Of a stretch of DNA of 63,296 nt, positions 1-63,296 are shown piece after piece (the stretch's first letter is position 1; every line of letters begins with the position of its first letter). The stretch is from an uncultured Eudoraea sp. (GTDB lineage: Bacteria; Bacteroidota; Bacteroidia; Flavobacteriales; Flavobacteriaceae): contig NZ_CAMYIP010000051.1 of assembly GCF_947258525.1 (NCBI RefSeq), forward strand, positions 1-63,296. Direction: 5' to 3'. A program made the translations under genes and the position numbers. The notes below the pieces were generated by a model, which searched no databases, was not told where the DNA came from, and worked only from the letters and a program-made list of their open reading frames with translations.

Positions 1-44
1 CCCCTAACTTGTAGTTTAACTACTTTACTTACTTCTTTTGCCAT
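1..44 (-). CDS. rplK: 50S ribosomal protein L11, N-terminal fragment
   Basis: The first 14 codons are present and read MAKEVSKVVKLQVR; the rest lies outside the window. This is the usual N-terminus of bacterial L11, which binds 23S rRNA at the GTPase-associated centre. It follows nusG on the same strand, the near-universal nusG-rplK order, so identification rests on both the short sequence and the context. The start ATG is at position 44. The 71-base gap to nusG shows no terminator. Confidence 0.85.
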   Translation of the reverse strand, partial: MAKEVSKVVKLQVR

Positions 45-115
45 TGTTTTAAATTAAATTTAAAGTGTGTTATAATTTGGAAGCAACACAACTTTTATAT
101 ATACGTAACAATTAT

Positions 116-667
116 CTATACTTTTTCTACTTGCATGTAACTCAATTCCAATGGTGTTTTTCTTCCGAAAATTTTCACCATTACTTCAAGTTTTCTCTTC
201 TCCTCATTAATCTTTTCAACCGTACCATTAAATCCATTGAATGGTCCATCTATCACCTTAACAGTTTCTCCCAGAATAAACGGTATAGCTACACTGTCTG
301 TATTAATAGCCAATTCGTCTACCTTTCCTAACATTCGGTTTACTTCGGCCTTTCTCAATGGAACAGGATCTCCGCCTTTTGTCTCACCTAAAAAGCCAAT
401 TACATTAGTTATTGAGCGAATTATATGAATCATTTCTCCACCCAAATTAGCTTTGATCATAATATATCCCGGAAAATAGACTCTCTCTTTATTTATCTTT
501 TTCCCGTTTCTTATCTGAACCACTTTCTCTGTTGGCACTAAAACTTCTTCCAGATAATCCCCAAATCCATGGCGTTCTACTTCGCTTTCTATATAGCCTT
601 TGATCTTATTCTCCTGACCACTGACTGCTCTTACTACATACCATTTCTTTTCTAATACTTCAGACAT
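116..667 (-). CDS. nusG: Transcription termination/antitermination protein NusG
   Basis: NusG binds RNA polymerase, suppresses pausing and couples it to Rho or the ribosome. The 183-residue protein has the NGN domain at the N-terminus (KKWYVVRAVSGQENKIKGYI, then the FPGYIMI strand) and a C-terminal KOW domain beginning near the segment VKVIDGPFNGFNGTVEKI. I start it at ATG 667 (MSEVLEKK). An ATG three codons upstream (676) would add MRP and nearly touch the secE stop. It sits directly after secE and before rplK, and is probably transcribed with them. Confidence 0.96.
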   Translation of the reverse strand: MSEVLEKKWYVVRAVSGQENKIKGYIESEVERHGFGDYLEEVLVPTEKVVQIRNGKKINKERVYFPGYIMIKANLGGEMIHIIRSITNVIGFLGETKGGDPVPLRKAEVNRMLGKVDELAINTDSVAIPFILGETVKVIDGPFNGFNGTVEKINEEKRKLEVMVKIFGRKTPLELSYMQVEKV

Positions 668-678
668 AGGTCTCAAAC

Positions 679-867
679 TTAATTTATTAAGGCGTTAAAG
701 TAAAGTTGTATTAGTTTGCTAAATACGGTATCAACACCCCAGGTGGCTAAAGCAAACAATATTGAAAACACAGCAACAATGACCATAAGATTAGATGACT
801 CTGCTCTAGATGGCAATGTAACATTATGTCTTAATTCTTCTATTGACTCCTTTATATAAGTTAACAT
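679..867 (-). CDS. secE: Preprotein translocase subunit SecE
   Basis: This 62-residue protein has one transmembrane helix (about residues 28-50, LMVIVAVFSILFALATWGV) after a short amphipathic helix (YIKESIEELRHNVTLPS). That is the short single-span SecE architecture. SecE clamps SecY in the inner-membrane translocon. It lies between tRNA-Trp and nusG, the standard position in Bacteroidota. Its stop lies about 11 bases before the nusG start. Confidence 0.93.
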   Translation of the reverse strand: MLTYIKESIEELRHNVTLPSRAESSNLMVIVAVFSILFALATWGVDTVFSKLIQLYFNALIN

Positions 868-973
868 ACCAATTTTTTTATTCCTTTAAAGGCTATTATA
901 AAACTCTTCTACTCAGCAACAAAACAAGATCATTACTTTTAGTAATTCTCTCTAAACGCCTGTTTTTTCTTAG

Positions 974-1046
974 CACGGGAGGAGAGGCTCGAACTCCCGA
1001 CACCTGGTTTTGGAGACCAGTGCTCTACCAACTGAGCTACACCCGT
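974..1046 (-). tRNA. tRNA-Trp (CCA anticodon)
   Basis: A 73-base cloverleaf reads on the minus strand. The anticodon stem CTGGT/ACCAG encloses the loop CTCCAAA, giving anticodon CCA. The T-arm contains GTTCGAG and the acceptor stem pairs ACGGGTG with CTCCCGT (one T-T mismatch) before a G discriminator. No CCA is encoded. It sits between tuf and secE. Confidence 0.96.
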
Positions 1047-1097
1047 TTATATTTACACTGAAAGGTATCCCCCCTTAGTGCAAAAATTATATAGTGA

Positions 1098-2285
1098 TTA
1101 ATCTAATATCTTAGTTACCTGACCAGCACCTACTGTTCTGCCTCCTTCACGGATGGCAAATCTAAGCCCTTCGTTTAATGCGATAGGCTGGATAAGGTCT
1201 ACTGTAATAGTTAAGTTATCACCAGGCATCACCATTTCAACTCCACTCGGAAGGTTTATGGTTCCAGTAACGTCCGTTGTTCTAACATAGAACTGTGGAC
1301 GATAGTTGTTGTGGAATGGAGTATGACGACCACCTTCTTCTTTTTTAAGGATATAAACCTCAGCCTCAAATTTAGCATGTGGCTTAACAGAACCAGGCTT
1401 ACAAATAACCATACCTCTGCTAATTTGAGATTTTTCAATACCCCTTAATAAAATACCAACGTTATCACCTGCTTCTCCTCTATCCAAAATTTTACGGAAC
1501 ATCTCAACCCCGGTTATTGTAGAGGATAATTTTTCTGCACCCATACCTATGATGTCAACAGGATCACCAGTATTGGCAATTCCAGTTTCTATTCGGCCAG
1601 TTGCAACAGTACCACGACCTGTAATGGTAAATACATCTTCAACAGGCATTAAGAAATCTTTCTCAACATCTCTTTTAGGCAACTCAATCCATTCGTCAAC
1701 AGCAGTCATTAGTTCCATAACTGTATCTACCCACTTTTGCTCACCATTTAAAGCTCCTAAAGCAGAACCTGAGATAACAGGACCATTATCACCATCATAC
1801 TCATAGAAAGAAAGAAGTTCTCTAACTTCCATTTCAACAAGTTCTAATAGCTCATCATCGTCAACCATGTCCACTTTATTCAAGAAAACAACGATTCTAG
1901 GAATACCTACCTGACGACCTAAAAGGATATGCTCTCTTGTTTGAGGCATTGGACCATCTGTAGCAGCAACCACTAAGATAGCTCCGTCCATTTGTGCGGC
2001 ACCTGTAACCATGTTCTTTACATAATCCGCGTGACCAGGACAATCTACGTGTGCGTAATGACGATTCGCTGTTGAATACTCAACATGAGATGTATTAATT
2101 GTAATACCTCTTTCCTTCTCTTCAGGAGCGTTATCGATAGAATCGAAACTTCTCACTTCAGATAATCCTGCGTTTGCCAAAACAGTTGTAATAGCTGCAG
2201 TTAATGTAGTTTTACCGTGATCTACGTGTCCAATAGTACCAATATTTAAGTGCGGTTTGGAACGATCAAAAGTTTCCTTTGCCAT
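1098..2285 (-). CDS. tuf: Translation elongation factor Tu
   Basis: EF-Tu delivers aminoacyl-tRNA to the ribosomal A site as a GTP complex. The 395-residue protein is full length. The G domain shows the P-loop [10 protein letters not shown] (residues 19-28), DCPGH (81-85) and NKVD (about 136), followed by the two beta-barrel domains and the conserved C-terminal [14 protein letters not shown]. It is embedded between tRNA-Thr(GGT) and tRNA-Trp, the thrU-tyrU-glyT-thrT-tufB-like arrangement also known in E. coli. No separate promoter was found immediately upstream, so it is probably read from the promoter before the tRNA cluster. Confidence 0.99.
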
Positions 2286-2345
2286 TTTAAGTGAATTTAA
2301 TCTTAGTTTATATTAGTGTACAATAATTAATGCCTAATCTATTTG

Positions 2346-2417
2346 AGCCAACGACGGGAATTGAACCCGTGACCTCTTCCTTACCAAGGAAACGCTCTAC
2401 CCCTGAGCTACGTCGGC
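2346..2417 (-). tRNA. tRNA-Thr (GGT anticodon)
   Basis: A 72-base minus-strand cloverleaf has acceptor GCCGACG/CGTTGGC, anticodon stem TTTCC/GGAAG and loop TTGGTAA, giving anticodon GGT. The T-loop is GTTCAAT. It is the last tRNA before tuf. Confidence 0.96.
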
Positions 2418-2501
2418 TTATGGGTCTCTAGGTTTTGTATTTTGACTATAAGGTTAAAATTAACCTTGATCATAATAGCAAACGTTAACTCAATTTCTTT
2501 G

Positions 2502-2574
2502 AGCGGGAGACCGGGTTCGAACCGGCGACATTCAGCTTGGAAGGCTGACGCTCTACCAACTGAGCTACTCCCGC
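2502..2574 (-). tRNA. tRNA-Gly (TCC anticodon)
   Basis: A 73-base minus-strand cloverleaf begins GCGGGAGTAGCTC and ends CTCCCGC plus a T discriminator. The anticodon stem TCAGC/GCTGA encloses CTTCCAA, giving anticodon TCC. It is part of the Thr-Tyr-Gly-Thr tRNA cluster. Confidence 0.96.
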
Positions 2575-2669
2575 AATTTTATTTTCAAAATTTCATCACC
2601 GGATTCTTATTTTTTCCGGACATGGTATTCCAAAAGCATTTTCATCAAACTGCTCTCAATTACCATTTG

Positions 2670-2751
2670 TGGGGAGAGCAGGATTCGAACCTGCGAAGGT
2701 AAAACCAACAGATTTACAGTCTGTCCTCGTTGGCCGCTTGAGTATCTCCCC
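2670..2751 (-). tRNA. tRNA-Tyr (GTA anticodon)
   Basis: An 82-base class II tRNA on the minus strand has a long variable arm. The anticodon stem ACAGA/TCTGT encloses CTGTAAA, giving anticodon GTA. The acceptor pairs GGGGAGA with TCTCCCC before an A discriminator. Confidence 0.96.
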
Positions 2752-2774
2752 TCCTTGATTTTTATGAACTTACG

Positions 2775-2848
2775 AGCCGATGGAGGGACTCGAACCCACG
2801 ACCTGCTGATTACAAATCAGCTGCTCTAGCCAGCTGAGCTACATCGGC
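2775..2848 (-). tRNA. tRNA-Thr (TGT anticodon)
   Basis: A 74-base minus-strand cloverleaf has acceptor GCCGATG pairing with CATCGGC. The anticodon stem GCTGA/TCAGC encloses TTTGTAA, giving anticodon TGT. It is the first tRNA of the cluster, directly after the promoter/terminator element. Confidence 0.96.
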
Positions 2849-2869
2849 GTTTTAAAGCCGTTTAAAGCA

Positions 2870-2897
2870 TAAAAAAGTCCGCTATTTCTAACGGACT
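2870..2897 (-). terminator. Rho-independent terminator after hpf
   Basis: On the minus strand AGTCCG and CGGACT (2897-2892 and 2881-2876) form a 6-bp stem around a 10-base loop, followed by six T residues. It lies between hpf and the first tRNA. Its 5' arm coincides with the predicted transcription start of the overlapping promoter, so it should stop hpf read-through but not transcripts starting here. Confidence 0.6.
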
Positions 2898-2898
2898 G

Positions 2899-2927
2899 CA
2901 AATGTAGATAATTATTTTTTTAAACAA
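2899..2927 (-). promoter_or_regulatory. Promoter for the tRNA-Thr-Tyr-Gly-Thr-tuf block
   Basis: Read on the minus strand there is TTG (2927-2925), an 18-base spacer and TACATTTG (2906-2899). This matches the known Bacteroidota housekeeping promoter TTG-N17-23-TAnnTTTG. The expected start is about 2893-2896, some 45 bases before the first tRNA. Confidence 0.7.
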
Positions 2928-2934
2928 AACTATT

Positions 2935-3252
2935 TTATAAAAATTTTAAAGAGGTCTGAAACCTCGGTTTTTTCTTCTTTTTAACCAATTTTCTTTCCAA
3001 AGAACTACACGCCGAATCAATTGCTTCTTCGAAAGATTTGCATTGCTTTTTTACCACAAACTTATCCTTTGGAACATGCAGTTTAATATCAACAATTTTA
3101 TTTTCCTTTGCACTGGTATTTTCAACCTTTAAATACACATCTGAGCTGACAATCTTATCATAAAAAAGTTCGAGCTTGTCTAAACGAGATTGAACAAAAT
3201 TTAGAAGCTTGGGGTCAGCATTAAAATTCACAGCTTGCGTATTCACCTTCAT
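2935..3252 (-). CDS. hpf: Ribosome hibernation-promoting factor / RaiA family (short form)
   Basis: This 105-residue protein belongs to the HPF/RaiA family, which binds the 30S decoding site and inactivates or dimerises idle ribosomes. It starts MKVNTQAVNF, keeps the beta-alpha-beta fold pattern including IVDIKLHVPKDKFVVKKQ, and ends in a basic tail (LVKKKKKPRF). It is the short form, lacking the C-terminal dimerisation domain of long HPF. It lies between xerC (42 bases upstream) and the tRNA-tuf block. Confidence 0.88.
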   Translation of the reverse strand: MKVNTQAVNFNADPKLLNFVQSRLDKLELFYDKIVSSDVYLKVENTSAKENKIVDIKLHVPKDKFVVKKQCKSFEEAIDSACSSLERKLVKKKKKPRFQTSLKFL

Positions 3253-3294
3253 AAGTAAGATGTTTTAAGTTAAACAATAGAAAAGAACGTTATA

Positions 3295-4185
3295 CTATTT
3301 CTTGCTCCTTGGATGAGCAGACGCATGTACTTTCTTCAATTCGGCTATACTATTATGTGTGTAAACCTGTGTAGATGCCAAACTGGCATGACCTAACAAT
3401 TCCTTCACCGAGTTTAAATCTGCCCCTTTATTCAGAAGGTGGGTGGCAAAGGTATGCCTGAGTATATGCGGACTCTTTTTAACTTTGGAAGAGACCTTAC
3501 TAAAATACCCATTAATAATTCTATATACAAGTGTTTCATAAATTTTAATCCCTGATTTTGAAAGAAATACATAGTCCCTCTCCTTAATGGACTCTAACTT
3601 CATTCTTTCATCCAAATATTTCTTAAACAAATTTATTGTAGAATCAAGAAGTGGAATAATTCGTTCCTTGTTTCTTTTCCCCAATACCTTTATTGTTTTT
3701 TGTGACAGTTCAATATCCTTTAATCTTAGATTGATTAGTTCTGCCCGCCTTATTCCTGTGGTGTAAAGTAATTCTATGATCAATCTGTCCCTGCTTCCTT
3801 CAAATCCATCTTCAAAATGTACCTGCTGCAAAAGCAATTCCATTTCCTTTTCAGAAAAAGGTACTTCAATTTTTGTAGGAGTTTTTAGGGCCTTGTGTTT
3901 AGCCAAAGGATTAACCACTATGTTTTCAGTTTTCAATAAAAACTTATAATAAGCCTTCAATGAAGCTATTTTGCGATTTACAGATCTGTTAGATAAACCC
4001 AGGGTAACCATTTGAACTAACCATCCTCTTATTATATTATACTCAGCCTTCTCTAGGTGCTTTAAATCGTGCTCCTCTAAACAGAAATTCGCAAATTCTC
4101 TAATATCCTTTTCATAGGCCTTCACCGTATTGGGTGAATAATTCTTTTCATGAGTAAGGTAAGATATAAAAGCAGTTAGAGACAT
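3295..4185 (-). CDS. xerC: Tyrosine recombinase XerC/XerD family
   Basis: A 296-residue site-specific recombinase. Residues 1-90 form the SAM-like core-binding domain (YSPNTVKAYEKDIREF). The catalytic domain carries R146 (GIRRAEL), K170 (VLGK), H240 and R243 (HILRH), H266 (LGHAS) and the nucleophile Y275 (QVYTH). All canonical active residues are present. Its place between rpsU and hpf is the usual location of the housekeeping chromosome-dimer recombinase in Flavobacteriaceae, not a phage integrase. The motif TAACTTTG lies four bases before the start codon. Confidence 0.92.
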   Translation of the reverse strand: MSLTAFISYLTHEKNYSPNTVKAYEKDIREFANFCLEEHDLKHLEKAEYNIIRGWLVQMVTLGLSNRSVNRKIASLKAYYKFLLKTENIVVNPLAKHKALKTPTKIEVPFSEKEMELLLQQVHFEDGFEGSRDRLIIELLYTTGIRRAELINLRLKDIELSQKTIKVLGKRNKERIIPLLDSTINLFKKYLDERMKLESIKERDYVFLSKSGIKIYETLVYRIINGYFSKVSSKVKKSPHILRHTFATHLLNKGADLNSVKELLGHASLASTQVYTHNSIAELKKVHASAHPRSKK

Positions 4186-4189
4186 AACA

Positions 4190-4197
4190 CAAAGTTA
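4190..4197 (-). promoter_or_regulatory. Possible -7 element directly before xerC
   Basis: TAACTTTG on the minus strand matches TAnnTTTG and ends four bases before the xerC ATG, so a transcript starting here would be nearly leaderless. No TTG is found at the expected -33 distance. Confidence 0.4.
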
Positions 4198-4214
4198 CCG
4201 TTAGTTATATTCAT

Positions 4215-4251
4215 AAAAAAATCCCGTCGAGATAGTTATCACAACGAGATT
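4215..4251 (-). terminator. Rho-independent terminator after rpsU
   Basis: On the minus strand AATCTCGT (4251-4244) pairs with ACGGGATT (4227-4220), 8 bp with one G-T pair, followed by a run of T. It lies between rpsU and xerC. Confidence 0.7.
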
Positions 4252-4273
4252 CTATAATGTTATAAGCTTAGTA

Positions 4274-4468
4274 TTATATTTCTTCCTGGTCCCTAAGACC
4301 CTGAATATACTGTGCTTTCTGTATTTGCTGTCTTCTTTCAACAGAAGGCTTGGTAAACTGTTGCCGTTTTCTTAACTGACGCATGGTACCCGTGCGATCG
4401 AACTTACGCTTAAAACGCTTTAAAGCTCTGTCTATATTTTCTCCTTCTTTTACTGGTATTATCAACAT
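4274..4468 (-). CDS. rpsU: 30S ribosomal protein bS21
   Basis: A 64-residue basic protein starting MLIIPVKEGENIDRALKRFK, the classic S21 sequence. In Flavobacterium bS21 sits on the 30S platform next to the 16S 3' end and helps hide the anti-Shine-Dalgarno sequence. The gene is preceded by an unusually strong Shine-Dalgarno sequence (4478-4487) and a promoter at 4505-4537, and followed by a terminator, so it appears to form its own transcription unit. Confidence 0.97.
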   Translation of the reverse strand: MLIIPVKEGENIDRALKRFKRKFDRTGTMRQLRKRQQFTKPSVERRQQIQKAQYIQGLRDQEEI

Positions 4469-4477
4469 AGGCTACAA

Positions 4478-4487
4478 CCTCCTTTCT
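4478..4487 (-). promoter_or_regulatory. Perfect extended Shine-Dalgarno sequence of rpsU
   Basis: The minus strand reads AGAAAGGAGG, with 9 bases before the ATG at 4468. This complements the expected 16S rRNA 3' tail (CCUCCUUUCU) over all ten bases. Genes around it lack such sites. In Flavobacterium johnsoniae a strong SD before rpsU lets ribosomes without bS21 translate it preferentially. Confidence 0.85.
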
Positions 4488-4504
4488 TTAAGTATTTTCG
4501 TGTG

Positions 4505-4537
4505 CAAATATAGAATGAATAAATTTAACGATTGCAA
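4505..4537 (-). promoter_or_regulatory. Promoter of rpsU
   Basis: The minus strand has TTG (4537-4535), a 22-base spacer and TATATTTG (4512-4505). The -7 element matches the Bacteroidota consensus and lies 36 bases before the rpsU start. Confidence 0.55.
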
Positions 4538-4538
4538 A

Positions 4539-5702
4539 TTATTTTAAAATATTCTTTGCTATAACTACTTTTTGTATTTCGGTAGTACCTTCACCGATTG
4601 TGCAAAGCTTGGAATCCCTGTAGAATTTCTCCACAGGAAAATCCTTTGTATATCCATAGCCGCCATGTATTTGAACGGCTTCATTGGCAACTTTTACACA
4701 GACCTCGGAAGCATACATTTTGGACATCGCGCTCATTTTTGTCATTTCGCGGCCCTCATTTTTCAGGAAAGCTGCCTTATGTACCATTAGTTCAGCGGCT
4801 TCAATTTCTGTAGCCATGTCAGCCAGTTTAAATGAAATCCCCTGAAATGAGCTGATGGGTTTGCCAAATTGAATGCGTTCCTTGGAGTACTTTATTGAGG
4901 CTTCATATGCACCTTTGGCAATCCCAAGTGATAAGGCTCCTATTGAAATACGACCACCATCTAAGATTTTCATGGATTGTATAAAGCCTTCCCCAATTTC
5001 TCCTAGTCTCTGGCAATCCGGAATTCTGCAATTATTCATAATCAATTCAGCAGTCTCGCTGGCGCGCATACCTAATTTATCTTCTTTCTTGCCACTGGAA
5101 AAACCCAATGTCCCTTTTTCAATAACAAAAGCTGTCATCCCGCGACTATCACCTTTCTCTCCCGTTCTTGCTATAACAACAGCAATATCTCCACTTATAC
5201 CGTGGGTAATAAAATTCTTTGCCCCGTTTAAAATCCAATCATCTCCATCTTTAACAGCCGTAGTACTCATACCTCCGGCATCAGAACCGGTGTTGTGCTC
5301 CGTTAAGCCCCAGGCACCAATCCACTCTCCCGTAGCGAGTTTCGGAATCCATTTTTGTTTTTGCTCATCATTTGCAAAAGATAAAATATGATTTGTACAT
5401 AGTGAATTATGAGCAGCGATAGATAGTCCAATTGATGGATCAACTTTTGATATCTCTTCAATGATCGCTATATACTCATGATAGCCCAAACCAGCTCCAC
5501 CCAATTCATCAGGTACCAATACGCCCATAAAACCATATTCTCCCGCTTTTTTAAGTAGATCGGCGGGAAAAAACTGAGCCTCATCCCATTCCATGATGTA
5601 TGGCCTGATATACTGTTCTGCAAACTTCCTGGCAGACTCAGCAACATGGTGCTGAGTCTCAGAATAATCAAAACTAATTATAGGCATTGTATCTGTAGTC
5701 AT
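4539..5702 (-). CDS. Acyl-CoA dehydrogenase
   Basis: A 387-residue FAD-dependent short/medium-chain type acyl-CoA dehydrogenase, catalysing the first step of beta-oxidation or branched-chain acyl-CoA oxidation in the cytoplasm. It shows the N-terminal helical domain, the middle-domain signature GAWGLTEHNTGSDAGGMST, and the C-terminal helical domain with HGGYGYTKDFPVEKFYRD. The segment IGEGTTEIQ carries the catalytic Glu position of the MCAD/SCAD group. Chain-length preference cannot be read from the sequence. A TATATTTG motif (minus strand, 5724-5731) lies just upstream, inside the end of the HhH gene. Confidence 0.93.
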   Translation of the reverse strand: MTTDTMPIISFDYSETQHHVAESARKFAEQYIRPYIMEWDEAQFFPADLLKKAGEYGFMGVLVPDELGGAGLGYHEYIAIIEEISKVDPSIGLSIAAHNSLCTNHILSFANDEQKQKWIPKLATGEWIGAWGLTEHNTGSDAGGMSTTAVKDGDDWILNGAKNFITHGISGDIAVVIARTGEKGDSRGMTAFVIEKGTLGFSSGKKEDKLGMRASETAELIMNNCRIPDCQRLGEIGEGFIQSMKILDGGRISIGALSLGIAKGAYEASIKYSKERIQFGKPISSFQGISFKLADMATEIEAAELMVHKAAFLKNEGREMTKMSAMSKMYASEVCVKVANEAVQIHGGYGYTKDFPVEKFYRDSKLCTIGEGTTEIQKVVIAKNILK

Positions 5703-5714
5703 TATTGCAATTTT

Positions 5715-6584
5715 TTAGAGCGACAAATATAATTTAATTCTATCAATCTTTTTTGCCGGGAAATCTTCAATTTTTGTTAATTCAGTAAAAGATTTGATAA
5801 TCCCCACACTATCTCTGTATGTAACTATTTGATTTGCAAGTTTTTGATTGATATAAATTAGTTTTTGCATCTCTCTTCCGGTAGCTGTATTTATATTAAT
5901 TTTTTGGATTTCAGGTTGCTGCCCAACCCGAAATTCTTCCAGTATTCTCAAGACAACTTCTTCCTCAAGACCATATACATCATATAGTTGTTCACTTACC
6001 ATAAAGCCACCTAGTCTATTCCTGAACTTAATAATCCGGGCAGATAATTTATCTCCTATTCCATAAATAACCTTAAGTTCTTCTGCTGTAGCCTGGTTCA
6101 ATTCTTTAAACTTAACATTTGCTACTGAGAACTTTTTCTGCTTAGCCTTTTTTTCTTTTTTGGATGGACTGGCCCATTCAGGGAATTTAAATAATGGTGC
6201 TATTTTTTGAAGTAAAGAATCTGATACATGGGTTACCCTTTGAAATCCTTTTGCTGAGGTAACCCATCGGTTTTCAGATCTGAATAGATGTAATCTGTCT
6301 ATCTCCTCATTAGACATGCCAAGGGCATAGCCTTTGTAATTAGATAAAAAGTTTGGATTTAACGGATACATTTTAGTTGATTCTCTGGGTATACTTTGCC
6401 CCTTAACTGAATCCAATAGTTTTTGCACTTTGGTATCCAGAACAAAACTGCGCTCGGAGGTATAAAAGACTTCATTCTTGATCAACATATAGATCAGCTG
6501 TAAACTGAAAATAACTAGCAGTAAAAAGAAAATCCCACTCCGTTCCTGTTTATTGAACTTAAAGTGGGATTTGAAATTTTTCAA
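5715..6584 (-). CDS. Helix-hairpin-helix membrane-anchored protein
   Basis: A 289-residue protein with one N-terminal transmembrane helix (about residues 18-36, GIFFLLLVIFSLQLIYMLI). Repeated ComEA-type helix-hairpin-helix units follow: one around ELNQATAEELKVIYGIGDKLSARIIKFRNRLGGF and another around ININTATGREMQKLIYINQKLANQIVTYRD. Such units usually contact DNA non-specifically, as in ComEA, but this longer Bacteroidota version has no defined role. It lies 12 bases before the acyl-CoA dehydrogenase start and 8 bases after the symporter gene, so these may be co-transcribed. Confidence 0.82.
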   Translation of the reverse strand: MKNFKSHFKFNKQERSGIFFLLLVIFSLQLIYMLIKNEVFYTSERSFVLDTKVQKLLDSVKGQSIPRESTKMYPLNPNFLSNYKGYALGMSNEEIDRLHLFRSENRWVTSAKGFQRVTHVSDSLLQKIAPLFKFPEWASPSKKEKKAKQKKFSVANVKFKELNQATAEELKVIYGIGDKLSARIIKFRNRLGGFMVSEQLYDVYGLEEEVVLRILEEFRVGQQPEIQKININTATGREMQKLIYINQKLANQIVTYRDSVGIIKSFTELTKIEDFPAKKIDRIKLYLSL

Positions 6585-6592
6585 TGAAATAT

Positions 6593-8203
6593 TTATTTCT
6601 TTATACTTTTTATATCCGTTACATATTTATTGAGTTCTTCTTTTACCTTTGGAAATAAAAACAGCAAACCTATCATATTAGGAAATACCAATGCGAGGAT
6701 CATAGCATCTGAGAACTTAATTACAGCATCTAAAGTAGCTCCAGCACCTATTATCACAAATAATAAAAACAGAATCTTGTAAACAACATCTGCATATCTG
6801 CCCCTGCCAAAAAGGAATTTCCAGGATTGAAGACCGTAATAAGACCACGAAATCATAGTTGAAAATGCAAAGAGTATAATTGCAACGGTAAGGATATATC
6901 TGAACCCAGGAATCACAGAATCATACGCCATTGAAGTTAAATCAACACCTCCTACATAATTGCCCGTTTCAGTAATTAAGACAGTACTATTTACGGCATT
7001 GCCATATTCAAAAGCACCGGCATCCATATTAAAGAAAATAATTACTAAAGCTGTCATGGTGCAGATAACTACGGTATCAATAAATGGTTCCATAAGAGCA
7101 ACGACGCCTTCGCTTGCAGGATATTTAGTTTTAACGGCTGAATGCGCAATGGCAGCCGAACCTGCACCCGCCTCATTTGAAAACGCAGCTCTTTGGAAGC
7201 CTACAATTATGACTCCTACAATACCACCTAAACCGGCCATTGGAGTAAAAGCACCATTAAATATCATTGCAAATGCAGCACCGATATATTCGATATTTGC
7301 AAAAATTATAACCAAAGAAGCCAAAACATAAACTCCGGCCATAAAAGGCACAATTTTCTCAGTTACACTGGCAATCTTTTTTATCCCCCCAATGATTACA
7401 ATACCCACAAGGAATGCAAGGATAATACCTATAATTACACCGGTAGCACCTCCCTGCAAATTCAACATCGTTGAAAGTTGTACAGCCGCCTGATTTGACT
7501 GGAAAGCATTACCACCTCCAAAGGAGGCACCCACACAAAGTATGGCAAATGCAACGCCTAAACCTTTACCTAATCCTGTAAATCCTTTTTCCTTTAGGCC
7601 CCGCGACAAATAATACATGGGTCCTCCATAAACCGTTCCATCTGCTCCTACATCTCTATATTTTACCCCCAGCGTACATTCAACAAATTTGGTAGACATC
7701 CCTATTAAACCACAAACAATCATCCAAAAAGTAGCTCCGGGTCCTCCAAGTGCAATAGCCACAGCTACTCCGGCAATATTACCAAGGCCTACGGTACCCG
7801 ATACCGCAGTCGCCAAAGCCTGAAAATGGCTTACTTCACCATCTTTGCTTTCGTCTCCAATTGTATCAACAAGGTCCCCGTCAACAATGTTTAATTCTGC
7901 TTTCTCTACACTATGATGGTCTAATTCGTCATACTTGCCACGTACCGTATTTATGGCCAAACCAAATTGTGTAATATTTGGAAACTTAAAATATATGGTA
8001 AAAAAAGTAGCTCCAAATATTAATAAAAGCAGCACTATAGGCATATTGTACCCCGCTATGGGAATTGAGGTAAGAATAAAACCTTCCCACCAAACGGCTA
8101 CTGGCATAAAAGCATCATTTACCTTTTCATCGAGCCCTTTGTCCTGAGCAAAAGTCAGAAATGGCAGAAATAAGGTAAAAATTGAAAGAAGTTTGTACTT
8201 CAT
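6593..8203 (-). CDS. Alanine or glycine:cation symporter (AGCS family)
   Basis: A roughly 536-residue multi-span sodium:amino-acid symporter. The family signatures GGPGATFWMIVCGLIGMSTKF, GTVYGGPMYYL and NEAGAGSAAIAHSAVKT are present. The start at 8203 gives MKYKLLSIFTLFLPFLTFAQD, a clear signal-peptide-like extension before the first transport helix. The open frame runs 21 codons further upstream, but those residues do not look coding. The C-terminus ends in a charged tail. Substrate is inferred from the family only. Confidence 0.92.
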   Translation of the reverse strand: MKYKLLSIFTLFLPFLTFAQDKGLDEKVNDAFMPVAVWWEGFILTSIPIAGYNMPIVLLLLIFGATFFTIYFKFPNITQFGLAINTVRGKYDELDHHSVEKAELNIVDGDLVDTIGDESKDGEVSHFQALATAVSGTVGLGNIAGVAVAIALGGPGATFWMIVCGLIGMSTKFVECTLGVKYRDVGADGTVYGGPMYYLSRGLKEKGFTGLGKGLGVAFAILCVGASFGGGNAFQSNQAAVQLSTMLNLQGGATGVIIGIILAFLVGIVIIGGIKKIASVTEKIVPFMAGVYVLASLVIIFANIEYIGAAFAMIFNGAFTPMAGLGGIVGVIIVGFQRAAFSNEAGAGSAAIAHSAVKTKYPASEGVVALMEPFIDTVVICTMTALVIIFFNMDAGAFEYGNAVNSTVLITETGNYVGGVDLTSMAYDSVIPGFRYILTVAIILFAFSTMISWSYYGLQSWKFLFGRGRYADVVYKILFLLFVIIGAGATLDAVIKFSDAMILALVFPNMIGLLFLFPKVKEELNKYVTDIKSIKK

Positions 8204-8292
8204 AATAGATTTTTTTGGTTTTTGTTTGGTATGTATGGCCGGCAATATCCTAAAAATTAGTAACACTAAAAAATATAATTATTTATAGGAGT

Positions 8293-9300
8293 TTAGTTTA
8301 TATGAAACATTTCATTGAGCTTTTTAATCTGCTCAGGCCTTCCTAATACAATTACTTTGCTTTTGGGCTCCAAAGGCAAATCGGCTTCAGGATTAATTAT
8401 ATAATTACCGCTGGGTTCTATATAACCTATGATAGTACAACCCGTTTTCTTCCTTAGATCAAGGTCCCTTAAGGAATTGCATTCCATTTGATCTGCAAAA
8501 TCTTCAATTGCAACTTCTTCAAGGTTTGTAGTGTTTTCTCCTTCAGTAGATAATTTGTCCATAAATGTTATCAAATCTGGAATTACCACAAGGGATGCCA
8601 TATGATCGCCTCCAATTTTATCTGGCATTATAACTTTATCGGCCCCTGCTAATTTCAATTTCTTCTGGGATGTTACCTGAGAGGCCCTGCTTATGATAAA
8701 TAATTTTTGATTTAGTTGTCGGGCAGACAACACAACAAATAAATTAGCTGCATCATCCGGTAAGGTTACTATTAAATATTGAGCATCTTTTACACCTGCA
8801 GACAATAAAGTTTCATCCTCGTTAGCATCCCCTTCAACAAACAAGACATCTTCCTCATACCTTTGAATAACATCTTTGTTGTTTTCAATAACAACATAAG
8901 GTCTTTTATATGCCTTAAGTCGTTCTACTGCCTGCATCCCATTACGTCCGTATCCGCAGACAATGACATGATTGGATAAACCTTTGATCATTTTTCTCAC
9001 CTTTTTTATTTTTAGTAGCTGTAACTGATTTTTGCTGAATAAATATTCTGTAATCACAGAAATGGCGTAAGCAAATATAAAGACACTGGATATTATTAAA
9101 AAAATCGTAAAGATTTTACCTTCTGCTTGCATCGGTCCAACTTCAGTAAATCCAACAGTGGTAACCGTAATTATGGTCATATAAACTGCATTCAACCAAG
9201 ATAATCCGGTGATAAAATGATATCCCAAACTACCAATCAGCAATACAGTTAACATCAATGCAACTGCAATGTAAATTTTAGAGCGAAAAAGTCTTATCAT
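8293..9300 (-). CDS. Potassium channel with RCK (TrkA-N/TrkA-C) domains
   Basis: A 335-residue protein: two transmembrane helices flank a pore loop (residues 10-80), followed by a cytoplasmic TrkA-N Rossmann domain (HVIVCGYGRNGMQAVERL) and a TrkA-C domain near the C-terminus. The selectivity filter reads TTVGFTE (47-53) rather than TVGYGD, so the second filter glycine is replaced by Thr. The glycine-rich GYGRNG motif predicts NAD(H) or nucleotide binding for gating. It overlaps no neighbour; the pspC gene ends 3 bases upstream. Confidence 0.9.
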   Translation of the reverse strand: MIRLFRSKIYIAVALMLTVLLIGSLGYHFITGLSWLNAVYMTIITVTTVGFTEVGPMQAEGKIFTIFLIISSVFIFAYAISVITEYLFSKNQLQLLKIKKVRKMIKGLSNHVIVCGYGRNGMQAVERLKAYKRPYVVIENNKDVIQRYEEDVLFVEGDANEDETLLSAGVKDAQYLIVTLPDDAANLFVVLSARQLNQKLFIISRASQVTSQKKLKLAGADKVIMPDKIGGDHMASLVVIPDLITFMDKLSTEGENTTNLEEVAIEDFADQMECNSLRDLDLRKKTGCTIIGYIEPSGNYIINPEADLPLEPKSKVIVLGRPEQIKKLNEMFHIN

Positions 9301-9302
9301 AT

Positions 9303-9530
9303 CTAAAGATCAAAAACTGAATGTCTTTTGGTGTAGATTAAATCCTTTATTCTCAGCCAAAATGCTAAAAACAGGTATAATGCAAAACCAAAGCCCAAAG
9401 TTACAAAGGTTAGGTAGATAAAAGTGGTTCTAACAACTCGTGCCCTAATACCGAGACTCTCTGCAATCCGTCTGCAAACTTCAAAACCTCGTTTTTGAAA
9501 ATAATATAAAAGGCGATAGAAAATATTCAT
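9303..9530 (-). CDS. PspC-domain small membrane protein
   Basis: A 75-residue protein made of essentially one PspC domain: a basic N-terminal part (RRIAESLGIRARVVRTTFIYL) and a hydrophobic helix (TFVTLGFGFALYLFLAFWLRI). PspC proteins act in envelope stress sensing; this stand-alone version has no visible output domain. It lies 13 bases after DUF2851 and 3 bases before the potassium channel gene, so the three probably form an operon. Confidence 0.8.
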   Translation of the reverse strand: MNIFYRLLYYFQKRGFEVCRRIAESLGIRARVVRTTFIYLTFVTLGFGFALYLFLAFWLRIKDLIYTKRHSVFDL

Positions 9531-9542
9531 TTTTTAAAAATA

Positions 9543-10823
9543 CTATTTTCCTTTTAATAAACTATCTCCTACAACACATTCCATACATCTGTTTTTAATA
9601 CAATACGAATTATAAAGTTGTAGCATAGCCTGACTATTCATGGCATTACCACAGGTAACTCCAAGATTATGAAATTTTCTGGTAATTTTATTGTCCTCAC
9701 TTTTTAACTTGAGTATTATAGAAATTATTTTTGTGCTTACATCTATGCCTTGCCATTTGGAATAACAAAAAATCATTGGCAGTATCGTATTAATAAGCAA
9801 AAGGTTTATAAAACTTCTGCTAAGCTTATTTTCTTTTTTAGGCGACAATTTGCCAAAAACATAATGTGTTTTCCAATAATTACTGGCAGATATGCTAAAG
9901 ATTTTATAGACCTGTTCCACCTCCTTTATATTTATAAGTTTACTAAATAATTGTGACCTTGTGCCATACAAATTAGCAAGTTGCGATAAACGGATAGTAG
10001 GAAAGTTTGCCGGTCGTAATCTAAAAAACGACGGACTCTGAACATTGTTTTTATTAATTTTGAATTTATTCCTCAAATAAGAATATTCGCTCTGCATTTG
10101 TTCTAAATACTTATCCCTAGACGATTCATTGTCTAATAGCCCTGATAAACCGAATAGTAAACTTTCTAACTGAAAAATATTGTGGGATAACTTTCGGACA
10201 ATATCAAATTCAAGCGCTCTGCCAAGACTTAAAAAAGCTTCGCTGTTTAGTTTTAACCCGAAGTTTTTCAATAATAGTATAAAAAGTACCTTTTCCCAAT
10301 CGTTGTTTGCTTCTGCCAGCAATCTGTTTATTTCATTAGATTTCTCTTCCAGTCTCTCAAAATAAAGACGTTCTAGCCAAATTGAAAATTTAAATTGGTC
10401 AATTAAACTTACCTCCTGCTCACAGTTGATAAATTTATCTTTTGCGGATCCAAATAGTTTATAATAATTGGCAAGTATTGTTAGTGGTATATAATTAATA
10501 AGTTCAAGTGCAGGTATTTCTTCCTTGTTTTTTCGGTAAACAGTGATATCATCTTCCCAAACTACATGTAAAATTACGTTGTCATAATTTGCATCCGCAT
10601 TATGTTGATGCGCATACCAGTCAGAAGACTTTACATGTAATTCTACATTACCCGCCCAAAGTTGTCCATCAATCTCCAATTTAGCATGTAAAAAATCAGG
10701 TCCTGCATCATGATTATGAATACCAAGTGATATAATTTGTAGTGACTTCCGTCCGGAAGTATATAGATTGGATAATGGAATTTTTCCATTTTTCCAGATG
10801 TAGTGAAGGAGATCTTCGCGCAT
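9543..10823 (-). CDS. DUF2851 family protein
   Basis: A 426-residue protein recognised as the Bacteroidota DUF2851 family from its N-terminus: LHYIWKNGKIPLSNLYTSG, then HNHDAGPDFLHAKLEIDG, WAGNVELHVKSSDWYAH and NVILHVVWEDD. The conserved Asp, His and Glu residues in that segment suggest a nuclease-like fold, but no activity is established. The C-terminus ends in a Cys cluster (GVTCGNA, CIKNRCMECVVGD) that could bind metal. It is the first gene after a terminator. Confidence 0.85.
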   Translation of the reverse strand: MREDLLHYIWKNGKIPLSNLYTSGRKSLQIISLGIHNHDAGPDFLHAKLEIDGQLWAGNVELHVKSSDWYAHQHNADANYDNVILHVVWEDDITVYRKNKEEIPALELINYIPLTILANYYKLFGSAKDKFINCEQEVSLIDQFKFSIWLERLYFERLEEKSNEINRLLAEANNDWEKVLFILLLKNFGLKLNSEAFLSLGRALEFDIVRKLSHNIFQLESLLFGLSGLLDNESSRDKYLEQMQSEYSYLRNKFKINKNNVQSPSFFRLRPANFPTIRLSQLANLYGTRSQLFSKLINIKEVEQVYKIFSISASNYWKTHYVFGKLSPKKENKLSRSFINLLLINTILPMIFCYSKWQGIDVSTKIISIILKLKSEDNKITRKFHNLGVTCGNAMNSQAMLQLYNSYCIKNRCMECVVGDSLLKGK

Positions 10824-10834
10824 GCTCCTAAACT

Positions 10835-10858
10835 AAAAAAACCCACTGAATGTGGGTT
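10835..10858 (-). terminator. Rho-independent terminator after the rhodanese gene
   Basis: The minus strand reads AACCCAC-ATTCA-GTGGGTT followed by TTTTT: a 7-bp perfect stem with a 5-base loop. It separates the rhodanese gene from DUF2851, whose start is 12 bases downstream. Confidence 0.8.
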
Positions 10859-10881
10859 GCAGCATCAAATGTTTAAAGCAA

Positions 10882-11190
10882 TTAGATTATATCCCCGTTC
10901 CATTCCAATATGCCCCCCATAAGGTTGTAGGCATTAGGAATGCCGATACTATTCATTATAGCACATGCCTGCCGACTTCGCTGACCTGATCTGCAGTATA
11001 CATAATAATTTTTAGATTTATCTAATTTGTTCAATTCCTCCAAAAATTCTGCCCCTAAATAAATATTCAGATTGGCTGCATCCGGAATTTGTCCCTGATC
11101 TACTTCCTCAGGGGTTCTTACATCCAAAATAAAAGAGTTGTTATCATTTTCCAATTTATCAACCCATTCCTCTTGTAATAAATCTGCCAT
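10882..11190 (-). CDS. Single-domain rhodanese
   Basis: A 102-residue rhodanese-like protein with the expected elements: FILDVRTPEEVDQGQIPDAAN and the active-site loop YCRSGQRS with the nucleophile Cys66. Such proteins carry persulfide sulfur from donors to cyanide, thiols or biosynthetic acceptors; the physiological acceptor here is unknown. No signal peptide is seen, so it is cytoplasmic. It follows the thioredoxin-fold gene by 63 bases. Confidence 0.9.
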   Translation of the reverse strand: MADLLQEEWVDKLENDNNSFILDVRTPEEVDQGQIPDAANLNIYLGAEFLEELNKLDKSKNYYVYCRSGQRSRQACAIMNSIGIPNAYNLMGGILEWNGDII

Positions 11191-11253
11191 TTTATTTTTC
11201 GTTCTTATTTATTTTCGGGCGAAGGTACAAACTCCTTTAATCTTTACAAACAT

Positions 11254-11874
11254 TTACCGCTTACGCGATTTTATTGAACAACCAATAGCCCGGGTAGTGG
11301 TTAATGGTATTTGCTCCCCGCTTAGCATGGCATCTATAGCGTTTTCGACATATTTGGTCTTAACCGAGGAAGCATCGGAATAGTTATCATCAATAGTGCC
11401 AATATAGCGCACTACATTTCCCTGTTCGGTTTTTTCGAGCAAATAAACATGGGGCGTTTTGGTTGCACCATATTGCGGAAATATCTCCTGTTTTTCATCA
11501 ACTAAGTAGGGAAAAGTGAAGCCTTTTTCTGTTGCTCTTTTTTTCATGTGCTGAACATCATCTGCCGGTTGCAAATCCGGGTCATTCGGATTTATGGCAA
11601 TTACGGGTACCCCTTTAGTCTTGTATTTTTTATCCAGGTCAATAATCCTGTCTTCATAGGCAATTGCATAAGGACAGGTATTACATGTAAAAATCACCAA
11701 ATACCCCTTCGCATCTTTGAAGTCAGCTAAGGAGACTCTTTTTCCATTTATATCTGGGAGACTGAAATCAGTAGCATAATCACCAATACCATAACCCTTG
11801 TCAATATCACTAAGTAAACCCTTGTGACTCAACAAAACAGTTATTAAAACTAAATTGACCAATAGATATTTCAT
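11254..11874 (-). CDS. Thioredoxin-like (AhpC/TSA-type) exported protein
   Basis: A 206-residue protein with a short hydrophobic N-terminus (YLLVNLVLITVLLS) suggesting export or anchoring. A peroxiredoxin/TlpA-like fold follows: GDYATDFSLPDINGKRVSLADFK, then the CxxC-type motif C64-N-T-C67 (IFTCNTCPYA) in place of the usual WCxxC. The region YGATKTPHVYLL holds the cis-Pro. It belongs to the family commonly annotated thioredoxin family protein. It lies 10 bases after the TlpA-like lipoprotein gene on the same strand. Confidence 0.85.
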   Translation of the reverse strand: MKYLLVNLVLITVLLSHKGLLSDIDKGYGIGDYATDFSLPDINGKRVSLADFKDAKGYLVIFTCNTCPYAIAYEDRIIDLDKKYKTKGVPVIAINPNDPDLQPADDVQHMKKRATEKGFTFPYLVDEKQEIFPQYGATKTPHVYLLEKTEQGNVVRYIGTIDDNYSDASSVKTKYVENAIDAMLSGEQIPLTTTRAIGCSIKSRKR

Positions 11875-11884
11875 GTTTGCTTAT

Positions 11885-12424
11885 TTAATTGAATTCGCTT
11901 AATTCTTTGTTCAACGATTCGTAAGTAAAGGTTTGTTCATAGAACTTTCTTCTATTACGATTATAGATCAGTGTTGCTGGTATAGCACCAGACCAATTCT
12001 TATTGATTTTTGGAATCCAGCTGTTTTGATCCGGATCATCTAATACCACTACTTCTGATTTAATATCCTTATTCCTTATAAAGGGTATCAATTTTGACTT
12101 CCACATAGAAGGCATATCGAGACTTACTAAAATCACCTTCCGGTTATTTGCCTTTCCTTCCTGGTTGATTTTTTCAAAATAGGGTAATTCTTTAATGCAG
12201 GGAGCACACCAGGTAGCCCAAAAATTTATAATATACGTTTTATCGTCTTTCCTATTCAAAAGAGGTTCCAATTCATCAAAATTATACACAGGGATACCCA
12301 GGCTATCCGCAGCAGCTAATTCAGCATTAACGAATGCTGAATTCTCAGATGTAGTTTTCTTACCATCTTTTAGATCGCATCCGGTTAAAACCAGAGTACA
12401 TAAAAACAGGACGGAACGAATCAT
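11885..12424 (-). CDS. TlpA-like thiol-disulfide lipoprotein
   Basis: A 179-residue lipoprotein. I start at 12424, giving MIRSVLFLCTLVLTGC with the lipobox Cys at residue 16; the open frame continues 21 codons upstream without a better signal. The thioredoxin domain has FWATWCAPC (C73, C76) and the cis-Pro in AIPATLIY. It probably reduces disulfides in the periplasm, and it precedes a second thioredoxin-fold gene. It is divergent from marR, with 135 bases between the starts. Confidence 0.88.
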   Translation of the reverse strand: MIRSVLFLCTLVLTGCDLKDGKKTTSENSAFVNAELAAADSLGIPVYNFDELEPLLNRKDDKTYIINFWATWCAPCIKELPYFEKINQEGKANNRKVILVSLDMPSMWKSKLIPFIRNKDIKSEVVVLDDPDQNSWIPKINKNWSGAIPATLIYNRNRRKFYEQTFTYESLNKELSEFN

Positions 12425-12506
12425 TGGGCTTATGGCTTGTTGAAATAAAATTAAGCAACAATAAATAGGGCATAATAAATTTAACAAAATTTTATCAGCT
12501 TAGATG

Positions 12507-12548
12507 TTGTGGGTTCTTGTTTATTAATTTACATTTGTATATACAAAT
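12507..12548 (+). promoter_or_regulatory. marR promoter with overlapping operator palindrome
   Basis: TTG (12507-12509), a 20-base spacer and TACATTTG (12530-12537) form a Bacteroidota-type promoter. A perfect 16-bp palindrome, ATTTGTATATACAAAT (12533-12548), covers the -7 element and likely start site, 12 bases before the marR ATG. That is the position expected of an autorepressor operator. A MarR dimer would be the likely ligand. Confidence 0.75.
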
Positions 12549-12559
12549 ATTGTAAATAC

Positions 12560-13006
12560 ATGAATGTAGAAGCTATAATAAAGACTGATAAGAAGATCCC
12601 GCTAAGAAGCAGGACAATTATCCATTTAATGCTTATACACAATAAAGTGTCTGAACAAATTTCTCATGCGCTCAAACCATTCGGAATATCAATACAACAA
12701 TTTAATGTTTTGCGCATACTTAGAGGTCAGCAAGGTAAACCTGCCAATCTATCTACGCTAAACGAGAGAATGGTTAGTAAAATGAGTAATACTACCCGTC
12801 TGGTAGATAAACTAATAAAAAAGGGTTATGCTCATAGGATCGTATGTACAACTAACAGGCGTAAAGTTGAGATCACTATAACTGAAGAGGGATTGAAAGT
12901 ATTGTCTGAAATGGACATTGAAATGAAAAATTCCGAACAAGAATTGTTAGCCAATTTTACCGACCGGGAATTGGAACAGTTAAATCATTTATTCAATAAA
13001 TTTTAA
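12560..13006 (+). CDS. MarR family transcriptional regulator
   Basis: A 148-residue winged-helix regulator starting MNVEAIIKTDKK; 17 codons of open frame upstream cross the promoter and operator and are excluded. The MarR core is clear: HNKVSEQISHALKPFGISIQQFNVLRILRGQ, the recognition region LNERMVSKMSNTTRLVDKLIKKGYAHR, and the wing RRKVEITITEEG. It probably represses its own operon (nitroreductase, YceI) through the palindrome at 12533-12548. The ligand is unknown. It is spaced 8 bases from the next gene. Confidence 0.9.
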   Translation: MNVEAIIKTDKKIPLRSRTIIHLMLIHNKVSEQISHALKPFGISIQQFNVLRILRGQQGKPANLSTLNERMVSKMSNTTRLVDKLIKKGYAHRIVCTTNRRKVEITITEEGLKVLSEMDIEMKNSEQELLANFTDRELEQLNHLFNKF

Positions 13007-13014
13007 TTACATCT

Positions 13015-13647
13015 ATGAATAATTATCTGGAAAGCCTTAATTGGCGATATGCAACAAAAAAATTTAATAGCGAAAAACAAATATCTGATGCAGATTTAAA
13101 TACCTTGTTAGAAGCTATTCGTTTGAGTCCCTCTTCATACGGACTTCAGCCCTATCATGTTTTTATCGTAAAGGATAAAGAATTGAGGGAAAAATTAAAA
13201 GCGGCCTCATGGGGTCAACCGCAAATCACAGATTCATCTTATTTAGTTGTCTTTGCCAATAGTACCAGTTTTGATGCTCAGCTCATCGATAATTATTTAG
13301 CTAATGTAAGCGACACTAGGAACATTGAATTAAATAATTTAGAAGGGTATGGAGATTTTATGAAATCTAAATTATTGGATCTTCCTGATAACATTAAAGA
13401 GGCCTGGACAGCAAGGCAAACCTATTTGGCCTTGGGAAACTTGCTTACAGCAGCGGCGAGCTTAAAGATCGATGCCTGCCCCATGGAAGGTTTTGAAGCT
13501 GAAGCCTATAATGAACTTTTAGGTCTAAATGACAAAGGATTAAATACCTCTGTTGTAGCCGCAATAGGTTATAGAGCCGAGGAGGATGACACTCAGCATA
13601 ATAAAAAAGTTAGACAATCTAAGGAATTATTATTCACATATATATAA
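13015..13647 (+). CDS. NAD(P)H-dependent nitroreductase family oxidoreductase
   Basis: A 210-residue FMN-binding nitroreductase-fold protein. The N-terminus LNWRYATKKFNSEKQISDADLNTLLEAIRLSPSSYGLQPYH is the FMN-binding signature of NfsB-like enzymes. The later segments YLALGNLLTAAASLKIDACPMEGF and VVAAIGYRAEEDD complete the site. It would reduce quinones or nitro compounds using NAD(P)H. Its place between marR and yceI fits a stress-inducible detoxification operon. Confidence 0.9.
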   Translation: MNNYLESLNWRYATKKFNSEKQISDADLNTLLEAIRLSPSSYGLQPYHVFIVKDKELREKLKAASWGQPQITDSSYLVVFANSTSFDAQLIDNYLANVSDTRNIELNNLEGYGDFMKSKLLDLPDNIKEAWTARQTYLALGNLLTAAASLKIDACPMEGFEAEAYNELLGLNDKGLNTSVVAAIGYRAEEDDTQHNKKVRQSKELLFTYI

Positions 13648-13693
13648 ATCGTTAATTTTTAAAACAATCATTAAACAAATTAAATTTAGAAGG

Positions 13694-14272
13694 ATGAAAA
13701 AGAATGTATTAAGTCTGGCACTGGCCATAGTTTTTGGAGCAACAGCGGTTGCAAACACTTCAATTGATAAGGAAAAGAAAGAAGTAAAAGCTAATGAAAG
13801 TAAAGTTACCTGGAAAGCTTACAAAGTAACAGGATCTCATACCGGTACTGTAAACCTAAAATCCGGTGCATTAATGTTTGACGAAGGCAAACTTACAGGT
13901 GGAGAATTCGAAGTAGATATGACATCTTTGATCTCAACGGATCTTGAAGGAGAATACAAAGGTAAATTAGAAGGACATCTTAAGTCTGATGATTTTTTTG
14001 GTGTAGAGAATCATCCCAATTCTACTTTAGTTTTTACAAATGTAGAGGCCAGTGGAAAAAATTCTTATGAAGTAAAGGGTGATCTCACTATTAAAGGTAT
14101 AACAAAGCCTGTAACTTTTGACGTATCTATTTATGGAAGTAAGGCTACAGCTACTTTAAAAGTAGACAGAGCACAATACGATGTTAAGTATGGCTCCGGT
14201 AGTTTCTTCGATGATCTGGGTGATAAAACAATCTATGATGAATTTGATCTTGTAGTAGATTTGGAATTCTAA
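13694..14272 (+). CDS. YceI family lipid-binding protein
   Basis: A 192-residue protein starting MKKNVLSLALAIVFGATAVAN, a signal peptide, so it is periplasmic. The YceI lipocalin-like barrel is evident: VTWKAYKVTGSHTGTVNLKSG, a central GHLKSDDFFGVENHPNSTLVFTN, then GDLTIKGITKPVTFDVSIYG. YceI proteins bind polyisoprenoid or other amphiphiles. The open frame extends 36 codons upstream into the nitroreductase end but lacks a signal there. A strong terminator follows. Confidence 0.93.
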   Translation: MKKNVLSLALAIVFGATAVANTSIDKEKKEVKANESKVTWKAYKVTGSHTGTVNLKSGALMFDEGKLTGGEFEVDMTSLISTDLEGEYKGKLEGHLKSDDFFGVENHPNSTLVFTNVEASGKNSYEVKGDLTIKGITKPVTFDVSIYGSKATATLKVDRAQYDVKYGSGSFFDDLGDKTIYDEFDLVVDLEF

Positions 14273-14293
14273 GAACGTTTAGTTCCCTCTTTA

Positions 14294-14328
14294 AATCCTG
14301 AATATGATCATATTCAGGATTTTTTTTT
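14294..14328 (+). terminator. Rho-independent terminator after yceI
   Basis: A perfect 28-bp palindrome (14294-14321, core CCTGAATATGATCATATTCAGG) is followed by eight T residues. It ends the marR-nitroreductase-yceI operon. Confidence 0.9.
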
Positions 14329-14545
14329 GATAACGTCCAAAATAATAGGTGAATTCGTCAAAATTATTTTAATCTAAATGCCTGATTTTTCTCAGATAAT
14401 GTTCAATTCAGTAACAATACAATATGGCTATTTAAATCCTACCTGGACGGATAATACACTATTCACTCCTATTGCTTAAAACCTACTTAACAACTTATGA
14501 AGTTTTATATACACAAAAAAATCGGTGGAATTAGCGCTAAAACTT

Positions 14546-14553
14546 TATTTTTG
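14546..14553 (+). promoter_or_regulatory. Possible -7 element of the arylsulfotransferase gene
   Basis: TATTTTTG matches TAnnTTTG and lies 14 bases before the ATG. No TTG is present at the -33 distance. The rest of the 239-base gap after the yceI terminator shows nothing recognisable. Confidence 0.4.
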
Positions 14554-14567
14554 AACAAAAATATAAT

Positions 14568-16109
14568 ATGGTATTTAAGGCTTTTTCTCGCTTAGCAGGG
14601 TCATTAATTTTTATATTACTTCTTCTTAGTAGTTGCGGCTCCAAATTTGAATATTCCATAAAATCTACTTTAAACCCTTACAATATATCCCCATTAACTG
14701 CTCTTTTAGAAATTGAAACCGAAAAACCATGCAACGTTACCGTTAAGGTTCTGGGTGAGATTCCTGTAGAACAAACTTTCAATTTTAATGCCGCTGATCT
14801 TGAGATTCCGGTAGTTGGTTTATACCCCAATACTTTAAATAGTGTAGTTGTTACAATGGCTTACGAAGGAGGACAAGTTATAGATACCATTGAAATCAAA
14901 ACAGAAAATACACCCAGTCATTTTCCTGATATTACCGTCAACAAGCTAAATAGGGATGAAATGGAACTGGGTATGCACGGTTGTGACCTTCATTTTGCAA
15001 ACAATGGCAAATTTAATTCCGGTCCTATTATTTTTGATGACCAGGGCCAGGTTAGATGGTATCTTGATCTGAGTTTTGCGGGTAAAATGGTTAGCCCGTT
15101 TCACCGACTTAAGGACGGAACAATATTAATGGTCAGCAGGCATACTATTTATGAATTTGATATGTTGGGCAAACCTCTAAAAGAAACTAAAATAAATACA
15201 AATTATGGCATGCACCATGATGTGCTTGTTTTGCCGGACGGAAATTTACTCGCATGTGTTGGTATTAGAGGACAATTTATAAGCCTTGATGGTAAGAAGG
15301 TTAAATCTGATAGTGATTTTATCACTGCCATTGACCGTAAAAGTGGCAAAATTTTGCGGGTATGGGATTTGGCCAAAAATTTAGATGTGAGTAGAAAAGA
15401 TCTTAATTTTTTTAGACCAGGAGATTGGTTACATATGAATGGGTTGGCTTTTAATCCAAGTGATAATTCAATTATCGTATCCGGGAAAAACCAGGGATTA
15501 ATAAAAATTTCCTGGAATGATAATCTGGAATGGATACTGGCGCCACATAAAGGTTGGGGGAAATCTGGCCGGGATGGAGCCGGTTTCGACACTAAACCAT
15601 TTTTACTAACCGCTGTTGATGCTGAAGGGAAACCGTACCGGAGGAGCGTTCAGGATGGTAGTGATAGTGCTGAGGATTTTGACTTTCCCTGGGGATTGCA
15701 TGCACCATTGCTATTACCCAATGGCAATGTTATGGTATTTGACAACGGATTCTTCAGGCATTTTGAAGATAACGTCCACTATTCCCGTGCGGTTGAATAT
15801 AAGATAAATGAAAAGGATAAAACCGCAGAACAAGTATGGCAATATGGCAAGGAAAGAGGAGAGGAATTTTTCTCGACCATTGTTAGTGATGTGGATTATC
15901 TGTACAATTCAAATAATGTACTGGTAACTGCAGGTTATCTAAAAAAAGGAACAAAATTATCTGCCAAAATCGTTGAAGTAGACTATGAGACAGGGAACGA
16001 GGTTTTTGAAGCAACACTAGATTTGAAAAGTGAGAATGGCAATAAAACTGGTTCCTGGGGTCAAACAGATATTTTATACAGATCTGAACGCATGGAACTT
16101 AAGTATTGA
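14568..16109 (+). CDS. Arylsulfotransferase (ASST) family lipoprotein
   Basis: A 513-residue protein related to bacterial arylsulfate sulfotransferases, which move a sulfuryl group between phenolic compounds in the periplasm. The N-terminus is a lipoprotein signal (FILLLLSSC, Cys23). An Ig-like arylsulfotransferase N-domain follows, then a beta-propeller with the His-containing blades MHHDVLVLPDGNLL, DWLHMNGLAFNPSDNSIIVS and FPWGLHAPLLLPNGNVMVFDNG. These His residues resemble the sulfate-binding and sulfohistidine sites of the family, but I cannot assign the catalytic one. No DsbL/DsbI partner lies nearby. Substrate unknown. Confidence 0.85.
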   Translation: MVFKAFSRLAGSLIFILLLLSSCGSKFEYSIKSTLNPYNISPLTALLEIETEKPCNVTVKVLGEIPVEQTFNFNAADLEIPVVGLYPNTLNSVVVTMAYEGGQVIDTIEIKTENTPSHFPDITVNKLNRDEMELGMHGCDLHFANNGKFNSGPIIFDDQGQVRWYLDLSFAGKMVSPFHRLKDGTILMVSRHTIYEFDMLGKPLKETKINTNYGMHHDVLVLPDGNLLACVGIRGQFISLDGKKVKSDSDFITAIDRKSGKILRVWDLAKNLDVSRKDLNFFRPGDWLHMNGLAFNPSDNSIIVSGKNQGLIKISWNDNLEWILAPHKGWGKSGRDGAGFDTKPFLLTAVDAEGKPYRRSVQDGSDSAEDFDFPWGLHAPLLLPNGNVMVFDNGFFRHFEDNVHYSRAVEYKINEKDKTAEQVWQYGKERGEEFFSTIVSDVDYLYNSNNVLVTAGYLKKGTKLSAKIVEVDYETGNEVFEATLDLKSENGNKTGSWGQTDILYRSERMELKY

Positions 16110-16175
16110 GCATTCATATTGCTGTAAGCACATTAGTAATCTTACCATTTGGTTCTATATTTCTCTAAAATTGAT

Positions 16176-16205
16176 TTGTATTTAAAAAATTCCTTTCTAT
16201 ATTTG
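16176..16205 (+). promoter_or_regulatory. Promoter of the trp operon
   Basis: TTG (16176-16178), exactly 19 bases, then TATATTTG (16198-16205): a full match to the Bacteroidota consensus. Start is expected at about 16208-16211, at or just before the ATG of the leader peptide, so the leader transcript may be leaderless. Confidence 0.8.
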
Positions 16206-16210
16206 GCTCA

Positions 16211-16267
16211 ATGAATGTTAGGATAGTCAATACTTGGTGGTGGAATAACTTACGTTTAACGTCGTGA
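16211..16267 (+). CDS. trpL: trp operon leader peptide with three consecutive Trp codons
   Basis: An 18-codon open frame encodes MNVRIVNTWWWNNLRLTS. Codons 9-11 (16235-16243) are TGG TGG TGG, in a window where Trp is rare. It begins at the predicted transcription start, and its stop (16265-16267) lies 29 bases before a strong terminator, with trpE 110 bases after the stop. That is the arrangement of a ribosome-mediated attenuator: ribosomes starved for Trp-tRNA would stall at codons 9-11. It is too short for routine gene finding. No Shine-Dalgarno sequence precedes it. Confidence 0.85.
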   Translation: MNVRIVNTWWWNNLRLTS

Positions 16268-16327
16268 GCTAAGCATCATTGTAGTATTACTATACGAAAA
16301 GGCTTGTCTATCACGACAAGCCTTTTT
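16261..16327 (+). promoter_or_regulatory. trp attenuator (terminator and candidate antiterminator)
   Basis: The terminator is a perfect 12-bp stem, 16297-16308 (AAAAGGCTTGTC) with 16315-16326, loop TATCAC, ending in T residues. The alternative pairs GTCGTGA (16261-16267, including the leader stop codon) with TCACGAC (16311-16317), and AAGC (16271-16274) with GCTT (16302-16305), nested and taking bases from both terminator arms. A ribosome stalled on the Trp codons would leave 16261-16274 free; one reaching the stop would cover it and allow termination. Pairing is inferred by eye, not by folding. Confidence 0.75.
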
Positions 16328-16377
16328 GATTTTTCAGAAATATATATATAGTATCAAATTCTAAATTTTAACAGAAT

Positions 16378-17775
16378 ATGGCATATGAACTTAAAACATA
16401 TTATAAAAAGATACTGGCTGATACCATTACCCCTGTCAGCGTATATCTAAAAATTCGTGATAAGTTTCCCAATAGTATACTTTTGGAAAGTAGTGATTAC
16501 AGGGCAAATGACAATACCTTCTCCTATATCTGTAGCAATCCAATAGCTTCTATCAAAGTAAAGGATGAAAAAATTACACTGTTATTTCCGGATAAATCTG
16601 TTAAGGAAATAGCTATAAACAACAAGAACGATGTCGTAGATATTATACATAATTTCAGTCAAGAGTTCAAAACAGAAACCAATGGCTTTAAATTTATTAA
16701 TAATGGCCTGTTTGGTTATATGTCATATGATGCCGTCAGATACTTTGAAGATATCTCAATTTCAAAAAAAGATGGTGCCCTTGATATTCCTGATATTTAT
16801 TATGCAGTTTACCAAAATATAATAGCTATTAATCATTTTAAGAATGAGGCTTATATCTTTGCCCATTGCTATAATTCAGATAATAATATTTCTGAAATTG
16901 AACAGCTGCTTAACATAAGAAATTTCGCGTCCTACAATTTTAGAAAAGAGGGTTCGGCCTCATCAAACTTAAATGATGAAGATTATAAAGAACACGTAGC
17001 ACTGGCTAAAAAACATTGTAAAAGGGGTGATGTTTTTCAATTAGTCCTTTCAAGAAGGTTTTCACAAGGGTTTAAAGGCGATGAATTTAATGTTTACAGG
17101 GCCCTGCGCTCCATTAATCCATCTCCATATCTGTTCTATTTTGACTATGGGGACTTTAAAATCTTTGGCAGTTCACCTGAAGCTCAATTAATAGTGAAAG
17201 ACGGAAAGGCAGAAATACATCCGATTGCCGGTACTTTCAAAAGAACAGGTAATGATGAAGAAGATGCATTACTAGCCAAAAAACTAACAGAAGATGAAAA
17301 GGAAAATAGCGAACACGTTATGCTGGTAGACCTTGCGCGTAATGATCTGAGCAGACATGGGAATATGGTAAATGTTGAAAATTACAGGGAGGTACAATTC
17401 TTTTCACATGTTATTCATCTCGTTTCAAAAGTTACTGGGCAAAAGAAAAAAGAAACTCCTACTATGAAAGTGGTGGCAGACACATTCCCTGCAGGCACCC
17501 TCAGTGGTGCTCCCAAACATATGGCAATGCAACTCATTGAGAAATATGAGACCACTAATAGGGATTATTACGGTGGTGCAATCGGTTTTATGGATTTTAA
17601 CGGAGATTTTAATCACGCCATAATGATACGTACCTTTTTAAGTAAGAATCACCAACTTCACTTTCAGGCAGGAGCGGGATTGGTAGCTGCCTCTGAGCCG
17701 GAAAAAGAGCTGCAGGAAACATATAATAAATTGGGAGCTCTTAACAAAGCCCTCGAAATTGCAGAAACTATCTGA
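16378..17775 (+). CDS. trpE: Anthranilate synthase component I
   Basis: A 465-residue TrpE converting chorismate to anthranilate with ammonia supplied by TrpG. The N-terminal domain carries LLES (residues 35-38), the motif linked to feedback inhibition by Trp. The chorismate-binding half has FGSSPEAQL, HPIAGTFKRTG, LVDLARND and FPAGTLSGAPKHMA. The length is typical. It is the first structural gene of trpEGDCFBA, after the attenuator; the gap to trpG is 19 bases. Confidence 0.97.
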   Translation: MAYELKTYYKKILADTITPVSVYLKIRDKFPNSILLESSDYRANDNTFSYICSNPIASIKVKDEKITLLFPDKSVKEIAINNKNDVVDIIHNFSQEFKTETNGFKFINNGLFGYMSYDAVRYFEDISISKKDGALDIPDIYYAVYQNIIAINHFKNEAYIFAHCYNSDNNISEIEQLLNIRNFASYNFRKEGSASSNLNDEDYKEHVALAKKHCKRGDVFQLVLSRRFSQGFKGDEFNVYRALRSINPSPYLFYFDYGDFKIFGSSPEAQLIVKDGKAEIHPIAGTFKRTGNDEEDALLAKKLTEDEKENSEHVMLVDLARNDLSRHGNMVNVENYREVQFFSHVIHLVSKVTGQKKKETPTMKVVADTFPAGTLSGAPKHMAMQLIEKYETTNRDYYGGAIGFMDFNGDFNHAIMIRTFLSKNHQLHFQAGAGLVAASEPEKELQETYNKLGALNKALEIAETI

Positions 17776-17794
17776 AAAGGATAATAACTAAGTC

Positions 17795-18358
17795 ATGAAC
17801 AGAATACTGGTAATAGATAATTACGATAGCTTTACATATAACCTGGTGCATTATCTTGAGGATTTGGGTTGTGAGGTGGTTGTTAAGCGTAATGACCAAC
17901 TAAAGTTAGAGGAAGTAGATGAGTTTGAGAAAATAGTACTTTCACCAGGTCCCGGAATTCCTGATGAAGCAGGGCTTCTTAAAGAAATTATTGCTAAATA
18001 TGCCCCAACAAAAAGCATATTTGGAGTATGTCTTGGACAACAGGCTATTGGGGAAGTTTTTGGTGGCAAATTGATAAATTTAGACGAAGTATATCACGGG
18101 ATAGCCACAAAAATAAACCTTGAAAAAGAAGAACCATTATTTGAAGGGCTGCCAGGAGAAATTGTAGTAGGCAGATATCATTCCTGGGTTGTTGATCCGA
18201 AACTACCCGATGTCCTTGAAGCCACTTCATTCGATGAAAATGGACAATTGATGTCTTTGAGACATAAATCTTATGACGTTTGTGCCGTTCAGTTTCATCC
18301 CGAATCCGTACTTACTCCAGAAGGCAAACAAATTCTTAAAAATTGGCTGAATAACTAA
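17795..18358 (+). CDS. trpG: Anthranilate synthase component II (glutamine amidotransferase)
   Basis: A 187-residue class I glutamine amidotransferase releasing ammonia from glutamine for TrpE. The start MNRILVIDNYDSFTYNLVHYL is typical. The nucleophile is Cys79 in FGVCLGQQAIGE, and the catalytic His-x-Glu lies in QFHPESVLT. It is a stand-alone domain, not fused to TrpD as in enterobacteria. In some bacteria TrpG also serves folate synthesis; context here points to Trp. Confidence 0.96.
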   Translation: MNRILVIDNYDSFTYNLVHYLEDLGCEVVVKRNDQLKLEEVDEFEKIVLSPGPGIPDEAGLLKEIIAKYAPTKSIFGVCLGQQAIGEVFGGKLINLDEVYHGIATKINLEKEEPLFEGLPGEIVVGRYHSWVVDPKLPDVLEATSFDENGQLMSLRHKSYDVCAVQFHPESVLTPEGKQILKNWLNN

Positions 18359-18394
18359 TTAAACTGTTTGTGATTCACTATAAACTTAGCACAA

Positions 18395-19387
18395 ATGAAA
18401 GAGATTCTAAATAAATTGATTAATCATGACATGCTCTCCAAGGAGGATGCTAAACAGGTATTGGTAAATATTGCAAAAGGTACTTATAACAATAGTCAGA
18501 TTGCAGCATTTCTTACGGTGTACATGATGCGCAGTATTACCATAGAAGAATTAGAAGGGTTTCGGGATGCACTCTTAGAGCTATGTCTGGCCATAGATTT
18601 GTCTGAATACAATCCAATTGATTTATGCGGAACGGGTGGTGACGGCAAGGATACCTTTAATATTTCTACGCTGGCATCCTTTGTAACGGCGGGAGCCGGA
18701 ATTAAAGTAACCAAACATGGCAATTACGGAGTATCGTCTACCTGCGGGAGCAGTAATGTTATGGAATTTTTAGGTGTAAAATTCAGTAATGAGGAGGATT
18801 TTCTGAGAAAGTCTATGGACGAAGCCGGGATATGTGTATTACACGCTCCATTGTTTCATCCTGCTATGAAAAATGTGGCCCCAATACGCCGGGAACTGGC
18901 AGTGAAGACATTTTTCAATATGCTGGGACCCATGGTGAACCCTGCTTTTCCTCAAAATCAAATAGTTGGTGTTTTTAATTTGGAATTGGCACGTATGTAT
19001 GGGTATCTCTATCAGAACACGGATAAAAAATATACGGTTCTTCACGCACTTGACGGGTATGATGAGATTTCATTGACAGGTAGCACCAAAACTATTTCCA
19101 ATAATACTGAGGCTATTCTAAACCCTTCAGATTTTGGGGTAGAAAGTGTAATGGAAAGCGAAATAGAAGGAGGTGAAAGTATTGACAAATCTGCTCAGAT
19201 ATTTATGGATATTTTGCAAGGTAAAGGCACAGAAGCACAAAACAATGTGGTCTGTGCAAATGCAGGGGTAGCTATCGCCACAGTTCTGGATATTAATCCA
19301 AAAGAAGGATTTGAAAAAGCTAAAGAATCTCTCCTAAACAGAAATGGCCTTAATGCCCTAAAAAAACTCCAGCAATTAAGTAACTGA
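18395..19387 (+). CDS. trpD: Anthranilate phosphoribosyltransferase
   Basis: A 330-residue enzyme joining anthranilate to PRPP. It shows the PRPP/Mg site DLCGTGGDGKDTFNIST, the loop KHGNYGVSSTCGSSNVMEFLG and NMLGPMVNPAFPQNQIVGVF. The final stop codon overlaps the trpC start by one base (TGATG), suggesting translational coupling. It is third in the trp operon. Confidence 0.96.
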   Translation: MKEILNKLINHDMLSKEDAKQVLVNIAKGTYNNSQIAAFLTVYMMRSITIEELEGFRDALLELCLAIDLSEYNPIDLCGTGGDGKDTFNISTLASFVTAGAGIKVTKHGNYGVSSTCGSSNVMEFLGVKFSNEEDFLRKSMDEAGICVLHAPLFHPAMKNVAPIRRELAVKTFFNMLGPMVNPAFPQNQIVGVFNLELARMYGYLYQNTDKKYTVLHALDGYDEISLTGSTKTISNNTEAILNPSDFGVESVMESEIEGGESIDKSAQIFMDILQGKGTEAQNNVVCANAGVAIATVLDINPKEGFEKAKESLLNRNGLNALKKLQQLSN

Positions 19388-20172
19388 TGGATATATTAGA
19401 AAAAATAGTTGTCGATAAAAAGAGAGAATTACACCTTAAAAAAAATGTAATCCCTCTCAAGCAATTAGAGACTTCATTCCTCTTCCAAAGGGCAACTCAA
19501 TCCCTGGCTAGTGCTCTGAGAAATAGTAAAACCGGTGTTATTGCCGAGCACAAAAGAAGGTCTCCTTCCAAATCTGTGATCAATCAGAATGAAAGTGTGC
19601 AGGATATTGCCATAGGATATATGAATGCTGGTGCGAGTGGTATGTCCGTATTAACAGATGCAAAATATTTTGGAGGATCTCTGGACGATTTAATATTAGC
19701 CAGGGCAGCAGTAGATTTTCCGCTATTAAGAAAGGAATTTATCATAGACGAATACCAAGTCATAGAAGCTCGCGCTTACGGAGCTGATACTATTTTGCTT
19801 ATTGCTGCTATTTTGACAAGAAAACAAATAAAAGTTTTATCAGAATTATCGAAGAGTTTGGGAATGGACGTATTACTGGAAGTTCACAATGAAGAAGAAC
19901 TGGTTAAATCAATAATGCCCAGTTTGGATTTATTGGGAGTAAATAATCGCAACCTTAAAACCTTCAAAGTAGACTTGGAAACCAGCATATCTCTTTCGCA
20001 ACAGATCCCTAATGAATTTGTAAAGGTATCGGAAAGTGGTATTAGCTCTGTTGATGCGATTAAAATGCTAAGAGAATTGGGTTACCAGGGTTTCTTAATT
20101 GGTGAAACCTTTATGAAAACATCAAACCCGGGTGAGAGTGCCGGGCAATTTATAAACCAGATGCAGAGATGA
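19387..20172 (+). CDS. trpC: Indole-3-glycerol phosphate synthase
   Basis: A 261-residue TIM-barrel enzyme closing the indole ring from CdRP. Motifs include AEHKRRSPSKSVI, ADTILLIAAIL, LLGVNNRNLKTFKVDLE and VSESGISS. It is separate from TrpF, unlike the fused enterobacterial TrpCF. It overlaps trpD by 1 base and trpF by 4 bases (ATGA). Confidence 0.96.
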   Translation: MDILEKIVVDKKRELHLKKNVIPLKQLETSFLFQRATQSLASALRNSKTGVIAEHKRRSPSKSVINQNESVQDIAIGYMNAGASGMSVLTDAKYFGGSLDDLILARAAVDFPLLRKEFIIDEYQVIEARAYGADTILLIAAILTRKQIKVLSELSKSLGMDVLLEVHNEEELVKSIMPSLDLLGVNNRNLKTFKVDLETSISLSQQIPNEFVKVSESGISSVDAIKMLRELGYQGFLIGETFMKTSNPGESAGQFINQMQR

Positions 20173-20810
20173 AATTTAAGATCTGTGGAATGAAGGATAA
20201 TATTGGGGAGGTTGCAGCAATGCTGCCAGATTACCTTGGATTTATCTTTTGGGAGCCTTCCAAACGCTTTTTTGACGGTTCTATTCCTGAATTGGATAAG
20301 ACAATTAGTAAAGTTGGGGTTTTTGTTGATGCTAATATTGAAGAAATTTTAAGTCGCACAAAAAGATTTTCATTAAATGCGGTACAATTGCATGGGGATG
20401 AATCACCTGAATACTGTGCGAAACTAAAAGAGAAATTTAACAAGCAAAATATCAAAATTGATATTCTCAAGGTATTTAGCATAAAAGACAGTTTTGATTT
20501 TTCACAACTTGGTCCATTTGAGAAATCTGCTGATTTCTTTTTATTTGATACAAAGGGCAAGTTACCCGGTGGAAATGGATATCAATTTAACTGGGAAGTA
20601 CTAAAAGGATATCCATCTAAAAAACCCTATTTCCTTAGTGGAGGAATTGGGCCGGAGGAACTCAATAGTGTTTTGGATTTTCTTCAAAAAGAAGAATCTA
20701 AATATTGCCATGCTATCGATGTCAACAGTAAATTTGAAATAGCTCCTGGCCTGAAGGATATAGATAAATTAAATGAATTTAAGAATCGGTTGTTTAAAAC
20801 CAACTTATAA
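20169..20810 (+). CDS. trpF: Phosphoribosylanthranilate isomerase
   Basis: A 213-residue TIM-barrel enzyme performing the Amadori rearrangement of PRA to CdRP. It starts [11 protein letters not shown] with the catalytic Cys near residue 6, and carries [26 protein letters not shown] and [10 protein letters not shown]. It overlaps trpC by four bases, with trpB 14 bases downstream. Confidence 0.95.
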
Positions 20811-20824
20811 AAAAATATAAGAAT

Positions 20825-22006
20825 ATGACTTACAATGCTAATGAAAAAGGGTATTACGGACAGTTTGGAGGGGCATTTATCCCGGAAATGCTGTACCCGA
20901 ATACTGAAGAGCTACGGCAAAATTATATTCAGATTATGGAGGAACCCTCTTTCAAAAAAGAGTTCCATGCATTATTAAAAGACTATGTAGGAAGGCCCAC
21001 GCCGCTCTATTTTGCTAATCGCCTTTCGGATAAGTATAAAACGAAAATTTACCTGAAAAGAGAAGATTTATGTCATACAGGTGCCCATAAGGTCAATAAT
21101 ACCATTGGGCAAATATTAATGGCCAAAAGACTGGGTAAAACAAGAATCATCGCAGAAACAGGAGCCGGGCAACACGGGGTAGCTACCGCTACAGTTTGTG
21201 CACTTATGGGAATTGACTGTGTGGTCTATATGGGCGAAATAGATATTGCCCGTCAGGCACCAAACGTGGCCAGAATGAAAATGTTAGGAGCAGAAGTAAG
21301 GCCTGCGCTATCGGGAAGCAGGACACTGAAAGACGCTACAAATGAGGCTATACGCGACTGGATAAACAATCCTGTAGACACGCATTATATCATAGGTTCT
21401 GTTGTTGGCCCGCACCCCTACCCCGATATGGTAGCCAGATTTCAATCGGTAATTTCAGAGGAAATACAGTCTCAGCTCTTGGAAAAAGAAGGTACTCCTA
21501 ACCCTGATTATTTAATAGCCTGCGTGGGTGGTGGAAGCAATGCCGCTGGTACGTATTATCATTATCTGGATAATATGGATGTAGGGATCATTGCAGTGGA
21601 GGCAGCCGGTAAAGGAATTCATTCCGGAGAAAGTGCTGCAACTTCTGCTCTGGGTAAGGTTGGAATTATTCATGGCAGTAAAACGTTGCTTATGCAAACA
21701 CAAGATGGTCAGATAACTGAACCCTATTCTATTTCTGCGGGTCTTGATTATCCGGGTGTTGGACCTATGCATGCCCATTTGTACACCTCCGGGAGGGGAG
21801 AATTTATTTCAGTTACCGATGATGAAGCCATGACAGCGGGATTATTAGTATCTCAATTGGAAGGCATTATACCTGCAATAGAAACTTCCCATGCTTTTGC
21901 CATATTTGACCATAGAAAATTTAAACCAGACGACATTTTAGTCATTAATCTCTCGGGAAGAGGTGATAAAGATTTGCAGACCTATATAGATTATTTCAAA
22001 TTATAA
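20825..22006 (+). CDS. trpB: Tryptophan synthase beta subunit
   Basis: A 393-residue PLP enzyme making Trp from indole and serine. The PLP lysine is K89 in [10 protein letters not shown], the Gln-Glu region [15 protein letters not shown] is intact, and the phosphate-binding glycine loop is [15 protein letters not shown]. Length and motifs fit TrpB1, the partner of TrpA, which follows 14 bases downstream. Confidence 0.97.
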
Positions 22007-22020
22007 TTGGTTCCCATAAA

Positions 22021-22794
22021 ATGAAGAACAGAATTCAAAAAAAGCTGGAAGAAGATAAAAAACTGGTTTCCATTTATTTCTCAGCCGGTTATCCAAATCT
22101 AAACGATACAGTTTCCATTATTCAGGATCTGGAAACTAACGGTGTGGATATGATAGAAATAGGCTTGCCATTCAGTGATCCTCTGGCAGATGGCCCTACC
22201 ATTCAGGAAAGTTCTACCATAGCTTTAAAGAATGGTATGGGAACAGATTTACTTTTTGATCAATTAAAAGAAATAAGAAAAACCGTTTCAATACCCCTGA
22301 TCATTATGGGGTATTTTAATCCTGTCTTGCAGTATGGCGTAGAGAACTTTTGTAAAAAATGCCAGGAAATAGGTATAGATGGTCTTATCCTTCCGGATTT
22401 ACCTCTGGATGTTTACAAGGAAGAATATGAGACCATTTTTAAAAAGTATAACCTCATCAACATTTTTCTTATTACACCACAAACCAGCGAATCACGAATT
22501 TTACAAATAGATGATGCTTCAGATGGATTTATCTACATGGTTAGTTCGGCAAGCACAACCGGCGCTAAGCAAGGGTTTGGTGAAGAGCAGGATGCCTATT
22601 TTAAGAGAATTGCCTCAATGAATCTTAAAAATCCTCAAATTGTAGGATTTGGTATAAGTAACGCCCAAACCTTTAAACAGGCTACAAATACGGCAAAGGG
22701 AGCCATCATTGGCTCAGCTTTTATTAAAATGTTGTCGCAAAAAGGAACAGTTGGAATCTCGGAATTTATCCAAACAATTAAACCAGTATCATGA
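22021..22794 (+). CDS. trpA: Tryptophan synthase alpha subunit
   Basis: A 257-residue TIM-barrel subunit cleaving indole-3-glycerol phosphate to indole, which is channelled to TrpB. The signature MIEIGLPFSDPLADGPTIQ includes the catalytic Glu and Asp region, and the phosphate site FGISNAQ is present. Its stop overlaps the next start by four bases (ATGA). Confidence 0.96.
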   Translation: MKNRIQKKLEEDKKLVSIYFSAGYPNLNDTVSIIQDLETNGVDMIEIGLPFSDPLADGPTIQESSTIALKNGMGTDLLFDQLKEIRKTVSIPLIIMGYFNPVLQYGVENFCKKCQEIGIDGLILPDLPLDVYKEEYETIFKKYNLINIFLITPQTSESRILQIDDASDGFIYMVSSASTTGAKQGFGEEQDAYFKRIASMNLKNPQIVGFGISNAQTFKQATNTAKGAIIGSAFIKMLSQKGTVGISEFIQTIKPVS

Positions 22795-23021
22795 GCATGT
22801 TTAACGATTGGAAAATTATAATCTTGTTATGTTTAACTCTGGGATTGGCGCCTTTTTTTCCTGAACCTCATTTATGGGGTAAACTTAGATGGGTTATTGG
22901 CGGAAGTGTTGGGATGAAACCCATAGATTGGTTCGATCTTTTTTTCCATGGATTTCCATTTCTCCTTTTAATTCGTTTACTTGTTTTAAAATTAAAGTAC
23001 TTGATCAACTCCAAGAATTAA
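22791..23021 (+). CDS. Small membrane protein coupled to trpA
   Basis: A 76-residue protein with two hydrophobic stretches: WKIIILLCLTLGLAPFF near the N-terminus and FFHGFPFLLLIRLLVLKLKYLI near the C-terminus. The middle is PEPHLWGKLRWVIGGSVGMKPIDWFD. I recall similar small proteins in Flavobacteriaceae, sometimes loosely labelled as transporter-related, but the function is not known. The four-base overlap with trpA implies co-translation. A second ATG two codons downstream (22797) is possible. Confidence 0.7.
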   Translation: MSMFNDWKIIILLCLTLGLAPFFPEPHLWGKLRWVIGGSVGMKPIDWFDLFFHGFPFLLLIRLLVLKLKYLINSKN

Positions 23022-23054
23022 CAAAATTAAATCCTTATAAATTTACCTTACCGC

Positions 23055-24569
23055 ATGAAAAATTTAGCAACATGTTTATGTCTTTTATTATTTTGGATCA
23101 ACAATGCGCAAGAAGTAGAGGTTAAAGTTCAAGAAGCAGAGGTAAAAGCACAAGTCAGGCATACTATAGACGAGCTAAGAGAATTTATAGCAATCCCTAA
23201 CGATGCTTTAGATCATTCAGATATCAACAGAAATCTTTCTTGGCTCACTAAAAAATTCAATGAAAGAGGCTTTAATTCATCTGTGCTTCCCACCGAAGGT
23301 GAATCACTTTTTTTTGCGGCCCTTCCTATGCAAGATGACAAACCGACAATTCTATTTTATATGCATTTCGATGGGCAGTCTGTGGATCCCTCTAAATGGG
23401 ATCAGCCAGATCCTTATAAAGTAGTACTGAAAGCAAAGGAAAACGATACATGGAAAACACATTCATTCGATGATTTAAAGGAGGATGTAAATTATGATTG
23501 GCGCCTTTTTGGTCGTTCTACCTCAGATGACAAGGGACCAATTGTTATGTTTCTGAACACAATAGATCTTTTGAAGAAAAACAATGTAGAAATTCCTTTT
23601 AATGTAAAAGTAATATTAGACGGAGAGGAAGAAAAAAGTAGCGCACCCCTGCCAAAGGCTGTTAAAGAATATAGAGAATTGTTAGAAGCAGATTTTCTGA
23701 TCATATCAGATGGTCCTGTCCATTCTTCCGGTAATCCAACAATTGCGTATGGCGCAAGAGGAATAACTTCTTTAACCCTAACCACCTATGGCCCTATAAA
23801 TCCACAGCATAGTGGCCATTATGGCAATTATGCTCCTAATCCCGGGTTTCAATTGGCTCAGGTATTGGCGAGCATGAAAGATAAGGAGGGCAGAGTATTG
23901 ATTGAAGGATACTATGATGGCATTACTATAGACGAATCAACAAAGAATATACTAAATAGTGTGCCAGATGATGCCAATACAATTAATACCCACCTGGCTA
24001 TTAAACAACCCGAAAAAGTGGGCTCTTTTTATCAGGAAGCCCTGCAATATCCATCATTGAATATTAGGGGGTTATCTTCAGGATGGGTTGGTGAAAAAGC
24101 ACGTACCATAGTGCCTGAAAGTGCCACTGCTGAAATAGATATCAGGCTGGTCCCTGAAACTGATGGTAATCGACTGAAAAACCTTGTCAAAAAGCATATC
24201 GAAAATGAAGGGTATTTTGTAATGACCGATGTTCCGGATGTTAGTCAAAGAATGAAGCATGATAAGATCATATCCATTACCGAAGGTACAGTCACAGATG
24301 CGTTCAGGACAGATTTGGACAATCTGTATGGCAATTACCTTGTAGATACTTTTAAAAATACATTTTCAGAAGATGTTGTACAAATAAGGATCATGGGGGG
24401 TACTGTTCCAATTGCACCCTTTGTTAACGAACTAAAAATTCCAGCCTTTCTCGTCCCCCTCGTGAATCCCGATAATAATCAGCATAGCCCTAATGAAAAT
24501 TTAAAAATAGGGCAGATTGCCTACGGCATAGAAGTCTTTTATGGGATTTTAAGCAACAAAATGGAATAG
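23055..24569 (+). CDS. M20 family metallopeptidase, exported
   Basis: A 504-residue dizinc peptidase with an N-terminal signal peptide (MKNLATCLCLLLFWINNAQE). Zinc-ligand motifs are in order: YMHFDGQSVDP, RSTSDDKGPIVMF, DGEEEKSS with the catalytic Glu, and the late His in NQHSPNENL. The dimerisation (lid) domain lies between. It likely trims peptides or dipeptides in the periplasm. It is not obviously part of the trp unit: 33 bases separate it from the small membrane protein gene. Confidence 0.88.
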   Translation: MKNLATCLCLLLFWINNAQEVEVKVQEAEVKAQVRHTIDELREFIAIPNDALDHSDINRNLSWLTKKFNERGFNSSVLPTEGESLFFAALPMQDDKPTILFYMHFDGQSVDPSKWDQPDPYKVVLKAKENDTWKTHSFDDLKEDVNYDWRLFGRSTSDDKGPIVMFLNTIDLLKKNNVEIPFNVKVILDGEEEKSSAPLPKAVKEYRELLEADFLIISDGPVHSSGNPTIAYGARGITSLTLTTYGPINPQHSGHYGNYAPNPGFQLAQVLASMKDKEGRVLIEGYYDGITIDESTKNILNSVPDDANTINTHLAIKQPEKVGSFYQEALQYPSLNIRGLSSGWVGEKARTIVPESATAEIDIRLVPETDGNRLKNLVKKHIENEGYFVMTDVPDVSQRMKHDKIISITEGTVTDAFRTDLDNLYGNYLVDTFKNTFSEDVVQIRIMGGTVPIAPFVNELKIPAFLVPLVNPDNNQHSPNENLKIGQIAYGIEVFYGILSNKME

Positions 24570-24645
24570 TTGATTTTCAGCCTGCTTTGAGATAAAAATG
24601 TCTTATTCATTCTAAAAAATAGCATAAAGCTGCTGCATACCTCAG

Positions 24646-27192
24646 CTATGCAGAGTTTCTGCTTGCATTGATATTGCCGTACAAAGAACGTGTAACTATT
24701 TTTTCATAAAGTGTTTTATACTCTGAATTCTCACTTACCTGATGCAAGGCATATTGTTGAATTACCAATAACGGAAGTACAATATTCTCTCGAATTCTAA
24801 TTGATTCTCTTGAAACGGCTTCATGTTCCATAAGTATCTTCGAATTGCTTATGAGCAATAACATCTCCTTGGAAAGCATAAATTCATCGTGAAGGATATT
24901 CCAGAAATCACCATATTCTTCGTCGTCCTGCATATAACTCGTTAACTCAAAATAACACTTAGATAAGGACATCATACTGTTAAGCATTAAAGTTTCAAAG
25001 AACGGAACTTCCCTGAATAACTTCTTTAATTCTTTTAACCTTCCCTCATCTTTCAGCTTTTTTATAGCCGTACCTATTCCAAAATATCCGGGGACATTTT
25101 GTTTGAGCTGGCTCCATGACCCCACAAATGATATTGCCCTGAGATCTGTGAGTTCCAATTTTGCCTTTTGCCCCCGCTTTCCGGGTCTGCTGCCTATATT
25201 AGCCTTAGTATAATATTTAAGAGTACTCCTGTTTTCAAGATATGAAATAAACATCTCGTGCTGCTTAAGAGCATCATATTTAGCAAAACTAAGATCAGAA
25301 AGTTCTTCCATCAACTTTCGTGATTCTTTTGGGATTATATTTTCTTTGCCAAAGAGATTATTGGATAATCCTGCAGTCAATAACTGCTCAGAATTATGCA
25401 TGAACTGTTCCTTGGTACCATACGTACTTGTGATGGTCTGGCCCTGAATAGTTAATTGTATTTCGTTATTGGCTATGTCCTTAGTTTGAGCAGCATAAAA
25501 ACGATGTGTTTTTCCGCCACCACGCGCCGGCGGTCCGCCGCGGCCGTCAAAAAATATGGCATCGATACCGTTTTTTAAACAAACCTTTGACAAAACCTCC
25601 TTGGTTTTTAAAATAGACCAATTGGCTTTTAAATAACCGCCGTCTTTTGTGCCATCCGAGAATCCGAGCATCATGGTTTGCCTGTTACCCCGTTGTTCAA
25701 GGTGAGAAAGGTAATCCGGTAAATCAAATAAGGACTGCATGGTATGCTCCGAAGTATCCATACCTTTCATTGTTTCAAAAAGCGGAACAATATCAAAAGT
25801 AATACTATCCTTCTTCCAACCACACCATCTGAAAAGCGCATAGACAAATAGAACTGAATAGATATCCTCAGAGTTACTTATAATATAGCGGTTACAACCT
25901 TGTTCACCATTTTTATTCTGAATTTCCTTTAATTGGGAAATATTTGCAATGGTGTCTTTTACAATTTCATCTTTATAATCCTTAGAATCTAATTTCAAAT
26001 TTTCATTGAGCAGTAAATTTGTTAATTCGTCTTCTGCAAGTTCACCAAGACTTTCATTAATATAACCATTACCTTTAAGTACTGTTTCAATTACTTGTTT
26101 ATGTTTACTATGATCCTGACGAATATCAAGAGTTGCGAAATGTGTTTTGAAAATTTTTACCTTGTCAATTAGATCCTCCAGTTGTTTCAGGTAGAGCGAA
26201 TTGTACTTGTCTATTAATATTTCCCGTGACTTAAGCAATGGCACAACAATATCATCATAACTTACTACTTTTTCAGGATCAAACATTGAAACATATAGCC
26301 TATCTCTTAAAGCATTCAAGTCCGGACGCAAATCCTTAAATGTAAGCTTCTTACGAAGTATTTTGAGGTCATTATAGTAACATTTCATTAAATTCGTACG
26401 AAGCTCATCAGCCACGTCTTTAGTAATATCTGCCGTTACAAATGGATTTCCGTCTCTATCTCCTCCTGGCCAAAACCCAAGTTTAATTATATCATAATTG
26501 TCAAATTCATCATTCTCTATATTGCTTTTTACATAAGAGAATAAATCCCCGACGGCGGCATAGTAAACATTTCTAAGAATATAAATAATATTTTTGGCCT
26601 CATCTAATGGTGTTGGTTTCTTTGTATTTATCAAAGAAGTGAGCCCTAACTGCTGAAGAACAAGATCAATATCATTAATCTTATCTTCAAGAATAAGTGA
26701 TTTTAATTCTTCAATGATATCCAGGACAGCCGGAGTATAAAACTGAGTTGGATGAGCAGTTAAAACAATACGCGCACTAAAACTCGATAATTTCTTCGCA
26801 ATCTTTTCCCAGCTCTTAGTCTTATTTACTAATTGAAAGTAGTCCTTTATGGATAAAGAGGTTGAATGTTCATGCAATTTGGGAAATGCAGCATCCTCTA
26901 CACTGTCATATAATACCACTTGCCGTTCAACATACTGTATTACACTGAACATAAAATCAATTCTTTCTTTTTCAGTATCAATATTGGCGTAATACTTGAA
27001 AAATAAATCTAAAATTTGTTGTGGATTTTTGCCGGATTTTAACCCTTTTTCGCATTGATCAAATAAAAGAGGAATGAGCATCCCCACATTCTCAATACCC
27101 TGATATGGTAAATTTAAAAACAAGCTGTTATAAACGTAGAACTTATTTTTAACTGATTTTTTAAATTCTTCTAATCTATCTGTCTGATGCAT
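24646..27192 (-). CDS. ppc: Phosphoenolpyruvate carboxylase
   Basis: An 848-residue PEPC making oxaloacetate from PEP and bicarbonate, an anaplerotic step. Signatures present: VLTAHPTQ with the catalytic His, FWPGGDRDGNPFVT, MLGFSDGTKDGGYLKANW and FFDGRGGPPARGGGKTH. It is slightly shorter than the roughly 880-930 residues of typical bacterial PEPC, and ends STLKY-to-NASRNSA rather than with the usual NTG C-terminus. The 237-base upstream gap shows no clear promoter motif. Confidence 0.93.
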   Translation of the reverse strand: MHQTDRLEEFKKSVKNKFYVYNSLFLNLPYQGIENVGMLIPLLFDQCEKGLKSGKNPQQILDLFFKYYANIDTEKERIDFMFSVIQYVERQVVLYDSVEDAAFPKLHEHSTSLSIKDYFQLVNKTKSWEKIAKKLSSFSARIVLTAHPTQFYTPAVLDIIEELKSLILEDKINDIDLVLQQLGLTSLINTKKPTPLDEAKNIIYILRNVYYAAVGDLFSYVKSNIENDEFDNYDIIKLGFWPGGDRDGNPFVTADITKDVADELRTNLMKCYYNDLKILRKKLTFKDLRPDLNALRDRLYVSMFDPEKVVSYDDIVVPLLKSREILIDKYNSLYLKQLEDLIDKVKIFKTHFATLDIRQDHSKHKQVIETVLKGNGYINESLGELAEDELTNLLLNENLKLDSKDYKDEIVKDTIANISQLKEIQNKNGEQGCNRYIISNSEDIYSVLFVYALFRWCGWKKDSITFDIVPLFETMKGMDTSEHTMQSLFDLPDYLSHLEQRGNRQTMMLGFSDGTKDGGYLKANWSILKTKEVLSKVCLKNGIDAIFFDGRGGPPARGGGKTHRFYAAQTKDIANNEIQLTIQGQTITSTYGTKEQFMHNSEQLLTAGLSNNLFGKENIIPKESRKLMEELSDLSFAKYDALKQHEMFISYLENRSTLKYYTKANIGSRPGKRGQKAKLELTDLRAISFVGSWSQLKQNVPGYFGIGTAIKKLKDEGRLKELKKLFREVPFFETLMLNSMMSLSKCYFELTSYMQDDEEYGDFWNILHDEFMLSKEMLLLISNSKILMEHEAVSRESIRIRENIVLPLLVIQQYALHQVSENSEYKTLYEKIVTRSLYGNINASRNSA

Positions 27193-27429
27193 AAAATTCT
27201 TAACTATTCAATTGACTCCCCTAAATTGCGAAAGTTTCTTATTGGTTTTAATCCTCTAAATATCCGTATAATAATATAATATTTAAACCTTAATACGACA
27301 AATCACGAAATAATTTTTCCTCATTAAAAAACCAACATATTTCTAGCCATAAAACCCAATTTGAAAAACAAACACTTCAGATTTAAAACATAGGAATTCA
27401 TAGGTATTTTTTTAAGCGACCAGGATCAT

Positions 27430-28122
27430 TCAACTAGTGAGACCAGCAAAATTACGGTACTTAAAGAAAGTACGGTATTGATCTACTCTGAATTGCAAAG
27501 TTGAATATCCCGGATTCTCCATTTTGATCTTTTTATAAGAGTTGAAGCTGCCAATTGCCCTGTTTGCAGAACCTGAAGGAGCTGTCAGCGAAACAGTGGT
27601 AACGATTCTATTTTGTTCTCCCGGCATTGTAAAACTGTGTATTCTCGGTACTTCGCCGGAAATTTGTTCCAATCTTATTCCAAACTCCCTTAAATGTTTT
27701 CTAAAAAAATATTCCGGTCCGTTCTTACTGTTTCCACCAGTAAACAATAAGGTTTCAACCTTTCTATATTTAGTTAAATACCCTATTAGATTTCTGAGTG
27801 ATACATTCTTCATACCAAGATCTGATGCATCTACTTTTAAACGTTCCGCACTTTGAACTATATCACAAATTCCTAATTTTTGTTCCTTCAGAAAATCCAT
27901 ACGCTGTTTTACAGCTTCCCCGGTTGATTCGAATTTTAAATTCAATTCAAAAATCTGGTCCAGAATTTTCCATAACTGTCCATCTCTGCTTCCATAACAA
28001 AAATCAACATCTCCTTCCTTTAAATCCCCTGTAGTGAATCTGGGTGGCGGTAAAGTCCCCACAATAAGCTTAGTGGTATTATGAAATATAAAAGGTCTAT
28101 AAGGGTGGGTATGTAAAAACAA
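27430..28122 (-). CDS. Uracil-DNA glycosylase family protein
   Basis: A 230-residue protein resembling the MUG/UDG superfamily group common in Bacteroidota. It has LIVGTLPPPRF near the N-terminus, DFCYGSRDGQLWKILDQIF, LGICDIVQSAERLKVDASDLG, and VTTVSLTAPSGSANRAIG near the C-terminus. The last segment corresponds to the SPSxxN/A-type loop of UDG enzymes. A DNA-repair role is inferred from the family; the substrate is not known. It is divergent from the THX gene. Confidence 0.75.
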   Translation of the reverse strand: MFLHTHPYRPFIFHNTTKLIVGTLPPPRFTTGDLKEGDVDFCYGSRDGQLWKILDQIFELNLKFESTGEAVKQRMDFLKEQKLGICDIVQSAERLKVDASDLGMKNVSLRNLIGYLTKYRKVETLLFTGGNSKNGPEYFFRKHLREFGIRLEQISGEVPRIHSFTMPGEQNRIVTTVSLTAPSGSANRAIGSFNSYKKIKMENPGYSTLQFRVDQYRTFFKYRNFAGLTS

Positions 28123-28252
28123 ATTGAATCCTAATTATCGGTATTATCTCCTTAATCTACTATTTTATAAAGATAGTATTTTGCGAATGGGTAAAATGGC
28201 AGATTGCATTTTTATGCCAAATTTTGTAAATTGAAAGAAATATACAATACCA

Positions 28253-28381
28253 ATGGGTAAAGGGGATATAAAAACTAAAAGAGGTAAGATTGCCAATAAA
28301 TCATACGGTGCACGAAGACCTAAAAAGTCAAAAGCTAAAGTTGTAGTTACAAAGAAAAAAAAGACTAAAAGTAAATCTTAG
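28253..28381 (+). CDS. 30S ribosomal protein THX
   Basis: A 42-residue highly basic protein starting MGKGDIKTKRGKIANKSYG and rich in Lys/Arg. This matches the bTHX family, which sits in the 30S head. It is short enough to be missed by length-filtered gene finders. Its TAG stop overlaps the TAA stop of the convergent lipoprotein gene (28378-28381). The downstream tail KKKKTKSKS is longer than in Thermus. Confidence 0.88.
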   Translation: MGKGDIKTKRGKIANKSYGARRPKKSKAKVVVTKKKKTKSKS

Positions 28382-28743
28382 TCCACAACGAATTCAAGCC
28401 CTACTTCACCTTCCTCGTTTATGCTGAGTTTATAGGTGTAAAAACCAATGGGAAGTTCTGTTTCCCCTACAAAATCAATCGGCTGTAGTACGTAGATGTC
28501 TTCTCCAGATTTGATTTCAACAAAGTCGTATTGATAAGCGATCTCATACACCAAATAGTCGGAATATTTGCCTGGCGCCACATTTGTATATAATTCTTCG
28601 TTAGTGCTTACCTGTACCTCATCAAAATTAATATTACTATCATTTTTGATGCGGATATTGATGGTATCTACATTATCGTCCCTGTCTGTGCAGCTAAAAG
28701 TAAAGACTAAAAAGGTTAGTAAAACAAAACCAATATTTTTCAT
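28378..28743 (-). CDS. Hypothetical lipoprotein
   Basis: A 121-residue protein with a lipoprotein signal (FVLLTFLVFTFSC, Cys18). The rest is acidic and beta-rich: TINIRIKNDSNINFDEVQV, APGKYSDYLVYEIAYQYDFVEI, ending GEVGLEFVVD. I do not recognise a family. It lies 57 bases downstream of yaaA's end on the other side and shares its stop with the convergent THX gene. Confidence 0.75.
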   Translation of the reverse strand: MKNIGFVLLTFLVFTFSCTDRDDNVDTINIRIKNDSNINFDEVQVSTNEELYTNVAPGKYSDYLVYEIAYQYDFVEIKSGEDIYVLQPIDFVGETELPIGFYTYKLSINEEGEVGLEFVVD

Positions 28744-28800
28744 TACAAGTTGTTTATAAATGAATCTTCATAGTATAAACGGTTGCTTCAGAAAATTATT

Positions 28801-29562
28801 CTATCTAATAAAAACAGGCTGATTTTCTTTTAAGGTATGCTCCCTGCTGTAGATATACCCATCCAGGTTAAATCCTTTTATGTCTTCAAGAGTCCTTGCG
28901 TCTGTATCCAGAATATAACGCACCATAGAACCGCGGGCTTTTTTTGCAAAGAAACTGATTACTTTAAGCTTGTCGTTTTTCCAATCTTTAAATACCGGTG
29001 TAATAATAGTGGCTTTTAATTTTTTGGCTTCCACAGCACTAAAATACTCGTTACTGGCAAGATTAATAAAAAGTTCTCCCTCTTTGAGTTCTTCGTTTAA
29101 AAAATCGGTTATTATGGGCTTCCAAAACTCGTATAGATTCTTTTTACGTCCAATTTTTAATTGTGTCCCCATCTCCAGGCGATAGGGTTGCATAAGATCC
29201 AGGGGCCTTAAAATACCGTATAAACCCGAAAGAATTCGAAGGGTATCCTGAAGCTTATCTAATCTGTCTTCGGGAATACTATATGCATCTAATCCCTGAT
29301 AAACGTCCCCATTAAAAGCGTAAACTGCCGGGCGGGCATTTTCCGGAGTAAATGGCGGTGAGAAATTTTGATTGCGCTCCCAGTTTAGTTCAGCCAGGTC
29401 GTTTGAAATACTCATTAATTTGGACAAGGACCTGGGATTTTTCTTAGTCAATATCCTATTAAGTTTTTCTGACTGTTCCAAAAATTCAGGTTGTGTATAT
29501 TTTGTGGTGGGAACAGGACGTTCAAAGTTTAATGACTTAGCCGGAGAAAGCACAATCTTCAT
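28801..29562 (-). CDS. yaaA: YaaA family peroxide-stress protein (UPF0246)
   Basis: A 253-residue member of the YaaA/DUF328 family, which limits free iron during peroxide stress in E. coli. The start [20 protein letters not shown] is diagnostic. Also present are [45 protein letters not shown] and the late [15 protein letters not shown] 15-base interrupted palindrome (29620-29634) lies about 60 bases before the start. Confidence 0.92.
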
Positions 29563-29619
29563 AATTTAATAATTTAAAGATAAAAGTAAAGAGGATTTTT
29601 GTGAATTCCCTACTAAGAG

Positions 29620-29634
29620 TGAAAAGACTTTTCA
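29620..29634. repeat. Interrupted palindrome upstream of yaaA
   Basis: TGAAAAG-A-CTTTTCA is a 15-base symmetrical site in the 97-base gap between rluD and yaaA, about 60 bases before the yaaA start. It may be an operator. Confidence 0.35.
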
Positions 29635-29659
29635 ATACTCCTATCAGCTAAATTTATTG

Positions 29660-30685
29660 CTACCGAGAATGTAGTGAGTAATGCCTCCATTTCTCAACGC
29701 AATTGGCCATATCATCCGGCAATTCGCTATCAAAACGCATCATTTTACCACTAACCGGATGCATAAACCCTAGGGTTTTAGCATGCAATGCCTGTCTGGG
29801 CAGGATTTTAAAAGCATTTTCTACAAATTGTTTGTATTTCGTAAAAGTAGTTCCTTTCAGTATTTTATTCCCGCCATAACGTTCATCATTAAAAATGGTA
29901 TGGCCAATATGTTTCATGTGAACCCTTATCTGGTGTGTCCTTCCGGTCTCCAGCTTGCAAGAAACCAATGTAACGTATCCCAAGCGTTCCAGGACCTTAT
30001 AATGGGTAATCGCCTCTTTCCCTTTTTCCCCTTCCGGAAATACTTGCATTTGAAGTCGGTTTTTTGGATTGCGGTCAATATGCCCTTCTATGGTTCCTTC
30101 ATCTTCTTCTATATTGCCCCAAACCAAGGCAACATATTCTCTCTCGCTTGTTTTATCATAAAATTGCTTGGCCAGGTGAGTCATAGCCTGATCTGTCTTG
30201 GCAATAACCAATAATCCGGAGGTATCTTTATCTATTCGATGAACAAGCCCCGGTCTCTCATCAGAATTTACAGGTAAATTTTTTATATGATATAATAGCG
30301 CATTTATTAAGGTTCCCGAATAATTTCCATGCCCCGGATGTACTACCATTCCGGCGGGTTTGTTTACAACCAAAAGGCTTTCGTCTTCATAGACAATATC
30401 CAAATGTATTTCTTCCGGAGACAACAAAAACTCATAAGGTGGATGTTCAAAAAACACTTTGACTTCATCACCTGCTTTGACCTTGTAGTTTTGTTTTACT
30501 ACAGATTCGTTAACCCATATATGGCCTTCCTTTGCAGCGGACTGAATTTTATTCCGGGTTGCATTTTCTATAAAGTTCATTAAAAACTTATCAACCCGTA
30601 AAGGTTCCTGCCCTTTTGAAGCTACAAAACTATAATGCTCGTAAAGCTCATCCTCTTGAGGATCTGAAGTGTTGTTAGATGCCAT
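29660..30685 (-). CDS. rluD: RluD-type 23S rRNA pseudouridine synthase
   Basis: A 341-residue RluA-family enzyme. An S4 domain (VDKFLMNFIENATRNKIQSAAKEGHIWVN) precedes the catalytic domain, which has the motif GLVHRIDKDTSGLLVIAKT containing the catalytic Asp, and later LETGRTHQIRVHMKHIGH. It is inferred to modify 23S rRNA helix 69. It follows the PASTA-protein gene by 3 bases, the usual Bacteroidota pair. Confidence 0.92.
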   Translation of the reverse strand: MASNNTSDPQEDELYEHYSFVASKGQEPLRVDKFLMNFIENATRNKIQSAAKEGHIWVNESVVKQNYKVKAGDEVKVFFEHPPYEFLLSPEEIHLDIVYEDESLLVVNKPAGMVVHPGHGNYSGTLINALLYHIKNLPVNSDERPGLVHRIDKDTSGLLVIAKTDQAMTHLAKQFYDKTSEREYVALVWGNIEEDEGTIEGHIDRNPKNRLQMQVFPEGEKGKEAITHYKVLERLGYVTLVSCKLETGRTHQIRVHMKHIGHTIFNDERYGGNKILKGTTFTKYKQFVENAFKILPRQALHAKTLGFMHPVSGKMMRFDSELPDDMANCVEKWRHYSLHSR

Positions 30686-30688
30686 TTC

Positions 30689-31276
30689 TTATTCCGAATC
30701 GGCCTTGACTTTCGCCCGGCCGGTTATAGTTCCGTTTCCACAGACCAGTTCAATTTTTGAAGTTTTTGGTATTTTATCGCCCGGATTAATTGTTTTTCCT
30801 TTATGCCTTAAATAGTATACCATATCCTTCCCCAACTCATCAATATAGGTAACGCGTTCAACGTCTAATCCAACAGCACGAAGCATAGATTCTGCATTGC
30901 GTTGTGTAACCTGAATAATATTCGGAACGGTAACTTTTTTATAACCCGAAGGGTTAACAGTAATATATATTTTTCTATTTTCTTTTACTCTATTGCCTGC
31001 AGGTGGGTCCTGTTCAATTATTGAAAACCTCGGGTAATCCGGATTGAAATTTGCTGAATCCAATACTTCGTAGCGTAAATTAGCATCCTCTATTACTCCT
31101 CTCATTTCCATTACCGATAACTTCGATAGATCAGGAACCTCTATAAATTCTCCATGGTTTGTAGATTTTTTTAACCACTGTAAAGCAAATATAGATATAG
31201 CCACTATTACCAGAAAAGCCAGGCCAATATTCAATAAAAAAACTTTACTTCTAAGAAAATTCCAAAAATTCTTCAT
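30689..31276 (-). CDS. PASTA-domain membrane protein
   Basis: A 195-residue protein with one N-terminal transmembrane helix (VFLLNIGLAFLVIVAISIFAL) and two PASTA repeats (FIEVPDLSKLSVMEMRGVIEDAN onward, and VTVPNIIQVTQRNAESMLRAVGL onward). PASTA modules bind peptidoglycan-like ligands. No kinase domain is attached, unlike PknB. It is divergent from ddl. Confidence 0.87.
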   Translation of the reverse strand: MKNFWNFLRSKVFLLNIGLAFLVIVAISIFALQWLKKSTNHGEFIEVPDLSKLSVMEMRGVIEDANLRYEVLDSANFNPDYPRFSIIEQDPPAGNRVKENRKIYITVNPSGYKKVTVPNIIQVTQRNAESMLRAVGLDVERVTYIDELGKDMVYYLRHKGKTINPGDKIPKTSKIELVCGNGTITGRAKVKADSE

Positions 31277-31297
31277 TGCATTTTTTTATGTCGGACA

Positions 31298-31317
31298 CAA
31301 AGATAGGAAACCCTATC
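31298..31317. promoter_or_regulatory. Palindrome overlapping a minus-strand -7 element before the PASTA gene
   Basis: TATCTTTG reads on the minus strand (31305-31298), matching TAnnTTTG, 22 bases before the PASTA-protein start. It overlaps the palindrome GATAGG-AAAC-CCTATC (31302-31317). No TTG is seen at -33. This may be a promoter with operator, or chance. Confidence 0.35.
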
Positions 31318-31385
31318 ATTTTTTATTTACGTTAAAATCGTGATATTTGTCTAAATGGGTTTAGAGCTTGCATAGATAACTTTAG

Positions 31386-32360
31386 ATGAAAAAAAATATT
31401 GCCATTATCATGGGGGGTTATTCCAGTGAGTATAAGATCTCAATAAAGAGCGGCAATGTAGTCTTTCAATATTTGGATAAGGAGAAATTTAATGCTTATC
31501 GCATTATTATTTCCAAAGAAAAATGGGTTTATCTGGATAAAGACGAAAATGAACTATCGGTAAACAAGCATGATTTTTCCGTAGTTATTGACAATCAACA
31601 TCTTAGGTTCGATTGTGTTTTTAATGCAATTCATGGTACTCCGGGAGAAGACGGATTAATGCAGGCTTATTTTGAGCTATTGGGAATTCCACAAACTTCA
31701 TGCAACCACTATCAGGCGGCCCTTACTTTTAATAAAAGAGATTTATTAAGTGCCCTAAAGCCCTACGGTATTAAAGCAGCCAATTCTTATTATTTGAATT
31801 TGGGCGATACTATTGATCATGTTGCTATTGTCGAGAAAGTTGGGCTTCCTTGCTTTGTAAAAGCAAATAGAGCTGGAAGTAGTTTTGGAATTTCCAAGGT
31901 TTTTGAGAAAAAACAGTTGCAGGCGGCAATTGACAAGGCATTTCATGAGGACGATGAAATTATTATTGAGTCTTTCCTTGACGGCACAGAGGTTTCCGTA
32001 GGTGTTATAACCTTTAAAGGTGAAACCCTTGTGTTGCCTTTAACAGAAATTGTAACAGATAATGATTTTTTTGATTATGAAGCCAAATATGAAGGAAAAT
32101 CAAAGGAAATAACCCCGGCCCGCTTAACCGAAAAACAGGAAGAAAATATAAGGCGTCAGGCAAAGATGGCTTATGAGGTTTTAAAAATGAAAGGATTTTC
32201 AAGAAGCGAATTTATTTTTATAGGCAATGAACCTTATATGTTGGAGATGAATACAACTCCTGGCCTGACAGAAGAGAGTATCTTGCCGCAACAGGCGCAA
32301 ATAGCAGGTATAAGTCTACCCCAACTTTTTGAAAATGCTATAACAGAAGCAATGAAGTAA
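31386..32360 (+). CDS. ddl: D-alanine--D-alanine ligase
   Basis: A 324-residue ATP-grasp ligase making the D-Ala-D-Ala dipeptide for peptidoglycan. Motifs: IIMGGYSSEYKISIKSG, HGTPGEDGLMQAYFELLGIP, PCFVKANRAGSSFGISK, and the Mg-binding FIGNEPYMLEMNTTPGLTEES. It is followed by coaD after 35 bases. Confidence 0.95.
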   Translation: MKKNIAIIMGGYSSEYKISIKSGNVVFQYLDKEKFNAYRIIISKEKWVYLDKDENELSVNKHDFSVVIDNQHLRFDCVFNAIHGTPGEDGLMQAYFELLGIPQTSCNHYQAALTFNKRDLLSALKPYGIKAANSYYLNLGDTIDHVAIVEKVGLPCFVKANRAGSSFGISKVFEKKQLQAAIDKAFHEDDEIIIESFLDGTEVSVGVITFKGETLVLPLTEIVTDNDFFDYEAKYEGKSKEITPARLTEKQEENIRRQAKMAYEVLKMKGFSRSEFIFIGNEPYMLEMNTTPGLTEESILPQQAQIAGISLPQLFENAITEAMK

Positions 32361-32395
32361 ATTGATTACATTTAACTTGTAAACCAAAAATCCAC

Positions 32396-32851
32396 ATGAA
32401 ACGTGCTATTTTTCCGGGTTCTTTTGATCCTATAACCTTGGGTCATTCAGATATTATTGAAAGGGGAATAATTTTATTTGATGAATTAATCATTGCTATA
32501 GGAATAAATGCCGAAAAAAAATATATGTTCTCTCTTGAAGAAAGGATGAAATTTATTTCAGAAGCCTTTAAGGATGAACCCAAAATTAAAATTATGACTT
32601 ATGAAGGTCTGACAATAGATTTCTGCAAGAAAGTTAAGGCCGGATATATCCTTCGTGGTTTGCGGAACCCTGCGGACTTTGAATTTGAAAAAGCTATTGC
32701 ACATACTAACAGGAAGCTTTCAGAAATTGAAACGGTTTTTCTTTTAACAGCTTCCGGTAAATCCTTTATCAGTTCATCTATTGTACGAGATGTTATTAGA
32801 AATGGAGGGGATTATAGTGTTTTAGTACCCAAAACTGTTAAATTATCCTGA
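32396..32851 (+). CDS. coaD: Phosphopantetheine adenylyltransferase
   Basis: A 151-residue nucleotidyltransferase for the penultimate step of CoA synthesis. The N-terminal signature FPGSFDPITLGHSDIIERG carries the (T/H)xGH motif. The C-terminal signature ISSSIVRDVIRNGGD replaces the usual ISSS-x-VRE. Length is typical. The 190-base gap downstream contains only a weak GCCG/CGGC hairpin and T-rich sequence. Confidence 0.95.
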   Translation: MKRAIFPGSFDPITLGHSDIIERGIILFDELIIAIGINAEKKYMFSLEERMKFISEAFKDEPKIKIMTYEGLTIDFCKKVKAGYILRGLRNPADFEFEKAIAHTNRKLSEIETVFLLTASGKSFISSSIVRDVIRNGGDYSVLVPKTVKLS

Positions 32852-33041
32852 AGTTTGCCGATTAGCCGCATTGTTTATTATTCTTACGGCCTTTTTCTTT
32901 TTATTATTTAGAGCACATTATTTCATAAAATATTCTATTTTAGTAGGAAATTACTTTCATTTTGAGTTATTTTATCGTGTACTCCATGTAAAATTGAAGT
33001 CACACAACTAGTTTGGAGCAGTTCACAACAATCATTAACAA

Positions 33042-35699
33042 ATGATGGATAATCGGATTACTTTAGTAGGAAATTACGGTAGAATGTTGCGTGAAACCCA
33101 GACATCTTCTAATGATTACTTAATAAAACAGTTACCTGTATCAACGGTTTTTGTAGATAAAAAATTCAAAATAATCCATGCTTCAGATAAGTGGATTACG
33201 GATTTCGATTTCATTAACAGGGATGTAATTGGCTTGTCGCTGTCTGAACTCTTTGGTGATATCAGTATATCATGGAAAAAAGATCTCAATAGGATAATTA
33301 AAGGCAAGGCCCTCCTTTCTGGAGTAGAAAACTTTTATGATTCTCAAAACAACGAAAAGTGGTTTGAGTGGGTAAATGTTCCCTGGTATGATGAACAGGA
33401 AAACATTATTGGTGTTATTATTAAAACAAAGGATATAACAGATACTATTTTTGATGATGTTAAGTTAGAAAAACTTGAAGTTTTACTGAAGGGTAAGTCC
33501 AAAACATCAAAAATCGGAGGCTGGGAGTACGATGCTGTTAAGGATAAATTAAGCTGGTGTAAAGTCACTAAAAAGCTGCATGAAGTCCCTGAAGACTTTG
33601 AACCGGATCTGGAAAGTGGTATCAATTTTTATAAAGAAGGCTATAGCAGAAACACTATAGCCATGGCGGTAGATATTGCCATGACCAAAGGATTAGCCTG
33701 GAACGAAACTTTAAATTTAATTACAGCTAATGGAAAAGAAATATCTGTTATTGCGACAGGAAAGCCTGTATTTAAAAATGAAAAGTTTTTGGGTCTAATT
33801 GGGACATTCCAAGATATTACGGATGAAGTACTAATCAAGGCAAAAACAGAAGAACAAGAGCGGATTTTTAGCAGCATATTTAATTCTTCCTATCAGTTTA
33901 CAGGTATTTTGGATACCGAAGGTACTTTCCTTGAGATAAACGATACTGCTTTAAAATTTTCAGATCTTAAACAGGAAGATATAATTAATAAAAAGTTTTG
34001 GGACGCCTATTGGTGGCCAATTCCAGACATGGTTAAAGAAGGGTTAAAGGAGGTCGTAGCTGCCGCAGCCCAGGGCGAGTTTATGCGAAGTGAGATCGTT
34101 GTTATTGATAAAAATAAACAACCTATTCCTGTAGATTTCAGTTTAAAACCTATTTATAACGAAGATGGGCAGGTAGTATCTCTTTTGGCCGAGGGCCGTA
34201 TGATCAAAGAAATGGTTGAGGCAAGACAGAAGCTGAAAATAAGTGAGAAGAAATTTAGATCCCTATACGAGTTGTCTCCAATTGCTTACATCCTTAGTGA
34301 TTTTGAAACTGGAGAGATACTGGATTGTAACAGTTCTTTTGAAAATGCCACAGCATATGGGAAAGAAGATTTAGCAAATTTAAGGTACTCCGATCTTCTG
34401 CCAGATTCATCAAAACACAAATTAATTAATTTTTTAAAGGAAGTAGATCTAAAAGGTACTTATGGACCTTTCGAACATAAGTTTCGTAAAAAGGACGGAA
34501 CAACTTATCCCGTTTTAATCAGTGGATCTCTGGTAGGAAATAAAAAAGGCAGAAAACTGCTTTGGTCTACAGCACAGGACATCTCGGAAGTAAGGAAAAA
34601 AGAAAAACAAATTAGGGACGAACAAAAATTACTAAAGACCTTAATAGATAACCTGCCACTTAATGTCTACATCAAAGATTTGCAATCGCGGAAAGTATTA
34701 GTAAATAAGGCAGAATTGAATTATTGTGGATTTAAGGACGAATCGGAAGTTTTAGGTAAAAATGATTTTGACTTTTACGATAAAGAATCTGCCATAATTT
34801 CAAGAGAAGAAGACCTAAGTGTAATTAATAGCTTAAAACCAATTTTGGGTAAGGAAACCATAAGCGTAAAAAAAGATGGGAGTCTGACTAGATTTATGTC
34901 ATCCAAAATTCCGCTTATTGGTCCTGATGGTAAAGCCAGCGGCCTGATAGGTATTAGCATGGATATTTCGGATCTTAAGCAAAAGGAGGAGGAGCTTAGA
35001 GACCTAATAAATGTTACTTCTATTCAAAACAAACAATTAATCAATTTTGCACACATTGTATCGCATAATTTAAGGTCTCATACTGCCAATTTTTCTATGT
35101 TATTAGAGTTTCTGGTTGATGAAAAAGATGAGAAGGAGCAGGATAATTTAATAAAAATGTTAACAGAAGCGTCCGATAACTTATTGGAAACACTGGACAA
35201 CTTAAATGAAGTAGTGGCCATAAGTACCAACGTAAATCTGGATAAAAAACCGGTTAATTTAAATGAGAAAATTGTAGCTGCAGAGAAAAATTTAGGGGCG
35301 TTCCTTAAAAAGAACAATGCTAAAATTATCAATAAAATACCCGATGATACTTTTATTAAGGTAATACCGGCGTATATAGACAGCATACTCATGAACTTTA
35401 TAACCAATTCCGTAAAGTATAAGGATGACAGCCGTGATCCGGTAATAAAATTATCTGTATCTAAAAAAACACATTATACTGTTTTAAGTATTGAGGATAA
35501 TGGGCTGGGTATTGATTTGAATAAATATGGTGAAAAATTATTTGGAATGTACAAAACATTCCATGATAATTCAGATGCAAGAGGTATTGGGTTGTATATT
35601 ACAAAAAATCAGGTGGAAGCCATGAATGGAAAGATAATGGCTTGCAGTGAAGTGGGCAAGGGAACTACGTTTAACATATATTTTAATGACAAAAATTAA
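33042..35699 (+). CDS. Sensor histidine kinase with five PAS domains
   Basis: An 885-residue soluble kinase. PAS-type domains are visible at about residues 27-135, 150-265, 270-395, 400-525 and 530-655. The fifth contains YIKDLQSRKVLVNKA, typical of PAS_4-type sensors. HisKA follows with the phospho-acceptor in NFAHIVSHNLRSH, then HATPase_c with NFITNSVKYKDD, EDNGLGID and GIGLYITKNQVEAMNG. No transmembrane segment is seen, so it senses a cytoplasmic signal. It overlaps the response regulator gene by 14 bases. Input is unknown. Confidence 0.9.
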   Translation: MMDNRITLVGNYGRMLRETQTSSNDYLIKQLPVSTVFVDKKFKIIHASDKWITDFDFINRDVIGLSLSELFGDISISWKKDLNRIIKGKALLSGVENFYDSQNNEKWFEWVNVPWYDEQENIIGVIIKTKDITDTIFDDVKLEKLEVLLKGKSKTSKIGGWEYDAVKDKLSWCKVTKKLHEVPEDFEPDLESGINFYKEGYSRNTIAMAVDIAMTKGLAWNETLNLITANGKEISVIATGKPVFKNEKFLGLIGTFQDITDEVLIKAKTEEQERIFSSIFNSSYQFTGILDTEGTFLEINDTALKFSDLKQEDIINKKFWDAYWWPIPDMVKEGLKEVVAAAAQGEFMRSEIVVIDKNKQPIPVDFSLKPIYNEDGQVVSLLAEGRMIKEMVEARQKLKISEKKFRSLYELSPIAYILSDFETGEILDCNSSFENATAYGKEDLANLRYSDLLPDSSKHKLINFLKEVDLKGTYGPFEHKFRKKDGTTYPVLISGSLVGNKKGRKLLWSTAQDISEVRKKEKQIRDEQKLLKTLIDNLPLNVYIKDLQSRKVLVNKAELNYCGFKDESEVLGKNDFDFYDKESAIISREEDLSVINSLKPILGKETISVKKDGSLTRFMSSKIPLIGPDGKASGLIGISMDISDLKQKEEELRDLINVTSIQNKQLINFAHIVSHNLRSHTANFSMLLEFLVDEKDEKEQDNLIKMLTEASDNLLETLDNLNEVVAISTNVNLDKKPVNLNEKIVAAEKNLGAFLKKNNAKIINKIPDDTFIKVIPAYIDSILMNFITNSVKYKDDSRDPVIKLSVSKKTHYTVLSIEDNGLGIDLNKYGEKLFGMYKTFHDNSDARGIGLYITKNQVEAMNGKIMACSEVGKGTTFNIYFNDKN

Positions 35700-36090
35700 A
35701 TCGATAGCTATAATAGATGATGACCCAATAACAGTATTTGGGATTAAAAGAATGCTAAGCACTTTAAATGTATGTGAAAATATCAAAAGTTATGTGAATG
35801 GGAAGGAAGCCATTGATGATTTTAAGAGCCTGATGAATCATAAGGCAGAGATCCCAGAGGTTATATTTTTAGATATAAATATGCCTATAATGGATGGATG
35901 GCAATTTCTTGAGGAATTCATTACACTGCCTATTACGCATAAAATAAGAATCAACATTTTGACTTCGTCCATAGATCCGGCTGACAGGGAGAACTGGAAA
36001 TACTATATGACCAAAACACACCACATCATAGATTATAAAAACAAACCTATACAAAAGAAGGAAATTGAAGAGATTACAAGAGCGGCTTAA
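35686..36090 (+). CDS. Single-domain response regulator
   Basis: A 134-residue CheY-like receiver without an output domain. Acidic pocket IIDDDP, phospho-acceptor Asp in FLDINMPIMDGW, and the Thr/Ser switch region INILTSSIDP followed by Lys in YKNKPI. I start at ATG 35686, which overlaps the kinase gene; an upstream start lies deep inside the kinase reading region. It likely acts by protein contact or phosphorelay rather than DNA binding. Confidence 0.9.
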   Translation: MTKIKSIAIIDDDPITVFGIKRMLSTLNVCENIKSYVNGKEAIDDFKSLMNHKAEIPEVIFLDINMPIMDGWQFLEEFITLPITHKIRINILTSSIDPADRENWKYYMTKTHHIIDYKNKPIQKKEIEEITRAA

Positions 36091-36251
36091 TTTATAAGCC
36101 AGATTTTTACTTAATTTTGATAAGGGAATTATCAGAATTCATATTAACAATTGGTGTGGATCTATTTGTGGTCTGAATATTATGAAGCCTCACATTTGCA
36201 ATATCCTGTCTTTCGCATTCCTAAGGATACACTTAATGGCGTAAAAGAAAA

Positions 36252-36839
36252 CTAATCTGCAAATAGTGATTTGATATTGGTATAAGAATTCTCCAGGGCC
36301 TTATGAATTTTCTGAGGACCTTTCCATTTTACTTTCTCTATTCCCTCTTTTTTTTGACCTACCAACTTTCCTTTGTAAGAGGTTTTCATAGCATACCAAT
36401 GAACTTCCTTGAGTTTGTAGATTCCGTTTCTCTTAAAAATGTGGTAAGTTTTCCGAAGAAAATTTTCAATCTTTAACCCTTTTACCCCTGTTTCTTCCTC
36501 AACTTCTCTAAGCGCACATTCTTCAATAGTCTCGCCTTTTTCAAGTTTTCCTTTAGGCAGATCCCATTTATCATTCCTATATATAAAAAGAACTTTTCCC
36601 TTTTTATTGGTTACAACCCCCCCTCCAGCAATTTCCAAAGGAATTTTTTTTGTAAACTTTTTTAAAATTTCTTCATGGTTAGGATGGTAAATAAATGCCC
36701 TTTGCATCTTTTTTTTTGCCAAGGCATCTATAGCATTGCTAATGGCTTCGCCATTTAACATAAAATACTCACCATTCACGGTATCAGACAGTCTGTTTGT
36801 TAAAATCAAAGGGGCATCTTTAACAAAAACTTTATACAT
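36252..36839 (-). CDS. NUDIX hydrolase
   Basis: A 195-residue protein starting MYKVFVKDAPLILTNRLS. A Bacteroidota-specific N-terminal region precedes a Nudix box, GKLEKGETIEECALREVEEETGVKG, with intact REVEEET. The Nudix box hydrolyses nucleoside diphosphates linked to another moiety; the substrate is unknown. Its start codon is 7 bases from the divergent pyrE start. A start nine codons upstream (36866) would lie inside pyrE and is rejected. Confidence 0.9.
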   Translation of the reverse strand: MYKVFVKDAPLILTNRLSDTVNGEYFMLNGEAISNAIDALAKKKMQRAFIYHPNHEEILKKFTKKIPLEIAGGGVVTNKKGKVLFIYRNDKWDLPKGKLEKGETIEECALREVEEETGVKGLKIENFLRKTYHIFKRNGIYKLKEVHWYAMKTSYKGKLVGQKKEGIEKVKWKGPQKIHKALENSYTNIKSLFAD

Positions 36840-36842
36840 TTG
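36835..36842 (+). promoter_or_regulatory. Possible -7 element of pyrE inside the Nudix start region
   Basis: TACATTTG matches TAnnTTTG and spans the divergent Nudix start codon. It ends four bases before the pyrE ATG, so pyrE mRNA from here would be leaderless. No TTG at the -33 distance. Confidence 0.45.
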
Positions 36843-36846
36843 TGAA

Positions 36847-37488
36847 ATGGTTTTAGATAAGAACACTGCGGCAAAAACAGCCGAGCTCCTACTGCAAATT
36901 AATGCAATTAAGTTGAAACCAGAAAATCCTTTTACATGGGCCTCCGGCTGGAAATCTCCAATTTATTGTGACAACAGGATAATCCTATCTTTTCCAGATA
37001 TCAGAAATTATATAAGGGAACAAATTGCAAAACAACTTGTAGACTTATACGGTAAGCCAGATGTAATTGCCGGGGTTGCTACTGGGGCAATAGGTATTGG
37101 GGTGCTTGTTGCGGACTATCTGGGTTTGCCTTTTATTTATGTGAGGCCCGAAGCCAAGTCGCATGGCAGACAAAATCAAATTGAAGGACAGTTATCTGAA
37201 AATCAGACTGTTGTTGTTATTGAAGATCTCATAAGCACTGGTAAAAGCAGCCTGAACGCGGTAGAAGCCTTAAAACAAAGTGGGGCGGTTGTAAAAGGAA
37301 TGTTAGCAATTTTTACGTATGGTTTCAACATCTCGGAAGAGAATTTTAAAGCCAAAGAAATAGAACTTCATACGCTTAGTGATTATGAATATCTTATTGA
37401 GCAAGCCTCATCCAGCAAACATATTAAGGAGGACCAATTAAAAACACTCATTGAATGGAGAAACAATCCTTCAATATGGAAATCATAA
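36847..37488 (+). CDS. pyrE: Orotate phosphoribosyltransferase
   Basis: A 213-residue enzyme of pyrimidine synthesis, joining orotate to PRPP. PRPP loop VVIEDLISTGKSSLNAVEALK and substrate segments FTWASGWKSPIYCDNR and ATGAIGIGVLVADYLGLPFIYVRPEAKSHGR are present. I start at MVLDKNTAAK (36847); the longer open frame begins inside the opposing gene and has no coding look. An SRPBCC gene follows 4 bases after the stop. Confidence 0.95.
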   Translation: MVLDKNTAAKTAELLLQINAIKLKPENPFTWASGWKSPIYCDNRIILSFPDIRNYIREQIAKQLVDLYGKPDVIAGVATGAIGIGVLVADYLGLPFIYVRPEAKSHGRQNQIEGQLSENQTVVVIEDLISTGKSSLNAVEALKQSGAVVKGMLAIFTYGFNISEENFKAKEIELHTLSDYEYLIEQASSSKHIKEDQLKTLIEWRNNPSIWKS

Positions 37489-37492
37489 AAAA

Positions 37493-37885
37493 ATGGAAAT
37501 AACAACTAAAAAGAAAACCGTCTCTAAAAACATAAAGGATGTCTATGAGTTTGTTATCGATCTTAAAAACTTTGAGCAATTAATGCCCGATAGTATCGAT
37601 AAATTTGAAGTTTTAGACAACGATACTTTCCTATTTGCTCTTAAAGGGATGCCACAGATAGTACTGAAAAGAAATAATCAACAACCTTTTAACCAGCTGG
37701 TATTGGGAGCTGCCAGTGAAAAGTTGCCATTTACACTTACTGTGGATATAGCCTCTATAAACGACAATGAAACAGAAGTTGGTTTAAGCTTTGAAGGAGA
37801 GTTTAATGCAATGATGGCGATGATGATAAAAACGCCTATTACTAATTTTATGAATGCGTTATCGGAGAATTTGAGCGAAATATAA
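37493..37885 (+). CDS. SRPBCC (START-like) family protein
   Basis: A 130-residue protein with a START-like fold pattern: KTVSKNIKDVYEFVIDLKNFEQLMPDSI at the N-terminus and FMNALSENLSEI as the closing helix. Family members bind hydrophobic ligands in a deep pocket; no ligand can be named. The start at MEITTKKKT (37493) follows the pyrE stop by 4 bases, so it is probably co-transcribed. Confidence 0.8.
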   Translation: MEITTKKKTVSKNIKDVYEFVIDLKNFEQLMPDSIDKFEVLDNDTFLFALKGMPQIVLKRNNQQPFNQLVLGAASEKLPFTLTVDIASINDNETEVGLSFEGEFNAMMAMMIKTPITNFMNALSENLSEI

Positions 37886-37920
37886 CTTTCAATTCTCAAT
37901 TTAATTATCCTCCATACAAT

Positions 37921-38652
37921 TTAATACAAGAGTTCCAATTCCTTGAATGCATATTCTTTTAAAATGGAATCCTCTAATTCCACTATTAAATTTCCAACTT
38001 CAGAGACTCCGCGAATATAGCCTGTGAACAGCTTAGAATTACTGTCTTTGAAAGTAGACGGTTTATCCATCCTGAAAAGTAAGCTTTTATATTTTTGGCG
38101 CATATCCGTATCTTTTCCAGATTCAAAATCATCAAAGAGTATTTGCAGGTTCTGCACTATGCATGTTTGCACCTCATCCAGACTAAAAGTCTTCCCTGTA
38201 ATTCTTTTTAATGATGAAGCTTTCTTTAAATTCCCGAATTCTAATTGATTCACATTCAATCCAAAACCAATTATAGAGGACTGAATTAAATTATTCTTCA
38301 AATTGTTTTCTATTAGAATACCACATATCTTAAAATTACCTGACATAATGTCGTTAGGCCATTTAACCTGTAAGTTTGGTATAACTAATTTTTTAAGTGT
38401 ATTATAAATTGCTAATGAAGTGATTATATTTAATAAGAATTGTTCCTGAATATGGAAGTTCTTAAAATACTTTAAAACGCTAAACGTTAGGTTCTTACCT
38501 GCTTCAGATTCCCATTGAGACCCCATTTGCCCGCGACCATGCAACTGCTGATTTGCCGTAACAATTGTAAAATCTTCTGGTTTCTCTGAAAGCATTAAGT
38601 TTTTTAGGTATGCATTTGTCGAATCCGTGGCATCAAGTTTGATCCTTATCAT
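37921..38652 (-). CDS. birA: Biotin--[acetyl-CoA-carboxylase] ligase
   Basis: A 243-residue ligase domain without the N-terminal DNA-binding domain of E. coli BirA, so it is not expected to act as a repressor. Motifs: LDATDSTNAYLKNL, QQLHGRGQMGSQWESEAGKNLTFS and VKWPNDIMSGNFKICGILIENNL with the biotinyl-AMP loop. It is convergent with the pyrE-SRPBCC pair and divergent from rsfS. Confidence 0.93.
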   Translation of the reverse strand: MIRIKLDATDSTNAYLKNLMLSEKPEDFTIVTANQQLHGRGQMGSQWESEAGKNLTFSVLKYFKNFHIQEQFLLNIITSLAIYNTLKKLVIPNLQVKWPNDIMSGNFKICGILIENNLKNNLIQSSIIGFGLNVNQLEFGNLKKASSLKRITGKTFSLDEVQTCIVQNLQILFDDFESGKDTDMRQKYKSLLFRMDKPSTFKDSNSKLFTGYIRGVSEVGNLIVELEDSILKEYAFKELELLY

Positions 38653-38719
38653 GTAGGCTTATTCGTTTTTGATCTACAATGTTATGTTAAAAACAATAGC
38701 TAAGAAAACAAAAAAACAA

Positions 38720-38727
38720 TAACTTTG
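38720..38727 (+). promoter_or_regulatory. Possible -7 element of the rsfS-ftsH operon
   Basis: TAACTTTG matches TAnnTTTG and lies 19 bases before the rsfS start. No TTG at the -33 distance. Confidence 0.45.
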
Positions 38728-38746
38728 TATAAATTAAAATTATTGA

Positions 38747-39124
38747 ATGCAGAAAAGCAAAGCAAGTGCAGATGAGTTAATTACTTTAATCTTAGATGGA
38801 ATAGAAGAAGTTAAAGGACTCGAGATAAATGTACTTGACCTAAGGGAAATAGAGAATACTGTCTGTGACTACTTCATAATTTGTAATGGCACTTCTAATA
38901 CGCATGTAAATGCGATAGTAAATTCAATCCAAAAAACAGTAAGTAAGGCAATAAAAGACAAGCCCTGGCATGTTGAAGGATCAGAAAATTCAGAATGGGT
39001 ACTGTTAGACTATGTAAACGTGGTTGTTCATGTATTTCAAAAACATATAAGAGAATTTTATGATGTTGAGGGGCTTTGGGGAGACGCAAAAGTCACAATG
39101 GTAGAAAGTAGTTTTAATCAGTAA
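38747..39124 (+). CDS. rsfS: Ribosomal silencing factor RsfS
   Basis: A 125-residue RsfS (Iojap) protein that binds L14 and blocks subunit joining during starvation. It shows DYFIICNGTSNTHVNAIVNSIQKTV, then KPWHVEGSENSEWVLLDYVNVVVHVFQKHIREFYDVEGLWGDA. The position before ftsH is standard in Flavobacteriaceae, with 9 bases between the two genes. Confidence 0.95.
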   Translation: MQKSKASADELITLILDGIEEVKGLEINVLDLREIENTVCDYFIICNGTSNTHVNAIVNSIQKTVSKAIKDKPWHVEGSENSEWVLLDYVNVVVHVFQKHIREFYDVEGLWGDAKVTMVESSFNQ

Positions 39125-39133
39125 AAAAAGACA

Positions 39134-41125
39134 ATGGCAAAAGATAATGATACCCCGCAAAAGAAACCGAGATTCAGTTCCTGGTGGATATATGGCTTAA
39201 TTGCAATATTCTTAATTGCTTTCCAATTCTTTGGAAGCGATAATTTGGCCTCTACCAAAAAAACAACTACTTCTGAACTACAGGAATACCTGAGAAATGG
39301 AGATATTACCAAGATATTGATTATCACCAATATCAATCAGGCTAAAGTTTTCCTATCTGATGAAGCACTCGCCAAGGATGTGCACAAAGATGTATCAGAA
39401 AAACCTTTGTTTCCTTCAACAGGTTCTGTTCCGCAATATGTACTGGACTATGGGGATTTGCAAATTTTTCAAAATGAGATAACCGAAATAAAAAAGGAGA
39501 ATAACTTAGATACCATAGTAGAATTTGATAAAGAGTCTAATGTCTTTATGGAATTGCTATTATCTATTCTTCCATTTGTATTGATTATTGGGATATGGAT
39601 TTATCTTATGCGCAGAATGTCAGGAGGCGCCGGAGGCGGTGCCGGTGGTCAGATATTCAATATCGGCAAATCTAAAGCTAAGTTATTTGATGAAAAAACA
39701 GATACCAGGACTTCTTTTAAAGACGTTGCAGGCTTAGAGGGAGCCAAAGAAGAAGTAGAAGAAATAGTAGAATTTTTAAAGCACCCTGATAAGTATACCT
39801 CCCTGGGCGGGAAAATTCCTAAAGGTGCTTTGCTGGTAGGACCTCCGGGAACCGGTAAAACCTTGTTGGCGAAAGCTGTAGCAGGCGAAGCAAAAGTTCC
39901 GTTTTTCTCCTTATCAGGATCAGATTTTGTAGAAATGTTTGTTGGTGTTGGTGCCTCAAGAGTTAGAGATCTGTTTAAGCAAGCAAAGGACAAGTCTCCG
40001 GCAATTATATTTATCGATGAAATTGATGCCATAGGACGGGCAAGAGGTAAGAACAACTTCACAGGATCTAATGATGAACGTGAAAATACCTTGAACCAAT
40101 TACTGACAGAGATGGATGGTTTTGGCACAAATACCAATGTAATTGTATTGGCTGCTACCAACAGAGCAGATGTCTTGGATAAAGCTTTGATGCGTGCAGG
40201 TAGATTTGACAGACAGATTTATGTAGATCTTCCGGATATCCGGGAAAGAAAAGAAATTTTTGAAGTACATCTTAGACCTATTAAAACCTCTGAGACACTG
40301 GATCTTGATTTTCTGGCCAGACAAACACCCGGATTTTCCGGAGCAGATATAGCCAACGTCTGTAATGAGGCAGCACTTATTGCAGCGCGTAAGGAAAAAA
40401 AGGCAGTGGGCAAACAAGACTTCCTGGATGCAGTAGACAGAATTGTTGGTGGTCTTGAAAAAAAGAATAAAATTATTACTCCTGAAGAAAAGAAGACTAT
40501 TGCATATCACGAGGCTGGTCATGCAACAGTAAGTTGGATGCTCGAACATGCAGCACCATTGGTAAAAGTCACAATTGTACCAAGAGGTCAGTCTCTGGGT
40601 TCGGCCTGGTATTTACCCGAAGAACGACTTATTGTTCGTCCGGAACAAATGCAGGATGAAATGTGTGCTACTTTGGGAGGAAGGGCCGCAGAGAAAGTGA
40701 TATTCAATAAAATATCTACTGGTGCCCTAAGTGATTTGGAAAAGGTAACCAAACAAGCCCGTGCCATGGTAACAATTTATGGGCTAAATGACGAAATTGG
40801 AAACCTTACCTATTACGATTCCTCAGGTCAAAATGAATATGGGTTTACCAAGCCTTATAGCGAAGATACCGCTCAGGTAATTGATCAGGAAATTTCCAAA
40901 TTAATTGAAGAGCAGTATATACGAGCTATTGATGTGCTGAAAAAAAATAAAGATAAACTTATTGCATTGGCTGAGCGCTTATTGGAAAAAGAAGTTATCT
41001 TTAAAGAGGATTTAGTTAAAATTTTCGGTAGTCGCCCTTTTGAAAAAGAATTTGATCAAAAAGGTCAGGAAATAGTCTCTACTGAAAAGCTTACACCTGA
41101 AGAATCTACCGAAGAAAATAATTAG
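39134..41125 (+). CDS. ftsH: ATP-dependent zinc metalloprotease FtsH
   Basis: A 663-residue membrane AAA+ protease degrading misfolded and regulatory proteins. Two transmembrane helices (about 18-34 and 140-158) flank a periplasmic domain. The AAA module has Walker A GPPGTGKT (236-243), Walker B IIFIDEIDAIG, the second region of homology (NRADVLDKALMRAGRFDRQ) and the zinc site HEAGHA. The C-terminus is Glu-rich. It is the second gene of the rsfS operon. Confidence 0.97.
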   Translation: MAKDNDTPQKKPRFSSWWIYGLIAIFLIAFQFFGSDNLASTKKTTTSELQEYLRNGDITKILIITNINQAKVFLSDEALAKDVHKDVSEKPLFPSTGSVPQYVLDYGDLQIFQNEITEIKKENNLDTIVEFDKESNVFMELLLSILPFVLIIGIWIYLMRRMSGGAGGGAGGQIFNIGKSKAKLFDEKTDTRTSFKDVAGLEGAKEEVEEIVEFLKHPDKYTSLGGKIPKGALLVGPPGTGKTLLAKAVAGEAKVPFFSLSGSDFVEMFVGVGASRVRDLFKQAKDKSPAIIFIDEIDAIGRARGKNNFTGSNDERENTLNQLLTEMDGFGTNTNVIVLAATNRADVLDKALMRAGRFDRQIYVDLPDIRERKEIFEVHLRPIKTSETLDLDFLARQTPGFSGADIANVCNEAALIAARKEKKAVGKQDFLDAVDRIVGGLEKKNKIITPEEKKTIAYHEAGHATVSWMLEHAAPLVKVTIVPRGQSLGSAWYLPEERLIVRPEQMQDEMCATLGGRAAEKVIFNKISTGALSDLEKVTKQARAMVTIYGLNDEIGNLTYYDSSGQNEYGFTKPYSEDTAQVIDQEISKLIEEQYIRAIDVLKKNKDKLIALAERLLEKEVIFKEDLVKIFGSRPFEKEFDQKGQEIVSTEKLTPEESTEENN

Positions 41126-41180
41126 TAATTCTAGGCGTTTTTTAAATAAATCGAGTATTATTTGAAGACTAGATATATCG

Positions 41181-41792
41181 ATGGGTCTATTTGACAAGCT
41201 ATTTGGCGGCGGTAAAAAGAAAGTTTCCAAAGAAACAGTGGAAACGAGAGGTATGCATATGCCCGACCTAAATATTCCTGTTGATGAAAAGTTTACTATT
41301 CATTTCAAAAAGAATGGCGGAAAATTCATTTATTGCGATTCTTTCGATGAAGTTACTGAAGCTTTAAAAAATATAATTGAAGAAAATCATTGGGAGGAAA
41401 ATCTTTTCTTCGTAATGAATCCTCGCCTAAGAGAGAAATTTTCCAAGAATAATATACACTTTACTGATGAGGCAAACGAAAGTGAAATTTTCTTTACTAC
41501 TTGTGAACATTTAGTAGCTCAAAACGGTTCTATATTGGTTTGCTCAAACCAGCTTAAAGAGAAGAAGCTGAACGAAGTGCCGGATAATGTTATTGTTTTT
41601 GCGACCACCAGTCAGTTGGTGGATACTATTGGTGAGGGCTTAAAAACAATCAAGAAAAAATACAGACAAGGCATTCCTGCAAATATTACTACCATTAAAC
41701 ATTTTCAAGGAACTGAAGAAAATGCGAATGATTTTCTAACCTACGGAAGCAGCACAAAGCACTTGTATTTATTACTTATGGAAGACCTTTAG
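41181..41792 (+). CDS. LUD-domain (LutC-like) protein
   Basis: A 203-residue protein with a LutC-like LUD fold: an N-terminal segment FGGGKKKVSKETVETRG, then FEVTEALKNIIEENHWEENLF, SEIFFTTCEHLVAQNGSILVCSNQL and VIVFATTSQLVDTIGEGL. Family members assist lactate utilisation, but this copy lacks LutA/LutB partners and sits between ftsH and cdsA, as in other Bacteroidota. The role there is not established. Only 1 base separates its stop from cdsA. Confidence 0.78.
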   Translation: MGLFDKLFGGGKKKVSKETVETRGMHMPDLNIPVDEKFTIHFKKNGGKFIYCDSFDEVTEALKNIIEENHWEENLFFVMNPRLREKFSKNNIHFTDEANESEIFFTTCEHLVAQNGSILVCSNQLKEKKLNEVPDNVIVFATTSQLVDTIGEGLKTIKKKYRQGIPANITTIKHFQGTEENANDFLTYGSSTKHLYLLLMEDL

Positions 41793-41793
41793 T

Positions 41794-42597
41794 ATGAAAG
41801 AACTTCTTAGGCGATTATTAACTGGCGCTGTTTATGTAATTCTACTTCTTTCCGCCGTTTTTCTAAGTTCAGATGCATTTGACTTTCTCTTTATGGTTTT
41901 TGGCCTTGCTTGTTTGTATGAATATAAAAGATTGGTATCCCTAAGGGGATACTATATTTTTATAGCCTACCTAGGTCTATGGTGGGCTTATATTTATCTT
42001 ATAGATGATAAAATTTTGATCAATGTACTCATGTTTCTTACCATCATTGTGAACTTTAGTTTGATTTACTACCTATTTTCTAAAAAGAAAAAAATCTATT
42101 ATAATTACGAAAAATTTATTGCAGGTCTTTTCTATGTTGGAGGCGGATGCATTTTTTTGACTATGATCCCATATAAGGACAATGAATTTGCCAAATACCT
42201 AATTATGGGAATTTTTATATTAATTTGGGTAAACGATTCATTTGCCTATGTTGTAGGCAAGACATTGGGCCGTACAAAACTATATCCGGCGGTATCGCCT
42301 AAAAAGACTGTTGAAGGATCCGTAGGAGGATTGGTTTTTACTTTGGGAGCTGCCTATATTATGGCGAAATACGAACATATTGTAAACCCCACACAATGGG
42401 TTATATTGGCCGGTGTTATAGTGCTAACCGGGAGTTTGGGTGACCTGGTTGAATCTAAATTAAAGAGACAGGCTGGTGTTAAGGATAGTGGTGCCATTTT
42501 GCCGGGACATGGCGGCATGCTAGATCGCTTAGATAGCTTAATATTTGCTGCCCCTTTTGCTTATTTAACTTTAATGTTGTTTTCATATGTTTCATAG
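41794..42597 (+). CDS. cdsA: Phosphatidate cytidylyltransferase
   Basis: A 267-residue multi-span membrane enzyme making CDP-diacylglycerol from phosphatidate and CTP. The C-terminal signature is well kept: SPKKTVEGSVGGLV, GDLVESKLKRQAGVKDSGAILPGHGGMLDRLDSL. It overlaps the following psd gene by 11 bases, giving a phospholipid synthesis pair. Confidence 0.95.
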   Translation: MKELLRRLLTGAVYVILLLSAVFLSSDAFDFLFMVFGLACLYEYKRLVSLRGYYIFIAYLGLWWAYIYLIDDKILINVLMFLTIIVNFSLIYYLFSKKKKIYYNYEKFIAGLFYVGGGCIFLTMIPYKDNEFAKYLIMGIFILIWVNDSFAYVVGKTLGRTKLYPAVSPKKTVEGSVGGLVFTLGAAYIMAKYEHIVNPTQWVILAGVIVLTGSLGDLVESKLKRQAGVKDSGAILPGHGGMLDRLDSLIFAAPFAYLTLMLFSYVS

Positions 42598-43255
42598 AGA
42601 AGGCCAGAAAATTATATTGACAACTTTTTTTAGCGTTGGTATTATAGTTGTATTGGCTCAATTTTATATCGCCGAACCTTGGATAAAGAATACAGTCCAA
42701 ATTTTGGCTTTAATATTACTAGTTTTTATTCTCCAGTTTTTTAGAAACCCAAAGAGAGTCATTAATAGAAATTTTAATGATATATTGGCTCCTGTTGATG
42801 GCAAGGTGGTGGTTATAGAAGAAGTAGAAGAAAAGGAATATTTTAAAGACAGACGTATACAGGTTTCCGTATTTATGTCACCAACTAATGTTCATATAAC
42901 ACGTTATCCGTCTAGTGGAGTTATTAAATACTCTAAATATCACCCCGGCAAATATCTTTTGGCCTGGCATCCAAAATCGAGTGAAGAAAATGAGCGCACA
43001 ACAGTTGTAATTCATACTCCAAAATTTGGGGATATTCTTTACAGGCAAATAGCGGGCGCAATGGCAAGGCGTATCATTAATTATGCAGAGGTTGGAGAAA
43101 ATGTACAGCAAGGTGCAGATTCCGGCTTTATTAAATTCGGTTCAAGAGTAGATTTATTATTGCCATTAGACAGCGCTATCACAGTCAAATTAAACCAGAA
43201 AGTGGTGGGTGGCAGAACCTGTTTAGCCACAACTCCTCATAAGGATGAAGAATGA
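42587..43255 (+). CDS. psd: Phosphatidylserine decarboxylase family protein
   Basis: A 222-residue Psd making phosphatidylethanolamine. Two N-terminal membrane helices, then APVDGKVVVIEEV, FMSPTNVHITRYPSSG and the self-cleavage site FGSRVDLLLP (G185/S186), where Ser becomes the pyruvoyl group. This short archaeal/Bacteroidota-type Psd has FGS where the E. coli enzyme has LGST. It overlaps both cdsA and the ACBP gene. Confidence 0.93.
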   Translation: MFHREGQKIILTTFFSVGIIVVLAQFYIAEPWIKNTVQILALILLVFILQFFRNPKRVINRNFNDILAPVDGKVVVIEEVEEKEYFKDRRIQVSVFMSPTNVHITRYPSSGVIKYSKYHPGKYLLAWHPKSSEENERTTVVIHTPKFGDILYRQIAGAMARRIINYAEVGENVQQGADSGFIKFGSRVDLLLPLDSAITVKLNQKVVGGRTCLATTPHKDEE

Positions 43256-43511
43256 TAAATTAAATAGCGAATTTTTAGCGGCAGTGCAACTGGTAAATGA
43301 ATATAAAAATCCGTTACCCGCAGACTTATTATTGAAATTATACGCATACTATAAAATTGCCAATAAAAACTATAACAACCCCGGAAGCAAGACTCCATTA
43401 ATAAACGCTTTTAAGGCAAATGCTTTAATTCAGGCCCAGAATATTGATCGGAAAGAGGCTATGAAACTATATGTGAATTTGGTGCAAAAGGAGATTGTTA
43501 ACAAGCAATAA
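43245..43511 (+). CDS. Acyl-CoA-binding protein
   Basis: An 88-residue ACBP-like four-helix protein: LPADLLLKLYAYYKIANKNYNNPGS resembles the family's acyl-CoA site (usually ...LYxLYKQATxG), and SKTPLINAFKANALIQAQ the later helix. It would shuttle long-chain acyl-CoA for lipid synthesis, fitting its overlap with psd. It ends the rsfS-ftsH-LUD-cdsA-psd operon and is convergent with the creatininase gene, 6 bases away. Confidence 0.85.
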   Translation: MKNDKLNSEFLAAVQLVNEYKNPLPADLLLKLYAYYKIANKNYNNPGSKTPLINAFKANALIQAQNIDRKEAMKLYVNLVQKEIVNKQ

Positions 43512-43517
43512 GAATAG

Positions 43518-44285
43518 CTATTCGTAAAGATCCTTAATATCAGCATTGCACAAATCATAAATCAAATTACCAAATCTTAGGGATACATCTTTAAAGAACT
43601 GCTCACCCTTTTCCCTGGTGGCAAATTCAGGATTCCCCACACCGGTGTCTTCACTTATTTCTGACCATTTTCGTTCTGCCCATACCCAACCCTCAGTAAA
43701 TGCCTTTATCTTAAATTTTTTGGAATTACCGGAGCCCCATTTATCCTTAGGCAACACCAATTCAGGTTTTAGATATAACATAAGACTTGTCTCCATTTCT
43801 TCTGCATGATCACCTTCTTTTTCAAAGTAGTCCGATCTGTTCATGGCCTGAAACCAATTGGAGAAACAAATAAACATATCAGGATATTTTAGTCCTAATT
43901 CTCTAACCAAAGGCTTAAAATTATTTCCTCCATGACTGTTAAATATTAATAGTTTTTTAATTCCCTGTCTATTTAAGGTTTCTATAATGTCGTTCAAGAT
44001 AGCCAGCTGCGTTGTGGGATAAATATTTATATCCAGATAGATATCAGATTGTCCCGTATTTACACCAAACGGAATCGTGGGCAATACAATTGGTTTTGCA
44101 CCCTTTTCCCAAGCGATTTTGGCCGAAGCAGCTGCAAGATAATCAGCTTCATAAATATCTGTGGCATATGGTAAATGATAATTGTGTGCTTCTGTAGCTC
44201 CCCAGGGTAGAATTGCCATATCAAAATCTTCAACTTTGTTAGCTTCCCAATTAGATTCAGCAAGTATGTATGGTCTTATCTCCAT
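43518..44285 (-). CDS. Creatininase family protein
   Basis: A 255-residue metal-dependent amidohydrolase-like protein. Metal-binding elements are ILPWGATEAHNYHLPYATD with Glu, His and Asp ligands, and IFNSHGGNNFKPLV. Members include creatininase and FAPy deformylases, so the substrate is not assignable. The start MEIRPYILAE (44285) is preferred over an ATG two codons upstream. It follows the sterol desaturase gene by 9 bases and may be co-transcribed. Confidence 0.85.
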   Translation of the reverse strand: MEIRPYILAESNWEANKVEDFDMAILPWGATEAHNYHLPYATDIYEADYLAAASAKIAWEKGAKPIVLPTIPFGVNTGQSDIYLDINIYPTTQLAILNDIIETLNRQGIKKLLIFNSHGGNNFKPLVRELGLKYPDMFICFSNWFQAMNRSDYFEKEGDHAEEMETSLMLYLKPELVLPKDKWGSGNSKKFKIKAFTEGWVWAERKWSEISEDTGVGNPEFATREKGEQFFKDVSLRFGNLIYDLCNADIKDLYE

Positions 44286-44294
44286 ATTCAATTT

Positions 44295-45563
44295 TTATAA
44301 AACTGCTTTAGCAGTTAATGATTCTCCTTCTATATAAGTAAAATAAACACCCCCCAGTATTGTAATAACAAAATACATTGCTACTATATAACTTCCGCCA
44401 GAAAGCTGCACATTAATGCCAAACCAATCTCCTGTAATAAAAATGAGAAAAAGGCCAAGTATGCCTCGAGATAGCTCTATCCACACAGCATTTTTGCTTC
44501 TATCCATGAGTGTGGTATAGCCATATATTCCAAGAAATACAAAGGCTCCGAATATGATTAGACCATTAAACCCAATTTCCGTATAGTTATAAAACATAAA
44601 TAGTAATAAAATCAAAGTAGCTAACATTTGAAAAATTGCGTAGCCTTTAAAAGCAAGAGAAGCCTTAGTATTATACCTTCTAAAATGATATACATCCTGA
44701 ATAACACTTACCGGATATTTCTCTTTTACATCAGCCGGCCTCCAACCTGTAGGCATAAACCAAATCCTTACTTTATCCCAATAGCTGTTGGTACGCCAGG
44801 CGTCTTTAATTAAACGACAGATATGCTGGAAATTAATAAGCAATGGATTCCAGGTACGTGCGGGCTTCAAAATTCCGTATTGTGGAGGCACCTCGGCAAG
44901 TTCTTCCTGAAAAGTTCCAAACATACGGTCCCATATGCATAATACCTGACCAAGGTTTTTATCTATATATTCCGGATTTATTGCATGATGAACCCTATGC
45001 TGGGAGGGTGTAACAATTATATATTCTAACCAACCCATTTTTCCTATGTGCTGAGTATGATACCAAAATTGAGCAAAAAGATGTATGGGTGCCAGAATAG
45101 CTATAACCTTTGAAGGAACACCCAGAAGTGCTGCAGGAAGCAATAAAAGAGGAAAATAGCCAATTAAATTAGAAACTGACTGGCGCAAGGCACATGCCAA
45201 ATTAAATTCTTCACTACTGTGGTGAATAACGTGTTGATTCCAAAAAAAATTAATATGATGGCTTAGCCGGTGATTCCAATAACCGGCAAAATCAATTACA
45301 ATAAATGCAATAACCCAAACTAACCAACTGGCTTTAATTTCTGTCAGGGCAAGGTTTTCCAGCAAATAGGGATAACTAACAATTATGATTCCCAGGCCAA
45401 GAGTATCCTTTAATATATTAGTCAGGCCAGAACTGATACTGCTAACTGTGTCAAGAACCTTATACTTCTGATTTTTTACAAAGTAACCATAGAGTATTTC
45501 TATACCCAATAAAAAAATAAAAAAAGGAATGGCATAAAGGAGTGCAGTTGCGTAAGATTCCAT
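44295..45563 (-). CDS. Sterol desaturase / fatty-acid hydroxylase family protein
   Basis: A 422-residue membrane di-iron enzyme. The His-box motifs are present: HRLSHHINFFWNQHVIHHSSEEF and, further along, SQHRVHHAINPEYIDKNLG. Multiple hydrophobic helices surround them, and an extra C-terminal membrane region with four more helices extends past the usual 250-300 residues. It could hydroxylate fatty acids, carotenoids or other lipids; the substrate is unknown. A minus-strand TATCTTTG (45591-45584) lies 20 bases before the start. Confidence 0.85.
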   Translation of the reverse strand: MESYATALLYAIPFFIFLLGIEILYGYFVKNQKYKVLDTVSSISSGLTNILKDTLGLGIIIVSYPYLLENLALTEIKASWLVWVIAFIVIDFAGYWNHRLSHHINFFWNQHVIHHSSEEFNLACALRQSVSNLIGYFPLLLLPAALLGVPSKVIAILAPIHLFAQFWYHTQHIGKMGWLEYIIVTPSQHRVHHAINPEYIDKNLGQVLCIWDRMFGTFQEELAEVPPQYGILKPARTWNPLLINFQHICRLIKDAWRTNSYWDKVRIWFMPTGWRPADVKEKYPVSVIQDVYHFRRYNTKASLAFKGYAIFQMLATLILLLFMFYNYTEIGFNGLIIFGAFVFLGIYGYTTLMDRSKNAVWIELSRGILGLFLIFITGDWFGINVQLSGGSYIVAMYFVITILGGVYFTYIEGESLTAKAVL

Positions 45564-45640
45564 TTAAAAATATATGCTTCACTCAAAGATAGAAAAATTC
45601 AGCAATTAACGATTAGGGTAAAATTAATTGGTAGTGTTTG

Positions 45641-46086
45641 CTATTTGAAAGGACCAACCATTATATGTGCTCTATGGGTTCCGGGATCCATCAACCATGG
45701 CATTCCGGGCGCGTGAGGTTTACTGGGTAGCCCTGTAGATTCAGTTGTGGCGAATGGTGTATATATTACATATCGAAACTTGCCGTCTTTTAAATCACCG
45801 GTAGTTTTATCATAATTCTCATCTGTACCATAAAATATGTACATCATGCTGGGTTCTTCGGGCATTTTTAGCTTACCCGAAGCTACTTCCTCACCTCTGA
45901 TTGCTCTTTTTTCTTTAAAGTTTTTACCCTGGGCGGTAAGTTCTCGGCATTTGCTTTGTCTTCATCAGGTGCCGGTAAGACCGCCGTTTTTATTTGAATC
46001 TCCACGGGGAGAATTTTTACTGATTTTTCCTGTGCCAAAACAATCCCTGAAATAAACAGGAAACAGGCAAATAAAGAAGTTCTCAT
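45641..46086 (-). pseudogene. Secreted protein gene broken by a frame change or internal deletion
   Basis: The 5' part (start 46086) encodes a signal peptide, MRTSLFACFLFISGIVLAQE, and about 47 more residues before a stop at 45883. The 3' part lies in another frame, runs through that stop, and is protein-like: RELTAQGKNFKEKRAIRGEE, then KLKMPEEPSMMYIFYG, ending APGMPWLMDPGTHRAHIMVGPFK at 45641. Neither half makes sense alone. From memory, intact flavobacterial relatives of about 190 residues have an extra middle segment between these two parts, so this looks like an out-of-frame deletion. That comparison cannot be verified here; a sequencing indel is also possible. Confidence 0.65.
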
Positions 46087-46190
46087 ATGTCTTTGTTTTA
46101 TTTTAAAGGTAACGATCTGATAGGATATGTTCAAAAAAATAATCCTTAAATCATTGATTGACGAAGCCCTCTAATTTAAATACCCGGATA

Positions 46191-46850
46191 CTAATTACAC
46201 TCTAAGTCGTATACATCAGTTTCATCCTTGGTCCACTGAGCCGGTATATTTGCAATTTGTGTTGAATTTACCTTAATACAATCCAAGGGATTATTTTCTA
46301 TGGAAAAGGTGTTTAACTGAATAAGACTGGGAATATTGGAAATATCTATAGCCTGCAATGAATTATTAGCCAGACTTAATTGTTGTAATGCTGGATTCCC
46401 TGAAATATCCAGCTGTGTAAGTGCATTGTTTTCCATATTTATCTTTTCTAAATTACTCAGATCAGATACGTTAAGCCTTGTAAGATTATTATCATTGGCA
46501 TATACAAATTTTAAATTGGAGTTTTCAGAAACATTCAAAGTAGTAAGAATATTTTCCTTTGCCCAAAGACCTTCTAAGGCAGTAAAGTCTGCTATTCCGG
46601 ATAAACTGCTAATGTCCTTATTCTCGATAACCAGGTCTTTTACATTTTCAATTGCACTTGTAAGTACAGAACCATCTTCCACATCATCAAATTTTAGTTC
46701 TATCAGTGCCCTTTCAAACATAATATCAGGAATATCTGTCCTGGGTTTCGTAACCTGAATATCGATAATCTCGTTATTATTGTTATCCGAAGAACAACCA
46801 ATTACGAGCTGTAAAAATATCAAGGCGAATACATATAATTCTTTTCTCAT
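46191..46850 (-). CDS. Leucine-rich repeat lipoprotein
   Basis: A 219-residue lipoprotein (ALIFLQLVIGCSSDNNNN, Cys19). Leucine-rich repeats of about 20-23 residues follow, e.g. LVIENKDISSLSGIADFTAL, LTTLNVSENSNLKFVYANDN, LTRLNVSDLSNLEKINMENN and LTQLDISGNPALQQLSLANN. These are typical of internalin-like flavobacterial surface proteins. A C-terminal Cys pair (DC...ECN) may form a disulfide. No cell-surface sorting domain is visible. Function unknown. Confidence 0.85.
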   Translation of the reverse strand: MRKELYVFALIFLQLVIGCSSDNNNNEIIDIQVTKPRTDIPDIMFERALIELKFDDVEDGSVLTSAIENVKDLVIENKDISSLSGIADFTALEGLWAKENILTTLNVSENSNLKFVYANDNNLTRLNVSDLSNLEKINMENNALTQLDISGNPALQQLSLANNSLQAIDISNIPSLIQLNTFSIENNPLDCIKVNSTQIANIPAQWTKDETDVYDLECN

Positions 46851-46933
46851 TATTTATTTTCTTTTTCAATGCATATCATAAAGCCTTAAAAACCAGGCAG
46901 TAAAGTATTAATTATAAAAATACATTAATTTTA

Positions 46934-49564
46934 TTACTCCAAATTACTAAGACTTTTTTCTAGCGTTAAGATCTTTGCCTTTGCATCTGCTGCTTTCTTT
47001 TTTTCCATGGCAACGACAGTCTCCGGGGCATTCTTCACAAACCTCTCATTTGCCAATTTCTTGTTTACAGATTGTAAAAACCCTTTAGTATAAGACAGTT
47101 CTTCTTTGATCTTCTTAATTTCAGCATCTATATCCAGCATTCCCGCAACGGGGATAAAATATTCATTACTTCTTACTCTAAATGAAAGTGCCCCGTCAAC
47201 AGCCTTAGTAACGGTATTGATTTGCCCTACATTTGCAAGTTTTTTAATAATAACATCCCAGTCTTCACTTATACCTTCCTTATTCAGAACCGAAAGATCC
47301 AAAGATTCTTTTAATGGAATATTCTTTTCCTTGCGGATATTTCGGATACCCGATATTACCTCAGCCGTATATTCAAATGCTTTAATTTGATCAGGATCAA
47401 AACTTTCTAATTTCGGCCAGGAAGAGATGACAAGAGCCTCGGATGGTTTACGATCTGAAATACGCTGCCATATTTCTTCAGATAGGAAAGGCATAAATGG
47501 GTGCAGTAGTTTTAAATTGTTCTCAAATAAACCTATGATTGCAGTATAACTCTTTTTATCAATTGGCTGCTGATAGGCCGGCTTTACAATTTCTAGTAGC
47601 CATGAACAAAAATCATCCCAAACCAACTTGTATATGGTCATTAAAGCTTCAGATATGCGATATTTACTAAAATGGTCCTCAATCTCCGTAAGCACCTGAT
47701 TGAACCTGGCTGTATACCATTCAATCCCTTTCAAAGAAGATTCGGGTTGCGGTAGTTCGGCAATTTCCCAACCCTTTACAAGTCGAAATGCATTCCATAT
47801 TTTATTGGCAAAGTTCTTACCCTGCTGGCAAAGCGCTTCATCAAACAATAAGTCATTCCCAGCCGCAGAACTAAGTAATAAACCAACTCGCACCGCATCT
47901 GCTCCAAAATTTGATATTAATTTAAGTGCATCAGGAGAATTACCCAATGATTTAGACATTTTACGTCGTTCTTTATCACGTACCAACCCGGTTAGATAGA
48001 CATTGTCAAATGGTCTTTCTCCTCTAAATTCATACCCGGCAACGATCATCCTGGCTACCCAAAAAAACAAAATATCGGGTGCAGTAACCAGATCACTTGT
48101 TGGATAATAATAATTAACCTCCTCATTCTCCGGGTCCATGATTCCACCAAAAACACTAATTGGCCATAACCAGGAAGAAAACCAGGTGTCCAGTACGTCT
48201 TCATCTTGTTTTAAATCCTTTACGGTTAGCCCGGGATTCCCGGATTTATCTTTTGCTTTGACCAATGCATCCTCTATTGATGCTGCTACTACAAAATCGT
48301 TTTCGCCATCTCCATAATAATACGCGGGTATTCTTTGTCCCCACCACAGTTGACGCGAAATATTCCAGTCCCGGATATTTTCCATCCAGTGACGATATGT
48401 GTTTTCAAATTTTCTTGGAAAAAATTTCACTTCCCTGGTTTCCAGAACAGCGGAAAGGGCGGGCTTGGCTAAATTTTCCATTTTAAGGAACCATTGATCT
48501 GAAAGCCTTGGTTCTATAACAACTTTTGTTCTTTCAGAAGTTCCTACTTTATTTACATATGGTTCCACCTTCGTTAAAAACCCTTTTTCTTTTAATTCTT
48601 TGACAATTGCTTTTCGCGCTTCAAACCTGTCCATTCCTTCATAATGCAATCCGAATGAATTCAAGGATGCATCGTCATTAAAAATATCAATAGTTTCCAG
48701 TTGATGTTTTTCTCCAAGAAGCTTGTCATTTTCGTCATGTGCGGGTGTAACTTTTAGACAACCAGTTCCAAATTCCATAGTAACATAGTCATCTTCAATT
48801 ATTGGAATTACCCTGTTGCATATAGGTACGATTGCCTTTTTACCTTTTAAACTGTGGAAACGCTCATCATTTGGATTAATACATATGGCGGTATCACCAA
48901 GAATGGTTTCAGGACGTGTAGTTGCAATGGTTACCTTATCATCGGAACCTTCAATGGAATAAGCAAGGTAATATAATTCGCCACTGCGCTCTTCATATAT
49001 TACCTCTTCATCTGATAATGTTGTTTTTGCCTGGGGGTCCCAGTTCACCATTCGATATCCACGATAAATCAGCCCTTTCTCATATAATTCAATAAAAACT
49101 TTGATTACTGAGGCAGACATATCGTCATCCATCGTAAATTTTGTGCGATCCCAGTCACAAGAACACCCCAATTTTTTTAACTGCTCTAAAATTACGCCCC
49201 CGTATTCATGTGTCCATTCCCACGCATGCTCTAAGAAATCTTCTCTTGAAATATCCTTTTTACCAATTCCCTGTTCCTTAAGCTTGGCTACCACTTTGGC
49301 CTCCGTTGCAATAGAAGCATGATCTGTTCCCGGTACCCAGCACGCGTTCAGACCAAGAAGGCGCGCTCTTCTAACCAGGACATCCTGAATAGTATTGTTC
49401 AACATATGACCCATATGCAGAATCCCTGTGACATTTGGCGGTGGTATAACAATGGTATAGGGCTCCCTATCATCGGGTGTTGAATGAAAGTATTTATTCT
49501 CCATCCAATAGTTATACCAATGGTCTTCTACTATCTGCGGCTCATATTTTGATGGAATATCCAT
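46934..49564 (-). CDS. valS: Valyl-tRNA synthetase
   Basis: An 876-residue class I synthetase charging tRNA-Val. HIGH appears as [13 protein letters not shown] near residue 40-50, the editing (CP1) domain follows, and KMSKS is intact in [17 protein letters not shown]. The C-terminal coiled coil ([24 protein letters not shown]) is the valS-type tRNA-binding arm. It is divergent from the DUF1573 gene; its leader holds a hairpin (49605-49648). Confidence 0.97.
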
Positions 49565-49604
49565 AATTTCGGTATAGTTTTTGTTATAACAATCCGGGTA
49601 TCAA

Positions 49605-49648
49605 AAAATGATTATCACTTAAAATGTTAAACTTGCGATAATCATTTT
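49605..49648 (-). promoter_or_regulatory. Hairpin in the valS leader, terminator-like
   Basis: A 12-bp perfect inverted repeat, AAAATGATTATC (plus strand 49605-49616) with GATAATCATTTT (49637-49648), encloses a 20-base loop. Read on the minus strand (valS direction) it is followed by T residues, about 41 bases before the valS ATG. It may be an attenuator, an operator, or a transcript stabiliser. A short frame within it (MIIASLTF) has no Val codon. Confidence 0.5.
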
Positions 49649-49675
49649 AATATTTACCTGATTGGAAATACGAAA

Positions 49676-49704
49676 CAAAAATAAGTAACGTTAGTAGATA
49701 ACAA
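49676..49704 (-). promoter_or_regulatory. Promoter of valS
   Basis: The minus strand has TTG (49704-49702), 18 bases, then TATTTTTG (49683-49676). The predicted transcript has a roughly 108-base leader. It is back to back with the DUF1573 promoter. Confidence 0.6.
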
Positions 49705-49711
49705 AAGAATT

Positions 49712-49742
49712 TTGGATGTTGATACTAAAACATTTACATTTG
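49712..49742 (+). promoter_or_regulatory. Promoter of the DUF1573 gene
   Basis: TTG (49712-49714), 20 bases, then TACATTTG (49735-49742), 24 bases before the ATG at 49767. Confidence 0.7.
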
Positions 49743-49766
49743 AGATTCACCCAAAACCAAAAAGTA

Positions 49767-50153
49767 ATGAAAAAAATAGTATTAGTATTATTTGTAGGCC
49801 TACTTGCATTAAGTGTAAACGCCCAGGATAAAGCTGCTAAGATTGAATTTAAAACAGAAACCGTTGATTATGGTGTGATCGAAAAAGGTAGCGATGGCGT
49901 TCGAGTATTTGAATTCACAAACACAGGAACAGCGCCTTTAATTATTAGTAAGGTAAGTTCTAGTTGTGGCTGTACTATTCCTAAAAAACCTGAAGAAGCA
50001 ATTTTACCGGGTAAAACAGGAGAAATTCAAGTTAAATATGACACTAAGCGTGTTGGACCTATTAGAAAGGCTATAACAGTAATATCCAACGCTGATACGC
50101 CTACCAAAGTATTAAAAATTAAAGGCGAAGTAAAAAGCGTGGACGGTAAATAG
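49767..50153 (+). CDS. DUF1573 exported protein
   Basis: A 128-residue protein with a signal peptide (MKKIVLVLFVGLLALSVNAQ) and an Ig-like DUF1573 domain: TETVDYGVIEKGSDGVRVFEFTNTG, SSSCGCTIPKKPEEAILPG, ITVISNADTPTKVLKIKGEV. The conserved SSCGCT Cys pair is typical. Family members are periplasmic or outer-membrane associated with unknown role. I start at 49767; 17 upstream codons cross the promoter. A terminator follows. Confidence 0.9.
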   Translation: MKKIVLVLFVGLLALSVNAQDKAAKIEFKTETVDYGVIEKGSDGVRVFEFTNTGTAPLIISKVSSSCGCTIPKKPEEAILPGKTGEIQVKYDTKRVGPIRKAITVISNADTPTKVLKIKGEVKSVDGK

Positions 50154-50180
50154 AAAAATCCACTTGCTTATAAAAATTAA

Positions 50181-50208
50181 AAACCGGAATGAAAATTCCG
50201 GTTTTTTT
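50181..50208. terminator. Bidirectional terminator between DUF1573 and protease genes
   Basis: AAACCGGAAT (50181-50190), a GAAA tetraloop, then ATTCCGGTTT (50195-50204) and T residues: a perfect 10-bp stem. It ends the DUF1573 transcript, and in the other direction the end of the protease gene (stop at 50207) falls within it. Confidence 0.85.
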
Positions 50209-51580
50209 ATTTAAATGCCTTTTTGAGCACAAAAGAAAATAGTAAATCCTTATTATATCTCTCTATCAGTACCTTTACCCGTTTACCTTCCTTTTCATTG
50301 AGCATTTTCATCACTTCCTGAAGTTTATAGCTATGTATACGCTTTCCGTTTACAGCTAAAATAATATCACCCTCCTGTAAACCGGCCACTTCCGCCGGAC
50401 TACCAGCTCTGATTCCGGAAACAATTATCTCGGGTACCAAACTAAGTCGGGTTTGATTTTCCATAAGGATCTGAACATCTCCAAAGGTCCTATTACTATT
50501 TAAAACAAAGCCTCTACTATCTGCAATCCGATCTGCAATATATCTTACCCCATTATGCTGCAATTGCAAACCGCTCATATTGTATTGGAAAGGAGCACTG
50601 AAATGCCTATTTTTCTTTAAGGTAATTTGTTTTGCAGGATAGTTAAAAACAATATTAAAACGTTTAAGAATTGCACCACCAATACTACCGTTTCTATTCC
50701 CGGTAACTACCGATGTACTAAAAGTCTCCATGTCCGGAAATGCCGCTTTTGCGTCCTTTAAAGCAAACTCCCCTAAATTAATTGAATTTACCTTAGTGCG
50801 TTTACCAAAAATGCTTCCATTTAAACCTTCACCTAAAAAATCCTGATAGTTTTGTTCGGGAATCCCAAGGCCTTTTTCCTCGTCCTGGAAAAGCCAAATG
50901 GCATCACTGCTGCCTGTATCAATTAAAAGTTTAACCGGTACATCTTTTGCCGTGCTTAAACCAACATTTCCGTCAATATATGCCTTGTTTCGTCTTAGAG
51001 CTATTGGTAATGTCTGCGATTTCTTATTCTCTTTCTCTTTATAAAATTCGGGATCATGAAATTTAATATATTCCGCACTATAATTAATTTCAACAACAAA
51101 ATCTCTAAAGAGGTCATACCCAATAATTCCATGAATAGGAATTCCGAGACTTGGAGAGAAATTCATTTCCTTATCCAGTACTACATATAATAATTGATTG
51201 TAATTTCTGATATCGTTTAATTGGAAAAAATTATTCTTTGAACTTAATCCTTTGATAGGATCCCCACCCCCAAGACCTCTAATTGTGATTTCCGAAACAT
51301 TCTTTAATTGAATTGAATCCTGGTCCGAAACATTAAAAAGAATAGGTTTACTTACCCCTGAATCTAAGATAAAGGACAATTTCGCCCCATTAACTTCAAT
51401 AGGTATTATTATAAGATTATTGATTAAGTTAAATTTTACCTTTTCAAATTTCTTCCCTTTGGGCAAATTAAATCCTTGCGATAAACCATAGAATGGAATA
51501 CACAGGATTAACAATAAAATAAACTTTAAAAAGGTACGCAACTTGCTAATAATTAGTTCGATGTCAATTAAAGATATCAA
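50207..51580 (-). CDS. Aspartyl protease-like protein with PDZ domain
   Basis: A 457-residue protein with a hydrophobic N-terminus (FLKFILLLILCIPFYGLSQG, a signal peptide). Two retropepsin-like halves follow: LSFILDSGVSKPILF (DSG, in place of DTG) and VKLLIDTGSSDAIWLF (DTG). A C-terminal PDZ domain spans SLVPEIIVSGIRAGSPAEVAGLQEGDIILAVNGKRI. Activity needs both Asp residues, and both are kept. A periplasmic protease role is inferred. The exact start is uncertain because ATG 51580 lies ahead of a second hydrophobic stretch. Confidence 0.83.
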   Translation of the reverse strand: MISLIDIELIISKLRTFLKFILLLILCIPFYGLSQGFNLPKGKKFEKVKFNLINNLIIIPIEVNGAKLSFILDSGVSKPILFNVSDQDSIQLKNVSEITIRGLGGGDPIKGLSSKNNFFQLNDIRNYNQLLYVVLDKEMNFSPSLGIPIHGIIGYDLFRDFVVEINYSAEYIKFHDPEFYKEKENKKSQTLPIALRRNKAYIDGNVGLSTAKDVPVKLLIDTGSSDAIWLFQDEEKGLGIPEQNYQDFLGEGLNGSIFGKRTKVNSINLGEFALKDAKAAFPDMETFSTSVVTGNRNGSIGGAILKRFNIVFNYPAKQITLKKNRHFSAPFQYNMSGLQLQHNGVRYIADRIADSRGFVLNSNRTFGDVQILMENQTRLSLVPEIIVSGIRAGSPAEVAGLQEGDIILAVNGKRIHSYKLQEVMKMLNEKEGKRVKVLIERYNKDLLFSFVLKKAFK

Positions 51581-51693
51581 ATAATAGCCAAACTTTATAA
51601 TACTTTAACATTACCTTAGATGAACGGATAATAATAACTTTTATGTTGTTTTGTCCACAATGATTTCCCATTTTTGTTAAAACTTACAACTTT

Positions 51694-52887
51694 ATGCCAG
51701 CTATCTCAAAGAAGGGTCAATTAATGCCGGAATCTCCTATCAGGAAATTGGTTCCCTATGCGGAAGACGCGAAAAATCGGGGTATTGAAGTAATACACTT
51801 AAATATTGGCCAACCAGATATTAAAACCCCAAAACAAGCTTTAGATGCTGTCAAAAACAATACCATTGAAGTTTTAGCTTACAGCCGGACAGAAGGGTCG
51901 GAAATCTATAGAAAGAAATTAAGCAACTATTACGAAAAGCAAAAAATACATGTCACACATAACGATATTTTAGTAACAACAGGGGGTTCAGAAGCTCTTT
52001 CTTTTACCATGGGCAGCATTGCTGATCCAGGCGATGAAATAATAATTCCTGAACCATTTTATGCAAATTACAATGGTTTTGCTACAGCAATGGGTATAAC
52101 GGTTACTCCTGTTCTTGCCAGTATTGAAAATAATTTTGCTCTCCCACCTATTGAAGAATTTGAAAAGCTCATTACAAATAAGACCAGGGCAATTCTCATT
52201 TGCAATCCCGGAAATCCAACCGGCTATTTATACAACAAAACGGAAATTCAGAAACTGGCATTATTGGTAAAAAAATACAACCTTTTTCTGGTGGCAGATG
52301 AAGTATACAGGGAATTCACCTACGATGGCAAAGAGCACTATTCTATCTTAAGGGAAAAGGATATAGAAGAAAACGCCATCGTCGTAGATTCGGTTTCAAA
52401 GAGATACAGTATGTGCGGCGCAAGAATAGGTTGTCTTGTATCTAAAAACAAACAAGTTATAACGACCGCATTAAAATTTGCTCAAGCCAGGCTCTCTCCT
52501 CCAACATATGCCCAAATTGCCAGTGAAGCTGCTTTAGAAACGCCGCAGGAGTACTTTAAAGAAGTCATAGAAGAATATGTAGAAAGGCGCGATCTCCTTT
52601 TAGAGGAATTGGATAAAATAGAGGGAGTGATAGTAGGCAGACCTCACGGGGCCTTTTACTGTATAGCGCAATTGCCAATAGAAGACGCCGATCATTTTGC
52701 CCAATGGCTTCTGGAGAAATACCATTTAAACGGCGAAACCGTCATGGTTGCCCCGGCTGCCGGATTTTACGCAACCGAAGGAATGGGCAAGAATCAGATA
52801 CGCATTGCTTATGTTCTCAAAAAGGAGCGTTTGATAAAAGCGGTACAAATATTAAAAGAAGCACTTAAAACCTACCAGGCTTTGTGA
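51694..52887 (+). CDS. Pyridoxal phosphate-dependent aminotransferase (class I/II)
   Basis: A 397-residue fold type I aminotransferase close to aspartate aminotransferases. Features: LNIGQPDIKTPKQALDAV, the Asn-Pro segment CNPGNPTGYL, ADEVYREFTYDG, the PLP lysine in DSVSKRYSMCGARIG, and RIAYVLKKERL near the C-terminus. Substrate is not certain. It is coupled to murB, whose start overlaps the stop by four bases. Confidence 0.9.
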   Translation: MPAISKKGQLMPESPIRKLVPYAEDAKNRGIEVIHLNIGQPDIKTPKQALDAVKNNTIEVLAYSRTEGSEIYRKKLSNYYEKQKIHVTHNDILVTTGGSEALSFTMGSIADPGDEIIIPEPFYANYNGFATAMGITVTPVLASIENNFALPPIEEFEKLITNKTRAILICNPGNPTGYLYNKTEIQKLALLVKKYNLFLVADEVYREFTYDGKEHYSILREKDIEENAIVVDSVSKRYSMCGARIGCLVSKNKQVITTALKFAQARLSPPTYAQIASEAALETPQEYFKEVIEEYVERRDLLLEELDKIEGVIVGRPHGAFYCIAQLPIEDADHFAQWLLEKYHLNGETVMVAPAAGFYATEGMGKNQIRIAYVLKKERLIKAVQILKEALKTYQAL

Positions 52888-53900
52888 AAATACAGCAGAA
52901 TATATCCTTAAAATCGTATAACACTTTTGGCATTGAAGCTCTTGCACGTTATTTCGTTGAAATAACTACAGTTCAGGATCTTAGGGAAGTACTTCAAAAA
53001 GAAAATTACCCGGATAAAATTGTGCTAAGTGGCGGAAGTAATATCTTAATTACCAATGATTTAAATGCATTAGTAATCCATATCAATATCAAAGGGATTT
53101 CAATACTTTCAGAAGATGAACACAGCGTAGTCCTAAAGGTAATGGCCGGCGAAAACTGGCATGATTTAGTAATTTGGACAATTGATCACGATTACGGCGG
53201 TTTGGAAAATTTATCTCTGATTCCCGGAAATGTCGGCACCTCACCAATACAAAATATTGGCGCATATGGTGTTGAACTAAAAGATTCCTTTGTAAGCTGC
53301 GAAGCCATGGACGTTAGCACACAGAAACTCACCACCTTTTCAAAATCTGACTGCCAGTTTGGCTATAGAGATTCAATTTTCAAAAATTCGGGAAAGGGTA
53401 AATATATAATTACATCGGTCAATTTAAAACTCAATAAACCACCACATAAACCAAATACCTCATATGGTGCAATTGAATCCGAATTGAAAGGAAAAAACAT
53501 TGAACACCCTACAATCAGGGATGTCTCAGATGCTGTAATTGCAATTCGCCGGAGGAAACTCCCAGACCCAATTAAACTAGGCAACAGTGGAAGCTTCTTT
53601 AAAAATCCGGTAATTGCAAAAGATAAGTTTGCTACTTTTTTAAATAATAATCCGGAGGCACCCTTTTATCAGATTTCTGAAAGTTCTTATAAAATTCCGG
53701 CGGCATGGCTTATTGAGCAATGTGGATTTAAAGGAAAAAGATTTAGTGATGCAGGAGTGCATAAGAATCAGGCTTTGGTTTTAGTAAACTATGGAGGTGC
53801 AAGCGGACAGGAATTGCTGCAATTGGCGAAAAAAATACAGCAAGCGGTATTAGAGCGATTTAGCATCAGCATTAACCCTGAAGTAAATATAATCGGTTAA
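52884..53900 (+). CDS. murB: UDP-N-acetylmuramate dehydrogenase
   Basis: A 338-residue FAD enzyme reducing UDP-GlcNAc-enolpyruvate in peptidoglycan synthesis. It has the FAD loop LSGGSNILITND, GGLENLSLIPGNVGTSPIQNIGAYGVEL, and LGNSGSFFKNPVI, then PAAWLIEQCGFKGKRF. This is the type I MurB layout, with the YQxxSxxxxIPA segment (FYQISESSYKIPA). It begins with GTG, overlapping the aminotransferase stop codon. Confidence 0.94.
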   Translation: MKIQQNISLKSYNTFGIEALARYFVEITTVQDLREVLQKENYPDKIVLSGGSNILITNDLNALVIHINIKGISILSEDEHSVVLKVMAGENWHDLVIWTIDHDYGGLENLSLIPGNVGTSPIQNIGAYGVELKDSFVSCEAMDVSTQKLTTFSKSDCQFGYRDSIFKNSGKGKYIITSVNLKLNKPPHKPNTSYGAIESELKGKNIEHPTIRDVSDAVIAIRRRKLPDPIKLGNSGSFFKNPVIAKDKFATFLNNNPEAPFYQISESSYKIPAAWLIEQCGFKGKRFSDAGVHKNQALVLVNYGGASGQELLQLAKKIQQAVLERFSISINPEVNIIG

Positions 53901-53922
53901 AAAGAATAGCAAATGTCATAAA

Positions 53923-53954
53923 ATAACCCCTGAGAAAGTATTCTCAGGGGTTAT
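53923..53954. other. Strong hairpin downstream of murB
   Basis: ATAACCCCTGAGAA (53923-53936), loop AGTA, TTCTCAGGGGTTAT (53941-53954): a perfect 14-bp stem. No T tract follows on the plus strand, so it may be a transcript-end or processing hairpin rather than a classic terminator. The remaining 178 bases before the sigma gene hold no clear promoter. Confidence 0.6.
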
Positions 53955-54132
53955 ACCAAACCAAACTAACCAAAAATAAAATGTACAATAACCAGTTGCA
54001 CATTTATCTAATTAAAATTGAGAAAACGCTTACTTAACAATCAATTTTATAATTTAGCGTTTACACTATATACGGCGCGGAATATTGTTTTGGATGCTTT
54101 CCTGGCTAATTATTTGTTGTCGTTAATCTAAT

Positions 54133-54699
54133 ATGAGTACACTACTTGAAAAACATATTGTTGAATTATTGCAAGAACGCAATGATAAGGCCATTTCATT
54201 GCTTTATGAGCATTATGGTGATACGTTATATGGGGTTGCTTTTAAGGTAGTCAGAGATTCAGAACTGGCACAAGATGTTTTGCAGGAGAGCTTTGTGAAG
54301 ATCTGGAAAAAATCTGACTCCTATGATTCATCGAAAGCCAAATTATTTACCTGGCTCTTCAGAATTACGCGAAACACAGCTATTGACAAGCTACGTAGTG
54401 TAAACACCAAATCTGATAAAGAAATCCAAATTGATGTTTCGGACGTATATAATCTAGGTATAGAAAGTATCAAACCCGAGTTCATGGACGTAAAAGAGAA
54501 CTTGGAGAAGATAGAACATAAATATCATGTAGTGTTGGATGCCCTGTTTTTTCAGGGAATGACACAGCAGGAAGCTAGTGATGAACTAAATATTCCGTTG
54601 GGTACTATAAAATCCAGGTTAAAAATTGGATTAAGAGAACTCAAAAAGATTTATGGAAACTCTATGATATTTTTGCCCCTATTAATTTTAATGTCATGA
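54133..54699 (+). CDS. ECF-type RNA polymerase sigma factor (with anti-sigma)
   Basis: A 188-residue sigma-70 family protein with regions sigma2 (ISLLYEHYGDTLYGVAFKVVRDSELAQDVLQESFVKIWKKSDSYD) and sigma4 (LFFQGMTQQEASDELNIPLGTIKSRLKIGLRELK). It lacks regions 1 and 3, as ECF factors do. The next gene overlaps its stop by four bases and encodes a probable anti-sigma factor, so the pair probably forms a signal-responsive module. Confidence 0.92.
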   Translation: MSTLLEKHIVELLQERNDKAISLLYEHYGDTLYGVAFKVVRDSELAQDVLQESFVKIWKKSDSYDSSKAKLFTWLFRITRNTAIDKLRSVNTKSDKEIQIDVSDVYNLGIESIKPEFMDVKENLEKIEHKYHVVLDALFFQGMTQQEASDELNIPLGTIKSRLKIGLRELKKIYGNSMIFLPLLILMS

Positions 54700-55454
54700 A
54701 AGAAAAAATACGAATATTTTTAGATACTGATTTGCTTGAAAAGTATCTTCTGGGAACTACCTCTCCTGAAGAAACTATGCAGGTGGAGCGATATATAGCC
54801 ATGTATCCAACTGTTAGAAAAACCTACAATGAGTTGCAGGAGAATCTCGAAACATTTGCAAAATTGCATGCTCTTAAAACTCCGGAAGGTCTTAAAGCCA
54901 AGATTCTTAATAGAATTAAAGCCCAGAATACAGGTAGAAGGAAATTTCAAAGATATGCTGTTGCCGCAAGTATAGCCGCGCTGCTTTTCGCAGGATCATC
55001 TTATTTCTTTTGGAATCAAAACCAAAATTTACAGGATGAAAACGTGATCGTAAATAATAGGATCAGAACATTGGAGGAGGATATGAAAGAGCAACTGGAA
55101 GATGTTAGAAACCAGTTTATTGTTCTGAATAATCCTCAAACCAAAAAGTATGCGGTTAATGGAAACAAAAAGGCCAAGGAATTAAAAGCTGTGGCCTACA
55201 TTAATCCTGTTAAAAAGCTATCCTATATCAATGTAAGGAATTTGCCTAATTTACCTGACAACCAGTGCTATCAGATGTGGGCTGAAGTTAATGGTAAAAT
55301 GGTGAATCTGGGGGTAATAAAAAATGTTGATGATAAAGATCGACTCAGACCCCTACCCTATGCAGAAAATGCCGTTAGTTACATTACTATAGAGCCTCAA
55401 GGTGGAAATGACTCTCCTACAGTTAAGAATATTGTAGCCAATATCTCTTATTAA
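54696..55454 (+). CDS. Anti-sigma factor (RskA-like)
   Basis: A 252-residue membrane protein. The cytoplasmic N-terminus holds a helical anti-sigma region (FLDTDLLEKYLLGTTSPEETMQVERYIAMYPTVRKTYNELQENL). One transmembrane helix follows (YAVAASIAALLFAGSSYFFW), then a coiled-coil-like stretch and a periplasmic RskA-like domain ending NLPDNQCYQMWAEVNGKMVNLGVI. No zinc-binding HxxxCxxC motif is seen. It overlaps the sigma gene and probably sequesters it. Confidence 0.88.
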   Translation: MKEKIRIFLDTDLLEKYLLGTTSPEETMQVERYIAMYPTVRKTYNELQENLETFAKLHALKTPEGLKAKILNRIKAQNTGRRKFQRYAVAASIAALLFAGSSYFFWNQNQNLQDENVIVNNRIRTLEEDMKEQLEDVRNQFIVLNNPQTKKYAVNGNKKAKELKAVAYINPVKKLSYINVRNLPNLPDNQCYQMWAEVNGKMVNLGVIKNVDDKDRLRPLPYAENAVSYITIEPQGGNDSPTVKNIVANISY

Positions 55455-55479
55455 GAAACAATTATTTACTAGATCATAT

Positions 55480-55505
55480 AAGCCCCTTGCTGGGGCTTTA
55501 TTTTT
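55480..55505 (+). terminator. Terminator after the sigma/anti-sigma operon
   Basis: AAGCCCC-TTGCT-GGGGCTT (55480-55498) forms a 7-bp stem followed by TATTTTT. Its loop also contains the TTG of the next promoter. Confidence 0.75.
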
Positions 55506-55514
55506 GTATCTTTG
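55487..55514 (+). promoter_or_regulatory. Promoter of the small Cys-rich protein, inside the terminator
   Basis: TTG (55487-55489), 17 bases, then TATCTTTG (55507-55514), 14 bases before the ATG at 55529. The TTG sits in the terminator loop. Confidence 0.6.
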
Positions 55515-55528
55515 TACAAATTTTTTTT

Positions 55529-55741
55529 ATGAAGTTGATTTTACTTACCATTGGTCTGCTTGCCTTAGCATTTGCTGGTATTGCAATTAAAATATGGTCT
55601 AAAAAAGATGGCAAGTTTGCCGGCACTTGCGCCAGTCAAAATCCTTATCTCAACAGTAATGGCGATGCCTGTGGCTATTGTGGTAAACTTCCCAATGAGC
55701 AGGATTGCAAAAAAGAAGAGGTCACCTCTAAGTCATTATAG
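55529..55741 (+). CDS. Small membrane-anchored Cys-rich protein
   Basis: A 70-residue protein, MKLILLTIGLLALAFAGIAIKIW then KKDGKFAGTCASQNP, NGDACGYCGKLPNEQDC. One N-terminal helix (residues 2-20) anchors it or is cleaved. Four Cys residues (C-x..C-x2-C-x..C) could form disulfides or bind a metal. Known as a hypothetical, membrane or secreted protein in Flavobacteriaceae. The start at 55529 follows a good promoter; the longer frame begins inside the terminator. Confidence 0.78.
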   Translation: MKLILLTIGLLALAFAGIAIKIWSKKDGKFAGTCASQNPYLNSNGDACGYCGKLPNEQDCKKEEVTSKSL

Positions 55742-55775
55742 CACACTTTAGGGTTAGATTTTTAAATAACAGGGT

Positions 55776-56342
55776 TTGGACAAAACTGACGAAACACTCA
55801 AAAGTACTATCGAAAGGGCTAAAGCAGGCAATCAGATTGCTTTTAGTAATTTACTTGATAAATTCTGGAATGATGTATATGGTTTTCAACTGATACGTAC
55901 TAAAAATGAAAACGATGCAGAGGATATAACCATACAAACCTTTTCCAGGGCTTTTGACAAATTAGATACCTATGATCCAGCGTATGAGTTCAAAACATGG
56001 TTAATTACTATTTCTAAAAATTTGCATGTAGACCTCATAAGAAAAAGAAAAAGGAATGTTCTTGATGTCACAGAAAGTGGTAATAGTGAGGCTATAAAAA
56101 AGGTTCTTGATGATGCTCCAACCGCTGAAGATCAATTAATTACAGATCAAAATCTTGCAAAACTTCTTCAAAATATTAAACAACTAAAGCCTCATTATCA
56201 AAAAGTTATTAATCTTCGGTATTTTAATGAACTATCCTATTTGGAAATTGCCAAAGAACTAGATGAACCAGTTAATAATGTTAAAGTAAAATTACTCAGG
56301 GCAAAAAAGTTATTAGCAGAGATAATCAAAAGTAACAGCTAG
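55776..56342 (+). CDS. ECF-type RNA polymerase sigma factor, TTG start
   Basis: A 188-residue sigma factor with sigma2 (FSNLLDKFWNDVYGFQLIRTKNENDAEDITIQTFSRAFDKLDTYD) and sigma4 (RYFNELSYLEIAKELDEPVNNVKVKLLRAKKLL). A stop codon lies 9 bases upstream and no ATG is available, so TTG at 55776 must be the start. No anti-sigma gene adjoins it. It differs clearly from the sigma gene 1 kb upstream. Confidence 0.9.
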   Translation: MDKTDETLKSTIERAKAGNQIAFSNLLDKFWNDVYGFQLIRTKNENDAEDITIQTFSRAFDKLDTYDPAYEFKTWLITISKNLHVDLIRKRKRNVLDVTESGNSEAIKKVLDDAPTAEDQLITDQNLAKLLQNIKQLKPHYQKVINLRYFNELSYLEIAKELDEPVNNVKVKLLRAKKLLAEIIKSNS

Positions 56343-56393
56343 TTTTATTGCATCACGTTTTAATAAAAAAGTTGAACACCTGACTAATTACTT

Positions 56394-56420
56394 TTGTTTT
56401 TCTATTTGATCGTATATTTG
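56394..56420 (+). promoter_or_regulatory. Possible promoter of lipA
   Basis: TTG (56394-56396), 16 bases, then TATATTTG (56413-56420), 13 bases before the lipA ATG. The spacer is one base shorter than usual. Confidence 0.5.
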
Positions 56421-56433
56421 CTAAAAATTTTCT

Positions 56434-57309
56434 ATGAGCGTTGAAACTATTTCCCAAGTACAACCCCCAAAAGGCAAACCAAAATGGTTAAGAGTTAAAT
56501 TGCCAACAGGGAAAAAATACACTCAACTAAGAAGTTTGGTTGATAAGTACGATTTGCATACTATATGCACTTCCGGAAGTTGCCCCAATATGGGGGAATG
56601 TTGGGGTGAGGGAACCGCCACTTTTATGATTTTAGGTAATATTTGTACCAGGTCCTGCGGGTTTTGCGGTGTTAAAACCGGCCGGCCAGAAAATGTGGAT
56701 TGGGAAGAACCGGAGAAAGTGGCGCGATCCATAAAGATTATGGGAATTAAGCATGCTGTAATTACTTCCGTAGATCGGGATGATCTTAAAGATATGGGGT
56801 CTATTATCTGGTCGGAAACAGTAAAGGCTATTAGAAGAATGAATCCGAATACCACCTTGGAAACCCTTATTCCAGATTTTCAGGGGCTTGGAATTCATTT
56901 GGATCGCATTATTGATGTTGCTCCTGAAGTTGTTTCCCATAATATGGAAACTGTAAAAAGACTTACCCGTGAAGTGAGGATACAAGCAAAATATGAGCGT
57001 AGCTTAAATGTACTTAGTTACTTGAAAGAACATGGTGTAAAACGCACTAAATCCGGAATTATGTTGGGGCTTGGAGAACGAGAATCTGAAGTTATTGAAA
57101 CCATGGAAGACCTCAGAAATGCTAAGGTTGATGTGCTTACAATCGGGCAATACCTTCAGCCTTCTAAAAGACACTTGCCGGTAAAAGAGTTTATCGTACC
57201 TGAACAATTTACTAAATATGAGGAATTAGGTAAAAATATGGGATTCAGGCATGTTGAAAGTGGAGCTTTGGTTAGATCTTCCTATAAGGCACATAAACAT
57301 ATTCATTAA
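56434..57309 (+). CDS. lipA: Lipoyl synthase
   Basis: A 291-residue radical SAM enzyme inserting sulfur into the octanoyl-lipoyl domain. The auxiliary cluster Cys residues are C45, C50 and C56 ([13 protein letters not shown]), and the radical SAM cluster uses C71, C75 and C78 (CTRSCGFC). Further motifs are [21 protein letters not shown] and [11 protein letters not shown]. It ends in the conserved RSSYKA. Radical SAM chemistry needs S-adenosylmethionine and a donor [4Fe-4S] cluster. Confidence 0.97.
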
Positions 57310-57652
57310 AATAGTATCTACCCTATATTATCTCAAGGTTTCTATATATGATATGTAGTTTTACCTGGAATTTCCACTTAAAAATTGTGCGTTTGGAAAT
57401 GCCATTAATTGTTAAAAAAGCAGTGATTATTCGCTAAATAAATAATATTTTTAACAGAATTTCCTGAAATGAACTAAAAAACAGGGCTTTTTATAAGAAA
57501 TAACCTATAGTTTCTGTTTAAACAAACAATAGTTGCTTATCCTGGACGTTTGAATTTACAGTAAGGTTTATTAAAAAATATAATAATTTTCGAAACATCA
57601 AAAAGTTAGGTAAATAGGTCAAAAATTTAATGTATTAACTTAACTATCCAGA
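57310..57652 (+). other. 343-base gap between lipA and the TPR kinase gene
   Basis: The stretch is AT-rich and holds a GTTTAAAC palindrome (inside a TGTTTAAACAAAC stretch near 57518) but no promoter matching TAnnTTTG, terminator, RNA gene or convincing frame. Nothing else recognised. Confidence 0.5.
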
Positions 57653-59890
57653 TTGATAAAAAGTGGTTTGAAATTACTTTTCCAACATATTAGAATTCTT
57701 AAGGTATTGCTCATATTTATGTGCTTGTCCTATACTCCTGTTGTCCTGGCCCAGGAGCGAACAAATCCGGTAGATGGTTTGGAAACTTTCTTTAATGAAA
57801 CCAGAACCTACAAAAACCAGAACAAAATAAATCTTGCCCTAGAATCTCTGGACAAAGCTGCTGCTTTGGCAGAAGAAACAGAAGATGAAAAGGCCCTGGT
57901 AGATTGTTATCACAAATTTGCCCTGCTTTACATGGAAATGGACAAAAGAGAAACTACTCTTTTTTATTGGGATCGTGCGACAGTTCTGTTGAACGATCTG
58001 GAATATCCTTATGGCCATGCGGTTCATAAATTCATTGAGTCTATTTTACTCTACGACAGCGGCAACAACTTCCAGGCAATTTTCATGCTAAATGAATCTC
58101 AGCAGCTTACCAATGACCGTAATCTTCTCAACAACATATTGCTATTAGAGGCTAATATTTATCTAAGCATAGAAAAATATGACAGTGCCGCCTTAAACTT
58201 CAATTCTCTTGTAGTAAATAATGATGTTTTTGAAAAAGAATCCCTAATGGTAAAATCACATCTGGGTTTGGCCAGATTATATCTAAAAACTCAGGATTAT
58301 GACGAGAGTATTAAAAATGGGACTAGCGCATTAGAAATTGCGGAGGCCAATGACTTTTCCAAAGAAGTATTTGAGGCTAATGAAATATTGGGACAAGCTT
58401 ATGAAAAAAGCAAAAAGTATAATCTTTCTCTTATGCATAACAGAAATCTGTTAAATCTAAAGGATTCTGTTTTTACCATAGAAAAAGTTAAGGCCGAAGC
58501 GAAAACTGCGGATAGGATTCAATTTGAATTTATGTCTGAAGAAATTAAACGCCAGGATACCAAAATAGAGGAATTAAATGAATCCCGAAACAGATCTGAG
58601 ATTACCGCGATCCTTACCTCAGCTTTTTTGACTATAATTTCATTATTGGCGGTATCGCTATTTAGGAATAATCAGATAAAGTTAAAGACCAATGATCTGT
58701 TACAAACTAAAAACAGGGAGCTTCAAACAGCCAGAGATGCCGCTGTTCAGGCTATGGAAGCTAAAACTAATTTTCTGTCTACAGTGAGTCATGAATTGAG
58801 AACCCCTCTTTATGCCGTTACAGGTTTGGCCCACTTATTATTGGAAGAGAATCCAACCGAGAGTCAAAAAGAACATCTGAAGTCTTTAAAATTTTCAGGG
58901 GATTACCTGCTTAATTTTATAAACGACATTCTGCAGATAAACAAAATAGACGCGGACAAATTGGAGCCTCTAAACATGGAGTTTAATTTGAAAAAGGTGC
59001 TTGCAGATGTTATAAGCTCATTGCAACAAAGTGCTAAGGAAAATAATACAAAAATTACCTTGGTTTATGATGAAGAAATTCCCAAGCATTTAATGAGCGA
59101 CCCGCTTAAGTTATCGCAAATATTTATGAACCTTGTAGGTAATGCTTTAAAATTCACGAAGAATGGAGAAGTAAATGTCATAGCGAAACTTATGAAAAAG
59201 GAAGAAGAAGAGGTGACTATATATTTTGAAGTTAAAGATAATGGTATAGGCATTTCAAATGAACAACAACAGAATATCTTTGATAGCTTTGAACAGGGCT
59301 CAATTCAGATTAACAGGGAATATGGAGGCACCGGCCTTGGGCTTACCATCGTTAAGAGTCTTTTGGGGCTATTTGACAGTAAAATTCAGCTGCAAAGTAC
59401 TTTGGGTCAGGGCAGTTCATTTTTCTTTGAACTTGATTTAAAAAGTAAAGACAGTGTCGTTGATGACATTGCATTTGAGATAGACCAAAAAGACTATGAT
59501 TTAAATGGGTTGCATATTTTGGTTGTTGAGGACAACAAGATAAATCAGGTGATCACCAAAAAAATGTTGAATAAAAGAGGGATTAGTTGTGAGATTGCCA
59601 GTAATGGAAACACTGCTGTAGAAATGGCTAATACAAGTCAATATGATGGGATACTTATGGATATCCATATGCCCGGAATCAGCGGAGTTGAAGCAACAAT
59701 TCAGATAAGAAAATTTGATACAGACACCCCAATTATAGCGCTCACTGCTATATCTCTGGATGACAGCTTAGAAAGTTTTTATGCAGCAGGATGTAATGAT
59801 GTAGTTACTAAACCTTTTAAACCGGAAATATTCTATCAAAAAATTGGCGAAAATATCCTGGAACATAAATCAAAAAAATCAGTTACTTAA
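57653..59890 (+). CDS. TPR-containing hybrid sensor histidine kinase
   Basis: A roughly 745-residue protein: signal peptide (LKVLLIFMCLSYTPVVLAQE), periplasmic TPR-like repeats up to about residue 310, a transmembrane helix (ITAILTSAFLTIISLLAVSLF), HisKA with TVSHELRTPLYAVTGLAHLLL, HATPase_c (LVGNALKFTKNGE, DNGIGIS, GTGLGLTIVK) and a C-terminal receiver (VVEDNKINQ, ILMDIHMPGISG, KPFKPEIF). The start is a non-ATG codon. A second in-frame TTG at 57668 would give MKLLF with the same signal peptide, and the first ATG lies inside the signal. It ends convergent with lpxK, overlapping by 12 bases. Confidence 0.9.
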   Translation: MIKSGLKLLFQHIRILKVLLIFMCLSYTPVVLAQERTNPVDGLETFFNETRTYKNQNKINLALESLDKAAALAEETEDEKALVDCYHKFALLYMEMDKRETTLFYWDRATVLLNDLEYPYGHAVHKFIESILLYDSGNNFQAIFMLNESQQLTNDRNLLNNILLLEANIYLSIEKYDSAALNFNSLVVNNDVFEKESLMVKSHLGLARLYLKTQDYDESIKNGTSALEIAEANDFSKEVFEANEILGQAYEKSKKYNLSLMHNRNLLNLKDSVFTIEKVKAEAKTADRIQFEFMSEEIKRQDTKIEELNESRNRSEITAILTSAFLTIISLLAVSLFRNNQIKLKTNDLLQTKNRELQTARDAAVQAMEAKTNFLSTVSHELRTPLYAVTGLAHLLLEENPTESQKEHLKSLKFSGDYLLNFINDILQINKIDADKLEPLNMEFNLKKVLADVISSLQQSAKENNTKITLVYDEEIPKHLMSDPLKLSQIFMNLVGNALKFTKNGEVNVIAKLMKKEEEEVTIYFEVKDNGIGISNEQQQNIFDSFEQGSIQINREYGGTGLGLTIVKSLLGLFDSKIQLQSTLGQGSSFFFELDLKSKDSVVDDIAFEIDQKDYDLNGLHILVVEDNKINQVITKKMLNKRGISCEIASNGNTAVEMANTSQYDGILMDIHMPGISGVEATIQIRKFDTDTPIIALTAISLDDSLESFYAAGCNDVVTKPFKPEIFYQKIGENILEHKSKKSVT

Positions 59891-60877
59891 GTTCTCAAGT
59901 CTTTTTTTAAGGACTTCCTTCCCCTCCCCTAAAAATCTGTGTCGGACAGAAATATAGTAAAGGTTTTCTACCTTATCCTTCAAACGCATATAGTCCTTCT
60001 CAGTTGTAAGAACAAAAGGTCTGGAGTTAAAAAAATCAATCTCTTTCCCGGAAAAGTAATGGTGATCACTAAACTCCCGATGATCAAAACGAATTTCCTG
60101 ACTTTTCAGGTATTCTATTAATGGTTTGGGGTAAGCAATTCCTGTTACAAGGGTAACTCCTTTATTCTTTAAATCGAGAATAGACAAATCCGCTTTTTCG
60201 CCTTTTAAACTTTTGTCGTACTCCAGGGTACAGAATAATACTTTCTGATTTATTTCAGGATTAAGCTCCTGGATGATCCTTAATTGGCATTCATTGTCGA
60301 GATCGGGTGGGCACTTGGTCACAACAATCAAATCTGCGCGCTTAGAAGCACTTTTACTGTCTCTTAAATTTCCCGTTGGCAAATACCAGTCTTTGGTATA
60401 CAATTGGCCATATGACGTCAATAAAATGGAAAATGATGGTTTTACTTTTCTGTGCTGGTACGCGTCATCTAAAAGTATCAGATCCGGACGCAGGCTGGTT
60501 TCAAGTTGCTCAATCCCTTTAACCCTATCTGCTTCTACCGCAACTGCAACCTCAGGGAATTTAGAATATATCTGTAAGGGTTCATCTCCAATTTCTTCCG
60601 CAGTACTAGTAGGTTGTGCCAGGACATACCCTTTGGATTTTCTTTTGTAACCTCTGCTCAATACTGCCAGCTTTGAACCTCCGGATAAATGATTCAGAAG
60701 CCATTCTATCATAGGTGTTTTGCCTGTACCTCCAACGCTTAGGTTACCAACACATATGGTTGGCGTACTCATCTTAGCAGAAGTTAAAATTCCCGTATCA
60801 TATAAAAGATTCCTAAAGTATACCGCAAAGGCATAGATTAAGGAAAATGGAAAGGCTAGAATTCTTAGCAGTTGCAT
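59879..60877 (-). CDS. lpxK: Tetraacyldisaccharide 4'-kinase
   Basis: A 332-residue P-loop kinase making lipid IVA in lipid A synthesis. It starts MQLLRILAFPFSLIYAFAVYF, a membrane-anchoring helix, then a Walker A-type VGGTGKTPMIEWLL at about residue 46. Other motifs are LSRGYKRKSKGYV, EIGDEPLQIYSKF, EADRVKGIEQL and LLDDAYQHRKVKPSF. I start at 60877; 13 further codons upstream lack an anchor. It confirms a Gram-negative envelope. Confidence 0.93.
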   Translation of the reverse strand: MQLLRILAFPFSLIYAFAVYFRNLLYDTGILTSAKMSTPTICVGNLSVGGTGKTPMIEWLLNHLSGGSKLAVLSRGYKRKSKGYVLAQPTSTAEEIGDEPLQIYSKFPEVAVAVEADRVKGIEQLETSLRPDLILLDDAYQHRKVKPSFSILLTSYGQLYTKDWYLPTGNLRDSKSASKRADLIVVTKCPPDLDNECQLRIIQELNPEINQKVLFCTLEYDKSLKGEKADLSILDLKNKGVTLVTGIAYPKPLIEYLKSQEIRFDHREFSDHHYFSGKEIDFFNSRPFVLTTEKDYMRLKDKVENLYYISVRHRFLGEGKEVLKKRLENLSN

Positions 60878-60898
60878 AGCAACGAAAATATAATATTT

Positions 60899-60906
60899 TA
60901 TCTTTG
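60899..60906 (+). promoter_or_regulatory. Possible -7 element for the Nif3-like gene
   Basis: TATCTTTG matches TAnnTTTG, but it lies 184 bases before the ATG, and TTG is 24 bases upstream. A long leader or a different start is possible. Confidence 0.3.
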
Positions 60907-61090
60907 ATGAGCGCAATTATCTAAAAACATCCGATTAAACTTTAACCATTTGAATTAGTTTTAAGTTGATAAAAATTGATGTTGATATGCATGGATGCAG
61001 CTATCTGAATAATATTTTAATTACCTGTAAGGCTTTGCAGAACGTCCCATCATTGCATGGGTCTAATTTTAACAGCTATAAATTTTAAAT

Positions 61091-62185
61091 ATGAAGGTTA
61101 AAAATGTTGCTGAAATACTTCAAGAATTGGCCCCTTTGGAATATGCTGAAGATTTTGATAATGTAGGGCTTTTGGTAGGTAATCAGGATATGGATGTTAC
61201 CAATATTCTTGTTACCCTGGATTCGCTCGAAAATGTTATTGATGAAGCAATAAGCAAGTCATGCAATCTTATCATTAGTTTTCACCCTATATTATTTAAA
61301 GGAATAAAGAACCTTACGGGCTCTAATTATGTAGAACGCGCAATCATAAAAGCCATTAAAAATAATATTTCAATTTATTGCCTGCACACTGCACTGGATA
61401 ATGCAATAGATGGTGTGAATGCAAAAATATGCGAAGTATTGGAAGTGAAACAAACAAGAATATTAATCCCGCAAAAGGGAACCATAAAAAAGTTAACTAC
61501 ATATATCCCCGAGACCCATGCCAAAGCCCTTTTAAATAATCTATTTGCAGCCGGGGCGGGAAGTATTGGAAATTATAGCGAATGTAGCTTTACTGTAGAC
61601 GGGACAGGCAGCTATAAAGCAGGGAAGAATGCAAATCCGGTAAAGGGAAATAAGGGTGAACTACATTTAGAAAAAGAAACGCAGATCAATGTTACTTTTC
61701 CACGAAACAAAGAAAAAAGTGTTTTATCAGCTTTATTTGATAATCATCTATACGAGGAGGTAGCCTACGAAGTTAGTACTTTAGACAATGTTGATTCTCA
61801 AATTGGTATGGGAATGATTGGTGAATTAGAAGCTCCAATGGCTGAAAAGGATTTTCTCACTTTTATCAAAAATAAAATGAATGTATCGTGTATAAAACAT
61901 TCAAGTTTTCTGGGTAAAAAAATTAAAAAGGTGGCAGTTTTAGGAGGCAGTGGGGCTTTCGCCATCAGTGCAGCTAAAAATTCGGGTGCAGACATATTTA
62001 TTACTTCAGATGTAAAATATCATCAATTTTTTGAAGCTGAAAACAAAATTCTTATCGCAGATATAGGGCACTATGAAACTGAGCAGTTTACAAAAAATTT
62101 ATTGGTAGACTATCTTACAAAAAAAATGCCTAATTTTGCAATCTCTTTATCAGAGAGTATTACAAATCCTATCAAGTATTATTAA
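61091..62185 (+). CDS. Nif3-like dinuclear metal-centre protein
   Basis: A 364-residue Nif3/GTP cyclohydrolase 1 type 2 family protein. Metal-binding segments are DFDNVGLLVGN, SFHPILFKGIKNL, YCLHTALDNAIDGVN and, near the end, GGSGAFAISAAKNSGADIFITSDVKYHQFFEAE, LIADIGHYETEQF. The central insert of about 110 residues (KLTTYIPETHAKALLNNLFAAGAG onward) is the CutA-like domain of larger homologues. The reaction is not firmly known. A coiled-coil gene follows 2 bases after its stop. Confidence 0.9.
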   Translation: MKVKNVAEILQELAPLEYAEDFDNVGLLVGNQDMDVTNILVTLDSLENVIDEAISKSCNLIISFHPILFKGIKNLTGSNYVERAIIKAIKNNISIYCLHTALDNAIDGVNAKICEVLEVKQTRILIPQKGTIKKLTTYIPETHAKALLNNLFAAGAGSIGNYSECSFTVDGTGSYKAGKNANPVKGNKGELHLEKETQINVTFPRNKEKSVLSALFDNHLYEEVAYEVSTLDNVDSQIGMGMIGELEAPMAEKDFLTFIKNKMNVSCIKHSSFLGKKIKKVAVLGGSGAFAISAAKNSGADIFITSDVKYHQFFEAENKILIADIGHYETEQFTKNLLVDYLTKKMPNFAISLSESITNPIKYY

Positions 62186-62187
62186 AT

Positions 62188-62967
62188 ATGGCAACAAAAG
62201 CAGAAACAACCGTGGAGGAAAAATTAAGAGCATTATATGATTTGCAATTAATAGATTCCAGAGTTGATGAAATTAGAAATATACGTGGTGAATTACCCCT
62301 CGAAGTAGAAGATCTTGAAGATGAAGTACTTGGTTTAAAAACAAGGATGGATAAGTTAAAGACCGATTTGGAAACCATAAATTATGAAATCGGGGCGAAA
62401 AAGAATTTAATAGAAGAGGCCAAAGTACTGATAAAAAAATATGCTGATCAACAAAAAAATGTAAGAAACAGCAGAGAATTCAATTCGCTTGCGAAAGAAG
62501 TTGAATTTCAGGAATTGGAAATACAATTAGCCGAAAAGAACATCAAAGAATTTAAAGTTCAAATCGAGCAAAAAAAGGAAGTAATAAGTGAGACCAAAGA
62601 AAAACTTTCGGAACGTGAGGCCCACTTAAAACATAAGAAAAGTGAATTAGATGCGATTCTTGCCGAAACGGACAAGGAGGAAAAAGCACTATTGGCTAAA
62701 TCTGAAAAATTTGAAAAGCAGATTGAAGACAGATTGGTGCAAGCTTATAAACGAATCCGAAATAATGTTAAAAACGGTCTGGCAGTAGTTCCAATTGAAA
62801 GAGGTGCTTCAGGTGGTTCATTCTTTACGATACCTCCACAGGTACAGGTAGAAATTGCTTCGAGAAAAAAGATAATTACAGATGAACATAGTGGGAGAAT
62901 TCTTGTAGATCCTGTCTTGGCTGAAGAAGAACAGGAGAAGATGCACAAAATGTTTTCTAAAATCTGA
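62188..62967 (+). CDS. Coiled-coil protein related to C4-type zinc-ribbon family
   Basis: A 259-residue protein with a long coiled coil (about residues 30-185) and a C-terminal domain resembling the DUF164/C4 zinc-ribbon family. That family usually ends CxxC...CxxC. Here the positions read ERGASGGSFFTIPPQ and IITDEHSGRILVDP, with no Cys. Zinc binding is therefore lost or replaced. It is co-transcribed with the Nif3-like gene; the function of the pair is not known. Confidence 0.85.
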   Translation: MATKAETTVEEKLRALYDLQLIDSRVDEIRNIRGELPLEVEDLEDEVLGLKTRMDKLKTDLETINYEIGAKKNLIEEAKVLIKKYADQQKNVRNSREFNSLAKEVEFQELEIQLAEKNIKEFKVQIEQKKEVISETKEKLSEREAHLKHKKSELDAILAETDKEEKALLAKSEKFEKQIEDRLVQAYKRIRNNVKNGLAVVPIERGASGGSFFTIPPQVQVEIASRKKIITDEHSGRILVDPVLAEEEQEKMHKMFSKI

Positions 62968-62987
62968 TAGAATTAAATATTTACTTG

Positions 62988-63015
62988 AAACCACCTGTAG
63001 TCAGGTGGTTTTTTT
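62988..63015 (+). terminator. Terminator after the coiled-coil gene
   Basis: AAACCACCTG (62988-62997), loop TAGT, CAGGTGGTTT (63002-63011), then T residues: a perfect 10-bp stem ending the Nif3-like/coiled-coil unit. Confidence 0.85.
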
Positions 63016-63030
63016 ATTTTAGTACTATAT

Positions 63031-63296
63031 ATGTATATGTCAAGTCTAAGATTTATTGCGCTTTTAGTTTTAATGCTACAATTTAATGGGATGTCCGCAC
63101 AGGAATTGGCGGAATTTAGGTGGAAAAACCGAGTTCTCCTTATAATAGATACGAATAATAATTTGCCTGTCAGAGATTTGCAGGTTAATAAGTTTGTTAG
63201 TCGGAATGACGAAATGGAGGAAAGAGATTTAGTTCTTTTAGTATGCACAGGCAAGGAAGTTTTAGATAAAGACGGTTTAAAAACCGATATTGATCC
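63031..63296 (+). CDS. DUF4174 family exported protein, 3' end beyond window
   Basis: An open frame continues to the window edge. It starts MYMSSLRFIALLVLMLQFNGMSAQ, a signal peptide (alternative start at 63037), then ELAEFRWKNRVLLIIDTN and EERDLVLLVCTG, the thioredoxin-like DUF4174 pattern. Function unknown. No TAnnTTTG motif was found upstream. Confidence 0.75.
   Translation, partial: MYMSSLRFIALLVLMLQFNGMSAQELAEFRWKNRVLLIIDTNNNLPVRDLQVNKFVSRNDEMEERDLVLLVCTGKEVLDKDGLKTDID

Follow-up and report, generated by a model that had tools for sequence, protein, structure and literature searches.

A Bacteroid-trp element, probably a transcription attenuator, with a predicted leaderless start upstream of trpE in an uncultured Eudoraea

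The window analysed here, a stretch of 63,296 nucleotides from an uncultured Eudoraea sp., carries genes for tryptophan biosynthesis in the order trpEGDCFBA, 3' of an attenuator. The trpE gene lies at 16378-17775 on the + strand (best match TIGR00564, trpE_most, at 443.9 bits, below the strict cut-off of 517.7). It is followed by trpG, trpD, trpC, trpF, trpB, and trpA on the same strand at 17795-22794. The nearest TrpE relatives are from Flavobacteriaceae; the closest named one, 99% identical, comes from a Eudoraea MAG, in a listing that may omit records of the window's own genome. Downstream of trpA and on the same strand is a gene (23055-24569) that resembles M20-type dipeptidases, its best NCBIfam match being below cut-off. 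Passages of a paper on F. psychrophilum describe a protease likely co-transcribed with the trp genes (PMC6414381), to be compared with this M20-like gene. Elsewhere in the window, five tRNA genes occupy 974-2848 on the - strand, four of them within 2346-2848.

The region before trpE holds three obvious elements, all on the + strand: a promoter, a short reading frame, and an intrinsic terminator. The promoter comprises a -33 element, TTTG (16175-16178), and a -7 box, TATATTTG (16198-16205), of the Bacteroidota sigma-A type TAnnTTTG (consensus from passages of PMC9723704 and PMC6847099). The two are separated by exactly 19 nt, as the preliminary description had claimed. Its 18-codon frame with three consecutive TGG codons is likewise present: trpL (16211-16267) starts with ATG at 16211, encodes the leader peptide MNVRIVNTWWWNNLRLTS, and ends with TGA at 16265-16267, and TGG TGG TGG at 16235-16243 forms codons 9-11. 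The terminator is a 14-pair stem-loop (16295-16328) followed by T-rich sequence. Here the earlier account was right about the element and wrong in setting it 110 bases before trpE; about 110 nt separate the leader stop from the trpE ATG at 16378, and the terminator ends about 50 nt before the gene.

These elements together belong to a known family. The Rfam model RF01692, "Bacteroid-trp," matches 16191-16308 over its full length (1-131) with 64 bits, against a cut-off of 49, and the model reports no second match in the own genome, for which 150 of the 915 candidates from a first look were scored. Like other Bacteroid-trp RNAs, the element fits the sequence and structure model above cut-off and precedes genes for Trp biosynthesis in a member of the Bacteroidota, and nothing excludes its membership. 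The attenuator itself was therefore correctly called and is already known, so the earlier surprise at finding one outside enterobacteria was unwarranted. A comparative study of attenuation by Lopatovskaya and colleagues from 2010, cited in PMC4833913, may also cover Bacteroidetes. The Bacteroid-trp RNA was published by Weinberg et al. in 2010 (PMC2864571, where it is listed in a table). A 2019 paper compares the element that precedes the trp operon of F. psychrophilum with the leader of E. coli and reads it as a trp attenuator (PMC6414381), and a transcriptome study of the same species finds, ahead of operons for amino-acid biosynthesis, strong signs of attenuation by leader peptides (PMC9723704). 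The passages of PMC2965389 and PMC4833913 that match the search terms make no mention of the Bacteroid-trp element.

RF01692 matches with E <= 0.001 occur in 189 of 249 genomes of the bacterial family (167 over the cut-off), in 30 of 60 relatives, and in 46 of 392 genomes drawn from the phylum, the own genome being counted each time. Sixty of the 249 family genomes have no match in a search whose filters lose weak matches. With the element present in 189 of these genomes, ribosome-mediated trp attenuation looks like the rule in one family that is not proteobacterial.

A run of Trp codons is by itself unremarkable: TGGTGGTGG occurs on average 0.28 times per shuffled window, and at least once in 26 of 100 shuffles. 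It is the features in their conserved combination that go beyond chance. Among 181 matched loci (177 parsed by script; L019, L108, L122, and L144, missed by the ORF-plus-terminator rule, were read by eye and added), 177 have three TGG codons and the remaining four have two. Since these loci were fetched as RF01692 matches, part of the conservation follows from the selection wherever the model itself scores a feature; they were also taken mostly best-scoring first, so that weak elements are too few among them and genomes lacking one do not figure. The preliminary description had looked to related genomes to decide its case, and both the TGG run and the terminator are kept in relatives.

An alternative is that a protein or a tRNA controls the terminator directly (TrpR, TRAP, or T-box type), the leader ORF being incidental; in Firmicutes, trp genes are indeed attenuated through other sensors. 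This is very improbable here, given a TGG run that is near-invariant and keeps an almost constant spacing to the antiterminator. The own genome also contains no match to TrpR (PF01371) and none to the T-box model (RF00230) at E <= 0.001, a model that matches 5 of 14 control genomes.

The leader RNA (16210-16345) folds with -42.5 kcal/mol (z = -5.3), a value as low as which none of 200 shuffles reaches. The terminator ranks first among 10 terminator-like sites in 14000-23500, a region for which shuffles average 6.5. Covariation was scored in 125 of the 177 parsed loci, distinct and one per genus; in these, 7 of 10 terminator pairs show double changes, and none of 500 shuffles scores as high. 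The window fold also contains a 1:2 (pause, or anti-antiterminator) hairpin at 16223-16293 (+ strand) that spans the Trp codons and the 5' strand of the antiterminator. The RNAalifold consensus of 63 leaders gave the terminator alone, with no 1:2 helix, so this hairpin rests on the window fold.

An antiterminator is predicted as well. Its 5' strand, GUCGUGA (16261-16267, + strand), overlaps the trpL stop codon, and its 3' strand, UCACGAC (16311-16317, + strand), falls partly in the loop of the terminator and partly in its 3' arm. In nascent RNA extending from 16252 to 16318-16322, the two strands pair in the predicted fold, along with 16270-16274 and 16302-16306, at -17.8 kcal/mol. Once the RNA reaches 16324, the terminator becomes the better fold in the window. 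The antiterminator thus is not the minimum-energy structure after the terminator is made, and must win kinetically.

Comparison across loci supports this pairing. In the same 125 sequences, both partners have changed in 5 of 7 antiterminator pairs, a result that no shuffle out of 500 equals; the outermost pair, 16261:16317 in window numbering, is unpaired in 74 of them. When the pairing is slid by +3 as a control, the covariation score is similar (0.059 versus 0.056 for the antiterminator), but with 50% rather than 90% of cells paired and 3 rather than 10 double changes. Across 165 distinct sequences of the 177, duplexes between a locus's own two segments average -9.71 kcal/mol; shuffled segments give -3.2, and swapped partners -9.34, with none of 2000 permutations reaching the own-pair mean. 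The difference between own and swapped partners is small, 0.38 kcal/mol, because the segments are near-invariant.

Simulated folding of nascent RNA links the pairing to ribosome position. When the last Trp codon occupies the A site, all 177 loci form the antiterminator in at least one nascent state; when the stop codon does, 6 of 177 do. This contrast is partly geometric, because a ribosome on the stop codon removes much of segment 2. In silico, antiterminator and terminator exclude each other, and a ribosome on the stop codon hides the former. The antiterminator core lies 19-20 nt after the Trp codons at 164 of 181 loci, and the position of the stop codon varies more, a pattern that would fit if timing depends on the Trp codons.

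This suggests a classical ribosome-mediated transcription attenuator, in which the supply of charged tRNA-Trp would set expression of trpEGDCFBA; the probability of this reading is put at roughly nine in ten. It is the best-supported reading of the locus, as the preliminary description had proposed, and draws on the conserved TGG run, the terminator, the covarying antiterminator, and the simulated nascent folding. Transcription would probably begin at the leader AUG or one base before it. When Trp is ample, the ribosome would reach the UGA at 16265 and cover 16261-16267, blocking the antiterminator; the hairpin at 16295-16328 would then fold and RNA polymerase would stop. When Trp is scarce, the ribosome would stall at codons 9-11, the last base of which is 17 nt before the antiterminator 5' strand. 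Both antiterminator helices could then form before the 3' arm of the terminator is complete, and transcription would run on into trpE. The parts of this model, their conservation, and the covariation of both helices come from sequence and its comparison across loci; what we infer is the start site, the ribosome footprint, the coupling of ribosome and polymerase, and the response to Trp in vivo.

The arrangement resembles E. coli trpL in its short, Trp-rich leader ORF, alternative RNA segments, and intrinsic terminator before trpE. It differs in having three adjacent Trp codons, where E. coli trpL has two, and a predicted 5' UTR of 0-1 nt; no homology is claimed. The leader peptide or the attenuated RNA might also act in trans, besides or instead of attenuation, a suggestion to which we give hardly any credence. 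It has a precedent only, peTrpL of Sinorhizobium meliloti (PMC7298713), and the leader peptides differ between loci in sequence and length except for WWW and a frequent N-T before it.

Beyond the attenuator, the comparison adds two things to the preliminary description: the antiterminator model with its covariation, which makes the terminator and antiterminator of the Bacteroid-trp element explicit, and a predicted leaderless start, a modest and testable extension. The latter comes from promoter spacing. The -7 box of the window is 5 nt from the leader start codon. Passages on F. johnsoniae take candidates with a box-to-start spacing of 4 or 5 nt as probable promoters (PMC6847099), and those on F. 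psychrophilum place -7 boxes at -12 to -5 (PMC9723704). By this published spacing the transcript would start at 16210-16211 (+ strand), on or beside the leader AUG; a 5' UTR of 0-1 nt would leave no Shine-Dalgarno site.

The same spacing recurs. A TAHHTTTG box precedes the leader at 174 of 181 loci, and none is found by that rule at the other seven. The distance from box to leader start is bimodal: exactly 5 nt at 37 of the 174 loci and 17-19 nt at 70; distances of 4 nt and of 6 nt are found at a single locus apiece, 7-12 nt at 29, 14-16 nt at 17, and longer ones at 19. Three loci at 5 nt start with GTG; all four TTG starts are at distances of at least 17 nt. A TTG lies 17-21 nt before the box at 148 of the 174 loci, compared with 10% in shuffles, and it is kept in 22 of the 26 genera of the 5-nt class. 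The 80 nearest named TrpE relatives, which partly repeat genomes of the 181-locus set, include 73 in which the rule picks up a leader. The distance is 4-6 nt in 51 of them, exactly 5 nt in 45 of these, and 7 nt in another 17. The other 7 relatives have no leader by the same rule, and 6 of these lack any TGGTGG in the 420 nt examined. On a trpE tree, the 4-6 nt class (38 loci, 27 genera) requires 8 changes, compared with a shuffled mean of 34.6, but the tree is weak (119 columns, 177 rows; 14 of 174 inner branches starred, with the starred branches forcing only 2 changes). Such clustering makes the state look inherited in a few lineages.

The opposing case is that the attenuator works on an mRNA that is not leaderless, transcription starting farther upstream or translation at another start codon. 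The start site is, after all, predicted from a spacing rule, and by the same rule the 17-19 nt spacing, the commonest outside the Eudoraea, Maribacter, and Zobellia group, would imply a leader some 12-15 nt long. In the phylum, moreover, only a minority of mRNAs are leaderless or have very short leaders: leaderless mRNAs make up 5.5% in F. psychrophilum (PMC9723704), leaders of at most 10 nt 13% in F. johnsoniae (PMC6847099), and 5' UTRs under 10 nt about 3.7% in B. theta. These published figures alone serve as the genome-wide comparison; a pattern scan of promoter-to-ATG spacing in the own genome, tried as a control, was rejected as mostly chance (69 matches, compared with 46 for the reversed pattern). 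This alternative has some weight on these grounds, yet the odds are against it, since the exact spacing recurs with its neighbors at 4 and 6 nt nearly empty and its TTG kept.

A leaderless form is thus a somewhat better than even prospect. In Eudoraea, Maribacter, Zobellia, Flagellimonas, and their kin, the trp attenuator would sit on a transcript whose first or second base begins the leader AUG (or GUG). Attenuation would then open with leaderless initiation, and this in bacteria that make no use of Shine-Dalgarno sites and rarely produce leaderless mRNAs. In many other members of the family, the same element would stand behind a leader of about 12-15 nt. If so, these are natural paired systems, the same attenuator with a 5' UTR of 0-1 or about 12-15 nt, in which to probe how, without Shine-Dalgarno sites, translation can begin soon enough to be coupled to transcription. 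The relevant passages on the Bacteroid-trp RNA do not mention a leaderless feature, and no leaderless attenuator in Bacteroidota appears among the matches listed from the open-licence literature (titles, openings of abstracts, and a few passages). The nearest leaderless precedent is the ilvBNC attenuator of C. glutamicum, in which, according to passages of PMC11857589 citing Morbach et al. (2000), transcription starts one nucleotide from the leader start codon and there is no ribosome binding site. It differs in phylum, operon, and amino acids, and no common ancestry is indicated.

Across the collection, trpE lies downstream of the attenuator at 178 of 181 loci. At L083, L097, and L102, all from Flavobacteriaceae, a small ORF of 98-100 codons follows the attenuator where trpE would be expected, in the short downstream stretch examined; its product looks like a GIY-YIG endonuclease-like protein. 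At L160 and L166, from other families of the same class, an ORF that resembles TrpB of the window stands between the attenuator and trpE.
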